Positions 1 to 64,000 of a stretch of DNA of 64,000 bases are shown in pieces. Location of the stretch: positions 4,850,501 to 4,914,500 of the forward strand of contig JARFIW010001215.1 in the NCBI GenBank assembly GCA_036346225.1, written 5' to 3'. A model generated the notes under the pieces. That model ran no database searches. It was not told the origin of the DNA and was given only the letters and a program-made list of their open reading frames with translations. The DNA comes from Platerodrilus igneus (taxonomy: Eukaryota > Arthropoda > Insecta > Coleoptera > Lycidae). The position numbers and the translations under genes are program-made. Positions within the stretch are counted from its first letter, which is position 1, and each line of letters opens with the position of its first letter.

Positions 1-93
1 TTCTAATTATCTCCCATATTTATCCTATACCTAGCTTTATTTTCTATAAACACTTACTTCTACTCTTTTATATACACCTATTCTATCCCTATC

Positions 94-1197
94 CTACTTA
101 AATCTAACTCTCTTCTTGACCCTCCACGTCTTTCTTCTTACCATCCTAATACTCTTCATCCCTATCTCTCCCCCTTCTATATCTATACTTAACATCCCTA
201 TTATCTCACATACAATAAATTTATCATCCCTATTATCCTGACTCTTAAATATTACTTCTTCTTCAGTCCCTACACTTGTCTGTTTCTTATTCATTATCAT
301 TTCCTTTTCTGCCGACAAACCAAACGATACTACTTTAAAATTCTTGATTTTTCTCTCTACAGAAAATCCTATGTACCTTCTAGAATTCTTGTGTAATGGA
401 ATCCGCCAGAATGAATTCCTTAAATCTACTTTATTAAAAACAAACTTGCCACTTAATCTCGTCAAAAGCGTGTCCATGGATGGTGGACAATGGAATTGCG
501 GTTTGGTCCGTTGATTAATTTTTCGTGCATCCAAACATAAACGAATGCTATCATCCTTTTTCTTAACTACCACCAAGGGATTTATGAAATGAGTGTTTGA
601 TACCTCTATTATGCCATCTTCCAACATTTTATTTAATTCTGCCTTCACCTGCTCCCGATATGCTGCTGTTGCTTCTACCCCCACTAATTCTGCATGTTTT
701 TGTACTAAAGCTTGAACCTCTACTCTCCTATCCTCTGGACATCTTATCGTGTTGATCTGTTTAACTTCATCATCCTCTACCTCTACTACATTAATACTCA
801 ACCCCGTGTCATCCTCTGTGACTTCATAACTGCCCTTCCATGGCACTACCCTATCCTTAATCCTTATTACCTTCTGTTCCATATCTATCAAAACCCCTAA
901 CTTCATCATACAGTCAACACCTAAAATGCTCTGAAACTTCAGTCCAGGTACAATTACAAACTCCTGTTCACAGCTTAAACCTCCTATATCTATCCTAAGC
1001 ACCACAACACTATTTACTACAGCAAACTTCTTTTTATTTGGAGCTACTAAATGGCTACGCTTTATAGGCATAATTCTATCACAAACCTTATCCCTAATTT
1101 TGCTGACGAATTCCTCCGATATTAAACTCGCCTCTGCCCCTGTATCAAGTAATACTTCTACATTATTCTCAAAAATTTCTATATTAATAATTGGCAA
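94..1197 (-). pseudogene. Retroviral-type aspartic protease plus truncated reverse transcriptase, copy A
   Basis: A 367-codon frame. Residues 16-26 carry the protease signature LLDTGAEASLI, and an ILGVD motif lies near residue 91, typical of retropepsins. Residues about 186-300 match the Ty3/gypsy RT fingers and palm: GIIEVS, NPLVVVKKKDDSIRLC, DARKIN, a VDL motif (first catalytic Asp) and VVSFGLSAE. Immediately after FGLSAE the reading turns into a Lys/Glu-rich tail without the YxDD motif, RNase H or integrase, marking a large internal deletion. Copy B has the same breakpoint, so the deletion predates the tandem arrangement. Confidence 0.75.
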
Positions 1198-1329
1198 ACA
1201 TAATTTTTTCTACAGTTTCTGGCTCTACTTCTTCCTCAATTTTGAAAAATTCACGTGGATGTTCATATACATTTACACTGAAATCTAGTGGTCTGTCGCG
1301 TTCTAAAAATCCTGTCCAGGTCTGTTTTC

Positions 1330-1749
1330 CCTACATAAGTCCGTCACTTCAGTCATTTTTACATTAATCTCTTCTTCACAAAAATGCGTGCCGGACCTTA
1401 AATGTCCCATTTCCTGTCGAAGACCTGTAATATCCCGCTCATTTTATCTACCCTATTTTCAACTTCCCCAGTTTCACGGTAAGACTATTTTTAAATTCTG
1501 TAAATTCTCTCGTCGATTTTCTATTTTATTCCCTAATTCCTGATTTAATTGGTCAAATTTCTTATTCGATTCTTCCCTCATCCTCTCTAACATTCTCAAT
1601 ATCATCTCGTTTCCTTGATCCCCTGATTCCGTCCTCGACTGATCTCTACTGCCTCCAGCTTCTTCCATTTTAGAATTTTTCTCACACAATGCACTATCGT
1701 CACTTCCAATTTCCACTCCTTGACTCCTTAACCACTCTTTTCTCTGCAT
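1330..1749 (-). pseudogene. Remnant gag N-terminal region, copy A
   Basis: Begins with ATG at 1749 and encodes a hydrophilic, Glu/Lys-rich stretch with a heptad-like run (residues about 45-75) that suggests a coiled coil. Copy A loses frame after residue 91; the equivalent in copy B stays open for 150 codons. There is no capsid-like core and no zinc knuckle before the protease starts about 130 bases later, so most of gag is missing. It is called gag from its position between primer-site cluster and protease, not from a recognised domain. Confidence 0.45.
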
Positions 1750-1856
1750 ACGTTCTAATCACTCTCACACACTCTAAAATACTCTTAAATTTATACACAC
1801 AAAAAACTCTCTCTCAGATCGCCAGTTTCCTGGAATAGTTAAACACTATCTGAATT

Positions 1857-2016
1857 CGAGCCTCACGTTGTGGTCGCCATATAATGCTGTGAATCCACCA
1901 AAATCCGGGTACTCCGCTCGAATCGAGCTCCACGTTGGGCGCCAAATTTATGTAATGCTCCTTTGAATGCGGGAACTGGCCCTTTAAAACATTCGAGCCC
2001 CACAGATTGGGCGTCA
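1857..2016 (-). promoter_or_regulatory. Cluster of three primer-binding-site-like motifs (copy A)
   Basis: On the minus strand three related motifs follow one another every 70-75 bases: 1995-2016 (starting TGACGCCC), 1925-1944 (starting TGGCGCCCAACGTGG) and 1857-1879 (starting TGGCGACC). Each runs into a GGCTCGA-like end and is preceded by a similar GGATTCACAGC-type segment. The middle one fits the TGGCGCCC-type primer-binding site best. A retroelement normally needs only one such site. The same trio occurs in copy B at 6375-6546. Confidence 0.6.
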
Positions 2017-4084
2017 TATTTGCTGTGAATCCTATAAAAGCCTCGCCAGTTATCTTAACTGTGTTGGTCCATTGACTTTCTTCTGTTAATCGCCTCGGCT
2101 GCTCCTAGATAACTTTCATCCTCATTAAAAAAACAAACACATTCCTACCACAAACATCAACGTTAACTCTATTTACATCAATATTCACAATACATTAAAA
2201 TTTCAAAATTAAAACTCAGCATAAATTTCAGTTTTAAAGAATTTCAAGATTAATTTTCTTATCATTTTAATGTGCATCCAGAATTAAAGTCCTTGTAGGA
2301 TGCCTAATAATTAATATAACAATATATGCAGACCGAGTCTGAGTACAAAGGAGCATCTACCACCCCTTTACGTTAATTAACCAGGTTCGTCTAATTGAGC
2401 TCAAAGACATACCCAAATTTTCATCATAATCCAGAACATCAATACTAAATACCCTTTCTACTTAAACAAGCGAATTTCACGTTAAAATTAAAATTTTATG
2501 GTTAGTACAATTTCACTAATGTCCATTTAAAGCAAATCAATTATAAAGTTATTCAACACACACAAAAATATCAAAGTTCAAACAAAATAGTATAATTTAC
2601 CTGAAGTTTACTGCACTCGTAGCTTCAATGTACATCGTCCCTATTGTTAATTACACCATTCCAACTGGGTTATATTTACAGCTTCTGATTCTCAACGCTT
2701 TAAAAATTTTCTCCATCACCATTTATTTAAAGTTGTTTCTGGGCTTTTCCGGAACTCATCTGTGTATATCTGATTCTTGTTTTGTGGATCCAGACACATT
2801 TATTAACCATTTAATCATTAACACCTCCGAAAAATAGCAAAGAAGTTCATACTTCTTTCACCAATATACGCCAAAACTGCCTACTTTTGGTGTATTCATT
2901 TGTCGTTGTAAATTTTATTAATTGGTACAGTGATACTAAATTTTATTACCTTGTATCTAAATGCACTCAAGTACATTCATGTTAGCACGTAAATAACAAA
3001 CTGTTTAAATCACCAAAATATACGAGCAAACTTTAAATTATTCTATCAAACTAAAATGCACTGTTCAACGTATTGAATCAAGTTGCGGATGTAAGAGAGC
3101 TTGTTCATATTCACCTGGGTATATATAGAAGTTAGCCTGTCTGTCGGTCGAGTCCCCAAAATGGACAATTCTAAAGAATTTCGCTTGCTATGTTCCCATT
3201 CCGTAGCTCGCGCGTCGGTTTTTACGAATTTTGTACTCGCCCCAGTTAAATCTCAGAAATTTCAACACGGCAGCAACGTCTGGAAATAACTAATTGACTT
3301 TTATACAGAAATCGTTGTTTCTACCTCTGATATTTGCATCCTATTTTCAACCAATTGTGACCCTCGTGACGTTGCTTAAATCACGCCTTTTACTATATGT
3401 GTCTCGGTCTTGTGCATATTATCTGTCTCTATCTAACCTGTTCTTATTGATGCAAATTGATATTCTTTATTATCGATTATTTTAGTCCATGTGGAGTGTG
3501 AAATATCCCACCTTTAGCATTTCTCGTAACTATTATGCGATGGTTTCTCCAAGATTCTCTGAACCATTAATTATCTGCAAAATTTACGCCGAATGAGCTT
3601 TTTAAACTACGCAGGTGTTCACACACTATTAATTCTCAGAGCCTTATTTCGTGGTGTTTTAATCTTGGATTTTCACAGGCTTTTATGCTTATTATTAATA
3701 ATGGTTTAATTAACTCCAATTAAAATTGACTTCTATCCTTTCATTTTTAGCGAATACAAATTAAATATTAATTATTATGTGTACACTTTGTTTAATACCG
3801 GTTACTTAAAATAGGGTTAATTAATATAAATTTTGCACGTAATTTCCATTTGTTTCTTTCCTCGGAGTAATTAAATTACACGCAGAGCTTTTTACTACTG
3901 TTTCTTTTGATATAAAGCGTCTTGTACATGATTTAAATCTCTTATTTTTACTGAAACGAATGACTTTTTATGCTTTACGGTTTTTTAATAAAGCGTATTA
4001 TCTAATAAAATTCCTTATACACGGTGATTAAAATTGTTTGATGTGATTATTTAATTTTCTACCCTGGTCTAAATATGAGTATTT
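2017..4084 (-). repeat. Long LTR, copy A
   Basis: This segment matches 6547-8617 almost base for base. Its high-coordinate edge is where the two copies diverge: copy A continues into CCCCCC (a polypurine tract on the minus strand), copy B into a (TA)n tract. Its low-coordinate edge lies at the first primer-binding-site-like motif (1995-2016). The implied length is about 2.07 kb, long for a gypsy-type LTR. The ends are not the usual TG/CA, so the boundary is inferred from homology alone. No convincing gene lies inside; the short ORFs on either strand are conserved only because the repeat is. Confidence 0.65.
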
Positions 4085-4515
4085 CCCCCCTATTTGAATA
4101 CAAATAATCCCACTTATTTGAATGCAAATATAAAGCATTTAGACAAAAAAAAATTATAAAAAAAATTGCCTATCTTTCTCTATCCTTATCTATCTAACTT
4201 ACCTACTTTGTCTCCAATCAAAAAAAAATATTTACACCTATCCTATATCCCTATCCTATTCCTGACTCTCACCTAATTTTATAAACTGAAATTATCCCTA
4301 ACTTCATCCTACTTATCCATCTAATCCTATATACCTATCCTATTCCTAACTTTTAACTAATCTTCACTATACTTTACTTCATCCTACCTAATCCTATATA
4401 CCTATCCTATTCCTAACTTTATTCCTAACTCTCCACTAATCTTATATGAAATATCTATACTTAACCTATCTTATTTTCTTCCTACATTTACTCTTTATTC
4501 TCATCCTAAACCTAT
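4085..4515 (-). promoter_or_regulatory. Polypurine tract and purine-rich 3' internal region
   Basis: 4085-4090 is C6 on the plus strand, so the minus strand reads AATAGGGGGG immediately before the LTR start at 4084, a good plus-strand-primer polypurine tract. Upstream of it (about 4150-4720) the minus strand is strongly purine-rich and made of degenerate units near 75-80 bases, with ATATAGGATTAG-type cores at about 4240-4450. No open frame of note. Confidence 0.55.
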
Positions 4516-4674
4516 TTCTAATTATCTCCCATATTTATCCTATACCTAGCTTTATTTTCTATAAACACTTACTTCTACTCTTTATATACACCTATTCTAT
4601 CCCTATCCTACTTAAATCTAACTCTTTCTTGACCCTCCACGTCTTTCTTCTTACCATCCTAATACTCTTCATCC

Positions 4675-5705
4675 CTATCTCTCCCCTTCTATATCTATAC
4701 TTAACATCCCTATTATCTCACATACAATAAATTTATCATCCCTATTATCCTGACTCTTAAATATTACTTCTTCTTCAGTCCCTACACTTGTCTGTTTCTT
4801 ATTCATTATCATTTCCTTTTCTGCCGACAAACCAAACGATACTACTTTAAAATTCTTGATTTTTCTCTCTACAGAAAATCCTATGTACCTTCTAGAATTC
4901 TTGTGTAATGGAATCCACCAGAATGAATTCCTTAAATCTACTTTATTAAAAACAAACTTGCCACTTAATCTCGTCAAAAGCGTGTCCATGGATGGTGGAC
5001 AATGGAATTGCGGTTTGGTCCGTTGATTAATTTTTCGTGCATCCAAACATAAACGAATGCTATCATCCTTTTTCTTAACTACCACCAAGGGATTTATGAA
5101 ATGAGTGTTTGATACCTCTATTATGCCATCTTCCAACATTTTATTTAATTCTGCCTTCACCTGCTCGATATGCTGCTGTTGCTTCTACCCCACTAATTCT
5201 GCATGTTTTTGTACTAAAGCTTGAACCTCTACTCTCCTATCCTCTGGACATCTTATCGTGTTGATCTGTTTAACTTCATCATCCTCTACCTCTACTACAT
5301 TAATACTCAACCCCGTGTCATCCTCTGTGACTTCATAACTGCCCTTCCATGGCACTACCCTATCCTTAATCCTTATTACCTTCTGTTCCATATCTATCAA
5401 AACCCTAACTTCATCATACAGTCAACACCTAAAATGCTCTGAAACTTCAGTCCAGGTACAATTACAAACTCCTGTTCACAGCTTAAACCTCCTATATCTA
5501 TCCTAAGCACCACAACACTATTTACTACAGCAAACTTCTTTTTATTTGGAGCTACTAAATGGCTACGCTTTATAGGCATAATTCTATCACAAACCTTATC
5601 CCTAATTTTGCTGACGAATTCCTCCGATATTAAACTCGCCTCTGCCCCTGTATCAAGTAATACTTCTACATTATTCTCAAAAATTTCTATATTAATAATT
5701 GGCAA
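4675..5705 (-). pseudogene. Aspartic protease plus truncated reverse transcriptase, copy B
   Basis: Second copy of the protease-RT segment, broken into three frames (5705-5397, 5400-5185, 5160-4675) by one-base differences near 5400 and a two-base loss near 5166, at runs that are intact in copy A. Protease signature LLDTGAEASLI and the RT motifs up to FGLSAE are present, followed by the same Lys/Glu-rich tail. The polymerase YxDD motif, RNase H and integrase are absent. Confidence 0.72.
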
Positions 5706-5810
5706 ACATAATTTTTTCTACAGTTTCTGGCTCTACTTCTTCCTCAATTTTGAAAAATTCACGTGGATGTTCATATACATTTACACTGAAATCTAGTGGT
5801 CTGTCGCGTT

Positions 5811-6263
5811 CTAAAAATCCTGTCCAGGTCTGTTTTCCCTACATAAGTCCGTCACTTCAGTCATTTTTACATTAATCTCTTCTTCACAAAAAATGCGTAC
5901 TTCGGACCTTAAATGTCCCATTTCCTGTCGAAGACCTGTAATATCCCGCTCATTTTTATCTACCCTATTTTCAACTTCCCCCAGTTTCACGGTAAGACTA
6001 TTTTTAAATTCTGTAAATTCTCTCGTCGATTTTTCTATTTTATTCCCTAATTCCTGATTTAATTGGTCAAATTTCTTATTCGATTCTTCCCTCATCCTCT
6101 CTAACATTCTCAATATCATCTCGTTTCCTTGATCCCCTGATTCCGTCCTCGACTGATCTCTACTGCCTCCAGCTTCTTCCATTTTAGAATTTTTCTCACA
6201 CAATGCACTATCGTCACTTCCAATTTCCACTCCTTGACTCCTTAACCACTCTTTTCTCTGCAT
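5811..6263 (-). pseudogene. Remnant gag N-terminal region, copy B
   Basis: 150 codons from ATG at 6263. Same protein as in copy A but with an uninterrupted frame through a predicted coiled coil (roughly residues 45-105). The differences from copy A are mostly one-base losses in homopolymers. No nucleic-acid-binding knuckle is visible. The frame ends just before a segment that leads out of frame into the protease at 5705. Confidence 0.45.
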
Positions 6264-6374
6264 ACGTTCTAATCACTCTCACACACTCTAAAATACTCTT
6301 AAATTTATACACACACAAAAACTCTCTCTCTCAGATCGCCAGTTTCCTGGAATAGTTAAACACTATCTGGAATT

Positions 6375-6546
6375 CGAGCCCTCACGTTGTGGTCGCCATA
6401 TAATGCTGTGAATCCACCAAAATCCGGGTACTCCGCTTTTCGAATCGAGCTCCACGTTGGGCGCCAAATTTGCTATGTAATGCTCCTTTGAATGCGGGAA
6501 CTGGCCCTTTAAAAAAAAAACATTCGAGCCCCACAGATTGGGCGTC
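6375..6546 (-). promoter_or_regulatory. Cluster of three primer-binding-site-like motifs (copy B)
   Basis: Equivalent of the 1857-2016 trio: motifs at 6525-6546, 6447-6466 and 6375-6398. The best tRNA-primer match, TGGCGCCCAACGTGG on the minus strand, is at 6447-6466. Confidence 0.6.
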
Positions 6547-8612
6547 ATATTTGCTGTGAATCCTATAAAAAGCCTCGCCAGTTATCTTAACTGTGTTGGT
6601 CCATTGACTTTCTTCTGTTAATCGCCTCGGCTGCTCCCCTAGATAACTTTCATCCTCATTCATAAAAAAAAAACAAACACATTCCTACCACAAACATCAA
6701 CGTTAACTCTATTTACATCAATATTCACAATACATTAAAATTTCAAAATTAAAACTCAGCATAAATTTCAGTTTTAAAAAGAATTTCAAGATTAATTTTC
6801 TTATCATTTTAATGTGCATCCAGAATTAAAGTCCTTGTAGGATGCCTAATAATTAATATAACAATATATGCAGACCGGAGTCTGAGTACAAAGGGAGCAT
6901 CTACCACCCTTTACGTTAATTAACCAGGTTCGTTAATTGAGCTCAAAGACATACCCAAATTTTCATCATAATCCAGAACATCAATACTAAATACCCCTTT
7001 CTACTTAAACAAGCGAATTTCACGTTAAAATTAAAATTTTATGGTTAGTACAATTTCACTAATGTCCATTTAAAGCAAATCAATTATAAAGTTATTCAAC
7101 ACACACAAAAATATCAAAGTTCAAACAAAATAGTATAATTTACCTGAAGTTTACTGCACTCGTAGCTTCAATGTACATCGTCCCTATTGTTAATTACACC
7201 ATTCCAACTGGGTTATATTTACAGCTTCTGATTCTCAACGCTTTAAAAATTTTCTCCATCACCATTTATTTAAAGTTGTTTCTGGGCTTTTCCGGAACTC
7301 ATCTGTGTATATCTGATTCTTGTTTTGTGGATCCAGACACATTTATTAACCATTTAATCATTAACACCTCCGAAAAATAGCAAAGAAGTTCATACTTCTT
7401 TCACCAATATACGAAACTGCCTACTTTTGGTGTATTCATTTGTCGTTGTAAATTTTATTAATTGGTACAGTGATACTAAATTTTATTACCTTGTATCTAA
7501 ATGCACTCAAGTACATTCATGTTAGCACGTAAATAACAAACTGTTTAAATCACCAAAATATACGAGCAAACTTTAAATTATTCTATCAAACTAAAATGCA
7601 CTGTTCAACGTATTGAATCAAGTCGCGGATGTAAGAGAGCTTGTTCATATTCACCTGGGTATATATAAGTTAGCCTGTCTGTCGGTCGAGTCCCCAAAAT
7701 GGACAATTCTAAAGAATTTCGCTTGCTATGTTCCCATTCCGTAGCTCGCGCGTCGGTTTTACGAATTTTGTACTGCCCCAGTTAAATCTCAGAAATTTCA
7801 ACACGAGCAACGTCTGGAAATAACTAATTGACTTTTATACAGAAATCGTTGTTTCTACCTCTGATATTTGCATCCTATTTTCAACCAATTGTGACCCTCG
7901 TGACGTTGCTTAAATCACGCCTTTTACTATATGTGTCTCGGTCTTGTGCATATTATCTGTCTCTATCTAACCTGTTCTTATTGATGCAAATTGATATTCT
8001 TTATTATCGATTATTTTAGTTCATGTGGAGTGTGAAATATCCCACCTTTAGCATTTCTCGTAACTATTATGCGATGGTTTCTCCAAGATTCTCTGAACCA
8101 TTAATTATCTGCAAAATTTACGCCGAATGAGCTTTTTAAACTACGCAGGTGTTCACACACTATTAATTCTCAGAGCCTTATTTCGTGGTGTTTTAATCTT
8201 GGATTTTCACAGGCTTTTATGCTTATTATTAATAATGGTTTAATTAACTCCAATTAAAATTGACTTCTATCCTTTCATTTTAGCGAATACAAATTAAATA
8301 TTAATTATTATGTGTACACTTTGTTTAATACCGGTTACTTAAAATAGGGTTAATTAATATAAATTTTGCACGTAATTTCCATTTGTTTCTTTCCTCGGAG
8401 TAATTAAATTACACGCAGAGCTTTTTACTACTGTTTCTTTTGATATAAAGCGTCTTGTACATGATTTAAATCTCTTATTTTTACTGAAACGAATGACTTT
8501 TTATGCTTTACGGTTTTTTAATAAAGCGTATTATCTAATAAAATTCCTTATACACAGTGATTAAAATTGTTTGATGTGATTATTTAATTTTTTACCCTGG
8601 TCTAAATATGAG

Positions 8613-8617
<5 letters not shown>
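6547..8617 (-). repeat. Long LTR, copy B (5' LTR of the right-hand unit)
   Basis: Second copy of the long LTR, about 2.07 kb. It differs from copy A mainly by one- to few-base indels, plus a few substitutions. It ends in a (TA)n tract at 8617, so its external flank is visible, but the tract hides any target-site duplication. Confidence 0.65.

Positions 8618-8649
<32 letters not shown>
8617..8649. repeat. (TA)n microsatellite
   Basis: Sixteen uninterrupted TA units directly abutting the external LTR edge. Confidence 0.95.
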
Positions 8650-8653
<4 letters not shown>

Positions 8654-8800
8654 GATGCCAATAAAATTTATGAAATGCCCGACGTTGGATGTTAATAAAA
8701 TTTGCTGTGGATCGATAGGATTCTATTTGATCCCCAGGTTTGGCGTCGATAAAAGATGCTGAGAATCATCCAGGGTCGTGGACCTAGTAATAGATGCTAT
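8650..8800 (-). repeat. Decayed LTR-end / primer-site-like repeats
   Basis: Three degenerate units of about 35-60 bases share GTTGGATGCCAATAAAATTT-like cores. On the minus strand they read AAATTTTATTGGCATCCAACGTCGGGC-like, that is, an LTR-type end followed by a TGGCxxCCAACGT primer-site-like motif. They resemble the motif trios at 1857 and 6375 but lie outside the flanking LTR, so they may be the leader of an older related element. Confidence 0.4.
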
Positions 8801-11689
8801 GATAAATGTTTCAAATTTCCCGTTGTCCAATTTTTTTTGCTAGCTCTCTCTGATTAATAAAACCACCGTAATCATGCTTAGGATTTATAATAATACGAAA
8901 TATCTTCTTACAATCTTTCAAATACAAATTAATACATCCACAACAGCTTTCTCTTGCAAACAATATATTAAATATAACATGGATGAAAATAACTTCCTCT
9001 CAACACATCTTAAATACTATGCGAGTTTCACTTTAAAACTAGGATGATCACTCGCTTATTCTAAACAAATCTTAATCTCGTGATTATCATTCATAAACAA
9101 TCCCATAATTAGATCTTCATTTATATGTACAAAATTTACCTTAATAAGTCATGTAATTTAAAATCCTCCCCCTACAAACCATATTAAAATTATAAATATG
9201 GTTCCGGGTCATCTGACTTTTAAGATCAAATTAAATTCCAAACATAAATTTTTACTTAGAGTTTATAAGCCTTAAATGAAGTTTAAACAAAACACAGCTA
9301 ACAACACTGCAGTCAAATTAGATGGAAAAGAGTAAAAACCTTAGAAGTGCAGTTTAAATAATACCATCTGTATCACAGAATGACATATTCGTTACGTGTT
9401 GTAACAAAACAAAAAAGGTGAAATAGACTTTGACCTATTGATGTGTCCTAACACTTTCTTCCAACTTAACAGAAGATTGTCCAATTTACTTAGTCCAAAT
9501 AAGATGATGACCTGTACCAATTATACAGCACTGAAAATATGGCATTTCATAAAGATGTAAGTACTTTAACAATCCTTCAAAGTCAAATTAAGAAAACACG
9601 TGTCTGCATTGTAAACGATTTTAATACCGGATATGAAATTAAATTGGATGCTGCTTTAATATTACTTTAATGTGCTGTTGAAAGAAACAAGAATTAAGTG
9701 TGAATATATTTTAGCAATACAAACCATTGTCAATTAAGAGCAGTCGGTGAGATGCTTTTACGACCCTGCCAACACTTCTGCAATAGCTATTCTAAAGTTG
9801 CAGGTTGCCAGATGATCCATTTTGTTTTCTTAAAGGACAAACTTGGCTTCTATTTGATAAGTGAACCCGTTGCACGAGTTGATGCAGATAATTAGTTCTA
9901 GCGGCGTTTTGTTAAACAATCTACACTAATTTGTAAATGTCTATGATAGATGATTGCACTACATCATCAAATGATATACAACATACGAATGTAGATGTTT
10001 GTTTACATTATAACTAATTGAATTATTTAAATAAACATAATAGAAATATTAAGGGTGTTCTAAATGACAACTAAATTGTCATTTGGGTGTTGTAACGTCT
10101 CCTTTTAATTCAAATTAAAAGTAAATACAATAAGGACATGTGGCCCGACCACATGGCACCGCACGGCAATGTGGTGCTTATGATTTATAGTCACCGTCAA
10201 TAAATATGCCGAGGCATCGTCAGATTGGAATAGCCCGCCATCTTTTTTATCAAAACATGAGGGTTTTACCGCTTAATTAAATAACTAATCAAAATTCTAT
10301 TCAGGAAGTTTAGTAAATTATGTTAGTTAATAGTAATAAATATTTTGATAAATTTATTGTCAGTATGTTTAAGTAGGTCAAGTTTAAACTTACTTTGTAA
10401 ATAAGGAAGTAATAGTAGGATATTATGTAGGAAACTGGACCTTAACACATCAATAAGGGTGCTTTCGAAAGGAAATTGATAGGTTAAGAGTACCCCGAAG
10501 TTCTTTATGGACACTTTAAAGCTCCAGAAAGCATAACAAAGAACCGAAAATTGATAAATACCAGCGTGTATTCAGTTTAGAGATTATAATTTTTGAGTCT
10601 CAGATAGGGTAGAGAGAAACCATTCACTAATCGTAGATTACTAGAATATTAGAAAAAAAGCTTTTATCTCGAGGGGAGCCTCGAGTAAATACAAAGTGTG
10701 GTTAATATTTCGTTGATCGCATCGAGAGCGGTTCATTTCCATTTTTAAGTGATTTATCATTCCAAGTGTAACTGATTAAATAAATTGTGGTCCAGATGAA
10801 CTGATTTCACTAAATTAGATTGGAGAGCGGGTACGGATTGTAAAACATCCAGGTGCCCCGGCCTTTTCACTTTCACTGTACGAAAGTGAAGGTATTTATA
10901 AACTTAACTAAATACTGTTAGCCCGACAAAGCAACCCTGCAGTGCGACCTTTAGCAGGTAGTTGTTGGTATAGCCACTATATACATTATTAGAATAAAAA
11001 GTGAAAGTGTTTCGTGAGAGAGCAATAAACTACCCAAATACCGCGAGTATATTACAAGCAACGGCGCCACACGTCAACCAGGACGCTGACCTAGGCTCTG
11101 GAATTTGCACCTGATCGTATACGCAACGCTGGTAGTGAAAAGCGGCGCATGTAATGTAAGTAATTTTAATGTTAAATTGACCGTTAAGGCGATTTATGAC
11201 ATACTTGTCTGTAGTATACAAAATAACTAGGTTAAGAGTATTTAGTTAGGGAATTAGGTCTGCATAGAAATAGATCCGTGGTGTATTTTGTTTTTACATC
11301 CGAGTAAAGAAGTTGCTTGTAAAGACTTATTTTTTATTTAAATAAGGTTGAATACAGGTAGGTAAAAGCTTGTAAGTGGCTCACGAACAAGTACTGGAAG
11401 TCAGGGTAAAGCTTTTTAAAAATTGAAATTCTGAAAAATTTATGGTGTTAGACGTATTCCCTACCGTGTTTAATAAGGGATAATGATTACCTTTTAGAAA
11501 TACTCTGTTGCAGGATTGTTATAAAGAAAGAGTACAAATAGGCTCAAGAGCTTATTTTTATATTGAAACTGTAGGTACCCATTTTAGGTGTTTTATTTGT
11601 CACCAATACAAATAAAACAAACCAATATTAAACTAAGGGAGACATTACAGTGTGTAGTATTTATGAAATGAATTCCTGATTTTCCTTTG
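8801..11689. other. Gene-free AT-rich DNA
   Basis: I see no coding sequence here. Two perfect short hairpins stand out: 10668-10685 (7 bp stem CTCGAGG, loop GGAG) and 10866-10890 (9 bp stem TTCACTTTC, loop of 7). A stretch near 10090-10240 containing ACATGTGGCCCGACCACATG looks LTR-like, but I could not find its ends. Confidence 0.6.
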
Positions 11690-12291
11690 TTCCAGTTGCT
11701 AACAACGAAATTCTCAAGATTATCAATTCAATGAAATCAAACTCATTTGGTGTTGATAATATAAATCTGCAAATGTTAAGAATCGTATTACCATCCTGTA
11801 TAACAGCTGTTAGTCACATTATTAATTTCTGCCTGGATGCTGGAGTGTTTCCCAAACTATGGAAGAAATCAATCATAGTTCCACTGGCTAAAGTGCCTGT
11901 GGCAAAAGCTTTTAGCGATTTCCGGCTTATTAACATACTATCAACATTTAAGGTTCTCGAAAGAGTTGTGTATTTCCAAATTCTTAAGCATGTTGAATGT
12001 AACATGATTCTACCTGGTTCGCAATTCTGGATTCAGAGCTAAGCATAGTACAGCTACCTGTCTATCCAAGATCACTACCGACATGGCTACCAATACAGAT
12101 AACTCTGAAGTAACATTACTCTGTTTACTGGACTTCAGCAAGGCTTTTGAAGTTATTAACCATGATCTTCTTTTAGCTAAATTAACATATTATGTATGCA
12201 ACATGATTACAGTTCAGTGGTTTCTCAACTATCTTACGGGTAGAATGCAGATAGTTAGAATGAACAAGTGTGACTCTGAGTTTATAGCATT
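11690..12291 (+). pseudogene. CR1/Jockey-type non-LTR reverse transcriptase, 5' part (element a)
   Basis: Starts near VANNEIL and continues through FGVDNIN, FPKLWKKSIIVPL (RT domain 1-2 region) and LINILSTFKVLERVV, then shifts frame near 12025 into AKHSTATCLSKITTDM and LLCLLDFSKAFEVINHDLL, the motif A region with the first catalytic Asp. Typical of the CR1/Jockey superfamily. There is no endonuclease upstream, so this copy is 5' truncated. It is interrupted at 12292 by an LTR and resumes at 12899. Confidence 0.75.
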
Positions 12292-12295
12292 AACC

Positions 12296-12894
12296 TGTTA
12301 CATGGCGTGGACCGTATCAGTGGTGCCAGGCGTATCAGTGGCGCCCACGTTGGGCGCCACTGATACGGTCCACGTTTCACAATATTGCGCAATTGTATAT
12401 TATAGCATAATTACGCAGCAAATTGTATCAAATACCAAACACGTTTACAATGATACAATTCTTAATTTAAATAAAGCAATGTACTCACTTAAAACGCGCC
12501 TTGCAGTTAAATCTCAGGGCATCTCCTCGTTTTTTGGTGCGGGTCGGCTACACCATCGTTGATTCCAGATTTATTCTTCCTCCTCTTTTGTTTGTAGGGG
12601 AGCGGCAAAGATACAGGTAGAGGTAACGATAGAAGGTAGAGATATAGAGGAACCTACATCCTAAAAAAGGAAAAGACACAAAAACACAGCACAGGTAGCT
12701 GTTACCGGCTTGACGTCTCGTGGCTAATAATGTCGTGTCACACCGTGCACTTGCGCCACACTGCGAGCCTGCGTATTCTTTTGCGCCAACGCAACTGTCC
12801 AGGATGGCGAAAATTAACAAGTTTATTTTACAATATTGGCGGGAATTCACTCACACATTTAACAATTTACATTGCCAATTTTTGGCATGTAACA
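12296..12894. mobile_element. Solo LTR (family X, copy 1) with 4 bp target duplication
   Basis: 599 bases beginning TGTTACATG and ending CATGTAACA, canonical TG...CA with inverted ends. It is flanked by AACC at 12292-12295 and AACC at 12895-12898, and removing it rejoins the RT of element a. It has no internal genes, so it is a solo LTR left by recombination. Near its left end is a strong hairpin: a 14 bp perfect stem (GTATCAGTGGCGCC) with a 7-base loop, within a larger imperfect palindrome (about 12306-12372). Related LTRs are at 14506-15060 and about 60655-61085. Confidence 0.85.
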
Positions 12895-12898
12895 AACC

Positions 12899-14065
12899 TC
12901 TGGTGTAACTCGGGGCAACATCCATGGTTCTTTATTATTTACAATCTTTATGTCGGATTTGCCCTCATGTTTATCTCCAGACTGTAATATCCAAATGTAT
13001 GCAGATAGTACACAACTCTACATATCTGGTCCTCCTAATTTAACAAACTACATCATTCACAAAATGAATCACAATCTTAATTAAGTGCACAAATGGTCAA
13101 CATCCAGCGGCCTACTATTAAAACCCGAATGAAAGCATTGCAATGCATCGGCACGGCATCTAATTGTAAGAGATCTGAAGCTAATACTACCACTGACCTT
13201 CATATAAATAACATCACCATTAGATTGATTTGACCAAAAATCTAGGTGTTATATTAGATTCTCATCTCTCGTTTGAGAAACATATAAACAAAATTAGTAG
13301 TACTTCTTATTTCAAGATGAAATAGTTATTTCAGTTTAAGTTTGATCTCCGTCCTGAGATCAAATGGAAGCTTGTGGACAGTCTTATTCTGAGTCGATTG
13401 GACTACTGCTTCACAGCATACTATAAATTTCTGACCGGGCATCTAAAAAACAGATTGCTATTAGTTGAAAACATGCGCTTAAGATTTGCATTCAATATTG
13501 TCAAATATGAACACGTCAGAACGAAACATACTAAAATTTAACTATAGAGCAGAATTACTATTTGCTACACATGTATACATCAAGAAACATCAAATGCCAA
13601 GCTATTTATTTTCAATGTTACCTAAACGATCTACTGTTCATTCCCGCTGCATGAGTGAAGATAGACTTACTATACCAAGACATAAGTCATGCAAATTCGA
13701 AGGCTGCTTTGCTTTCCTCGCAGCAGAGCTGTATAACAAACATATTGCATCTTTCCAATCTAGTAGCGTGATAAAAGTTAAGTCTTTGATTAAACATACT
13801 TTGATAGCCACCCAGAAGGCAGAATTATTCAGCTAGGCTTCCATATAGTTCCATAACATTTCAAGGGCGTAACTGAAAACTATTTTCAATGAGTTAACTT
13901 ACTTTTTGGATGATTGCAGTGCCAACCTAGAAAAAAATTTGGTTCAACTTGCTTTTGTTTGTCTTTATTCTTTTTGAATTATGTATTTGTATTTATAGTA
14001 TGTATTCTTTGTCTGGGCATGCAATTATTATCCAATAAAATAAAATAAACAAATAAATAAATCTT
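12899..14065 (+). pseudogene. CR1/Jockey-type non-LTR element, 3' part and tail (element a)
   Basis: Resumes the RT with a degenerate GVPQGS-like segment (reads GVTRGNIHGSLLF) and the polymerase box as MYADSTQLYIS, where the normal ADD is ADS, so the active site is lost. Several stops and shifts follow. A 116-codon frame at 13486-13836 is the RT C-terminal region, ending in a 3' UTR. The element ends at about 14032-14065 in an AATAAAATAAACAAATAAAT-type A/T-rich tail, as expected for this class. Confidence 0.7.
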
Positions 14066-14505
14066 AATAAACGTAGATGTGGGTACTCAACGTATATTGC
14101 TTTTTGATCTGAGTTGCCTAAATCTAGTAGTATGGATTGTTACGTACAACGATACCTAATAAGATGCTAATATGAACGTAACATTTCAAAAGGTTACAAA
14201 GTCGAAACAAATGAATTCTACATATTATTGTAAAACACTTCAGATACTGTGAATTTATTATGGCAAACAAAATTTTTTTAACTCCACTATAATGTTAGCC
14301 AAAGCTTTATCCAATTGTATAATAAATTTAAAACACACACAGAGAAACTTGGAAGATGATTAGTGAAAACATGAATAGTAAAATCACTTACAATTATGCG
14401 ATACATATTGAAAGCTGCTCGACTGAAAAAATTGCTGATGAATTAAATTTCGATTCCGTAACTGAACATGAGAACCTTGTAAAAAACAATTCTACGAACT
14501 CAATG

Positions 14506-15060
14506 TTTTACAAAAATGTGCTACGATTGGCAACACTGATACTGTCCACGTTTCACAAAATTGCGCAATAGTTTATATTATGACATAATTACGTGGCAAA
14601 TTGTATCAAATACCAAACACGTTTACAATGATACAATTCTTATTTTAAAACGTAAATAAAGCAAAGTACTCACTTAAAACGCGCCTTGCAGTTTTATGTC
14701 AGGGCATCTGCTCGTTGTTGTTTGGTGTGGGTTGCGTCACACCATTGTTGAATCAGATTCTCTCGTCCCTCTTTCGTCGTTCGTAGGTAAGGCAAAAGGG
14801 ATAAAGGTAAAGGTACTCGTAGATAAAGATAAAAGGGAACTTACATCCTAAAAAAGAGAAAAGACACCACGACACAGGTAGACGTTACCTGCTTGACGTC
14901 TCGTGGCTAATAATGTCGTGTCACTCCGCGCACTTGCGCCACTCACTCCGCGCCTGCGCAACTGTCCGGGATGGCGGAAATTAACAAGTTTATTTTAAAA
15001 TAATAGCGGGAATTCAGTCACATATTTAAAAATGTACAATGTCAATTTTAGCATGTAACA
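14506..15060. mobile_element. LTR of family X, copy 2, with 4 bp target duplication
   Basis: About 555 bases homologous to the 12296-12894 LTR, ending GCATGTAACA. It is flanked by AATG at 14502-14505 and AATG at 15061-15064. The left end reads TTTTACA rather than TGTTACA, probably a point change. It lacks the long hairpin of copy 1, keeping only the right-hand part (ACTGATACTGTCCACG). Confidence 0.7.
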
Positions 15061-16428
15061 AATGATAACATTCCTGTTAATGTATTACTAATTCTTCGAA
15101 TTAATATTTTAAACGAATCTTGAATTGGGTGTTTTTCCAGCATGTCTTAAATATGTCACTGTGATACCAATACATAAGGAGGTACATATGAGTTAAACAG
15201 TTGTCGGCCGATATCATTGTTATTGACACTCACTAAGCTTATAGAAAAATTAGTTAAAACACCCTTCATATATTTTTGTAAACTTCATCAAATTATATCC
15301 TCTACTCGAGTTGGCTTCAGTGCGAATAAATCTACTGCCCACGCCATGTGTAACTTTCTGAAAATATATACCCATCGTTAAATCAAAAAGATACAGTTGA
15401 TATCACCAAAGCCTTTGATTGTGTTATTCATAAAATCTTACTATATAAAATGTGTTACATTCAACTTTTCATTCCTAAATATTTTCATTCGATTTACGAT
15501 GTTCTCAAATATTCCCACACTTCAACTTCGATATTTTGTACAAATATCTGTTAAAGGAGATGTCCCTCATCACGCATTATAATGTAATAACTTGATTTGT
15601 TCCTATAAAACTCATCCTAATACAACTGAAATAAAACTTGTTCAACACCCTAGAGAGTGTTATTAGTGTATTTAATTTAAGTCAAAGTACCTCAATCTAC
15701 CTTTATTGTTTGATATAACAGCAAATGTATTCGGTTATTAGCAGTCCTGTGAACCACTTTGCTCTTCGCATTTGTAGTTGGCATAGCATCTCTAAACTTT
15801 TATTTTTTTATATGTTATCGTGATTCGTGTGGGTCCTTACTTTATTTTGCGGTCCTTTCTGTTTCTGCCTGACCCGTGCATTTTACCGTTACAAATGGAA
15901 ATGTATGGAATTTAAGGAATTGCAAATAATTGGTTTTGTTCATATTTGAGTGGTAGAAACCAAGCCATTAGAATAATATCTAATAAAAAATAAAACTATC
16001 CAAAATTTAAAGCTAACGCTAGGAGTCCCACAAGGTTCGCTTTTAGATTCTGTCCTCTTCCTACTATACATATCAATGATTTTCCATTTGCCATTGCATT
16101 TGGAAATTGTACGTTATTTGCCGGCAAGTTTTAATTGGAAGGCTTCCACAAAGCAGAATCTAAAAAATAAAATAATCTGACATTACTTCGTATATCAGGA
16201 ATGGTGCATAATGAACAAAATTACAAAGTTTTACAAAAGCGTCTTACATATTTTCAAAAAAACTGGTGCATTTTGTGATATTACTCGTGATTTGACTTTA
16301 AATGTAGCTAAATCCACTAAATTTCTAGGCAGTAAAATGGATTGGACTGATCATGTACATATCATTGCTAAGAAATTGGCATCTGCATGTTATGCAATAA
16401 AAATTATTGCTAAGGAAGTCTTTATTGA

Positions 16429-16617
16429 ATTTTTCTTAATCTTCTTTGGGAAATAAACCACTCAAAGTTGTTAAAATCGTCTTTATTTACGTTGCGATCC
16501 ATGACCTAGGATCGTTGTCATTATTTTGACATGATTCTAGGTCATGGATCGAAACATAAATAAAGACGATTTTAACAACTTTGAATGGTTTATTTCCCAA
16601 AGAAGATTAAGAAAAAT
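16429..16617. repeat. 189 bp near-perfect palindrome (foldback element)
   Basis: Arms of about 85-90 bases are inverted copies with only a handful of mismatches (for example CACTC against CATTC and TTACGTTGCGATC against TTATGTTTCGATC). They meet at a short centre with TGTCA...TGACA. It interrupts the RT of element b. It is a snap-back MITE or a fold-back artefact; the mismatches between the arms favour a real element. Confidence 0.75.
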
Positions 16618-16971
16618 ACAAAACAAACCACAACAAACATACAGGAGGTATCTCTATTAAATGTTCCCTTAAAGTATATTATGCATTTATTTACTCTCGA
16701 TTAAGGAATGGAGTTTCGATTGAGAGTGCTGCTTCACTTGAAAATACGAATACAAAAGTGTGCAATTTGTATAATTACTCGAGCTCCTATACTGCAGACT
16801 GCTGTTTAAACAATTACATATACTTACTCTTTATTCATTTACATTTATGAAACGTTTATTTTATTCTTCAAAAACAGATATAAATAGACTATTTCCAATT
16901 AGACAGTCTGATGATATATACAAAGTAACTCCTGTTTCCACCCTAGTGTAAAAATCTTTCATATATATCTG

Positions 16972-18404
16972 TTTCGAATGGACCTGCACCACGAGAAGTT
17001 CTAGATTACTAGAACGGGTGGAACGGCTTGAGTGTTCCAATGAGCTAAAGAGCCGAACCAAAGGTTTTACCAAATTGGTGGTCTTGGGTGAGGAACCAGA
17101 CTAAGACAGGTCTCCTAAAGAGGACAGCGGCTCCTTTGGCACTTAGAGTGGCAGAGACCATAGGGGTCGGTATGGCATTCTAAGGCACACTACTGCGATA
17201 TGGAAAACAGCGGGAAACCGCCACATTACCTCCCAAGTACACAGCGTACTTAAATTGGAAGTAACATGATCGCATTCTATGGGGTAAAAGATTCCGGAGT
17301 TAAAGTAGTCTCCCATTCGAATTTCCGGGAGGGGACTACTTCACAGGATGTGATTGGAAAGTTCAGAAAAAGTCGGGAACATTTTGCGAGTCGGAGCGTG
17401 AAATGTCAGAAGTATGAAGCAAGTAGGCAAGCTAGAGAACTTGAAAATTGAAATGGATAGGTTAGCACTAGACATAGTAGGGTGGCTCGAGGCAGGGGAT
17501 TCTTACAGTGGAGACTTTAGGGTAATTCATACAAGATCAGAGGAAGGAAATTCGAGGGTGGGGATAGTTATGCAAAAAAAATAGGGCACTGTATAAAATT
17601 ACTTACAGAAGATCTAAAGCGTACTCATGGATAGATTAGAATCGAAACCGGTAAACACAGTAATAATACAAGTATACATTCAAACCTCTAGCTACAGTGA
17701 TGAAGAGGTAGAAGCAATCTACAAAGATATTGAAGACATACTAAGATGCGTAAAAGGACATGAAAATTTAATAATTACAGATTTTAATGCAGTGGTAGGT
17801 GGTGGTAGGGAAGGGACGGTAGCAGGTTTATTTGGTTTAGGCATGAGAAACGACAGGAGAAATAGGCTGGTAGAATTTTGCGACAAGAACAATTTAATCA
17901 TCACAAACACATTATTTCAACATTATGCTAGAAGATGATACACGTGAAAGATGCCGGAGATACGGGTAGATATCAAATAGATTACATTCTCGTTAGACAA
18001 CAGTTTAGAAATCAAGTAAAAACTGTAGAAGCTACTCAAAAGCAGATATAGACACTGACTAAAACATCGTAATTATGAAGGCCACTCTTAAATTTAAAAA
18101 TTTGAAAAAAAGGAACAGAAAAAGGCACTTTGACTTTGAGAAACTACAAGATAAAGATATCTGCGAAAGATTTGAAAAAAAGTCAAATGAATTGCTGAAA
18201 GATATCGAGAAAATTTCTGATACTAAGGAAGTAGAAACGGAATGGAATAACATTAAATCCAGCTTAGACATGGCAGCCAGAGATATTCTGGGGTATACAC
18301 AAAAAGAAAATAAGAAACCATGGATAACAAAGGATATCCTGAATTTAATAGAAGAAAGACAAAAATACAAAAATAGATCAGACGAAACAGGAAAACAGAG
18401 GTAC
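16972..18404 (+). pseudogene. RTE-clade element RTE-A, 5' part (leader and endonuclease)
   Basis: Begins with the same leader as RTE-B (TTCGAATGGACCTGCACC) and runs into the apurinic-like endonuclease. Visible are VNTVIIQVY, the LIIT-DFNAVV motif (one Gly lost relative to RTE-B's GDFNAVV) and FCDKNNLIITNTLF, with frame breaks near 17452, 17580 and 17940. The coding sequence is interrupted at 18404 by the BEL element and resumes at 34020, where the ATAAAATGGGAAA segment aligns with 27444 in RTE-B. Confidence 0.8.
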
Positions 18405-18700
18405 TGTTAAGTACTTTATATTTAACTTGCAATTGAATATTTTTATATTGTGCAAATTTTCTATGATCAACTGTACCGTCTACAACCCTACTTTGAATGG
18501 TAACGCAACAACCCTCGCGTCCAGAAAGACAGTATTGCATCAGCACTGAAAAGTGATGGTTGTGTGCTAGTAAGCATGACACGCTTTACAATTTTGTACT
18601 CGTATGTTTTATACTAAAAACAAATAAAAAGTTTAATATACAGTTTGCTATGTACAAGTGTTTTAATTAACATTTATCACTATCAAAGGCAATTCAAAGA
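18405..18700 (+). repeat. BEL/Pao 5' LTR
   Basis: Starts TGTTAAGTAC, ends ...CAATTCAAAGA, where the 3' LTR homology stops. It contains an AATAAA at about 18626. The next bases, TGGCCTTCTCACCGG at 18701, are placed where a tRNA primer-binding site is expected. Confidence 0.85.
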
Positions 18701-19314
18701 TGGCCTTCTCACCGGATGTGAATCAGCAATAACAATCCTTCACATTCTTTAGAATTTACGTACAACACACTGGCATACGTGGAATGGAAAGTTTGAGTAG
18801 CGTGAGGAACAATATCGATCGGTAAATTGTTTCTGAACGCTGCAGGTATCAACCCTCATATTATCCCAATGCCAACAAAACTGTAAGTGTTTACATTTTT
18901 TGTACCCAAGCTCAAATTTATGTGTGTTTAAATGTATTGTTTTCAATGTTATTGAATTTAAATGGGCTCTAAAAATATTAATTTCGGGCATAAACTGAAG
19001 TGCAAAATAATGAAATTGTTTTCAGTGATGCTTAATGCTTTTAAAATTTATTGTGTTTGATGAAAAAACAACTTTAAAAATTTCGTTATGCTCGCTCTGT
19101 GTTCACAAATTTGAACAAATTACTCTCTCATTACAAGATACTTTTGCCAAGCTCTCAAATATTGTGTTTTGTTACTCAACTTCTCTCTCTTGATGCAAAA
19201 GTGGTTGTAATTTGATTCTGAATGCAAACGCTTCTCTCTTATTAGGGTGCAATTATAGCATATCTAAGCTCTTGGATTTAATAAATTAATTTTTTTCAAT
19301 TACTACTCTCAGCG
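18701..19314 (+). promoter_or_regulatory. BEL/Pao leader with presumptive primer-binding site
   Basis: Untranslated leader between the 5' LTR and the first gag ATG. The primer site is presumed to start at 18701 (TGGCCTTCTC); which tRNA it pairs with is not determined. Several CTCTC-rich motifs occur at 19090-19310. Confidence 0.5.
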
Positions 19315-20261
19315 ATGGCAACAGAAAACCAAACTCTTATAAGAAAACGGGCTGTGCTCAAACGAAAAGTAACAAATTTTCGAAAATACTTTGACGATTT
19401 ACATGCAAGTAGCTCTCTCACTGATACTCAAATATCCGAATTGCATAAACAGTTAGATGACTTTATGTGTTTGCCGAGCGCATTCGATGACATTCAAACT
19501 GAAATTGAAGCTAGCGCTGAAGATTTTGACAGAGAGCTTAATCAACGTGACTCTTTTGAAAACAATTATTACTCTTTGGTTGCGGAAACTGAAACTTTGT
19601 TAAGTCGTAACGTAAAAAAGCTCTCTTATGCGAATTCCTGTTCTAGCCGTAACCCCTCAATAGCCAATACCCCGCCAAGGCAATCGCCCGAACCACTCGA
19701 TTCTAATGGATCCAGTCCGAACAATGCACCCAAGTCAGAACATAGTTCCCCCTTTGTCCGATTACCAGTTCTGGAACTACCACGTTTTAATGGTGTATCT
19801 CAAACCTCATGGATAGAATTTCGAGATACTTTCGAAAGTCTAATTAATTCTAATACAAACCTCAGTGACATACAAAGGTATCACTATTTAAAATTCTCAT
19901 TAACTGAAAAGGCTGCTGATGTTCTCAGAACACAATCTTTCAGCGCCGATCATTACGGGACGGCCTGGAAAATGATATGCAAAAGATACAATGATTAACG
20001 AGGTCTTATCAGAAATCACGTCAACGTTCTATTCTCTTTAGAAAACGCTCAAAAGAATCCTCCATGCATATAAGGAAAATCATTGACAACACTCTAGAAC
20101 ATTTAAAATTCTTAAGCTACTTAGTACCTCCCGAAAAACTTGGTGAAGTCATCATAACACAAAATCTAGTATCGTTTTTAGACCCAATAACAAAACGTGA
20201 TTGGGAAACTAAAAAAAAAATGACGAATTACCGGCTTTATCCGAATTTATGTTATTTCTAG
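19315..20261 (+). pseudogene. BEL/Pao gag (DUF1759-like)
   Basis: ATG at 19315 opens a 227-codon frame with a charged N-terminal half (predicted coiled coil, residues about 10-90), a Ser/Pro-rich hinge (108-150) and the Pao gag core LPRFNGVSQTSWIEFRDTF at about residues 157-175. A TAA at 19996 replaces a sense codon within YND-RGLIRNHV, and a shift near 20050-20064 moves to MHIRKIIDNTLEHLKFL. The protein continues into the zinc-knuckle region from 20249. Confidence 0.8.
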
Positions 20262-21301
20262 AACAAAAAGCAAGCGTATTGGAAGCACTAGAAAGTGAAA
20301 ATAAATCCCAAATAAACAACACAGGTCGTGATCATAACCGTATTCTTAAATCTAAAAATACTAAATCCTTTGTAACTAATAACGCTCATTGTAACTACTG
20401 TAATGGTTCTCATTCAATATACACGTGCGAAAGCTTCAAATCTTTGAAGGTAGAAGACAGAATCTCTAAGACAAAAGCACTTAAGTTATGTTTGAATTGT
20501 CTTGCTCGTGGTCACATTGGAAAAGATTGTAAGTCCCAGTTTACATGCCGGACTTGCAAGTCTAAACACAATTCTTTGCTACACATTGGTGAATCTAAAC
20601 TTCGCTTTTCTGATGAAAGTGTTCCAAGCACTTCAAATGCTCCTCAAAAAAATCGTATTTCTACACTTGAAAAAAATGTTGCTCTTTCATCTTTGTTGAA
20701 TCATAACACTAATGTTTTTCTCTCAACCGCTACAGTTTCAATATTAGACATTGATGGAAAATTGCACGACGCCCGCTTACTGTTGGATTGTGGAAGTCAA
20801 AGCAACTTCATTACTAGCGAATTGTGTAGCAGGTTAAAGCTCCGACGTCACGACATTCAAATGAATGTCACTGGTTTGGCCAACTTTAACTCTGAAATTA
20901 AAGCAAAATGCAATGTTTCTTTAAAAGCAAAGCATAATTCTTACACTTTAAAAACTTCTTGTTTGGTGATATCCACAATTACTGGTAGCATTCCCAGTAC
21001 ATTAATTGACACGACTCATTTGGTGCTCCTACCCAATGTGAAATTGGCAGATCTCCATTTCAATCGCCCAGGTAAAATAGACTTATTGCTAGGTGCAAGT
21101 TGTTTTTACGACTTACTGTGTGTTGGACAAATCTCCTTACGCAAAGATCAAGCTAAACTTCAAAAAACTCTTTTTGGTTGGGTCGTCAGTGGCCCAATGT
21201 TGCTTTCAAATTCTATTTCAAATGTAGTTAGGTGCAATTTCTCTTCAGAGATTACACTTGTTCAAGATCAACTTGCAAAGTTTTGGAACACTGAAGAGTG
21301 A
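20249..21301 (+). CDS. BEL/Pao zinc knuckles and aspartic protease
   Basis: 350-codon frame. Residues about 48-115 hold Cys/His knuckles (CNYCNGSHSIYTC, then CLNCLARGHIGKDC and CRTCKSKH) that bind nucleic acid in this family. The protease active site reads LLLDCGSQSNFI near residue 178, followed by LLLGAS near 284 and FGWVVSGP near 308, typical of the Pao A17 peptidase. It is part of the larger gag-pol, not a separate gene; the start codon shown is only the first in frame. Confidence 0.75.
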   Translation: MLFLEQKASVLEALESENKSQINNTGRDHNRILKSKNTKSFVTNNAHCNYCNGSHSIYTCESFKSLKVEDRISKTKALKLCLNCLARGHIGKDCKSQFTCRTCKSKHNSLLHIGESKLRFSDESVPSTSNAPQKNRISTLEKNVALSSLLNHNTNVFLSTATVSILDIDGKLHDARLLLDCGSQSNFITSELCSRLKLRRHDIQMNVTGLANFNSEIKAKCNVSLKAKHNSYTLKTSCLVISTITGSIPSTLIDTTHLVLLPNVKLADLHFNRPGKIDLLLGASCFYDLLCVGQISLRKDQAKLQKTLFGWVVSGPMLLSNSISNVVRCNFSSEITLVQDQLAKFWNTEE

Positions 21302-21332
21302 TCTTTCAAGAAACCCATATCCATAGAAGAAA

Positions 21333-22431
21333 GTGAGTGTGAAAAGGCACTTTGTAGAAAATACGTACAGAAATTCCGATGGTCGTTTCGTTGTCACTAT
21401 TCCCACCAAGGAACCCCTCTCAAAATTAGGAGATTCTTATAATTTTGCTGTGCGATCCTTTTTTTCTCTCGAGAGGCATTTGAAGTCAAACGATTCTCTT
21501 CGCAATAGTTATTCTGATTTTATGGAAGAATATCAAACTCTCTCTCATATGTCTTTGGCCAAGACAGAAAATACTAACTCAGAAATTTCGTATTTTTTAC
21601 CTCACCATGCTGTTCTTCGAGAACAAAGTTACACAACTAAGCTTCGTGTTGTTTTAATGGTAGTGCTCCTTCAACTACCGGTTACTCGCTGAACGATCTT
21701 CAAATGGTCGAACCTGTAATTCAACGAGATTTACTCTCTATTTTGCTTAGTTTTCGCTCACATAGATATGCAATATCGGCCGACATTCAAAAAATGTATA
21801 GGCAGGTGCTCATTAAGCCTTCACAATGGCCTCTCTAACAAATATTATGGAGAAACAGTTCTAATGCAGAACTTCAAGCTTATAATTTAAAAACTGTTAC
21901 TTATGGTACGGCTTCAGCCTCATTTTTAGCAATTCGTTGTTTGCACGAATTGGGCATCGAATGCAAAGACACGCACCCAGAACTATCCACCATAATTATG
22001 GAAGATTTTTATGTGGACGATTTACTCACTGGGGCCAATTCTCTAGAAGATGCGCAAAAAATATGTGAAAACTTACCAAAAGTTCTCTCCTCTGGATGTT
22101 TTCTCTTAAAGAAATGGATGTCAAATGAGCCTCTTGTTTTGCAGAGCATTAATCCTTGCGATATGCATCCTGTTTTATGCAAATTGGCAACAAAAACCAC
22201 ACAAAAACTCTTGGTTTATATTGGTATTTTAAACACGACGATTTGGCATTCTTAATTTCCCCTTCTGAAAGTAAACGTATCACGAAAAGGTCAATCCTTT
22301 CAGAAATTGGTCAAATTTTTGACCCTCTCGGATTGCTGGGCCCATGTGTTATAATCCCTAAACTTTTACTTCAACAATTGTGGTTAAATAAAACTGGGTG
22401 GGATGAATCCGTATCTCTCGACCTACATAAA
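21333..22431 (+). pseudogene. BEL/Pao reverse transcriptase
   Basis: Starts with GRFVVTIPTKEPLSKLG, continues through FLPHHAVLRE and a frameshifted KLRVV segment near 21650, then YAISADIQKMYRQVLI (about 21760-21815, first catalytic Asp), and EDFYVDDLLTGA at about 22001-22035 with the catalytic YVDD. ILSEIGQIFDPLGLLGP follows in another frame. The last codon before the nested insertion is the Lys at 22429-22431. At least three shifts or stops occur. Confidence 0.8.
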
Positions 22432-22664
22432 GTAAGTAGGATTTATTGCATAACTCAATATAGGTTATTAAAGTATAAAACAAAATATTATACTATAAAG
22501 CAAATTATTAAAATACAGTTAATAATATAATTAGTTTTCATTTCTACAGCTTAAAATATATTTTTTTAAATTACTCTTGAATTTTCTTTGAGAAGGCTGA
22601 TTTGTAACTGATTTTGGTAATGTATTATATATCTTAACGCCATAATGAAATACATTTTTTGTGG

Positions 22665-23867
22665 TTATTGTTTTATTCTTCTTGTATATATAGTAATTGT
22701 CAGCAAACCATTTATAATTTTATATATAAAAACCATACTATTATATTTCATTTGTTCCTGAACATTTAAAAAATTCAGGCATTCTAACATTTTACGGACT
22801 TTGGCAAATCTGCTACATTTTAATAAACATCTCATTGCACGATTTTGTATCTTTTGCAATCTTTCCAAATCACTTTGGTTTGAGACAAATAAAATGGTGC
22901 TGCAATATGTTAGGTGTGGATAAACTATTGCTCTATATAAAGCAAAACTTGATAGCTTTGCACTAATTCTTCTCAGAAATCCAACCTTTTTGCTTACTTT
23001 ATTTATAACCATCTGTAGATGCATTTTAAAAGTTAATTTTCGGTCGATTATTACACCAAGGTATTTAATGTTCTCTACCAGTTCAATATCAGACCCATCT
23101 ATTTGTACATTCCTATTTTCTATTTTTATCATTTGATAACTTCTATCATTCGTTAACAACATCCATTTTGTTTTATCAACATTTATCTTCAGCTTATTTC
23201 CAACTAAATATTTGCTAATTTTTATTAAGTCACTATTTACAGATTGAATCAGGTTTATTACATTTGCACCTTCAGCATATATTAAAGTGTCATCAGCAAA
23301 CATATGCATCTTTGTTACCTTCACTACATTCACTATATCGTTTATGTAAATTATAAAAAGCAATGGTCCCAAAATACTTCCTTGTGGAACACCCCACTCA
23401 ATTTCTGATTTACTAGATGTTTCCCGTTGCCATCTCGTTTCTTGCTCCCTGTTTTGTAGGTAGTCTTTAAACCACTCTAACGCATTGTCTTTAACTCCAT
23501 ATTTTTCCAATTTTTGAATGAGAATATTTCTACTTATAGTCTCAAATGCTCTTTTGTAATCTATAAAGACTGCACACACCGCCTTTCCTTTATCCATTGA
23601 TTCTTTCCAGTCATTTATAATTAGCTGAATCGCTGTTTCACACAAGCGTTTCGTTCGAAAACCAGACTGATAGGTGGTTAATATATTAGTCTCATCCAAG
23701 AATTGCTTCAGTTGCTTATATATTACTGTTTCAAATATCTTTTCAATTGTGGCCAACATATTTATAGGCCTGTACTCTTCGCATTTCTTTGTTGATACTA
23801 CTTTTTGAATTGGTGTAATTGTTGATATCTTTAAGTCCTTGGGCACAATGCCATGCATAAGAGACAT
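22665..23867 (-). CDS. Reverse transcriptase of the CR1/Jockey-type element
   Basis: 400 codons, open. Motifs in order: YRPINMLATIEKIFE (residues about 32-46), YQSGFR (66-71), FIDYKRAFET (101-110, first catalytic Asp), GVPQGSILGPLLF (159-171), FADDTLIYA (190-198, catalytic pair), LKINVDKT, and IKYLGVIIDRKL. The C-terminal third has HLTYCSTILF and LQKIQNRAMRCLL, typical of the superfamily. Upstream the frame continues, after a break, through SPDGV and VLKELFDIIG (23960-23870). This domain looks intact in isolation. Confidence 0.85.
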   Translation of the reverse strand: MSLMHGIVPKDLKISTITPIQKVVSTKKCEEYRPINMLATIEKIFETVIYKQLKQFLDETNILTTYQSGFRTKRLCETAIQLIINDWKESMDKGKAVCAVFIDYKRAFETISRNILIQKLEKYGVKDNALEWFKDYLQNREQETRWQRETSSKSEIEWGVPQGSILGPLLFIIYINDIVNVVKVTKMHMFADDTLIYAEGANVINLIQSVNSDLIKISKYLVGNKLKINVDKTKWMLLTNDRSYQMIKIENRNVQIDGSDIELVENIKYLGVIIDRKLTFKMHLQMVINKVSKKVGFLRRISAKLSSFALYRAIVYPHLTYCSTILFVSNQSDLERLQKIQNRAMRCLLKCSRFAKVRKMLECLNFLNVQEQMKYNSMVFIYKIINGLLTITIYTRRIKQ

Positions 23868-24090
23868 ATTTATTATGTTTAGTAGCGGATAACCAATAAT
23901 ATCAAAAAGTTCTTTAAGAACTCTACTGTTTACACCATCCGGGCTGGGCTGCTTTTATTTGCTTGCTTATATACCAATTCTTTTAGTTCATGTATTTTTA
24001 ATAATTTAAAAGTACTTAATTCCTTCAGGCTTGTACGTATTTGGTCGTGAAACTCAAACTTTTCAATACCAATTGATGATGTAATTTCTG

Positions 24091-24540
24091 TTATACTATT
24101 TCTGAAGTATTGAAGTTTTCAGCAATAGTCTTGTCATTAGTTTCTAGTGTATTCTCAAATATAATGTGTTTACTATTTTGAAAACGTTCGGTTTTTAATA
24201 CAAGTTTTAAAGTCTTCCACATTTTTACTGGGTTACTTTTATTTTCATCTATTTTCTTTTCATAATATTTAATCTTAGCTCTACGGATCCTGAATATCAC
24301 ATTATTTCTGCATTCTTTGTATGCTTTCCAACCTTCCATACTTCTTGTGAATGTAAATTTTTTATAAAATTTATTTCGTACATTAATTACTCTTTGTATT
24401 TCTCCATTAAACCATAATTTTGAACTATTTTGTGACACCTCCTTGTCATATGAATTATGGTGAATTGCATTTTTAATGTTTGTGTAAAATGTTTTATAAA
24501 GTTTATCGATGTCGGTTATTTCATACTTCCAATCTGCCAA
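24091..24540 (-). CDS. Linker between endonuclease and RT
   Basis: 149 codons, Lys/Asn-rich, of the kind that joins endonuclease to RT in CR1/Jockey elements (SSKLWFNGEIQRVINVRNKF and IKYYEKKIDENKSNPVKMWK). It is part of ORF2; the Met at 24540 is internal, not a real start. Confidence 0.6.
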   Translation of the reverse strand: MADWKYEITDIDKLYKTFYTNIKNAIHHNSYDKEVSQNSSKLWFNGEIQRVINVRNKFYKKFTFTRSMEGWKAYKECRNNVIFRIRRAKIKYYEKKIDENKSNPVKMWKTLKLVLKTERFQNSKHIIFENTLETNDKTIAENFNTSEIV

Positions 24541-24639
24541 TATTAACTCGTTCTTTATGGCCTCATAGTTAAGAATTTTTTTTATTTTGCTTTCTGCATC
24601 AACTTGGAGTTTTTGTGTGATGTGACTAATGTCTGCAAC

Positions 24640-25220
24640 AACAATACTATGATCTGTAACTTTTGGAGTGTGCCATACTGTACTTTTTAATCCATTATTA
24701 TTAGCTATATTATATTATATTAGTTATCCACAGTCCTTTACAATATTTTTTAACTTAATTGTATAGAAATCATTTATTTTATTCCAATCAATATTGTAAT
24801 CCCCAATCAGGATGATATCTTCACTACCACGTGATTCTACTAGTTCTTCTAACAAATTTTCCAACAGGTTTAGAAAATTTGCACAAGTTCCACTCGGTGA
24901 ACGGTAAAACGCAGCTATATTTATAGTTCTACTATTCAACTTAATATTACCAACAATACCCCAATATTCTAAATGGAGGCTATACTCTTTTAATATTTCA
25001 AACTGTAGAAATGACTGATAGTAAATTATGACACCTCCTGTGTGTCGTGAACTAGAATCAACCCTACCTAAACTGTATCCTTTTATGCCTATTTCATTAC
25101 TTTCAATACAATTTGTCAGATGTGTTTCTGTTAAACATACCAATATTGGTTTTTCTCGATTGATTAGCTGTTCTATCTCGTCAAAATGTGTAATTAAGCA
25201 TTGTGTATTTAAGCATAAAA
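24640..25220 (-). pseudogene. Apurinic-like endonuclease of the CR1/Jockey-type element
   Basis: 139-codon frame (25143-24724) with CLTETHL (catalytic Glu), GGVIIYYQSFL, INIAAFYRSPSG and ILIGDYNIDWN (catalytic Asp). A shift near 24724 leads to the DHSIVVAD motif (about 24650) with the catalytic His. These are the EEP-fold nuclease motifs of non-LTR retrotransposons, which nick the target for target-primed reverse transcription. Confidence 0.75.
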
Positions 25221-25269
25221 TTATTGACTTATAGTCTGCTGTTATATTTAAACATCTAGAAGGTAATTG

Positions 25270-25653
25270 CTATAAATAGTTTATTTTACGCTTTTGTAGT
25301 TCAATAATCCTTTTAAAACATGTACAATTATAGTCCCATACTGTATGCTGCTCATCTATTTCTATATTTAAACGACTTTTTGCTTCCACACAGTTAATAC
25401 ACTTAAATTGACTTTCTTGACAATCTGCTTCATTATGAGATTGTGCACACCGTGGGCACACTACACTCCCTTTGCATTCTTTGGCAATATGCCCAAACTT
25501 ACAACACATAACATCTTTTTATTGCCACATGCTCTAATACCTTACATCTCCTCCATCCTATTCTCAATAGTTCTTCTCTCATAATGTATTTAAATGTATC
25601 TGTATCCACTTCTACAATAATGTTGAATAACTCTTTAACAATTTTGGTTTCAT
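25270..25653 (-). pseudogene. ORF1 C-terminal half: CCHC knuckles
   Basis: Continuation of ORF1 on the far side of RTE-B. A frame ending at 25270 reads CCKFGHIAKECKG, CPRCAQSHNEADC and CINCVEA, three Cys/His knuckles as in Jockey-like ORF1 proteins that bind the element RNA. The one-base shift near 25510 separates it from the RRM-like middle part. Confidence 0.65.
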
Positions 25654-25942
25654 ACTTAATATTCCCATTTCGAATGGACCTGCACCTTGCCGAAGTTCTA
25701 GATTACTAGAACAGGTGAAATGGCTTGCGTGTTCTAATGAGCTAAAGAGCCAAACTACAGGTCCAACCAAAGTAGTAGGGTCGTTAGTGAGGAACCAGAC
25801 TAAGACAGGTCCCCGAAAGAGGGCAGCGGCTCTTTCGGTACTTAGATTGGCAGAGACCATAGGGGTCGGTATGGCAGTCTAAGACTCACTACCGCGATGT
25901 GGAAGGCAACGGGAAACCACCACATTACCTCCCAAGTACACA

Positions 25943-26239
25943 TTACATGTGATTTTCCAATGCTCCACCCGAAGGTACTACATTGGCCAGGAAGCGAGTT
26001 TTTTTTTACCTGGAAAATTTTGAATTTTGCCGAATCCTTGCTGTTCCAAGCAAGGTAGGGATCTTTAACGTGCGTGACAACACTCACACACGGGACCTCC
26101 ATTTTACCTCTCATCCGAACGAGGGTGTATTTTTGTGAAAAATGCTCGCCTAACATTTTTCAAGCGGACCGTGTCGGGATTCGAACCCGGGACCTTGGGC
26201 GTAGTAGTCACACACATACCACTACGCCACGGGGCCGCC
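25943..26239 (-). mobile_element. tRNA-derived SINE in the RTE-B leader
   Basis: 297 bases flanked by a 15 bp duplication, CCTCCCAAGTACACA, at 25928-25942 and 26240-26254. On the minus strand the head has a perfect pol III A box TGGCGTAGTGG (26229-26219) and B box GGTTCGAATCC (26187-26177). The body contains CACGTTAAAGATCCC, GGGACCTCC-complement and ATGAGAGGTAAAATGG segments that resemble central domains shared by invertebrate SINE families. Its absence from the RTE-A leader, where the CCTCCCAAGTACACA target is single, confirms a later insertion. Confidence 0.85.
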
Positions 26240-26374
26240 CCTCCCAAGTACACAGCGTACCTAAATTATAATAAAATAATGGCATTCTCTGGGGTAAAAG
26301 ATTCCGGAGTTAAAATAGTCCCCATTCGGATCTCCGGGAGGGGACTACTTCGGAGGATGCGATCGGAAAGTTAA

Positions 26375-27260
26375 GAATAAGAGTCGGGAACATTTTGCGA
26401 GTCGGAGCGTGGAATGTTAGAACTATGAAGCGATTGGGTAAGCTAGAGAACCTAAAAATCGAAATGAATAGGTTATCATTAGACATAGTAGGGATCAGCG
26501 AAGTTCGGTGGCCAGAGGCGGGGGATTTTTGGAGTGGAGACTTCAGGGTAATTCATACAGGTGCCTAGGAAGGAAATTTGGATGTGGGGATAGTTATGCG
26601 GAAAAAGATAGGATACTGTGTAGAAAATTACTTACAAAAGAATGAAAGAGTACTCATGGTTAGATTAGAATCTAAACCGGTAAACACAGTAATAATACAA
26701 GTATACATGCCCACCTCTAGCTACAGTGACGAAGAGGTAGAAGCAACCTACAAAGATATCGAAGACATATTAAGACACATAAAAGGACATGAAAATTTAA
26801 TAATTACGGGGGATTTTAATGCAGTGGTAGTTGAGGGTAGGGAAGGAGCGATAGTAGGTTTATTTGGTTTAGGCACTAGAAACGACAGAGGAAATAGGCT
26901 GGTAGAATTTTGCGACAAGAACAATTTAATCATTACAAACACATTATTTCAACATCATGCTAGAAGACGATATACGTGGAAGATGCCAGGAGATATAGGA
27001 AGATATCAAATAGATTACATTCTTGTTAGACAACGGTTTAGAAATCAGGTAAAAGACTGTAGAAGCTACCCAGAAGCAGATATAGATACTGACCACAACA
27101 TCGTAATTATGAAGGCCGCACTTAAATTTAAAAATTTGAAAAAAAGAAACGGAAAAAGGCACTTGGACCTACAGAAACTAAAAGAGAAAGATATTCAAGA
27201 AAGATTCGAAAAAAGGTCAAATGAATTGCTCAAAGATATCGGGGAAAATATCTGATACTA
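26375..27260 (+). pseudogene. RTE-B endonuclease
   Basis: Motifs: GAWNVRTM (about 26400), [11 protein letters not shown] (about 26485, catalytic Glu), VNTVIIQVYMPTSS (about 26685-26725), LIITGDFNAVV (about 26797-26830, catalytic Asp) and DTDHNIVIMKA (about 27089-27121, catalytic His). The main frame is 26578-27255, with a TAG at about 26567 upstream and a shift near 27246. This is the family often mis-annotated as a craniofacial development protein in arthropod gene sets. Confidence 0.8.
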
Positions 27261-29126
27261 AGGAAGTAGTAACAGAATGGAATAACATTAAATCCAGCCT
27301 CGACATGGCGGCCAGAGATATTCTGGGGTATACACAAAAAGTAAATAAGAAACCATGGATAACAAAGGATATCCTGAATTTAATAGAAGAAAGACGAAAA
27401 TACAAAAATAAATCAGACGAAACAGGAAAACAGATACAAAGCCATAAAATGGGAAATTATTCGAAAATGCAGGAAAGCTAAAGAACAATGGATTGATGAA
27501 AAGTGCAAAGAGGTACAAACTAAGATGGAAGTAGGAAAAACAGATGAAGCATACAAACTAATTAGAATCAATTTTAGGGATATAGAACCGTATAGCAAAA
27601 ATATAAGGGACGCGGGAGGAAATGTCATTATAGAAAATGTAGAGAAAGTGGGTAGATGGCAAGAATATATAGAGAATTTATATGCAGGAGAAGAACTAAC
27701 TGCATTAAAAAAGGAATCAGACATTGAAAATGATGACTTGGGATATCCTATACTTAGAGATGAATTTGAAATAGCATTAAAGGGTCTGAAAAATGGTAAG
27801 GCGCCGGGTACAGATAAGGTGCAAGCGGAGACTCTAAAAGCCGCTGGGCAAGCAGTAACAGAACGTCTCTTCCAACTTGTAAGCTATATGTATGAGACAG
27901 GCGAGATACCCAAAGATTTCAAACATAACATCATAGTAACTATACCAAAAAAGAAAGGCGTAGATAGATGTGAAAATTTTCGAACAATAAGCTTGACAGC
28001 ACACGTATCAAAAATATTAAGTAGAATTGTACAAAGACGAATGGAAAAACAGGCTGAAGAAATACTAGGAGAAGACCAATTTGGGTTTATGCGAAACAGG
28101 GGAACACGGCAGGCTATCTTAGCTCTGAGGGTGATAATGGAGTAAACAATAGAAAAAGGGGAAAGCGTGTATATAGGGTTTGTAGATCTGGAAAAAGCAT
28201 TTGACAATGTAAAATGGAAAAAAAGGTTCGAAATACTCAAAAAGATTGGAATGAGTTATAGGGATAGACGGATAGTACATAGCTTATACAAAGAGCAAAC
28301 AGGAGTAATAGAATTAGAGCAGGAACGTAGAGAAGTAAACATCAGGAAAGGGGTAAGACAGGGATGTTCCCTATCCCCACTAATTTTTAACTTGTACATT
28401 GAGGCAATGAATACTGTCAAATGCAGGAAGACATTTGGAATTACTATGCAGGGACAAAAAATAGATATGCTTAGATTTGCAGATGATATAGCGGTATTAG
28501 CATCTAGCAAGAAAGAGTTAGAAGCTGCTCTCAATGAAATGGAAACGGTTCTAACAGAGAGATACGGTATGAAAATTAACAAAAGTAAAACTAAAGTACT
28601 AGTATGCAAAGGAGGGAAAAATAAATCAAAAACAAGAATACGAATATGTAACACGAACTTACAAGAAGTTAAGGATTTCTGCTACCTAGGAAGCCAAATA
28701 ACGCAAGATGGGAAAAGCACAAAAGATATAAAACAAAGATTAGCACAAGGTCGTGCTACATTTAACAAGAAAAAGCAACTACTGTGCTCAAAGACCACAA
28801 ACATAGAAACAAGGAAAAGATTGCTCAAAACATATGTGTGGATCACAGCACTGTATGGCTGTGAAGCCTGGACAGTGGGAGAAGCGGACAAGAAAAAGGT
28901 AGAAGCCTTTGAAATGTGGTGCTACAGACATATGATGAAGATATCATGGACAGACAAAGTTAAGAACGAAGAGGTACTAAAAATGGTAGGGGAAGAAAGA
29001 AATATGTGGAAAATGGTAAAAAATAGGAGAGATAGGATGATAGGCCACATACTACGGCATGAAGGAATAGTGCGGAATATACTAGAAGCAGAGATAGGAA
29101 AAAGAGAAGAGGTAGACCTAGGTTAG
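27221..29126 (+). pseudogene. RTE-B reverse transcriptase
   Basis: Three frames: 27221-27481, 27525-28145 and 28167-29126. Visible are KNGKAPGTDKVQAE (about 27791), IPKDFKHNIIVTIPKKKG, FRTISLTAHVSKIL, QFGFMRNRGTRQAI, then FVDLEKAFDNVKW (first catalytic Asp), GVRQGCSLSPLIF and MLRFADDIAVLAS (28467-28505, residues 101-113 of the last frame) with the catalytic pair intact. A TAA at 28143-28145 sits where Lys is expected. The C-terminal MWCYRHMMKISWTDKV and MIGHILRHEGI segments are characteristic of RTE. Confidence 0.85.
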
Positions 29127-30293
29127 ACTACTGCACACAGATAGTGAAAGATGTAGGCTGTAGGAGTTTCAGGAAAATGTGTAGGCTAGCTCAGAAGAGA
29201 AATCAATGGAGGTACGCATCCAACCAGTCCCAAGATGGATAAATTAATGACGAAGAAAGTAGCTGCACTTAAACATGATATTTATTATAAGCAACTACAA
29301 GCATTGGAGGGGCAATATTCTCGAATAATGGTAATTGCGTGAAAGCATTTACTGGAAAACTATTATTTCGGCAAATGTCTAAGTGTTGGGGGATCTTGGC
29401 AGCCACAGGTTGCTTAACCCCCTTCAATAAATCTCTGTGAAATAGGGCATAATATTAGAAAAAAATATAAGGGGAATCGAGCTGTATTGCTGTGTGAGAA
29501 TTTCAGGGAACTATGTAGGTTAGTTTAGAAAAGAAATAAGTGCAGGTACATGTCCACCCAGTTTTGAGACGGGAAACCCAATGACGAAAAAATAAGTGCA
29601 GACAAATCTGATGATTATTATAAACAACTAGTTGTTTGTTGTGAAATATCTGCAACTAATGTTGACTGTGCGAAAAACATATTGGAAAAAAATTAAATCA
29701 GTAAATGTTCAAGTGCTGGGGGAACTTGGCAGCCACAGGATGCTTACCCCCCTTCGCAACCACTGAATGTCGGAGAAATAGGGTATATAATTGTAAAACA
29801 ATAGAAGGTGACCAAACTACATCTAACAAGAAAGAACAACGCCTATGATGAAAGACAAGAAACATAGAACAAAAAGTTGTTGAAAGCGTATGTGTGGAGC
29901 ACAGCACAGACAATATGCCTACGAAATAGGTGCAGTCTGAAAAGCAGACAGAAGAACAGTACGGCCTTTGAAATGCCATGCTTCAGATGTTTGAGGATGG
30001 ACAGACAAAGGTAATAACAAATAGGTTATAGAAACAGTAAGGGAACAAGGATATCTTTGGGAAAAAATATGAGAAATAGAAGGGCATAATACGTTCTAAG
30101 GCATTTTTGGGGAATAGTATGGGATATATGACAAGCAGAGATAGGAAAAAAGAGGCGGATGTAGACCTAGATCAGATAGTGATAGATGCAGACTGTGCAA
30201 ATTTTGGGGAAATCTGTAGGTTAGTTCAGAATAGTAAACAATGATGGTACGCGTCTAACCAGTTTCAGGACTGAAGACCCAATGATGATGATG
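29100..30293 (+). repeat. Composite RTE 3' end with three decayed copies of the ORF terminus
   Basis: The end of the ORF, translated roughly as LDYCTQIVKDVGCRSF...MCRLAQKRNQW, recurs in degenerate form at about 29110-29260, 29490-29600 and 30160-30280. The last is preceded (29810-30130) by a decayed repeat of the upstream RT C-terminus (compare 28760-29100). Modules with AAATAGGG and CTTGGCAGCCACAGG recur too (29380 and 29720). RTE-A carries the same architecture at 35990-36780. Confidence 0.65.
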
Positions 30294-31033
30294 ACTTAAT
30301 ATTCATTTGAAAATTTTGTTTATGCTCATCTAACTTATTTTGATTTATTATTTTTTTGTAAATGCTTTCTTTGCCACTTTCATCTACTCCTATAATTTTT
30401 ATCATTGGAAGTCTTTTTAATGGAATCTTTACAGTATATTCTTCTCCCATTTTTTGTGATATAGTTTTCTTCATCACCTCTACTGCCCTATTATTTTCAC
30501 ATTCAATAACAATACCACCATTTTTTGTAGTTTTTCCTACACTTACTCCAATTTCTAAACTAACAGGGTCAATATTATCTTTCAATTTTTTAAGGGTTTC
30601 CTTAGAGTCTGTTTTTCCACCAATTTTATCTATTATTACTATAGGAGATCGAGATACATTCCGTTTAGTGACTGCACTGTACAATTTATTAACATTGAGT
30701 TCTGCCTCTGGACACTTTTGTTCGAATAATTTATTTTTTATTTCTACCAAGTCTTTACTCTGTTCATCAAACTTTTTTAAAAGTTCCTCATGAGTTCTTT
30801 CCAGGGATTGTAATTTTTGCATAACTTCCCCAAGTACATATTTTGTCTCAGTCACTTGCTTTTCACACTTTAAACAATAAAATTTTAAAACTCTTCCTTT
30901 TTTTTTACTGCATACATCTTATTTCAGAACTTGATAAGTCTGTACAGTCAAAATGTACTATTTTTGTACACCCATCACACTCACAACATTTGTCATCTTC
31001 TATATTTAGATTACATTCCCAACAAACATGCAT
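30265..31033 (-). pseudogene. ORF1 N-terminal half: PHD-type zinc finger and coiled coil
   Basis: ATG at 31033-31031. The first about 60 codons hold CWEC, then CCECDGC, then HFDC, and after a one-base shift in an A8 run (about 30903) FYCLKC. The order C-x2-C, C-x2-C, H-x2-C, C-x2-C is that of a PHD finger. Then comes a 196-codon frame (30855-30265) with a Leu/Glu heptad region (EVMQKLQSLERTHEELLKKF) and a mixed alpha/beta segment. PHD fingers are known in ORF1 of some CR1/L2 relatives. The frame is cut at 30304 by RTE-B and resumes at 25653. Confidence 0.65.
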
Positions 31034-31430
31034 ATTATACCCTTATTATTAATACTTTTACCAAAAATATGTTTGCATATTTTTCAAAACAACTTTCTTT
31101 CAATTTGCTGGGTTCAGTCCTGTACAATAACAAAACAATGTGGCAATTGTAATTGCAGAGATAAGAGCTAGTTATTGTGAAGATAACTGTTGATAATAAC
31201 CAAACGTTTGTATACTACCAATTTAAAATGTTAGTTTTCTGTTGATATCATAGTTGTGATGCACTTTTTATAAAAAAAAGTTTAGTAGTTTGAAAGCCTG
31301 TCTAGTTAGCTCTAAGATGATACCAAATTTGATATATAAGTAGCACTTTTTATCAGTTAATTTTAATATACTTTGAGGAGCACATTAACACTTTGTTAAC
31401 AAAACCAATCACTATACTATACATCATAAG

Positions 31431-32084
31431 TGGACCCGGTTTCGCTCTGAACTTAATAAATTAAAACAATTGGAAATCCCTCGCTTTGCTATATGCATCA
31501 ATCCTGAAATTATTGAAGCTCATGGTTTTTGCGACGCGAGTTCGCGAGCCTATGGTGCTTGCATTTACATGAGATCAATTACTTATGATGGTGTTATCTC
31601 TTGCCAGCTTCTTTGTTCAAAGAGCAAAGTAGCTCCATTGAAGACGCTCACTATTCCCAAATTGGAGCTCTGTGGAGCCCTACTTTTATCAAAACTAATG
31701 TCCACGGTAATCAGTGCTATAAGGTACAAAATTGATAATTGCTATCTATGGACAGACTCCACGATTGTACTTGGCTGACTGAAAACGCCACCGCATCTCT
31801 TAAAAACGTTTGTGTCCCACAGAGTAGCGGAAATTCAGCATATTACTTGTGATTGGACTTGGTCTCACATTTCAACCCATAACAACGTGGCCGACATATT
31901 GTCTCGTGGTTTAATGCCATCTCAATTGAAAACGTGTAATGTTTGGTGGAATGCCCCAGATTTTCTTTACAAAACTCAAATCGAACACTCTGAAATCCCT
32001 GAAATCCCGAAATCAAAGAAAAAATCGTCACTCTTGTGGTTAGCGAAAACAAAAATTTTCCATTTGAAAAGTACTCTAGCTTAA
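31431..32084 (+). pseudogene. BEL/Pao RT thumb / RNase H region
   Basis: Directly continues the RT frame after the nested insert, beginning WTRFRSELNKL. HGFCDASSRAYGACIYMRS (about 31520-31575) is the RNase H first Asp motif, KLELCGALLLSKL holds the Glu, and LWTDSTIVLG the third acidic residue. A TGA follows immediately where Trp is usual, at 31776-31778. HNNVADILSRG (about 31880) is the conserved end of the domain. Confidence 0.8.
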
Positions 32085-33539
32085 GCAAACTCGAAAGAAT
32101 AATCGCTTATTGCTTGCGTTTCAGACATAACTCCTCTGTTAAACGTGAATTGAGAAAGTTTGACTCTTTGACCTTTAAAGAAATTAAGTCTGCTCTTATG
32201 TGTTTAGTGAAAATTTCTCAACTAGAATCTTTTTGGGAAGAAATAAAATTTCTAAGTTCTCAAAAAAGCATCTCCTCTCGTAGTAAGCTACTAAATCTAC
32301 CCCCATTTCTTGACAATGATGGATTTCTTCGTGTAGGAGGACGCATTCAAAATTCTGATTACGAATTCGATAAGAAACATCCTATTCTTCTGGATAGTCG
32401 ACATCACCTTTCAAATCTACTAGCTTCACGCGAACACATTAGACTTCTTCATTGTGGTCCTCAATTACTCATTTCTTGCATAAGAGAACGGTTTTGGTTC
32501 ACAAATGGTAGGAATTTAGTTCGAAAAATAGTACACAATTGTATCAAATGTTTTAAGTGCTCTCCCAAAACTATTAATCCAATAATGGGTAACTTACCCC
32601 GCGACAGAATTTCTCCAAATTTTCCGTTTGCTGTTGTAGGTACAGATTATGCCGGACCCATTTTAATTAAAAGCAAAAGCGGACGTGGTTGTACAACTAC
32701 CAAAAGTTACATTTGTTTATTTATATGTTTCTCCACAAAAGCAATTCATGTTGAACTTGTTAGCGATCTTTCCACTCAAGCATTTTTAATGTGTTTAAGA
32801 AGATTTGTTGCTCGTCGTGGCAAGCCAGCGAAAATATATTCTGACAACGCCACCAATTTTGTTGGTGCACACTCCACATTGAAAGAATTGTATAAATTTG
32901 TTAAATTGAACAAAGATTCTCTCACTGATATTGCATCAAATTTAGGCATTGAATGGCATTTTATACCTCCCCAATCTCCGCACTTCGGCGGCCTTTGGGA
33001 AACCGGCGTTAAAAGCATAAAGCATCACTTAAAACGCTCTATCGGAAACACTCTTCTGACTTTCGAAGAACTTTATACTTTATTGGCTCAAATTAAATCA
33101 ATCCTAAATTCAAGACCGCTTTATCCTTTGTCCTCTGACCCTCATGACTTCACCCCCCCTCACACCTGCACATTTTATAATTGGACGGCACATGGATACA
33201 ATTCCACATCCTGATGTCACTGATACTGCTGCATCTCGCTTATAAAACTTTGCTCTTATTCAAAAATCGCAGCAACTATTTTGGAAAAGGTGGAAGTTAC
33301 AGTACATCTGTGAATTGCAACATCGCATCAAGTGGCAAGCAAATTGTGGTATGCTTAAACCTGGACAATTGATTATCCTTAAAGACGACAACGCGCCTGT
33401 TTCTTCGTGGAAGCTTGGTCGTATAATAGAAACTCATGGTGGTGGAGATGGAGTAAGTCGTGTTGCAACAATAAGGACCAGCAGCGGGTTTGTTAAGCGC
33501 TCCTTTGCGAAGATTTGCCCTTTACCTGAATGTGAGTAG
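32036..33539 (+). pseudogene. BEL/Pao integrase and C-terminal domain
   Basis: 392-codon frame with LRVGGRI, an HHCC zinc region (REHIRLLHCG..., CIKCFKC), and the catalytic core: VVGTDYAGPI (first Asp), IYSDNATNFVGA (second Asp) and PHFGGLWETGVKSIK (Glu). A shift near 33160-33215 leads to LKPGQLIILKDDNAPVSSWKLGRI at 33361-33430, the DUF5641-type C-terminal domain, with the stop at 33537-33539. All three DDE residues are visible; only the frame break disables this part. Confidence 0.8.
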
Positions 33540-33717
33540 TGAATGTGTTTAGTTCGAGTTTGTTTTATGTTGCGTTTGTCTGCGTGTAGTGTTTATAGAT
33601 TAGAATTATTACTCACAAAATGTTTGATTTAGTGTAAGAAATTAATTTGTTACAGGCATTTTCATTTTGTAAGTTTTGTTGTTTGAATAATATGCCTTCT
33701 TTTCGGGGCTCACTTTA

Positions 33718-34014
33718 TGTTAAGTACTTTATATTTAACTTGCAATTCAATATTTTTATATTGTGCAAATTTTCTATGATCAGACTGTACCGTCTACAAC
33801 CCTACTTTGAATGGTAACGCAACAACCCTCGTGTCCAGAAAGACAGTATTGCATTAGCACTGAAAAGTGATGGTTGTGTGCTAGTAAGCATGACACGCTT
33901 TACAATTTTGTACTCGTATGTTTTATACCAAAAACAAATAAAAAGTTTTATATACAGTCTGCTATGTACAAGTGTTTTAATTAACATTTATCATTATCAA
34001 AGGCATTTTAAAGA
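33718..34014 (+). repeat. BEL/Pao 3' LTR
   Basis: 297 bases from TGTTAAGTAC to ...CATTTTAAAGA, followed by GGTAC (target duplication). Preceded at 33699-33717 by TTTTCGGGGCTCACTTTA, where the polypurine tract should lie. 33540-33717 is the short 3' untranslated region. Confidence 0.85.
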
Positions 34015-34019
34015 GGTAC

Positions 34020-36900
34020 GGTCATAAAATGGGAAAATTATTCACCAATGCAGGAAAACTAAAGAACAATGGATTGATGAAGAATGCAAAGAACTAAAAA
34101 CTAAGATGAAAATAGGAAAGAAACAAAGCATACAAACTAATTAAAATGAATTTTACGGATATAAAAATGTCATTATAGAAAATGTAGAGAAAGTGGTTAG
34201 ATGGCAAGAGTATATAAGGAATTTATATGCAGGAGAGGAACTAACAGCATTAGAACAGGAATCATACATTGAAAAGGATGTCGTGTTCTTAGAGATAAGT
34301 TTGAATTAGCTTTAAGGGGTCTGAAAAATGGTAAGACGCCAGGTACAGACAAGGTGCAAGCAGAAACTCTAAAAGCTACTGGACAAGCAGTAACAGAATC
34401 TCTCTTCCAATTTGTAAGCTATATGTATGACACAGGCGAGATACCCAAAGATTTTAAACGTGACATCATAGTAACTATACCAAAAAAGACAGGCACGTAT
34501 AGATGTGAAAATATTCGAACAATAAGTTTGACAGCACATGTGTTAAAAATATTAACTAGAATCGTACAAAGACGAATGGAAAAACGGGCTGAAGAAATAC
34601 TAGGCAAAGATCAATTCGGGTTTAGGCGAAACAGGGGAACACGGGAGGATATTTTAACTTGAGGGTGATAATGGAGAAAACAATAGAAAAAGGGGGAGTA
34701 TGCATATAGGGTTTGTAGATCTGGGAAAAGCATTCGACAATGTAAAATGGAAGAAAATGTTCGAAATACTCGGAAAGATTGGAATGAGTTTTGGGGATAG
34801 ACGGATAGTACATAGCTTATACAAAGAACAAACAGCGGAAATAGAATTAGAGCAGGAATGTAGAGAAGTAAATATTAGGAAAGGGGTGAGACATAGATGT
34901 GCCCTATCCCCAGTAATTTTTAACTTGTACCTTGAAGAGGCAATGAATACTCTCAAATGCAGGAAGACATTTGGAATTAATATCAGGGACAAAAGATTCA
35001 TATGCTTAGATTTGCAGGTGATATAGCGGTATTAGCATCTAACAAGGAAGAGTTATAAACTGCTCTTAATGAAATGGAAACCATTGTAACAGAGAAATAC
35101 GGTATGAAAATTAACAAAAATAAAACTAAAGTACTAATATGCAAAGGAGAAGAAAAATTAAAAACAAGAATACAAATAGTAACAAGAACTTACAAGAGGT
35201 TAACGCTTTCTGCTACCTACGAAGTCAAATAATGCAAGATGGGAAAAGCACAAAAGATATAAAACAGAGGTTAGCACAAGGCCGTGCTACATTTAACAAG
35301 AAAAAGCAACTACTGTGTTCAAAGACAACAAACATAGAAACAAGGAAAAGATTGCTTAAAACATATGTGCAACACAGTACTGTACGGCTGTGAAACCTGG
35401 GCAGTAGAAGTGGACAAGAAAGAGGTAGAAGCCTTTGAAATGTGGTGATACAGACATATGATGAAGATATCATGGATAGACAAAGTTAAGAACAAAGAGA
35501 TACTAGAAATGGTAGGGGAAGAAAGAAGTATGTGGAAAACAGTTGGTTTTACGACGTGACCGAAGACTGCTAATTTTGATTTACGAAGCCATAACTAAAT
35601 TGCCCTCCTTAACGGAAATTGGTAACCGTCTACGTATGGCCAACTACATCTCACGTAATGACCATTGGTGTAAGATCCAACGTCCGAAATTTACAAGCTC
35701 CTTTGGTGCAAACTCCCCAGTTGGCAGGGGTATCATATTGTGGAATGTGCTGCCTCAGTGTGTCTTTGACCCTTTCCCTGGAACAAAAGCCCAGTTTACT
35801 AACCTATTAGTTAGTATTTTTTGTTTGTATTTGTAATTGTAATTATATTGCTACCACCGCTGGCAACAGCATTGTATTGATAAAATAAATAAACATACTA
35901 AAGCACGGGGGAATAGCGCGGAATATGTTAGAAGCAGAGATAGAAAAAAAGAGAAGCAGAGGTAGACCTAAGTTAGACTATTGAACACAGATAGTGAAAG
36001 ATGCAGGCTGTGGGAATTTCAGGGAAATGTGTAGGCTAGCTCAGAATAGAAAAAAGATGAAAAAACTAATGACGAAAACAATAACTGTACTTAAACTTGA
36101 TTATTATAAGGAGCTAGAGGTATTGGTTTTGCAATATTCTCAACTAATGTTAATTATGCGAAAGAATTTACTGGAAAACTATTATTTCACATTCTACTGA
36201 ATCTCTGTGAAATAGGGCATATGATTAGAAAACAATAGAATGGGAACCGAGCTGTATTTAGGTTGGGGGAATTTCAGGGAACTGTGTACGCTGGCTCAGA
36301 ATATAAATAAATGTAGGTATGCATCCAACCAGTTTCAAAATGGAAAACCTAATGACGAAAAACTTAGTGCACTTAAACCTGATGATTATTATAAACAACC
36401 ACAACTACAAATGTTGATTTTGAAATATTTTCAACTAATGTTGATTGTGCGAAAGGATATATTTGAAAACTATTAATTCGGCAAATGTTCAAGTGTGTGT
36501 GTGTGTGGGGGGGGTCTTGGCAGCCACAGACTTATCCCCCCCCTTCACATACCACTGAATGTCGGGGAAATAGTGTATATAATTGTAAAACAATAGAAGG
36601 CGAACAAGAAAGAGCAGTGGCCATGTTCAAAGTCAACAAACATAGAAACAAGGAAAAAATTGTTGAAACCGTATGTGTGGAGTACAGCATAGTACATCTA
36701 TGAAATAAGAACGAACAGCAGGAGAAGTAGACAGAAAAGCGATAGAAGCCTTTTGGACGGTTGTCTTCAGATGTATGAGGACACTTGGTATGTCTATAGT
36801 GTAGAGAGACGTTGACACTAGAATAGCTCGGAGCTCGATGCTTGCGACTAAGTGGTAAAAGTGAGGGAAGCGATAAGGCCGTGGAAGGTTAAAGCTATTC
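34020..36900 (+). pseudogene. RTE-A, 3' part (reverse transcriptase and composite 3' end)
   Basis: Resumes RTE-A after the BEL insertion. RT segments at 34299-34662 (KNGKTPGTDKVQAE, IPKDFKRDIIVTIPKK, QFGFRRNRGTRED) and 34700-35026 (FVDLGKAFDNVKW, GVRHRCALSPVIF). The polymerase box reads FAGD at 35011-35022 instead of FADD, so the catalytic pair is broken. 35139-35393 is the RT C-terminus. At 35541 a fragment of another element is inserted; RTE-A returns at 35894 with the triplicated 3' region, fading at about 36780-36900. Confidence 0.8.
35541..35893 (+). mobile_element. 5'-truncated CR1/Jockey-type element 3' end inside RTE-A
   Basis: 353 bases encoding only the RT C-terminal tail (frame 35543-35836, with NGARMANYISRNDH-like and SFGANSPVGRGIILWN segments) and a short UTR ending TGATAAAATAAATAAAC. 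On either side RTE-A sequence continues, but about 30 bases present in RTE-B (GGTAAAAAATAGG...) are missing. This indicates insertion with a small target deletion and no clear duplication. Confidence 0.65.
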
Positions 36901-36959
36901 AGCATTAAATGTATGAAGAAGAGCTGGTGCAGTTGGAGTCGAGGAGCATTACGAATATG

Positions 36960-37910
36960 GTGAAAAAATTAGCAAAATCTACATTTTTCACCTTATGTTG
37001 ATGACAAAAGTATCATCAAGGTTAGTGGACGAATTGATGCTGCTACATATGGGGTTCGAAACAAAGACACATTATATTACCATCTGAACGTCATGTTAGA
37101 AAATTAATCATAAAATCTTCTCACAAAAAATTCTTTCATATGAATCATGAAACAGTTGTAAATGAGCTATGTCAAAATTTCTGTATATCTGGTCTTCGTT
37201 AACTTTTAAAGAAGATACAAAAATAATGTTACAGGTGTTAGTTTCTAAATGTAACTCCGCAAGCACCAGAAATGAGAGCTCTTTCTAAAGCTCGGTTAAT
37301 GCCATTTACACATCTGTCTACATGTGTTGCTTTGGGTTGTATAGGACCGCTTGGGGTTACGATAAGGAAACGTCATGAAAAAAGATGGATGTTTATTCAC
37401 TTGCCTCATTATCTGTACGATTCATCTCAAAATTCTGCACAGTATAGTTCATAATATATGCATTATGGCCTTCTGAGAGTTTATGCAGAGGCAGGGACAT
37501 CCTACAGAAGTGTATGGCAATAATGGAACCAATATTGTGAAGGCTGAACAGATACTTAGAAATGAATCTGAATGGTGGAATTTGGAACAAATTGGTAACA
37601 CCTACGTATCTGAAAAAATCACATGGTACTGCAATCCTAATACGAGTGGAAGTTGGGAAAGACTTGTAAAATCTGTGAAAATTTTACTCTATGCTATAAT
37701 ACCCAACTATACGCCTAACGATCTATTTTTTAAAAATTACGTTTTGTAGGTAGAAAACATTATAAATTTGCCCTCCTTTAACATATTTGCTGTTGGACAG
37801 CGAAAAAAATGAAGCATTGACTCCAAACCATTTCATAAATGATTCATCTGGAGGTGGTAGCCCAATCGGTGTGTTTAGTGATGAGACTAAATTGCTCAAG
37901 TCCAACTAGG
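36960..37910 (+). pseudogene. Pao-type integrase relic
   Basis: Scattered frames preserve VSGRIDAATYGV (about 37020), FHMNHETVVNELCQNF and ISGLR (about 37135-37200), PEMRALSKARLMPFTHL (37270-37320), QRQGHPTEVYGNNGTN (37483-37530), GSWERLVKSVK (37651-37680) and EALTPNHFINDSS (37812-37850). These are BEL/Pao integrase landmarks, but from a different lineage than the 18405 element. The second catalytic Asp (normally SDNGTN) reads GNNGTN. Many stops; long dead. Confidence 0.75.
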
Positions 37911-38877
37911 AGATGTCTCAACTATTGTAACCACCTTTTTAAACGTTTTTTGAATATCTTCACCTGGCACTTGCTATATCAATGAAAATCTTGGGGGATA
38001 TTTGGCAGGTAAAAAGTTTTTTTTATTTGCTTAGTTCCGGCAACAATCAGGGTTCTATGTGGACGGATTCAGGGTGGGTTACCAGTGATTTTAATATTGT
38101 ACTCTCTATCATAGTCTGAGCTAGCTTTATCACTTGCTTAATCAACATGAACCAAATACAAATACCTACCCTAAATAAAAGACTCATGTAGCCACTGCTC
38201 ACTTATCATAAAAACATATTAAGGTTACAAAGTTCATAATATTACTACACAATCAAAAGGTTTACCATGGAATTATTAATATTTATACAACAAAATTGCA
38301 TTTAAGACTTTCTCTTAATAACAATAAATGGTGAAGCAATTTTCTACCATATAAATAAAGATTCTTAAAAATGTATCTAGCAACCTTTTTTGACCAAAGG
38401 AGGATAAAATGATATATATATCTAAATTATTTACCTTTATCACAGCATACAGTAAGTACTTAAAGTAAAGGTGAAATTAATTAGGGGCAATTTTCCCTTC
38501 TTTCCTTTTAATGATGGATATAACATAATTCTTTTAGTGTATTTCCAATTTAGTTGAACATCTGATACACTGCTGCTGTTTCTCTTATGAACGTTTTATT
38601 CATTTATCAAAAATAACACTTCAATACTGAGAATACCACTCTGTATGAAGTTACTTTCCTGCACTTGTATTAGGCAATTAATGGCACTCTATTCAAAGCC
38701 CATGGTGATTCGTCTAATAGCCAAGTCTTGTAGTTATTATAATTACTCGAGCCTTGTAACGGATTTAATTTTACTGGTATTTATAATATTTTATCTACTC
38801 CTATTTAGTTATAATACCATTATTCATATACTTTTGAACAAGTAATAGTGTTCATAATTAAACACCATGAGTTATGA
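37911..38877. other. Gene-free AT-rich DNA
   Basis: Nothing coding recognised. A weak continuation of the Pao relic may extend to about 38100. Confidence 0.5.
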
Positions 38878-38900
38878 GCGTGAGTTATAATAACTCACGC
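38878..38900. repeat. Perfect 23 bp palindrome
   Basis: GCGTGAGTTAT and its complement around a single central base. The core TGAGTTAT recurs in the arms of the larger foldback at 39067-39193. Confidence 0.8.
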
Positions 38901-39066
38901 TTCCAACTTATATTTCTATTTAATTACCTACCAAAAATATCAAAGTAGCCATGCTCATTGACATTTACGTAATGTCAAACAAATTTGTACTATAATTTTT
39001 TTAAAATAATCTTGATTACATGTGTTTATTAAAAGTTGTTATTGTGCTTATAGTCGTAGATAAAGT

Positions 39067-39193
39067 ATAGTATTCAACATACGGTAATGGCAATAACTCA
39101 CTTGATGAATTACGGCACTCGCCTTCGGCTCGTGCCGCAAACTTCATCTGCGTGAGTTATTGCCTACATTACCGTATGTTGAATAATATACTA
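39067..39193. repeat. 127 bp foldback element with TTCG-capped hairpin
   Basis: Arms ATAGTATTCAACATACGGTA / TACCGTATGTTGAATA...CTAT extend inward through GCAATAACTCAC / GTGAGTTATTGC. The centre is a separate strong hairpin, CGGCAC...GTGCCG around a GCC-TTCG-GC tip (about 39112-39138). A MITE-like element; no coding capacity. Confidence 0.75.
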
Positions 39194-39862
39194 TTATTGA
39201 CACCCAACCATCTGGCTTATTAATTTTTTTTATGTCAGATTGACACCTATCAATTTTTTTAAGGCAGCTCAAAAGCTTGAATTACTACAAACCAACTACA
39301 GAAAAGATGATATACTTTAACATCGTAAGTGTGGAAAATTTTTTCTTAGGTATTTTGTGATAAGAAACGTTTATATCGTTGGTGTAAATGTGGTCCATGT
39401 TTTGTTTAGACTGGAACTTTTATTTAATTAGTAGAAGTCATCAATTACACGAAATACAAATACTTCGTATATCTATGGGGATGTGCCTAATCTTAACCTC
39501 TCTCGCTTATTGTTATAACTTCTTCTCGTCATCGGACTCGCCCAAGATTTAAACAATCAGTTAGTCGCAGGTTTCTTTAAAATCCGTGAAAGTGCCCATA
39601 CCAGTTTCAACAAGACCTTACAATTTACATGATCAACCGCTATGGAAAAATCCACTAACCTTGTTAATTTAAAATTCAAATTCCCATTACAATTTAAACA
39701 ATGCAGGACTTGAAAGTATTCGGATTAAAATAGAAAATATTTTTCTTTTATAACAAATACGAATTATTTCTATTTACCGGGATAGCAGCCATTACACTAA
39801 ATGCTGAACAATTTTGGCAGAGATGAGTCCAGGAATATCATCCCGAATTGTGGTCCAAAGGT
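39194..39862. other. Gene-free AT-rich DNA
   Basis: No feature recognised between the foldback and the left terminal repeat of the DNA transposon. Confidence 0.5.
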
Positions 39863-40465
39863 GGTTGCTTGACCATTTTAGAAAAAAATTGATATTTTTG
39901 CCATCAATTATATATGGAATCAGTAGTTCAAAACAATTTTTAAAAAATTTTGAGTCAACCGTTTGAAAATGGCGGCCATCTTTGTTTCACGACACATGCT
40001 GATTTTTGAGTTTGTAAGCTCCTACGGAAAACTCATTTTCTCAGGACTGGTAAGTCATAAACTAATAATTAAAACACCATTGTTTTCCTTACAGTCTGCT
40101 CTATCTTTTATGTCTATTTTGAAGTCCAATACAAAACAACTGTTTTCATTTCTCAAGAGGCCGCTTTTGAGGGTAATTTTTTAGCACAAGGGGATGTATA
40201 TCAAAGTTGATTTTTGGCATGATAATAAACCTAACTAAGTAGCTTGTATTAAAAGTACTCTTAACCCTGATATTTGTTACCTTATTTTTTTTATAAATTT
40301 TTAATCTTCAAATTTTGAAATTTTTGTTAACTTTAGGCTTTAATATCTCTGGTGGGGGACTTGATAAAAATATAATTTTTTTATATGTTATACATAGATG
40401 CAACATAAAACTACTATAAAAATTTCAACGTGTATATTTGAGTACTATAGTAGCTACGAATTTTT
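39863..40465 (+). repeat. Left terminal inverted repeat
   Basis: About 600 bases, inverted relative to 44755-45380, with scattered substitutions and small indels (for example a longer insert near 45090-45120 on the right). Confidence 0.75.
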
Positions 40466-40535
40466 GAAAAGTAGGTAAAAATAGCTAATGAAACACCTGG
40501 AATAAATAACGCTTGGCATCATGTTCATTATTATA

Positions 40536-40540
<5 letters not shown>

Positions 40541-40586
<46 letters not shown>
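40541..40586. repeat. (AT)n microsatellite
   Basis: Twenty-three AT units just inside the left terminal inverted repeat. Confidence 0.95.
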
Positions 40587-40588
<2 letters not shown>

Positions 40589-40589
40589 C

Positions 40590-42399
40590 TGTGATAAGGG
40601 GTTGTTTAAGGGTGTACTTTATAGTAAAGGTCATTTAGGAATGAGTAATTATCATAGGCAGCAGAAAACTGCACTTATTTAGTGAAGAAGGACGCATAGT
40701 TGGCGTAGGAATGAGAAATACATGCATTAAGTAGATAGTAAATATTTAATACCCTGTAAATAAAGTTTAGTTAATTTAGGTAAAGCGGATAATGATATTT
40801 TTCAGTGGAAGCACGGGTATATTTATAAGTAAACGATAAAGTGTAATTAGACACGCATTCAGAAGAGTTCTAGACGATTAGATTAATACGGATATAGAAA
40901 TAGAGCTTCAGGTAGCTAATATAAATGCATACAAATATCTAACCATTTTTGATAAGAAATCAGATTAAAAATTGCGTGAATCGCATGTAAATATGAAAAT
41001 TTAAAGTCGAATTGCATCAGTTGTTTATGGAAAGGCAATTAGATCTATCAAAACACAGCATGTTGATAACGAAAGACAGCTGCAAGCAGGCTATGATTAT
41101 GAGGAATCGTGGAGCATTACATCAGAAACTGCTTTAAATGTAATTATTTGATTGGTCAGAAATAAGCGACGATTTCTAGACCATATCCACTGATGGAGTG
41201 GGAAATAAAGAATATATTAGCAAGCACCGTGATAACGAGGTTAGTTTTGAACTCAACAAAGGCCGAAGTGCGTCATGATGAAATAAAGCAATACGTAAAT
41301 TTTAAAAGTGAAAGATAAAACAAGTGCTAATATGAAGATTATAATTGCCGATTAAAACGTAAGTACGTTTGTAATGAATTTATTTTAAACTAAAACATAA
41401 AAATAATAGGGCTCTGATGTCTGGGGGAACAGTAATACAAATCTGAAGTACGGGGGTGAAACAAACTACAATTCCGAAGTCTGAGGGAAATAGACTACGA
41501 TTTCAAAGTCCGAGGGAAAATACAGTAATACAATTTTGATGTCTGGGAAAATAAGCGACAATTTTGAAGTACGTCTGGGGGAAGAATAATACAATTTTAA
41601 GTTTGAGAAAATTGAATGATAATAAGAAGAAGTTTGATATGAAACGACAATAAATTGGGGGTGCATAAATTAATAATGTTAGTCCATAGTGTAATGGCAA
41701 TAATTTAAATGTAATCCAGAATTGGGAAGATAAATTTTAAATGGAAGCGTCGATGTGAAGAAACAGACCAGGTCAGATTTTTAGTTATGACATTTTATTT
41801 TTCTATATATTTTTTATTTTGAATACGGAATTTGCTTAATATAATATGAATGTGAAAAGTCAACAAAAGAAGTTGCATACAATGAGTAATATGATAACAG
41901 GTTTAGAATATTCTACACTTCGTTGGTAAAGATAATAGGTTTTTTTTTGGTGACTTTGGGTTTTGAGTAAATAGTAGATGATTGTTAATAAATGAGATTT
42001 ATAACAGTAACTAATTGAAAAGTGTATGTACATAATATATTGGTTTCATTATACATAAAATCGAAATTAACTGAATTTTATAATTCCAAATAAATGCTAG
42101 CCGAGGTCATATTTAGTACAAGGAGGAGCTACGAGTATAAATAGGAAATTGATAACACGCAAGGCGGTAAAGTATCGAATTTTGCTATTGGCAGACAAGG
42201 TTGGTTCAAGATAAAATCCAGTTAAGTTTCTGGAGGGAATTGATAGCAATATTAATAAGACAGCCGGAGGAGGAGATAATTACAATCTTGTTTATTCATA
42301 GTAAATATTAAAAATGGTCGTCCAAATGATAGAATGCGAATAATTTAGAGTTCATAGCAAAAATAATATAACAGCACAACGAAGGGGTTTGAGAATTAC
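40590..42399. other. Unassigned 1.8 kb inside the DNA transposon, with a degenerate minisatellite
   Basis: No genes seen. 41408-41660 holds about six degenerate units of 35-40 bases built on ACAATTTTGAAGTCTGGGGG-like cores. The segment replaces the part of the transposase gene that should follow 42400, so it is either an insertion or filler accompanying an internal deletion. Confidence 0.5.
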
Positions 42400-44162
42400 A
42401 GTTCATAGCAATTTTTTTACTTCAGGTTTGAGTTGTTTGATCTTTTCAACGACTTTGGATTGAAAAGCATGAAAAGTTATTGTACTGTGTCCTCTGCAGT
42501 CGCTCAAAACGCACATGCTGTGGCTTTTAACTGCATCACCATCTTTTAAATACACAACAAAAGGGTGTACTGTGGCTTGGTCGTTTACCCAATGGTATCC
42601 TTGAATTTCATCCTAAACCATAAATGTGAAGTTTTCAGAGAAATCTGCTAATATCACACATTCAGTATTTGTAAGATTTTGTTTAATGGTTTTCAAAGCT
42701 TTACTTTGAACTTTTGACACAAAATGATGACTTTTGAGATTTTGTAGCTGGTCCACCAAACATTCAAAGAATTCATCTCCACTTTTGATTACTGTTATCA
42801 TTTCTGACCTGTCAGTGTTTACCCATTGCTTGAATTCCATGTTTTCAGACAAACAATCTTCTTCCTCTGATTCGTTGAACATGTCAAGTAATGTTTGTGT
42901 ACCTAGACATTTAGTGCAAATATTCATCATGCAATCATGGTTATTTATGTCACAAACAATCAGTTCCATCAGATCTTTGCGAGAAACATTAAATTTTGCT
43001 CCATCAATCATTAGCTTTACATTCTGATGATAAATACATACACATACATTGTGCGTCCCTGATGCCCCTACTAAAATACACCATTTTGGACGTAAAGAGC
43101 AAAAGTTGGATCTTCCAATTTTGCAATCCAGGTTAGCGGCCTTAAAAGCAACATAGAGTTCATTCAAATTACAGAGTACTAATCGCTTTTGTTTTGTTAT
43201 TTTTTGCCATCCACCTTTACCGAAACACAATCCTTCTTCCCCGGGCACAATCTACTGTTTTCATCATCTTCATAAAATTGGATGACTTTCTGAACTGTAT
43301 CTTCTTTAGTTTTGGTTTCTGATTTTTTGCTTAACCCAGGAAGTATTCCTTGTTCCTATACAAGCTTGTTTGTAAGTTTTACCAATTGATCGCTGACATT
43401 GAATTCTGATGTTATTTTATGTCTTGACCAAGATTTCGGAAGTAAACTTAATATTTTCACTTTTTCATCATTTGTTGCCACTTTACATTTATCTTTTAAC
43501 GATTTAATTAGTTATAAGTATTCCTCAGCAGTCAAAGCACTGTTGTCATCTCTTTGTTGTTCATCAATGTTTGTTTGATCAAAACAATGTTCAAAATTTT
43601 TTCGCAATTTTTCAGATACTTTGTGAACTTTAATTTCAATAGCTTTACTTCTTTTATCATTGCTTAGCTTTCTTAGTTTTGATGCAGGAGATACGCCAAG
43701 AGCTGCACATGTTGAATCTAATTGACAAATCTTTTCTTCTGGTGGTACAAAGTTTTGATCGATTTCATCGCATTGATCTACAGCTATATTATTAGTTTCT
43801 TTAAATACAAAAATCATAGTATAACAGTTAGTGCATATTGATTTTCCTGGTATTAATTCAACAGGATTTCGTTTTGGCATTCTTATTTGGTCCACTGAAA
43901 TTTCTCTTAAGCCTTTAGTTACAGTCTTTTTGTGCTTTTTAAAAGGGTCACAGCACGATTGACCGAACAGATGATTGTATTTCATAATGTATTTCTTATG
44001 GCAGTCACAAATTGTTGAAACAGTAAATGGCAACCTCAGCTTTAGCAAAAGTTGTTTTACTTCATCAAAATTCTGGACATGTTTTATGTCTTTGAAAACA
44101 GGGCCATAAGAGTTTTTATGACACAACTCTCCAATGCATATTCCAACAGAACACGATTCCAT
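42400..44162 (-). pseudogene. Putative DDE-type transposase of the long-TIR element, truncated
   Basis: ATG at 44162 starts MESCSVGICIGELCHKN, a Cys/His-rich N-terminal region (CDCHKKYIMKY, SCCDPF, CTNCY) likely to bind zinc and DNA. Stops at 43512 and about 43355 and a shift near 43250 separate it from KWCILVGASGTHNVCVC, MNICTKC, FKQWVNTDR and CVILADFSENFTFMV at about 42655-42613. After a TAG at 42610-42612, DEIQGYHWVNDQATVHPF and VLSDCRGHSTITF follow down to a stop near 42407. I recognise this as a widespread, poorly named animal transposon protein. The downstream third, with the remaining expected acidic residues, is missing. Confidence 0.6.
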
Positions 44163-44754
44163 ATTTAATAAAAATTAATCAATAAAAAAACAAATAAAAA
44201 ATAATTATTATTATCTGAAATTCACTGAATTAATTTAACTAGTATAGAAATTTAAAAAAAAAATAAATTAAACACTGTATTAATATATACAATACACAAC
44301 ACTATCAAACTAGACTACACTGTTCACTGGTTGAGTTGACAGACAAAACTGAGACTGAGCACTGCTCTGCACCATACAGCTCCACTGTACTGACCTGTAC
44401 AGACACGCTTGCAACTTGTCACAACTGAAAACTACAGTTGCTAACTTGTTGATTTCTTGCCAGTGGGAGTTATTTAGAATTGACTTGAACCTCTTTATCA
44501 TACTATGCATGTTTGTTTGTCTTTATACTATTAAGTATTTTTTTCAATAAATAAAATAATAAAAATTTAATAAGAGTAGGCCTAGATTCTAATTATAAAT
44601 AGAACTACAATATTTTGTGTTGTACTGGATGTAGATAAATAGTTTTAAAAAAACTTAAAGAGTTAGTAAAAGTAAAAAGTTCACGAATAATAAACTTTTA
44701 ATGAATTATTCAAGTTTACGCATTGCTAAATAGATGCAAAAAGGACCATTTTCA

Positions 44755-45380
44755 AAAATTCGTAGCTACCAAAGTACTCAGATATACAGCTTGAAATTTT
44801 TACAGTACTTTTATGTTGCATCTAAGTATAACATATAAAAAAATTAGATTTTTATCAAGTCCCCCACCAAAGATATTAAACCCTAAAGTTAACAAAAATT
44901 TGAAGTTTAAAAATTTATAAAAAAATAAGGTAACAAATATCAGGGTTAAGAGTACTTTTAATACAAGCTACTTAGTTAGGTTTAATATCATGCCAAAAAT
45001 CAACTTTGATATATATCCCCTTGTGCTAAAAAATTACCCTCAAAAGCAGCCTCTTGAGAAATGAAAACAGTTGTTTTCAATAGCAGTTTTCAAGTATTGG
45101 ACTTCAAAATAGTCTAATAATGAAAATGACATAAAAGATAGAGCAGACTGTAAGGAAAACAATGGTGTTTTAATTATTAGTTTATGAGTTACCAGTCCTG
45201 AGAAAATGAGTTTTCCATAGGAGCTTACAAACTCAAAAATCAGCATGCGACGTGAAACAAAGATGGCCGCCATTTTCAAATGCTTGACTCTAAAAAATTT
45301 TTAAAAATTGTTTTGAGCTACTGATTCCATATGTAATTGATGGTAAAAATATCAATTTTTTCTAAAATGGTCAAGCAACC
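44755..45380 (-). repeat. Right terminal inverted repeat
   Basis: Inverted partner of 39863-40465; outer end at 45380 (…GGTCAAGCAACC). Confidence 0.75.
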
Positions 45381-45399
45381 AGATTATTTTTTTCTGCAC

Positions 45400-45790
45400 C
45401 ATTTCAAATGGATTGATCCTGAAACAAGTGGTGTTATTTACATAAATTTTTCAAAGACGTTTGACCATGAACTTGTGATTGTTGAACTAAAAGTCAATGG
45501 TTTGTAGTCCAAATTGATAGACATTTAGAAATTACTTACATGGTAGGAAGCAATTTGTGACAATGCATGGGTATAATTCACATCTTATAAGGATTGCATC
45601 GGGATCCCACAGGGTTCCATCCAGTATAAACATTATACTGGAGATCATTCACCAAAGAATTTCAATTAGAGCATGTGGTAGTCGCCTCTTTATTTTTATA
45701 CATACCCTGAAAACATTCGATTCAATTTTGGTTTTTAAAATTTTTTTTTGCCAAAAATACCAATCTGTCCCATTCGTAAGCATCAGTTAA
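45400..45790 (+). pseudogene. Small non-LTR reverse transcriptase fragment
   Basis: Reads VIYINFSKTFDHELVIVEL (motif A region) at about 45431-45492 and, after decay, a GIPQGS-like segment at about 45599. Stops throughout. It abuts the right end of the DNA transposon. Confidence 0.5.
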
Positions 45791-45948
45791 AATATTTCTA
45801 TGAAGTTGTGAATCACTTTCTATATTGGGTACTTTAAATTATTCCTACTGGCTACCCATTGATATTCCAAGGTGTTAACCCAAATAAAAATTAAACTGTA
45901 TATAAATAAAATTTTCTTAAAATACAATGCATTAGGTTTCACATGATA

Positions 45949-47373
45949 TCATCTATTTTTAATAAAATTGTGCTTAAATTGTTCTAATCTACTATTAGTA
46001 ATAATGACTTTCATACATTGTGATTCACTGTCTTTTTCATCCGATTTTACATTCGTTACAGTTGAATTTTTATACAACCAGCGCATTTCATCTCCACCAG
46101 AAGGCACTCTTATTGTAATTCTTTTCCTGTTAGTAACATCTATAATAACATCTTCAAGTTTCTTGCGAAGCACATCTACTCCTCGAAGTGTCGTTGATGA
46201 TAGTGAAATACTGTCTTTGCTTGAAGCATCATCATTAGAAACTAAATCACATTTATTTCCAACAGTTATAATTTTATCTAAAAGCTGTTGCGAACCTGTC
46301 TTATTTGCTAGATTTTGTAATGTTAATAAAACATGATTTCGTTGGTGAATAATATCACTGTTTGATAAATCTTCAACGTGTATAATAACATCGGCTAACA
46401 TTGCATCTTCCAAAGTAACAATAAAACATTCGATTAAAGTTGTTGGTATATCAGATATAAAACCAACAGTATCAACATATAAAACTTCCAACCCTGACAG
46501 CAACTTACCAGCATGCATGGTTACATCTAAAGTGGCAAATAAATCATTTCTAGGGTGCAATGCATCATCACCAGTTAAGGCTTTTATTAATGATGTTTTA
46601 CCTGCGTTTGTGTATCCAACTACAGCAACAATAGGATATTCTTTAGTAAAACGACGTACTCGCAACACTTCCCGTTGCACCTGTAATTTCTTAAGAGAAT
46701 CTTTTATTTTTTGTTCTCGGTTTTGCAACATCATACGTCTAGCTTCATAATCGTCGCTGACAACAATGCTAAATTCATCTTTTCCTAAACACGATCTTAT
46801 ATATGGGAGCTCTGCTAGGGCCACCTGAAGTTTAGCATGTGTACTAATAGCATGTAGTTTTAAAATGTGCATTACAATCCTATATCTATCAAAAATTACA
46901 ACACCAAACTCTTTTTCTAGTTCTCGTAACTGCCCACCCTTTAAAGTAGAAGTGTTAATGAACACAGCAGTTATATTAGGATTGCTACGAGTTCGGCTCT
47001 TTAATCTTTCTAAATTACCTGATCCAAAAAATGTTTTCTTATTAAAACTTGTAAGGGATATTATCTCGGTATCAACAACTTTCCATGGAGCTAAAGTACG
47101 AATAAGAGCGATTGCCTCTTCAAGTCGTTGCTGGGGATTCGTATCTCGCACTTTGTTTACTCCCCATTTTACGAATGGATGAACTATAAAACAGTTGTGA
47201 ACTTGGGTCTGACCAAAATATCTTGAAGCAACAGCTTCGTATTCTTCATCAGGTTGCAGTAATTCTTCTGTTGCAAATTGACAATATGCATATCTCGAAA
47301 TAGAAAATTTTTTGTAGCTATTTACATACTTGGGTTTAATAATATATCGTATGTTTTTTAGTACAGTAAACAT
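45949..47373 (-). CDS. GTPBP6: HflX/GTPBP6-type GTP-binding protein, likely mitochondrial
   Basis: Intact 474-codon frame from ATG at 47373 to TGA at 45949-45951. The first about 35 residues are basic, hydroxyl-rich and free of acidic residues, fitting a mitochondrial presequence. Residues about 80-235 form the HflX N-terminal domain (KKTFFGSGN, VVIFDRYRIVMHI) with a following helical linker. The G domain starts at 249: P-loop GYTNAGKTS (253-261), LFATLD (278-283, switch I area), DTVGF (301-305, G3), NKCD (373-376, G4). HflX proteins split or recycle stalled ribosomes; animal GTPBP6 acts on the mitochondrial ribosome. Intronless here. The length fits the family and no inactivating change is seen. 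Best candidate host gene in the window; a processed retrocopy cannot be excluded, though no poly(A) remnant is visible downstream. Confidence 0.9.
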   Translation of the reverse strand: MFTVLKNIRYIIKPKYVNSYKKFSISRYAYCQFATEELLQPDEEYEAVASRYFGQTQVHNCFIVHPFVKWGVNKVRDTNPQQRLEEAIALIRTLAPWKVVDTEIISLTSFNKKTFFGSGNLERLKSRTRSNPNITAVFINTSTLKGGQLRELEKEFGVVIFDRYRIVMHILKLHAISTHAKLQVALAELPYIRSCLGKDEFSIVVSDDYEARRMMLQNREQKIKDSLKKLQVQREVLRVRRFTKEYPIVAVVGYTNAGKTSLIKALTGDDALHPRNDLFATLDVTMHAGKLLSGLEVLYVDTVGFISDIPTTLIECFIVTLEDAMLADVIIHVEDLSNSDIIHQRNHVLLTLQNLANKTGSQQLLDKIITVGNKCDLVSNDDASSKDSISLSSTTLRGVDVLRKKLEDVIIDVTNRKRITIRVPSGGDEMRWLYKNSTVTNVKSDEKDSESQCMKVIITNSRLEQFKHNFIKNR

Positions 47374-47793
47374 TCTTCATTTGATAAAATTACTTTTAGG
47401 CCAAATTCTATATTTACAAAACATAACCTCAAAATATTTTTCAAACAAATAAATCCTTGCACATCGTGGTTACTATACCGCAACCCAGGTGATTGTTGGA
47501 CTCGTAATACGTGTTAGGTAACCACAAATTATCAATAAATATTGTTTATACACACAACGATTAATTAATACATGAATAGCTCTAGAGGCTATTGTTATCA
47601 ATTAATTAAACTTGTAGAAAATAAGGAAGTGTCAAAAATTTTATGGTTCTGGAAGTTTTAATTTGGACATGGAATACGCCGAAGTGTTATTTATGACAAC
47701 TAGTCAAAATCTTTATAATACTAGCCTGCTTATTGCATATCAATGTGTATGAGTTAGTTTTATTAATTTCATATTTAATTTTTTTCTAATATT
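47374..47793. other. Upstream region of the GTPBP6-like gene
   Basis: About 420 bases between the GTPBP6-like start codon and the copia 5' LTR. It should contain the gene's promoter. No clear TATA box or other element was identified. Confidence 0.5.
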
Positions 47794-47918
47794 TGTTGCA
47801 AATATTAAAATATTTATATAGCAATCTTAAAAAAAAATTTGACATGTTTTTACGTTAAGTTAGACGTATAAATTATTAAATCAAAATGGTTGTTGTTTTA
47901 TTTTGTACTATAATCACA
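47794..47918 (+). repeat. Copia 5' LTR
   Basis: 125 bases; differs from the 3' LTR by a few substitutions and small indels, including a 4-base AATT duplication. No target duplication could be confirmed beside the LTRs. Confidence 0.8.
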
Positions 47919-48016
47919 AAAGGTTATGGGCACAGTGCAGTTCCCATGCGTCAACTAAGAACACCGTAGTTGGAATAGATAGAATTTAAAATTATCTATA
48001 GTGAAGAACAGTAAAT

Positions 48017-48117
48017 ATGTCTTCAGATTTGAAACTAAATCTCGAAAAACTTAATCTCATAGAAGAGTGGCCGAAGTGGAAGCGAAATCTAGAACTTCTG
48101 CTCCAATATTATGATAT
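48017..48117 (+). pseudogene. Copia gag, first 34 codons
   Basis: ATG at 48017 opens MSSDLKLNLEKLN and IEEWPKWKRNLELLLQYYDI, the usual copia gag start. The gypsy element interrupts it after the second base of codon 34; the same codon completes with the T at 54670 and the frame continues FDVVNGTF. The insertion is therefore exact apart from its ATAT duplication. Confidence 0.8.
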
Positions 48118-48563
48118 TGTAACGGGCTACTACTACCGCGTTTCTTTAATTTAAAACAAGTAATAATAATGGTCTTTATTACTCACTGTTCACAAGTCTA
48201 ATTAACAGTATATGCCTTATTTATAGATGTTTTCAGTCCAATAACAACACTAACACAACTATTTGTTTATACCCTTCTATTTATTTATGTATACTACAAG
48301 CTGCATGTACATTAGACACAGCATATCACATTTATGTATACTTCAAAAGCTCAAAACTGCTATTACTTTACAACGTTATAATTTATATACGACATTCTAG
48401 TATAGACTGACTCTTGCATTCATTAGCGGTCTTATATATACTCTGGATTACAAGGATGACTCATGCTCCCGTAATTTCTAGAAGAATTCTGGAATCCTTG
48501 AGAATACGCTGTGCCCACGAGCGTTTGTATGTTTGACGGGTTGCCTAATAGTGGATCGCAACA
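48118..48563 (-). repeat. Gypsy 3' LTR
   Basis: 446 bases; otherwise almost identical to the 5' LTR, which indicates a young insertion. It lacks the 80-base segment between direct GTCCA repeats. Confidence 0.9.
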
Positions 48564-49019
48564 CTGCCCCCTCTTTAAAACCGTTACGTCTCGTAACTGT
48601 AAATCCTTCTTGACGCCAATTCGATGACTGGTGACGGTATCGGCAGCTATCTCCTCTGGTGCATCCACCGCGTCGTTGGAAGTAACAGTCAACACTCTTT
48701 TCCTGGTCTTGGTAGGCAACCGGTTGATAACAACAAACAAGAACCTGGACGTTGGTTCCTGGAAAACTACTTCTAGCATATTTCGGACTATCCTCCAGTC
48801 TAAGCGATCCAGTCCACAGCCCAGCCTGGGCACCGCTAGTCTCGTTACTCCATTTTCCATCATCTGCGCCTTAAGATTTAGCAAAGCCTCCCATAGATGT
48901 CCATAACTAGGTCTCTGCCATGAAGAATTTTTGGTGACCAGATAGTAAACATAACGATTTTTATCTTGAAGTACCAAAGATTTTCCTACAGTTGGCTGCT
49001 GTTGTACTAATTCATCCAC
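48432..49019 (-). CDS. Open C-terminal part of the macro-domain protein and tail
   Basis: 195 codons open. Residue 1 is a GTG, so this is a continuation rather than a true start. Residues 1-98 are the C-terminal two thirds of the macro domain, with catalytic Lys at residue 30 and Asp at 71. The tail (99-195) is basic, then acidic, and reads through the polypurine tract into the 3' LTR before stopping at 48432. Ending in the LTR is common for the last gene of an LTR element. Confidence 0.75.
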   Translation of the reverse strand: MDELVQQQPTVGKSLVLQDKNRYVYYLVTKNSSWQRPSYGHLWEALLNLKAQMMENGVTRLAVPRLGCGLDRLDWRIVRNMLEVVFQEPTSRFLFVVINRLPTKTRKRVLTVTSNDAVDAPEEIAADTVTSHRIGVKKDLQLRDVTVLKRGQCCDPLLGNPSNIQTLVGTAYSQGFQNSSRNYGSMSHPCNPEYI

Positions 49020-49298
49020 ACATCCAAACTTTTCTTGAAAACAACAGCTATTCCCTTGACATTGCCAAATCTTGAGCTACGCAATGTGCAAGGAATACTC
49101 TTCTGGTGCTCTAAACAGATCTTGCTGTTTTTCAACAACAACGCCAAATCTCGCTTTAGCGGAACCACCATACGCCGCCATAAAGCTCTCAAAATCTACA
49201 TTTGGCTCATGATTAATAACTTGCCGAACACCATTATCATTATTCGAGTCTTCCTGGTTGTTGCCAGCGTAGGATGTTAAACGGTCAAAGTGTACCAC
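48725..49298 (-). pseudogene. TARG1/OARD1-like macro domain fused downstream of gypsy integrase
   Basis: After the usual pol terminus (VVHFDRLTSYAG, 49298-49263) and a about 35-residue acidic linker, a macro domain runs from about 49148 to 48725. In three frames it reads KQQDLFRAPEEYSL, LAHCVAQDLAMS, GIAVVFKK, then an open stretch YVYYLVTKNSS, YGHLWEALLNLKAQM, ENGVTRLAVPRLGCGLDRLDW. These follow the TARG1/OARD1 ADP-ribose hydrolase fold in order. The family's catalytic Lys (YYLVTK, codon 48930-48932) and Asp (GCGLD, codon 48807-48809) are both present. About three one-base indels in homopolymers split the frame. In the family this fold removes ADP-ribose from acidic residues; a role in the element is inference. 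Confidence 0.82.
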
Positions 49299-49335
49299 TT
49301 TCGGTTTACCACGAGGGATCTTCTGATCCGGTACA

Positions 49336-50984
49336 CTACATCATTAATCCTTTTAACACTTCGTACGGCCCTTCCCATTGTCTTTGTAGTTTTGGCGACA
49401 ATCCACGTTTTCTTTGTGGATTGTACAACCACACTAAATCTCCAGGTTGATAACCACCTTCTTGTGCTCTCGTGTCATATTGTGATTTCATTCGATCGCT
49501 TGCTGCCTGGATATTCTTTCGGACGTTTTCGTGAATACTATTTGATCTTTCACGAAGCTTACTAACGTAATCTTCACCTGCGATCTCTTCTCCAGGTTTA
49601 AATCCAAACCGAAGATCACATGGTAGCCGCAATTCACGTCCTAGCATTACGCAAGCGGGCGAGTACCCTGTGCTGTCATGTTCCGAAGATCGGTACGCCA
49701 GTAAGAACAAATGCAGATATTGGTCCCAGTCTCGTTGATGTTCAGAGACAACTTTGGCCAGGTACTTCCTAACGTCCTGTTCATTCTTTCAACCATTCCA
49801 TCCGATTGGGGATGAAGTGGCGTGTTTCTAGTTTTCCTGATTCCAAGATGCTTGCAGACGTTTTGAAACAACGCTGATTCGAAGTTCCGACCTTGATCGG
49901 AGTGTAATTCCAACGGAACTCCAAAGCGACAAAACAACTCCTCACTAGTACATCTGCAACCGTCTCGGCTTCTTGGTTAGGTATAGCATATGCCTCCGGC
50001 CATTTGGTAAAATAATCCATTGCAACCAAGATGTATTTATTCCTTTCTCTGATTCAGGAAACGGACCAGCTATATCAATGGCTACCCTCTCAAAAGGATT
50101 CCCACGTTATACTGTCTCATTGGGGCTTTCCGTTTTGTGACCGGGCCATTTGCAGAGGCACACAATTCACATTTCCGGCACCACTCCTTCACATCTTCTT
50201 TGCAGTTCACCCAATAGAATCTTTCTCTCACTCTTTCGAGAGTTCTTTTCACGCCAAAGTGCCCTCCGGAAATACCGTCGTGCAAGTGCTGCAACACTTC
50301 CGGCACTCTGCTTCTCGGCACTATCACTTGAAGTCTCTCAGTGCCATCTTCAAATTCCAGGCGTCGTTTCAAGATTCTATTTTCCATCATCAAGGAGTCC
50401 CACTGTGCCCAGTATGCCTTCAGGCTCCTACTTAAAATACTAATTTCTTCCCAAGCTGGCCGTTGTCCTCTATTTTTCCACTCAATAATACGTCCCAATT
50501 CGGCGTCATTCTCCTGGTCTTCTCGCATTCTTTCGGGTTGCCAAGTATCATCGGTTACCGTCATTCTATGGATGACACTTATTTTCTCTTCCATCTTGGA
50601 GCAATGATTGCAGTCCACCGGACAAGGTCTCCTTGATAGAGCGTCTGCATTCCGATGGCTAGTTCCTACACGATGTTCTGTATCAAAGTCATATTCCTGC
50701 AGTCGCTCTATCCACCTTGCCACTTGCCCTTCAGGATTTCGAAACTGCAGTAAACATTTCAGTGCAGCATGGTCTGTTCTCAACAGAAATTTACGGCCAT
50801 ATAAGTACTTATAAAAGTGCTCTACGGATTTGACGACTGCTAACAGCTCCCTTCTTGTCACACAATAGTTCCTTTCTGGCCGTGACAAGACCTTGCTGAA
50901 ATACCCAATAACTTTTTCTTGTCCGTCCTGCACTTGAGAAAGAACGCCTCCTATAGCTATGTTACTGGCATCGGTATCCAACAC
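49336..50984 (-). pseudogene. Gypsy RNase H and integrase
   Basis: RNase H: LDTDASNIAIGGVLSQ, REL near 50850, LRTDHAALKCLL, HRNADALSRRPC. Integrase: HFGVKRTLERVRERFYW and CRKCELCA (HHCC zinc domain, about 50240-50150), VAMDYFTKWPEAY (first Asp, about 50029), LHSDQGRNFES (second Asp, about 49907), NPLHPQSDGMVERMNRTLG-like segment (Glu, about 49830), then DLVWLYNPQRKRGLSPKLQR and WEGPYEVLKGL (49440-49345). Frames switch near 50085, 49930, 49710 and 49330. Confidence 0.88.
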
Positions 50985-51789
50985 AAATTTCCCTCCATCC
51001 GTGGATAACTCAAAATTGGTGCTGTAACTAGTAGCCGTTTCAGTTGTTCAAATGCTCTGTGGCAGTCGTCATTCCAATCATATTCTTGTCCATCTTCGGT
51101 TAATTTTGTTAACGGTTTGGCAATGTTCGCAAACCCAAGTATAAAACGTCGGTAATATGTGCACAATCCAAGAAAACTGCGTAGTTGGTGTATATCTGCT
51201 GGTGTAGGCCACTCTTGTACCGTTTTTATTTTGTCAGGATCAGCTCTTATTCCGGTCTCCGAAACGACATGTCCTAGGTATTTCACCTCTTTTCCAAACA
51301 GGTGACACTTCTTGAGGCTCAATGTAAGGTTTGCCCCTCGTAATCTTTGGAATATCTCCTCTAGGTTCTTAAGGTGTTCTTCAAAAGACCGCCCTAAGAC
51401 TATTACGTCGTCTAGGTACACCAGACAAGTCTTCCAAGACAGTCCACGCAGTATCGACTCCATCAATCGTTCAAAAGTAGCAGGGCATTGCATAATCCAA
51501 ATGGCATGACCTTGAACTGCCATAATCCAGTTCCAATTGTAAAGGCAGTCTTTTCTTTATCGTTTGGCTCCAAGTCTACCTGCCAGTATCCGCTTTTCAA
51601 GTCCAAGGTCGAAAACCATTTAGATCCGGATAGAGTATCCAAGGTGTCATCAATTCTGGGCAAAGGATAGCTGTCTTTCTTTGTCACGTTGTTAAGCCGC
51701 CGGTAGTCTACACAAAACCTTGTCGACCCGTCCTTTTTCTTGACAAGCACTACCGGGGATGCCCATGGACTATTCGAGAGTTCAATCAC
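50960..51789 (-). pseudogene. Gypsy reverse transcriptase
   Basis: [20 protein letters not shown] and [20 protein letters not shown] (51775-51660), [12 protein letters not shown] (first Asp), VMPFGLCNA, then, after a shift near 51480, [30 protein letters not shown] (about 51418-51375, catalytic YLDD) and KCHLFGKEVKYLGHVVSETG. Another shift near 50985 leads into RNase H. Each break is a one- or two-base indel; the motifs themselves are intact. Confidence 0.88.
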
Positions 51790-54038
51790 TCCTGTTCTTC
51801 CATATCGGTGATAATTTGCTCAGCTTCCTTACGTTTTGCCAAAGGAAGCCGCCTGGGGTGTTGTCTTATCGGTTGCGCATCTCCAGTATTGATCTTGTGT
51901 TGCACAACATTCGTCCTTCCTTTCTCACTATCATCCAGTGCAAACACACCTCGATATCGTCCGACCAGTTCTTTTACCTTGCCCAGTTGGTCGCCATTTA
52001 ATCCTTGACACGAGGGTATCAACATATCCAGCAATTTCTGTGAGCAACCGTTGGTTGGTTTATTTTTCGTGTCGTCCACACAACGTTTAATATGGCATAC
52101 TGGAATGCAACTTCCCACAATCGTGTCTTTCTTCAGGGTCACCGTATGTGGATTAATGTTCAGCACCCTTACTGGTACCATATTTTGAAACTTTACCAGC
52201 GTTCTTCCAATCAGTAATCCCTCCTGACCCATTCCTGATTCATTTGCTTCCATCATGCATACTTGTCCTTCTTGGAGCGTACCATCCGGGCGTCCCATTA
52301 CTATCATTTCCGCTTTCTCGGGTATTTTCATATCGCAAATCATTCGAACTTGCATCGTCTGGTTACTCCTACCTTGAAATGGAATCTCATCATCATCTAT
52401 CCGAAGCACATTTTCTTTCATGTTTACATGAAACCCATATTCTCCCATGAGGTCCATTCCCAAGATCACTTCTTCTGTAATTTCAGCTACCAACACTCGA
52501 TGATTAATTAATTTGTCCCCAATTGTCAACATAACGGCAGTCTCTCCGTGAGTACCAATCTTCTCACCACTTGCCGTTCGGAGACACACCGATACAGGTA
52601 ACACTTTTCCACGACCAACCAAATCTGGTTTCACAATAGTTCTTGTCGCTCCTGTATCCGCAAGTAATCGGACAACCCTACCATTAATTCTACCATCGAT
52701 ATAAATGCTGTCCAGACTTTCCACCGACGATGCAGCACGGATGATAATCTCCGGGGCACTACGCTGTGCTGCCGAAGTTCGCCCCCTTACATAGACCAGC
52801 TTTGGCACAACCGGTTGTTTCTTTGGTTGAGTACAGCGTCTCTGCATATGGCCAACTTCACCGCAGCTCCAGCATCGTAGACGCCATCTCCGCGGTCGTT
52901 GTCTTTTCAGCCTTTCAGCCTTTCGCTTTTCAAACACACGGTTTATTATTTCATCTATGCTGTTCTGCGATTGCTCAGGTTCTTCTAATGCAGACCGAAC
53001 TTTGTGACTCATCCTGTGTGACGTCTGCTTAGCTGCTTCAAATTCAAGCGCATGAGCCAGTGCGTCATCTAACATTTTTGGCCGTGCTAATCTTAGCGCT
53101 TGCTGTATTTCACTGTCTTTAATGCCATCCACAAATGTTTGAACAGCCAGTTGTTCGAGGAAACTATCTGGTGCCGTTGGGTATGCCCATCTAACTAATC
53201 TGGCGATATCGGCTTCGAATTCTTGCAGGCTTTCACTTGTCTTTTGCGAGCGGTTTCTAACTTGTGCGTGGTAAACCTGTTGAAGGTGAGCGCCTCCATA
53301 TCTCATCTCAAGCTTCGATGTTAAGAGGCCGTAATCATTCTGCTGGTGATCAGGAATCGTTTGTAAGATGTTAAGAGCTTCTCCCCGTAGGGCCACTATT
53401 AAAGAGATAGCCTTCTCTTTGTTGCACCAACCGTTGGCTATTGCTGCAGCTTCAAATTGTTTCAAATATGTGGGCCAAGGTGTTTTGCCATCAAATGTGG
53501 GTGGTTTCACTTTAAATTTAGACGGTATGGACTCGCTTCTTTCCATGGTTCTTATTTCTGGAATGTTCTCATTTACAACTTGATTTGCTATTTCAAGTGG
53601 CCGTGTTGTTAGTGAAATCACCTGTTCTTGCAGCCTCATCATATCTTCTTCCATTTTTACCAATTTACTGTCCAACTTTTGCTCAACTGTTTTTACCTGT
53701 TCAGTGACATCTTCTTTCAATGCAATGGAGCTTGCTATTAATCTTTGTTCTAACGTGGCCGTCTTTTCATTCAACTCTTCCATTTTCATCGCGTTTTCAC
53801 TAAACCGTTCTTCTATTTTCTTAGCATTTTCAGTTAACCTTTCGGTAAGGTTTGATTCCAGTTCAACTGACCTCACTAAATTTTCATTTAGTGTCACTTC
53901 TAGTTTAGCCGACCTCTCCTCCATTTTCTCAGCATTTTCACTAAACTTTTCCTCTAATTTCGTAGTATTTTCGCTTAACTTTTCCTCCATACCGGATTTA
54001 AAATCCTTAAGGAAATTCATTAAAGTCTCTGCCTCCAT
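51786..54038 (-). CDS. Gypsy gag-protease polyprotein, N-terminal part
   Basis: Open for 750 codons from ATG at 54038. Residues 15-145 are an imperfect heptad array ([20 protein letters not shown] and similar) forming a long coiled coil. 176-345 is the capsid-like gag core ([20 protein letters not shown], then [20 protein letters not shown]). A CCHC knuckle [14 protein letters not shown] is at 389-402, and the retropepsin signature [12 protein letters not shown] at 458-469 with [11 protein letters not shown] further on. The frame runs to the start of RT ([19 protein letters not shown]) and breaks near 51787, where RT continues in another frame. Gag packages element RNA; the protease matures the polyprotein. 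Confidence 0.9.
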
Positions 54039-54139
54039 CTTACTTTGGTTTCTTGTACAGGCATATACAAACTACTTAAATGTCTTTAGACCTGTGTTTT
54101 AAATTAATCACTATATACCCCACAAATGCCTGACACCAG

Positions 54140-54665
54140 TGTAACGGGCTACTACTACCGTGTTTCTTTAATTTAAAACAAGTAATAATAATGGTCTTTA
54201 TTACTCACTGTTCACAAGTATAATTAACAGTATATGCCTTATTTATAGATGTTTTCAGTCCACTTAACAATGAAGCACTATTACACTAATGAATTTACAA
54301 GCACTAATATCTTCTTAAACTAACTTCTTTACCCTAGGTCCAATAACAACACTAACACAACTATTTGTTTATACCCTTCTATTTATTTATGTATACTACA
54401 AGCTGCATGTACATTAGACACAGCATATCACATTTATGTATACTTCAAAAGCTCAGAACTGCTATTACTTTACAATGTTATAATTTATATACGACATTCT
54501 AGTATAGACTGACTCTTGCATTCATTAGCGGTCTTATATATACTCTGGATTACAAGGATGACTCATGCTCCCGTAATTTCTAGAAGAATTCTGGAATCCT
54601 TGAGAATACGCTGTGCCCCCGAGCGTTTGTATGTTTGACGGGTTGCCTAATAGTGGATCGCAACA
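54140..54665 (-). repeat. Gypsy 5' LTR
   Basis: 526 bases. Contains an 80-base segment (54262-54341) absent from the other LTR and bounded by GTCCA repeats. Confidence 0.9.
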
Positions 54666-55435
54666 ATATTTTTGATGTGGTCAACGGGACTTTTACTAAG
54701 CCGTTACCTCCTTCGCAACCATCGACGCCGGAAGTGCTCGAAAGGTACAGCAAGGAACAAAAGGAATGGACTAAGAAGGATACTCATGCGCAATTGATAC
54801 TTAACGCTAACGTTTCAAACTACGTATATAAACAAGTAGGACAAATTGCGTCCGCCCAAGAATTCTGGCGTAAATTATTAAGCATTTACGAACAAACATC
54901 TGGACAGCGTTTAGACAGATTAGCGGCTAAATTTGTTAGCGCATCCAAAAAGGACGCTGCTACTAATATAATGACGCATATGGCTACACTGCAGAGAGAA
55001 TTCCACGAATTCAAAGCCGAAACGGCTAAACAGTTCAAATGTGAATTACCAGATCAACTGTTGTTATTACGTATAGCGTCTACATTACCTCCTGAATATA
55101 ATAGCTTCAAACAAATTTGGGAGATGATTCTTGTTGCCGATCGAACATACGAGAAAATGGAGGAGCAACTCAGAGCAACCGAATCAAATATTATAGATTT
55201 ACATAACGGATCTGCTATATCGTTCGTAGCAAAACACCAGCAAACAACTGCAAAGAAGAAGTGGTCGAAAAAGTATAACGGGCCAAAAGCTCGTTGTAAA
55301 AATTGCGGGCGATGGGGATCACACACAATGAAAGATTGTTACGCCCCTAAAAAGGAGTTTGCTTCTGAATCAAAAGCACAAAATACCAATTCAAATTTTT
55401 TTTGTGCAGCCTTAGGAGCTACGTCTGATCATTAG
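54666..55435 (+). pseudogene. Copia gag, main part
   Basis: Continues gag through ANVSNYVYKQVGQIASAQEF, a UBN2-type gag helical region (roughly residues 70-200 of the whole) and a CCHC knuckle CKNCGRWGSHTMKDC at about 55294-55338. It ends at TAG 55433-55435, in the same frame as pol. Copia elements usually keep gag and pol in one frame, so this stop is probably a mutation. Confidence 0.85.
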
Positions 55436-56866
55436 AGATATCCCGAAACGAAGACGATTCGGCCAGAAACTTGGTATTTAGATCGCGGTGCAACTTTACA
55501 TATGACATCAAGAGCCGAGTGGTTTGCGACGTATGAACCATTTGCCGAACCACGTTCTATAGAAATAACGGACGGCAATACCATTGAAGCAATGGGCCAA
55601 GGTACATTAAATGTGAAAACGCAAATCAATGAAAAAGTGACTAAAACAATGTCTGCTTGGTATGTACCAAAATTAAAGTCAAATATTTTTTCACTCAGTC
55701 AATCACTTTTTAATGGCTATGAATGGCGCACAATTGGCGTAGGTGCAAAATGCTACATAGGCCGAAAATTGGTTCTAACAGCAACATTGATAGAAGAGTT
55801 ATTTGTTTTAAATCTAAAAGTTATAATACCGCAGAAACCAGCTAGAGTCCTTCTAGCAAGAAGTACAAGTAATTTACAATTGTATCACGAAAGACTTGGG
55901 CACCAAAACAAAGCACATGTTAGAAAAGTGTTAAAGTGCCACGGTATCACTATCACAACAGATACAAATGAATTCTGCAAAGGTGTTGCGCTTGGAAAGC
56001 AAACCAGAAAAACATTTCGACCGAGACAAAATAGAGCTAATACACCGGGCGAGTTAATATGCGCTGACGTGTGCGGGCCAATGTCAGAACCTTCATTAGG
56101 AGGATCGAGATATGTTTGCTACAAAGACGACTATACGAAATTTCGAAAAGTCTTTTTTCTTAAGTACAAGTCTCAAGTTTATGATACATTTGTCAATATA
56201 CTAGCTGAAGCAAAAGCGTCTGGACATAACGTTCAACAATTCAGAACTGATAACGGTGGCAAGTTCAATAACGAAAGAACGCGGCGTTTACTCAAACAAC
56301 ACGGTATTAAAATCAGTTTTACAATGCCGTATACTCCGGAACAAAACGGAGCAGCCGAACGCGAGAACAGAACATTGGTGGAAAGTGCTAGATCAATGCT
56401 CCAAGCCAAAAATTTACCAATAAAGTTGTGGACTGAGGCAGTGAATACTGCGGCCTATATCCTGAATCATACAGGGCAAACTTCAGTCGAGGGAAAATCA
56501 CCGTATGAACGTTGGTATAGACGTCCATCCCCAGGAGTAAGTCACTTGCGAATTTTTGATTCCACGTGCTATGTACACGTTCCAAAACAAAAGCGGTAGA
56601 AATTTGACGCTAAAGAGCAAGAAGGCATCCTGGTAGGATACGAGGGTGAAAAAGATGGCTATCGGGTGTACATCAAAAATAAAAAATCAGTACTGCGTAG
56701 GTGCAATATTCGTTTTGCTCCAGAAATACCTGAAACAATAAACAAATCAGAAGAAATCTTAACTGAAATTGCAGAGCCTAATGAAGTTGGAGAGCTGATG
56801 TCTGTTCCAATACAGAATTTAGTTTTGGTTACAAACGATGACACTTCGGAAAACGAATCCTGTTAA
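55436..56866 (+). pseudogene. Copia protease and integrase
   Basis: Protease active site reads WYLDRGATLHMTS at about 55472-55510; the usual DSG is DRG. Integrase follows: YHERLGHQNKAHV (zinc His pair), FCKGVALGK (one of two Cys changed), ICADVCGPM (first Asp), FRTDNGGKF (second Asp) and PEQNGAAERENRT (Glu, about 56337-56375). Stops at 56597-56599 (TAG) and 56864-56866 (TAA). Frame kept throughout. Confidence 0.85.
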
Positions 56867-58534
56867 TATGAATTAGTCGAGTCTGAAACAGAAGATTGCG
56901 TAAAAGACACGCAAACGACTTTAACAGAAGTTCAAAGTAGTCGTTTTAGACGTGAAATACATAAACCTGCTTGGTTGAGAGGCTACATAATGATTGCTAC
57001 TACCACCGAAACTGAAAATCCAAAGTCGTATGCAGAGGCGATGACTATGTCAGATAGAGGAAAATAGAAAGATGCAATGGACAATGAAATAGCATCGCTA
57101 ACTGAAAATGAGGTCTGGAAATTAGTGAACCTACCAGCTAATCATAAAGTTATTAATAACAGGTAGGTGCTAAGAATAAAACAGAAAGCTGACGGCTCGA
57201 TCGATCGTTATAAAGCGAAGTTGGTGGCTAAAGGCTATTCACAACGATACGGAATTGATTACGATGAAACATTCAGTCCAGTTGCCAGATATGGAACTGT
57301 GCGGACAGTATTAAGCATCGCAGCTAATGAACGATTGAAACTGCGCCAGTCCGACGTTACAACAGCTTTCCTGTATGGCAAACTAACCTAAGAAATATAT
57401 ATGAAATAACCTGAAGGCTATGATGACGTCTCTGGACGGGTATTAAAATTAGAAAGAAGTCTTTATGGGCTAAAACAGTCACCTTGACGTTGGAATCACG
57501 AATTTGTAGATTTCATGAAGAAACACGGACTTGAGCAATCATCTGCAGATCCATGCTTGTTTAAGAGGGAAAGTGAAGGTACGAAACTCATTGTTGTCAT
57601 CTATGTCGATGATGGATTAATAGCTGGAACATCCGACAGTGTGATAAATAAACTCCTGGATGCTCTACAAATTCGCTACAAAATTACAAAAGGATCTTTG
57701 GATAGTTTTCTCGGGATGCAAATTGATATTCGAAGTGATGGATCAATTCGATTGCATCAAACTAATTACACTCAACAAATATTGAATCGTTTTCAAATGT
57801 CAGAAACACACCCAGTAAAGACACCTGTTACAAAAGAAGTAACAGGTACAGACGAGCCAGCTGAAAATGTGCCATACCGAGAAGCCGTAGGATGCCTGAT
57901 GTACTTGATAACTGCAACGCGTCCAGACTTAGCATATGCTATAAGCAAAGTTTCAGAAAATTTGGAGAAACCAACAAATGCTAACTGGAATAGTGTTAAG
58001 CGTATCTTTCGCTATCTACGAGGAACGTTTGATTACGGCATTGCTTATCAGGCACAATACAAGACTGGACAACTGGAAGCCTATAGAGATGCAGACTTTG
58101 CTGGCTGTGAAAAAACAGGACGTTCAAGGACGGGACTAATTTGTTTATATAGCGGAGGCGCAATCACTTGGGCTAGTAAGAAACCACAAATGGTTGTAAC
58201 CTCAACAATCGAATCAGAGTTAACAGCCGCAAGCGAATGTGCTAAAGAAATAGTCTGGTTACGACGTATGTTACGAGAAATCAGTAGCGAAATAAGAACC
58301 CCACTCCTAAAAATCGATAATCAGCCAACGATTAACATAATCAAGGGCGATGAGTATCGGGCTAGGACAAGACATATTGGCGTGCGACGGTTTTATGTGC
58401 GGGAACTATATCAAATGGAAAAATTAACAATTGAGCATATACCAACTAAAATTCAACTCGCCGATCCTATGACGAAAGCTTTGGCATGTGGCCCCATTGA
58501 ACTTCATCGTTCAGCAATGGGACTTGTTAATTAG
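56867..58534 (+). pseudogene. Copia reverse transcriptase and RNase H
   Basis: Same frame as gag. WKLVNLPANHKVINNR and LVAKGYSQRYGIDYDETFSP (RT entry, 57110-57285), DVTTAFLYG (first Asp), LERSLYGLKQSP, VVIYVDDGLIAG (57593-57628, catalytic YVDD), then RNase H with AYRDADFAGCEKTGRS (58079-58126), STIESELTA and GVRRFYVRELY. The final stop is at 58532-58534, followed by the polypurine tract. Stops at 57065, 57164, 57389, 57407 and 57485; the last 350 codons are clean. Confidence 0.88.
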
Positions 58535-58565
58535 TGCTTTTATTTTTTTTTCGAATGAGAGGAAG

Positions 58566-58701
58566 TGTTACAAATATTAAAATATTGATATAGCAATCTT
58601 AAAAAAAAAATTGACAGATGTTTTTACGTTAAGTTAGACGTATAAATTATTAAATAATTAAATCAAAAAGGGTTGTTGTTTTATTTTGTAATATAATCAC
58701 A
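58566..58701 (+). repeat. Copia 3' LTR
   Basis: 136 bases from TGTTACAAATATT to AATCACA, preceded by the polypurine tract ATGAGAGGAAG. An (ATTTA)n-like run follows at 58702-58721. Confidence 0.8.
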
Positions 58702-58879
58702 ATTTAATTTAATTTAATTTCTAGAATTCTTATCTTTTCTATTATTGCTAGCATATCACCACAGATCTTAATTGTTTGCATATTTCTTACTAATAATATT
58801 TTTATTTTATTTATTATCTTTACAATATTAAAGTTAAATACGATAAAGCAGTCTTCATTTTTGATGATGTTGTAAAGTA

Positions 58880-59239
58880 GAATTTATTTAAGAAGAACCT
58901 GTACGCCATTTGACATATACGCAAACCTTGAAAATCAGTGGCGTAACGGATTTAATCATTTTTAATAATTTTTATCAAACTCCTATTTATTTGTTGGTAG
59001 TTTAAATTTACATGGCGAATAAGCAAAGCCTAAAAGACAAAGAAACAGAAAGAAAACTTTAAAAGCGTAAGCATTAAATATAGAATATCAAAGACACAAA
59101 TATCAAATGACATTTAACAGCAAATTATCTACGCCACTGATATGCTAAACGAACACGCCTATTTATAAACAATGGACTAATCTGACACCATTTTAGCCGT
59201 GTACGCATGATGACGTACAGGCTCTTCTTAAATAAATTC
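58880..59239. mobile_element. MITE with TA target duplication
   Basis: 360 bases bounded by inverted repeats GAATTTATTTAAGAAGA(A/G)CCTGTAC and by TA on each side (58878-58879, 59240-59241), as for Tc1/mariner-type insertions. An internal inverted pair (CAGTGGCGTA / TACGCCACTG) also occurs. No coding capacity. Confidence 0.75.
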
Positions 59240-59279
59240 TAGTATACTATCTAATCTACTTTAATTAATGTTGTTGTTT

Positions 59280-59430
59280 TTGTTATTTACCCGTTCAATG
59301 TGTTTCGTTTAAAAATTTAAACAATGTAGTCCAATCTACAGTATCAAAAAACTTAACAATATCTACAAACTCTATTACACTATTTTTCTTTACTCTTCTT
59401 TCATACCTCAGTTTTTTCAAATCGAGCAAG
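59280..59430 (-). pseudogene. Tiny non-LTR reverse transcriptase fragment
   Basis: Minus strand reads LRYERRVKKNSVIEFVDIVKF and FDTVDWTTLFKFLN, a motif A-like segment of non-LTR RT with the KAF triplet degraded. Only about 150 bases remain. Confidence 0.4.
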
Positions 59431-59578
59431 CAATTGAAAGTTGGAAAATATAATGTCCTGAACAGAATTCGAATCTGTCAAAATGATTGACAAAAATGCC
59501 ACACGTAATTGAAAGATAGGTTTATGTATGGTCTCGTATATGATTTTGATTTGTAAAATTTTCTAATTCTAATCAGTC

Positions 59579-59910
59579 GGCCGTGTGGCGCAATTGGTTA
59601 GTGTATCAGAGGTTACGTCCAAAGGCTACAGGTTCAAATTCTTTTCATCCTTCAAATACTAGTTCCGTTTGAAATGAAAAATTATGCTTATATAACCGGT
59701 AGAGGATAGTAGTTCATTTTCTTGCAAGGTGACGGTAATCGATTGCAAAGCCATTTAAATTATTTCTTTTGCTGTCGAAAGGTATCAAAAGATCATAAGG
59801 GTTAGTCCTCTTTCCTATAGAACGAAAGCGGTTGATTGCAAAACCATTTACATGACTTCTTTTCCTGTTAAAAAATATTTGGAGATTATAAGAATTGCAG
59901 TATAGTAGAC
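59579..59910 (+). mobile_element. tRNA-headed SINE with a duplicated body
   Basis: A box TGGCGCAATTGG at 59586-59597 and B box-like GGTTCAAATTC at 59631-59641, spaced as in tRNA-derived promoters. The body has two tandem units of about 90 bases sharing GATTGCAAAxCCATTTAxAT (59740-59810 and 59832-59905). No matching acceptor stem, so this is not a tRNA gene. Confidence 0.6.
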
Positions 59911-60344
59911 ATCGCGAAACAATGTGTTTACGACATTAATTTATGATTCAATTTAGAATATATTTTAGCGTATACAATTGGTGTAATTAAAATATAAGAG
60001 AAGGACAATATAAGTAACACATATTTCGAGCAAAATAGCTTGGTTAACAACATACGCTGTAGAATTTATAAGTAGAGGTGCAGAAAAGTAAGTTCAGTTA
60101 TAGTAATAGAAGTCTTTAAATTGGTTAGCGTGGATTCTAAAAACATGCCATTTTTAATATAATATGATCAAACCTTAGCACATTCAGTTTGTAATGACCG
60201 TGTCTTAAGTCACCGGTGTGGACAATGGTCACTAACAAGTCTCTGGTATGATACTACAGTGGTCCGGCTCCGTTGCGCGAGACTAGATCTACCGACGTGC
60301 TCTGTCACAGGAGGAAATCAAGGTAGATGAAGGAAGGTATAAAG
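59911..60344. other. Gene-free sequence
   Basis: No feature recognised. Base composition becomes less AT-rich towards the hairpin array. Confidence 0.5.
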
Positions 60345-60573
60345 GTGTCGACAGTGGGGAAGACGAACCTTATGGGGCGTCGGCAATGGGCACGACGCCG
60401 GGTGATGCTAAATGCCTGCTATGGGCATGGCAGTGGTAATAGCTGGCTTTGGGCGCAGCGAGAAAAGAGAGTAGACGCCGGCTATGGGCACGACGTCTAT
60501 GGGTTTGGAGCACCGGCTATGGGCGCGGTGCGGTAGGTACTAACTATTTAACACTGGCTATGCGCACCGTAGT
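60345..60573. repeat. Array of about six or seven hairpins with a conserved loop
   Basis: Loops GC(A/T)(A/T)TGGGC(A/G) of ten bases start at 60383, 60418, 60446, 60481, 60516 and, more degenerate, 60557; a weak one starts near 60351. Spacing is 28-41 bases, mostly 35. Each loop is closed by a different self-complementary stem: GGCGTCG/CGACGCC, TGCC/GGCA, GCTG/CAGC, a 9 bp stem with one mismatch (60472-60499) and GCACCG/CGGTGC. Conserved loops with co-varying stems suggest a structured transcript or foldback minisatellite. No open frame explains it. Confidence 0.7.
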
Positions 60574-60654
60574 AAAAGAGTTTTTAACCTTTGATATAGT
60601 CTAAGGTATAACCGTTATAGCCCCGCGCGCGCGTGTGTCAGAGCCACTACGATA

Positions 60655-61085
60655 GTTGGTAACACATACTAAAACGTACATAATATTGAACAACAAAGCT
60701 ATTACGTCATAATTGCGTTTCAAATTGTATAACATACCAAAAATGTTTACAGTGATACAAGAGGCGCCTTAAAGGAAAAGATAAAATGTACTCACTTAAA
60801 ATATGGAACTCTTCACGATCTTGCGGTTATCCTTGCCGCAGGAGCCGTGCTGATTTCCATTGATCTCGTTGTTGTTGGGCATGGTTCGGGGTACGCCTTC
60901 GTTGAAACCAGATTGCCTTGTCTTCCCTCTTCTTCGTCTGTAGCGGTACGATAAGGAATAAAGTAGGGAACGATGAAGGCAGAGATACGATAGAGGAATC
61001 TACATACCAAGAGAAAAGACAAAAAAGACACAGGCACACGTCACTGTTCAGGTTAGCTTCTTCACTCAATATTCAAAAAATAATT
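60655..61085. mobile_element. Diverged relative of LTR family X, copy 3
   Basis: Follows the 14506-15060 LTR in order: TTACGTCATAATTGCGT, AAATTGTATAACATACCAAA, GTTTACAGTGATACAA, a tACTCACTTAAAA block, a TTGTTGTTxGG segment, a CGTCTGTAGC block and an AGAAAAGACAAAAAAGACACAGG block. Ends unclear; no target duplication found. Confidence 0.55.
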
Positions 61086-61145
61086 CATATGTCTGATCGT
61101 AAATACCAAACGTTAGGAAAACAAAAAAAGATAAGGCAAAATCTC

Positions 61146-61277
61146 AAGTTATTATCAAAGATAATAAGTAAGATAACAATATCAAGCTTAAGTTATTATC
61201 AAAGATAATAGGTAAGATAAAGATATTAAGCTTAAGTTATTATCAAAGATAATAAGTAAGATAAAGGTATTAAGATA
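61146..61277. repeat. Three-unit 44 bp tandem repeat
   Basis: Units begin AAGTTATTATCAAAGATAAT at 61146, 61190 and 61234. Each contains the near-palindrome TTATTATCAAAGATAATA. Confidence 0.85.
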
Positions 61278-61321
61278 TACAAGATAGAGTGGCTCCTTGA
61301 AGCCGTTACGCAGGAAAAATA

Positions 61322-61382
61322 CTCGTACCCCCCTAAAAGAGAGCGACTTGTGAAGCAAGTCCGTTTATATAAACGGTACGAG
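61322..61382. other. Compact multi-hairpin structure
   Basis: An 8 bp closing stem, CTCGTACC (61322-61329) with GGTACGAG (61375-61382), encloses GACTTG-tgaag-CAAGTC (61345-61361) and the perfect 16-base palindrome CCGTTTATATAAACGG (61361-61376). The inner palindrome overlaps the closing stem by two bases, so the two pairings compete. Confidence 0.5.
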
Positions 61383-63100
61383 GGACCGGAAAAAGGCATG
61401 TGTGTGCATTCCTGCACCCGGCGTTGATCGATATCGATACGAAATCCATACATTTGTGCATACATTCACACATTAATACGTACATGCACTGTTAGCGGCC
61501 ATGTGAGCTGACAGCGGCACCGCATGACCTCACGAAAGATTCCCAGGGACGTGGTCCGGGTGTCTGTGAAAACTCCCCGCTCAACCGCACGGTGACTAAC
61601 GGAAATGAAAAGGCAATAGTGATATAGGAAAGGTAGAAAGAGGGAGGTAGGCATTTTGGAATGCATAAAAGACACTTCCAGGTAGAAGAGAATAGAGGAA
61701 GGTCTCGCATTGAGCAAAGGAGGCAGAAAAGGTGGATAAAAAAACATTACTCAACCAGCCAATGTGGTCAGTAGCCCGGAGTGAGGGAAATATCACGCTT
61801 ATGTGGTAGACGGGTGTTCCGGGACAAGAACAGGTCTACCGAATGAAAGATAAGGCGGAAACGGAGACAGCAAGATAAGAAAAAGTAGAGTTTTTGGACA
61901 AGCGTCCGAGAGAAGGTAGAGAGTTGTCCCTATTAAACACAGATCGGTCTGAAGGACCACCTGCTATATTAATCAGACAAGTTAAGATACATCATAAGTT
62001 ACAAAATTACTAGACTCTTGATGAGAACTAGTACAATCATTTTCCTAACGAGTGCATCCACTACGATAAGAAAATCAGCCAAAAGTTGAAACAACAACTT
62101 AAAAGTATCACTACAGATACCTTCACACAAAAACCAACTATTGCAAGGTAATTTTTTAAAAACGGTAACGCCATAAACACACAACAATGCCTAAATATAA
62201 GCAGTTAAATACAGACACACTGTCTCAATATGCTAAAACAACCGAGAATTCGATAAGATATTAATAAAAAGCGATAGCACCTTACCACGAAGTTCAATAA
62301 AAAACAACAAAAAAATGTTTATATGTTATGATGACTTAGTAGAAGGAGAAACAAGTAATGATATAGGATAAAGTGGGCGACTGTAATAATTCAGATGAAA
62401 AACGCATGTAATAGAAAGTCCTAGTTTTTGCAACTGTGAATATGGACTATTTCTTACAATGGCATAGGCCGCGTCTCCTATGTGAGCCCAAAGAAAAAAG
62501 CATTCACTCAAAACGTCAGCTAAAACCAATCATAAAAAATTCAATGAGTTATTGCAACCAAAGTTACGACAATCACCACAAAATTAAACGATATAAGATA
62601 AATGCTGAAAACAAAATAATTTGTTGCAGAAAAGGTGCGAGGATTAATTAAATGAAGCGACAGGGTTATACTGGGGGACCTAGACAATAAACGGATATGT
62701 GCCTAACAATAAGTTCAAGGGGAAGTCAACAGGTAGCAAAAAGATAGCTAATTTAAAGTAAATAAGTTAAACGTGTAGAAAGTAAATGCTGTATAAAAAT
62801 GAAACGAATAGATAAAGTTAACAAATTCATAACAGGGACAAAAACATTAGGTAAACCGTTAAAGAAATGAAACGTGAAAATTTTTGGATGTACGCAAAGC
62901 TTAAGCGATTTTAAAGATAATTTCATGCCACCTGGTGTGGTTTGAATCGATATATGAAGAGATAGCAGTAATTAAAACTCGATTTACTGATAAAATTGTT
63001 GAAGAAGAAAAGATATATCTTACAACGCATATAATTACTAGGGTGACGAGCCCTCCTTTGAGCTTCACATAGACTAATAAAAAAAAACTTCAACATCATT
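61383..63100. other. Unassigned sequence without recognisable genes
   Basis: 61480-61620 is richer in G+C than its surroundings. Short frames occur on both strands but have no recognisable motif. Confidence 0.5.
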
Positions 63101-63127
63101 CTCAAAAAATAATTAAAAAACTTACCC

Positions 63128-63262
63128 CGAGTCTCGTCTAGACTTATGTAATGCTGAGCGACCAACCCTTCATGAGTCTCGTCTAGACTAACATACTGCT
63201 GAGCGACCAACTTCGACGGCAAATCTTGCCTAGACCAAATAGATCTTAAAATGCTGCGTTGC
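63128..63262. repeat. Short tandem repeat, about 46 bp unit
   Basis: GAGTCTCGTCTAGACT followed by TGCTGAGCGACCAAC occurs at 63128-63167 and 63174-63212; a third, degenerate unit (TTGCCTAGACC...TGCTGCGTTG) follows to 63262. On the minus strand the repeat is in frame and encodes a recurring LVAQxYxSLDET motif in a short frame of unknown meaning. Confidence 0.65.
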
Positions 63263-64000
63263 AATATCGATATATCTAAAAAAATATGCTATCAAAACAA
63301 AATCATGCTCACAACACAAAACAATATTTTATGATACATGTATAGAAAAACAGTATTCCAAATTATTAAAATATTCCTTTTATATCGAGAGATTTATCAA
63401 CAATCATCGTAGGGAAAGGGGATAGGTAATGAAATTAAATGCAAAATATTATCATCAAGCTCATTATTGTAATGTTTAAGGAATCAGATATAACGAAATC
63501 AAGTTTACTATAGTGTTTTAAAAGGTATACATATACTAAAAACTCAGTTAATTGCGTTAGCTGTATTTAAAAGCAAAATTTTCTTTTTAGAAGTAATTTG
63601 TAAGTTATAGTTGATTATTTAAATTGTTAAGGGAACACTTTAGAATTATGGTAAGGTAAGATAGTATACAAGTTATCTAAATAACGGTTTTTAAAAAGTT
63701 AACCCAAAAAACAAGTTAGAATAAACTAAGAAAAATTTTAGGATTAAAATAATTATTTTACCTATACTTAGTGTCATTTTAAGGGATTTTTTTTTTTTAA
63801 TTATAATGAAAATAAAGGTATTTATGGCTAAAATACTTACAGAAAGAATTATGTAATCCACATGTTAAAGTGAGGTTATGTAATTTACTAGACACATTTG
63901 AAAGGTATACGCTTTAGTCTCATTCTAAATTAGATGAAGTAATTATTTAAGAGAATTTAGAATACAAATACACTTTTTGTAAAAGAAAAATGCCAATTAA
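63263..64000. other. Gene-free AT-rich DNA
   Basis: Nothing recognised. Confidence 0.5.

What the first reader, a model, noticed from the sequence alone, without database searches (positions are those of the whole stretch)
48432..49298. Gypsy retrotransposon with a TARG1/OARD1-like macro domain in the env position
Seen: between the pol terminus and the polypurine tract, inside LTRs with a clean ATAT target duplication, lies a macro domain with the ordered motifs of the TARG1/OARD1 family. Both expected catalytic residues are present (Lys in YYLVTK, Asp in GCGLD). Known: this family reverses ADP-ribosylation of acidic residues and is related to macro domains that some RNA viruses use against host PARP defences. 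Inference: the element captured a host ADP-ribose hydrolase gene and may use it to counter PARP-based silencing or DNA-damage signalling at integration. I am not aware of a standard gypsy lineage defined by this domain. This is the strongest candidate for an undescribed system here.
Basis: partly seen in the sequence, partly recalled or inferred. Interest (0 to 1): 0.92.

Follow-up and report, generated by a model that had tools for sequence, protein, structure and literature searches.

The report
Gypsy retrotransposons carrying a TARG1-like macrodomain
A lineage of insect jumping genes has built a captured host enzyme that removes ADP-ribose marks, often with a zinc finger, onto the end of its integrase polyprotein, and selection has kept it there, which suggests that these elements must fight or exploit ADP-ribosylation to move.

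Summary
The element (48118-54665, minus strand) has two LTRs and an ATAT duplication, and sits in a copia gag gene whose frame closes when the flanks are joined. A TARG1/OARD1-type macrodomain lies between integrase and the polypurine tract (AF2 model vs human TARG1: rmsd 0.7 A, TMt 0.97).

It is not a separate gene in the env position. In relatives it is the in-frame C-terminus of Pol, after integrase.

It is not a one-off capture. It occurs in 24 of 121 Pol proteins examined; the 20 placed in a tree share one clade. It is in 20 of 20 sampled copies of this family, under purifying selection (pN/pS 0.23-0.27). Host-type OARD1 exons of the same genome are its sister group. Catalytic Lys and Asp are both kept in 20 of 23 elements.

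This copy's frame breaks look like homopolymer assembly errors.

Best reading: one capture of host OARD1, kept as an ADP-ribosyl hydrolase acting with integrase; the substrate is inferred. My searches found no published Ty3/gypsy lineage like it.

The parts
48118..48563 (-). 3' LTR (446 bases)
   Evidence: 441 of 446 aligned bases identical to the 5' LTR; TG...CA ends
54140..54665 (-). 5' LTR (526 bases; 80 bases absent from the 3' LTR)
48114..48117 (.). target site duplication ATAT (left copy)
   Evidence: joining the flanks restores the copia gag frame
54666..54669 (.). target site duplication ATAT (right copy)
54115..54139 (-). putative primer binding site stretch CTGGTGTCAGGC... next to the 5' LTR (tRNA not identified)
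   Evidence: position only
51786..54038 (-). Gag with zinc knuckle and aspartic protease, start of Pol (750-aa open frame)
50957..51789 (-). reverse transcriptase (two open pieces)
   Evidence: RVT_1
50082..50984 (-). RNase H and integrase H2C2 zinc-binding domain
49336..50081 (-). integrase core and C-terminal part, in pieces
   Evidence: only sub-threshold SH3-type hits in 49336-49710; the core stretch was not scanned here, its place is taken from relatives P0019-P0021
48733..49184 (-). TARG1/OARD1-type macrodomain, in three frames in this copy; catalytic Lys and Asp inside the open piece 48432-49019
   Evidence: bounds read from the alignments, approximate
48631..48687 (-). CCCH zinc finger (from its first Cys to its His), in a different frame from the macro core in this copy
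   Evidence: sequence, frame; in frame with macro in P0001 and P0019-P0022 and in copies L031-L060
48564..48576 (-). polypurine tract

Best explanation
This is one copy of a high-copy Ty3/gypsy-type LTR retrotransposon from a distinct insect lineage. An ancestor of the lineage captured the host gene OARD1 (TARG1), most simply once and from spliced mRNA, and fused it in frame behind integrase; a CCCH zinc finger follows in most members. Shown: anatomy, fold, catalytic residues, one clade, purifying selection, closeness to host OARD1. Inferred: the domain is an active ADP-ribosyl hydrolase. Carried by or cut from Pol, it removes ADP-ribose that host PARP-type enzymes place on element nucleic acid ends (cDNA or RNA), on Gag/Pol proteins, or on chromatin at the insertion site. 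The zinc finger is inferred to hold it on nucleic acid. The net effect would be relief from PARP-dependent silencing or from a block to integration.
For: Fold: the AF2 model of a natural copy's macro-ZF stretch has pLDDT 91-98 in blocks over residues 11-160; best PDB match is TARG1 with ADP-ribose, rmsd 0.7 A, TMt 0.97, 45% identity. Lineage: 24 of 121 Pol proteins carry it; all 20 macro-bearing tips of a 111-protein Pol tree fall in one 23-tip clade with support 1.0, midpoint-rooted. Macro and Pol distances correlate (r 0.65, 0 of 2000 permutations as high, 19 shared tips). Selection: pN/pS of the macro 0.23 in 20 copies chosen by integrase, 0.25 and 0.27 in two sets of 30; 1.14 and 1.35 just after the zinc finger in the two sets that gave a value. 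Catalysis: Lys 21 of 23, Asp 21 of 23, both 20 of 23 (one truncated row set aside). Origin: two host-type OARD1 exons with AG/GT borders in the same genome group with P0004/P0005 (99), and this group is sister to the element clade (94). Biology from papers (passages): TARG1 removes ADP-ribose from RNA ends and from phosphates at DNA breaks (PMC6582358); PARP is linked to silencing of Copia and Gypsy in Drosophila (PMC13228198).
Against: No activity, expression or mobility data. Sister elements P0031 and P0033 lost the Asp (P0031 also the Lys) and P0136 has Lys to Arg, yet their domain stays open, so hydrolysis is not needed in every member. Intact CCCH is found in only 15 of 24 (two of the other nine are truncated). 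Three clade members show no macro (P0039, P0040, P0041). The element macro clade has only moderate support (76, 73), on a root that I chose; a second capture is not excluded. The macro evolves faster than RT or the IN core (mean identity 0.50 against 0.80 and 0.79 in 17 proteins). Some frame controls are mixed: in L001-L030 frame +1 of the macro gives 0.57. pN/pS among copies also reflects selection on their shared ancestors.
Confidence: 0.6

Rival explanations
1. Reader, not eraser: the macrodomain at the integrase C-terminus binds ADP-ribosylated chromatin or DNA ends and steers integration, as chromodomains are recalled to do with methylated histones in chromoviruses.
For: Its position directly behind integrase is the recalled place of the chromodomain in chromoviruses. 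In P0031, P0033 and P0136 a catalytic residue is changed while the domain stays open.
Against: Catalytic Lys and Asp are both kept in 20 of 23 elements; a pure reader need not keep them.
Confidence: 0.25
2. Cytosolic counter-defence protein: the domain is released from Pol and acts like RNA-virus macrodomains on host antiviral ADP-ribosylation rather than at integration.
For: TARG1-like folds recur in arthropod-associated viruses: Kadipiro virus VP8 (41% identity), thrips virga-like and iridescent viruses. The IN-macro linker is poorly conserved (mean identity 0.32).
Against: No protease site was looked for with a tool or identified; fusion behind integrase fits a nuclear role equally well.
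Confidence: 0.3
3. Passenger: a one-off or neutral captured exon with no use to the element.
For: This copy's frame is broken at several places, and only 6 of 20 sampled copies show macro and finger in one frame without a stop as assembled.
Against: One clade, macro present in 20 of 20 sampled copies, pN/pS 0.23-0.27, breaks mostly in homopolymer runs.
Confidence: 0.03
4. Host gene misread: a host OARD1 gene or pseudogene merely lies beside a gypsy element, or the join is an assembly chimera.
For: Host-type OARD1 exons exist in this genome.
Against: The macro is intron-free and inside the LTRs here, at 150 or more listed places in each of two genome searches, and in unbroken Pol frames of elements from other sources.
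Confidence: 0.01

Closest known systems
TARG1/OARD1 (C6orf130) macrodomain, ALC1-like class (class name recalled)
   Same: Fold (rmsd 0.7 A, TMt 0.97), 45% identity, catalytic Lys and Asp; element clade is sister to host OARD1-type exons
   Different: Fused behind integrase in a retrotransposon polyprotein, intron-free, in most members with a CCCH finger
Fish epsilon-like endogenous retroviruses with macro-domain genes (Basta et al. 2009, known to me only through a passage of PMC4977317; the paper itself is not held)
   Same: LTR retroelements that carry a macro domain
   Different: Vertebrate retroviruses, described there as additional open reading frames; here Ty3/gypsy-type in insects, fused to integrase. 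Which macro class the fish genes belong to was not tested
Orchid Ty3/gypsy elements with an AlkB m6A RNA demethylase (PMC9289625; abstract and passages)
   Same: A gypsy lineage that fixed a captured host enzyme removing a nucleic-acid mark; shown active in vitro there
   Different: Other enzyme and other mark; an additional ORF rather than the Pol C-terminus; plants
Macrodomains of arthropod-associated viruses (Kadipiro virus VP8, thrips virga-like viruses, iridescent viruses)
   Same: TARG1-like fold, up to 41% identity
   Different: RNA or large DNA viruses; not integrase-linked as far as the listing shows
Chromoviruses (gypsy elements with a C-terminal integrase chromodomain; recalled)
   Same: Accessory domain at the integrase C-terminus
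   Different: Macro-CCCH instead of a chromodomain; no chromodomain hit

Membership tests
TARG1/OARD1-type macrodomain | macro fold closest to TARG1 | tested here: met
   first 8 PDB matches are all C6orf130/TARG1
TARG1/OARD1-type macrodomain | catalytic Lys and Asp | tested here: met
   window: both present; 20 of 23 elements have both; 3 do not
TARG1/OARD1-type macrodomain | ADP-ribosyl hydrolase activity | not testable with these tools
   needs biochemistry
Ty3/gypsy-type LTR retrotransposon | LTRs, target duplication, polypurine tract, primer site | tested here: met
   primer tRNA not identified
Ty3/gypsy-type LTR retrotransposon | PR-RT-RNaseH-IN order | tested here: met
Ty3/gypsy-type LTR retrotransposon | named clade (for example Mdg1/412) | not tested
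   relatives are labelled 'transposon 412' or 'K02A2.6-like' by sources; no reference elements were placed in the tree
Errantivirus (gypsy with env) | env gene between pol and 3' LTR | tested here: not met
   the space is filled by the Pol C-terminus: macro, zinc finger, polypurine tract
Chromovirus | chromodomain at integrase C-terminus | tested here: not met
   no chromodomain among Pfam hits of P0019-P0022
Fish retroviruses with macro-domain genes | shared ancestry of the macro gene | not tested
   source paper not held

The most novel reading that the evidence does not exclude
An insect retrotransposon lineage carries its own ADP-ribose eraser built onto integrase. It strips PARP-type marks from element cDNA ends, RNA or chromatin during integration. 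That would reveal ADP-ribosylation as a real barrier to retrotransposition in insects and an old arms race fought with a captured host enzyme.
Probability: 0.4. Interest if true: 0.87.

Novelty: new variant of a known kind. Interest (0 to 1): 0.7.

Why it matters
Accessory domains fixed in a retrotransposon lineage point to the host process that limits it. PARP has been linked to Copia and Gypsy silencing in Drosophila (passage in PMC13228198), and SIRT6 mono-ADP-ribosylation of KAP1 to L1 silencing (passage in PMC4695847). An element that keeps a TARG1-type domain under purifying selection turns 'does ADP-ribosylation restrict retrotransposons?' into a testable biochemical question. It also shows, with host-type exons and captured copies side by side in one genome, how a host repair enzyme becomes part of a transposon.

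Tried and rejected
Rejected: one-off exon capture, host gene beside the element, env-like separate gene (see rivals). Rejected: a shared biological frameshift. The first genome search seemed to show about 150 copies sharing this copy's frame change after VFQ, but that list was ranked by likeness to the shifted frame. A search with a relative's in-frame protein listed 150 places that match in frame, about nine in ten without a stop. Breaks vary from copy to copy, sit in homopolymers and occur without substitutions.

Led nowhere: viral contig scan with P0002 (no match). ARAGORN on 40000-64000 of the window (no tRNA). A blastn of the LTRs printed no alignment and was replaced by a global alignment. 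Paper searches with macro or OARD1 terms showed no Ty3/gypsy macro element in their listings; three later searches failed and one met the cap.

Caveats on counts: one search printed 4 copies as 'no macro' only because the Lys codon held an alignment gap; Asp and zinc-finger residues were read in all 20. L001 is the window's own copy, so it is counted twice; L076 overlaps the copy of L018 and was dropped. Genome counts are lower bounds: 150 scored of 16352, 11964, 20535 and 7393 candidates. The 121 Pol proteins are the nearest listed relatives of a macro-bearing query plus four earlier hits, not a random sample.

Full report
WHAT IS THERE. The element lies on the minus strand at 48118-54665. 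Its LTRs (446 and 526 bases) differ by 5 substitutions in 446 aligned bases and one 80-base gap. It is flanked by ATAT. When the two flanks are joined with one ATAT, a copia gag frame reads through the site (...LLLQYYDIFDVVNGT...). ORFs to the right match copia gag, integrase and RT models. So the borders are exact: this is a gypsy insertion in a copia element. Inside are Gag with zinc knuckle and protease (51786-54038), RT, RNase H and integrase pieces. A macrodomain (about 48733-49184), a CCCH zinc finger (48631-48687), and a polypurine tract abutting the 3' LTR follow.

THE MACRODOMAIN IS REAL. The 195-aa open piece hits OARD1/TARG1 chains at E 2e-20 over 88 residues, including YYLVTK and GCGLD. 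Pfam's Macro model gives only 18.2 bits, below its cut-off. An AF2 model of the macro-CCCH stretch of a natural copy (L034, 37-row alignment A2) has mean pLDDT 83, with block means of 91-98 over residues 11-160. Its best eight PDB matches are all human TARG1/C6orf130, the first (4j5s, with ADP-ribose) at rmsd 0.7 A, TMt 0.97, 45% identity. DarG macrodomains come next. The finger region has block means of 72-84, and the stretch after it is low-confidence (41-58).

IT BELONGS TO POL, NOT ENV. A protein search with the open macro piece, restricted to long proteins, returned four polyproteins of 1132-1377 aa among 527 candidates. Three run PR-RT-RNaseH-IN-macro in one frame and the fourth IN-macro. 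The domain begins about 45-50 residues after the integrase C-terminal motif and is followed by a CCCH finger (PF00642 above its cut-off in P0019, P0020 and P0022, below it in P0021). In P0001 and P0019-P0021 the frame runs on to a motif like LRRGQC, which looks like the polypurine tract read as protein (inference from the sequence).

IT MARKS A CLADE. A whole-Pol search with P0021 gave 3663 hits among 7974 scored candidates, of which 120 were listed. With HMMs built from the first hits, 24 of the 121 Pol proteins P0019-P0139 carry the macro; the other 97 had no match below E 1. In a midpoint-rooted Pol tree of 111 of these 121 (10 left out for coverage, 4 of them macro-bearing), all 20 macro-bearing tips fall in one clade of 23 with support 1.0. 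Three members show none. P0039 and P0041 stop just after integrase, whether truncated is unknown; P0040 lacks the macro but seems to keep a remnant of the finger and the polypurine motif. Macro and Pol tree distances correlate (19 tips, r 0.65, 0 of 2000 permutations as high), though the two trees are not identical: P0031/P0033 join P0019/P0020 in the macro trees but not in the Pol tree. Named sources are beetles for P0042 and P0089 (Callosobruchus maculatus) and for P0002 (Aquatica leii; macro part only seen). Labels such as Erysiphe pulchra (P0022, P0034) and Klebsiella pneumoniae (P0026) are probably contamination (inference).

COPIES IN THIS GENOME. The assembly has 2.71 Gb. Searches list 150-154 matches each, the best-scored of 16352 (window macro piece), 11964 (P0001) and 20535 (integrase piece) candidates: lower bounds on a very large family. 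Many matches lie in open frames of several hundred to over 1400 aa, so long unbroken frames through this region exist. To avoid choosing copies by their macro I took every seventh place (ranks 3 to 136) of the 150 ranked by the integrase piece: 20 copies. They are the copies nearest to the window's, not a sample of all. All 20 hold the macro and the finger. The Asp is read in 20, the Lys in 15, with an alignment gap at the Lys codon in 4 and Asn in 1. In 6 of 20 macro and finger stand in one frame without a stop as assembled; 3 have a nonsense codon.

SELECTION. Uncorrected pN/pS of the macro is 0.23 in these 20 (frames +1 and +2: 1.24, 0.98), and 0.27 (0.57, 1.28) and 0.25 (1.11, 0.86) in two sets of 30 chosen by macro likeness (loci). 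In the second set the macro N-terminal part, outside the query, gives 0.31, integrase 0.15, finger 0.20, and the stretch after the finger 1.14. Results that fit less well: in the first set the macro N-terminal part gives 0.53 against 0.34 in frame +1, on very few changes (pS 0.017), and the finger gives 0.92 on pS 0.003; after the finger pS is 0. The linker gives 0.40-0.56, and in two of three sets its frame +1 is lower than its own frame. Selection on the macro as a whole is clear, its parts less so.

BROKEN FRAMES ARE PROBABLY ASSEMBLY ERRORS. Against the natural copy L034, 240 of 279 single-base indels in 78 loci lie in runs of three or more bases; 240 of 279 are deletions. Such runs make up 16% of L034's compared bases; with the window and L076 included the counts are 252 of 291 (in which the window's copy also appears as L001). 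L004 has 0 substitutions and 5 indels, L071 0 and 4. Natural slippage also favours runs, so this is strong but not proof. No mend was attempted.

ORIGIN. Searching the genome with P0005 ranked two places first that lack the element's surroundings: both show an OARD1-type exon with AG before and GT after it, and neither matched L034 in blastn. They group with P0004/P0005, proteins of unnamed source (99), and this group is sister to all element macros (94; element clade itself 73). A first tree without them gave the element clade 76 and the same sister group (95). Both trees are rooted on P0008/P0009/P0016 by my choice. The element macro is continuous across the borders of the host exon. One capture, from spliced RNA, is the simplest reading (inference).

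FUNCTION. Lys and Asp are each kept in 21 of 23 elements, both in 20. That favours an enzyme over a pure reader. Against universality: P0031 and P0033 (sister elements) lost the Asp, P0031 and P0136 the Lys. Intact CCCH is found in 15 of 24; a group of six (P0028, P0032, P0034, P0035, P0036, P0038) has the macro without it, so macro and finger are separable. Mean pairwise identity in 17 longer proteins is 0.50 in the macro, 0.80 in RT, 0.79 in the IN core and 0.32 in the linker: constrained, yet faster than the core enzymes, as expected of a part facing the host (inference). Passages read: TARG1 reverses ADP-ribosylation of RNA ends and of phosphates at DNA breaks (PMC6582358); PARP recruitment and silencing of Copia and Gypsy (PMC13228198, citing Tulin 2002 and Kotova 2011, not read); SIRT6 and L1 (PMC4695847); ZAP, a CCCH protein of the PARP family, restricts retrotransposons (PMC4982230). 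A TARG1-like domain beside integrase is well placed to clear ADP-ribose from cDNA ends or nearby chromatin, but that step is inferred.

NOVELTY. Searches listed no Ty3/gypsy macro element; the library lacks most subscription journals and three later searches failed. The survey of NAD/ADP-ribose systems in viruses (PMC9503650, term search of its text) has no occurrence of 'transpos', 'retroelement', 'Metavir' or 'TARG1'. Fish retroviruses with macro-domain genes are on record (passage in PMC4977317), and so is capture of a host enzyme by gypsy elements (PMC9289625, abstract and passages). Hence a new variant of a known kind.

Noticed in passing
54666-58534 and left of 48118: The gypsy insertion splits the gag of a copia element; the rest of the copia (gag, integrase, RVT_2 ORFs) lies to the right, itself in pieces.
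   Followed up: partly
45949-47373: Intact 474-aa ORF with MMR_HSR1 and GTP-bdg_N domains (HflX/GTPBP6-like by recall), unbroken although the repeat beside it is full of single-base indels, as if unique sequence were polished better.
   Followed up: partly
P0022 (database protein): Integrase-macro-CCCH runs straight into a Gag in one frame with no LTR between; could be a circular form, a tandem copy or a mis-assembly.
   Followed up: no
P0031, P0033: Sister elements keep an open macrodomain but lost catalytic residues: a possible switch from eraser to reader inside the lineage.
   Followed up: partly
P0028, P0032, P0034, P0035, P0036, P0038: Group of elements with the macro but no intact CCCH finger.
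   Followed up: partly
L081 (C739:292500-293900) and L082 (C549:4624800-4626200): Two host-type OARD1 exons with splice-like borders: the host gene may be duplicated.
   Followed up: partly
54140-54665 against 48118-48563: An 80-base stretch is present in the 5' LTR and missing from the 3' LTR.
   Followed up: no
94-1197 and 4675-5160: Two ORFs with a long nearly identical stretch, RT-like by eye; probably copies of another retroelement.
   Followed up: no
53775-53984: Repeats at 33-base spacing in the gag N-terminus; coiled-coil-like by eye.
   Followed up: no
A0A8E0KJF2: Kadipiro virus VP8 (seadornavirus) contains a TARG1-like macrodomain, 41% identical to the element's over the aligned part.
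   Followed up: no
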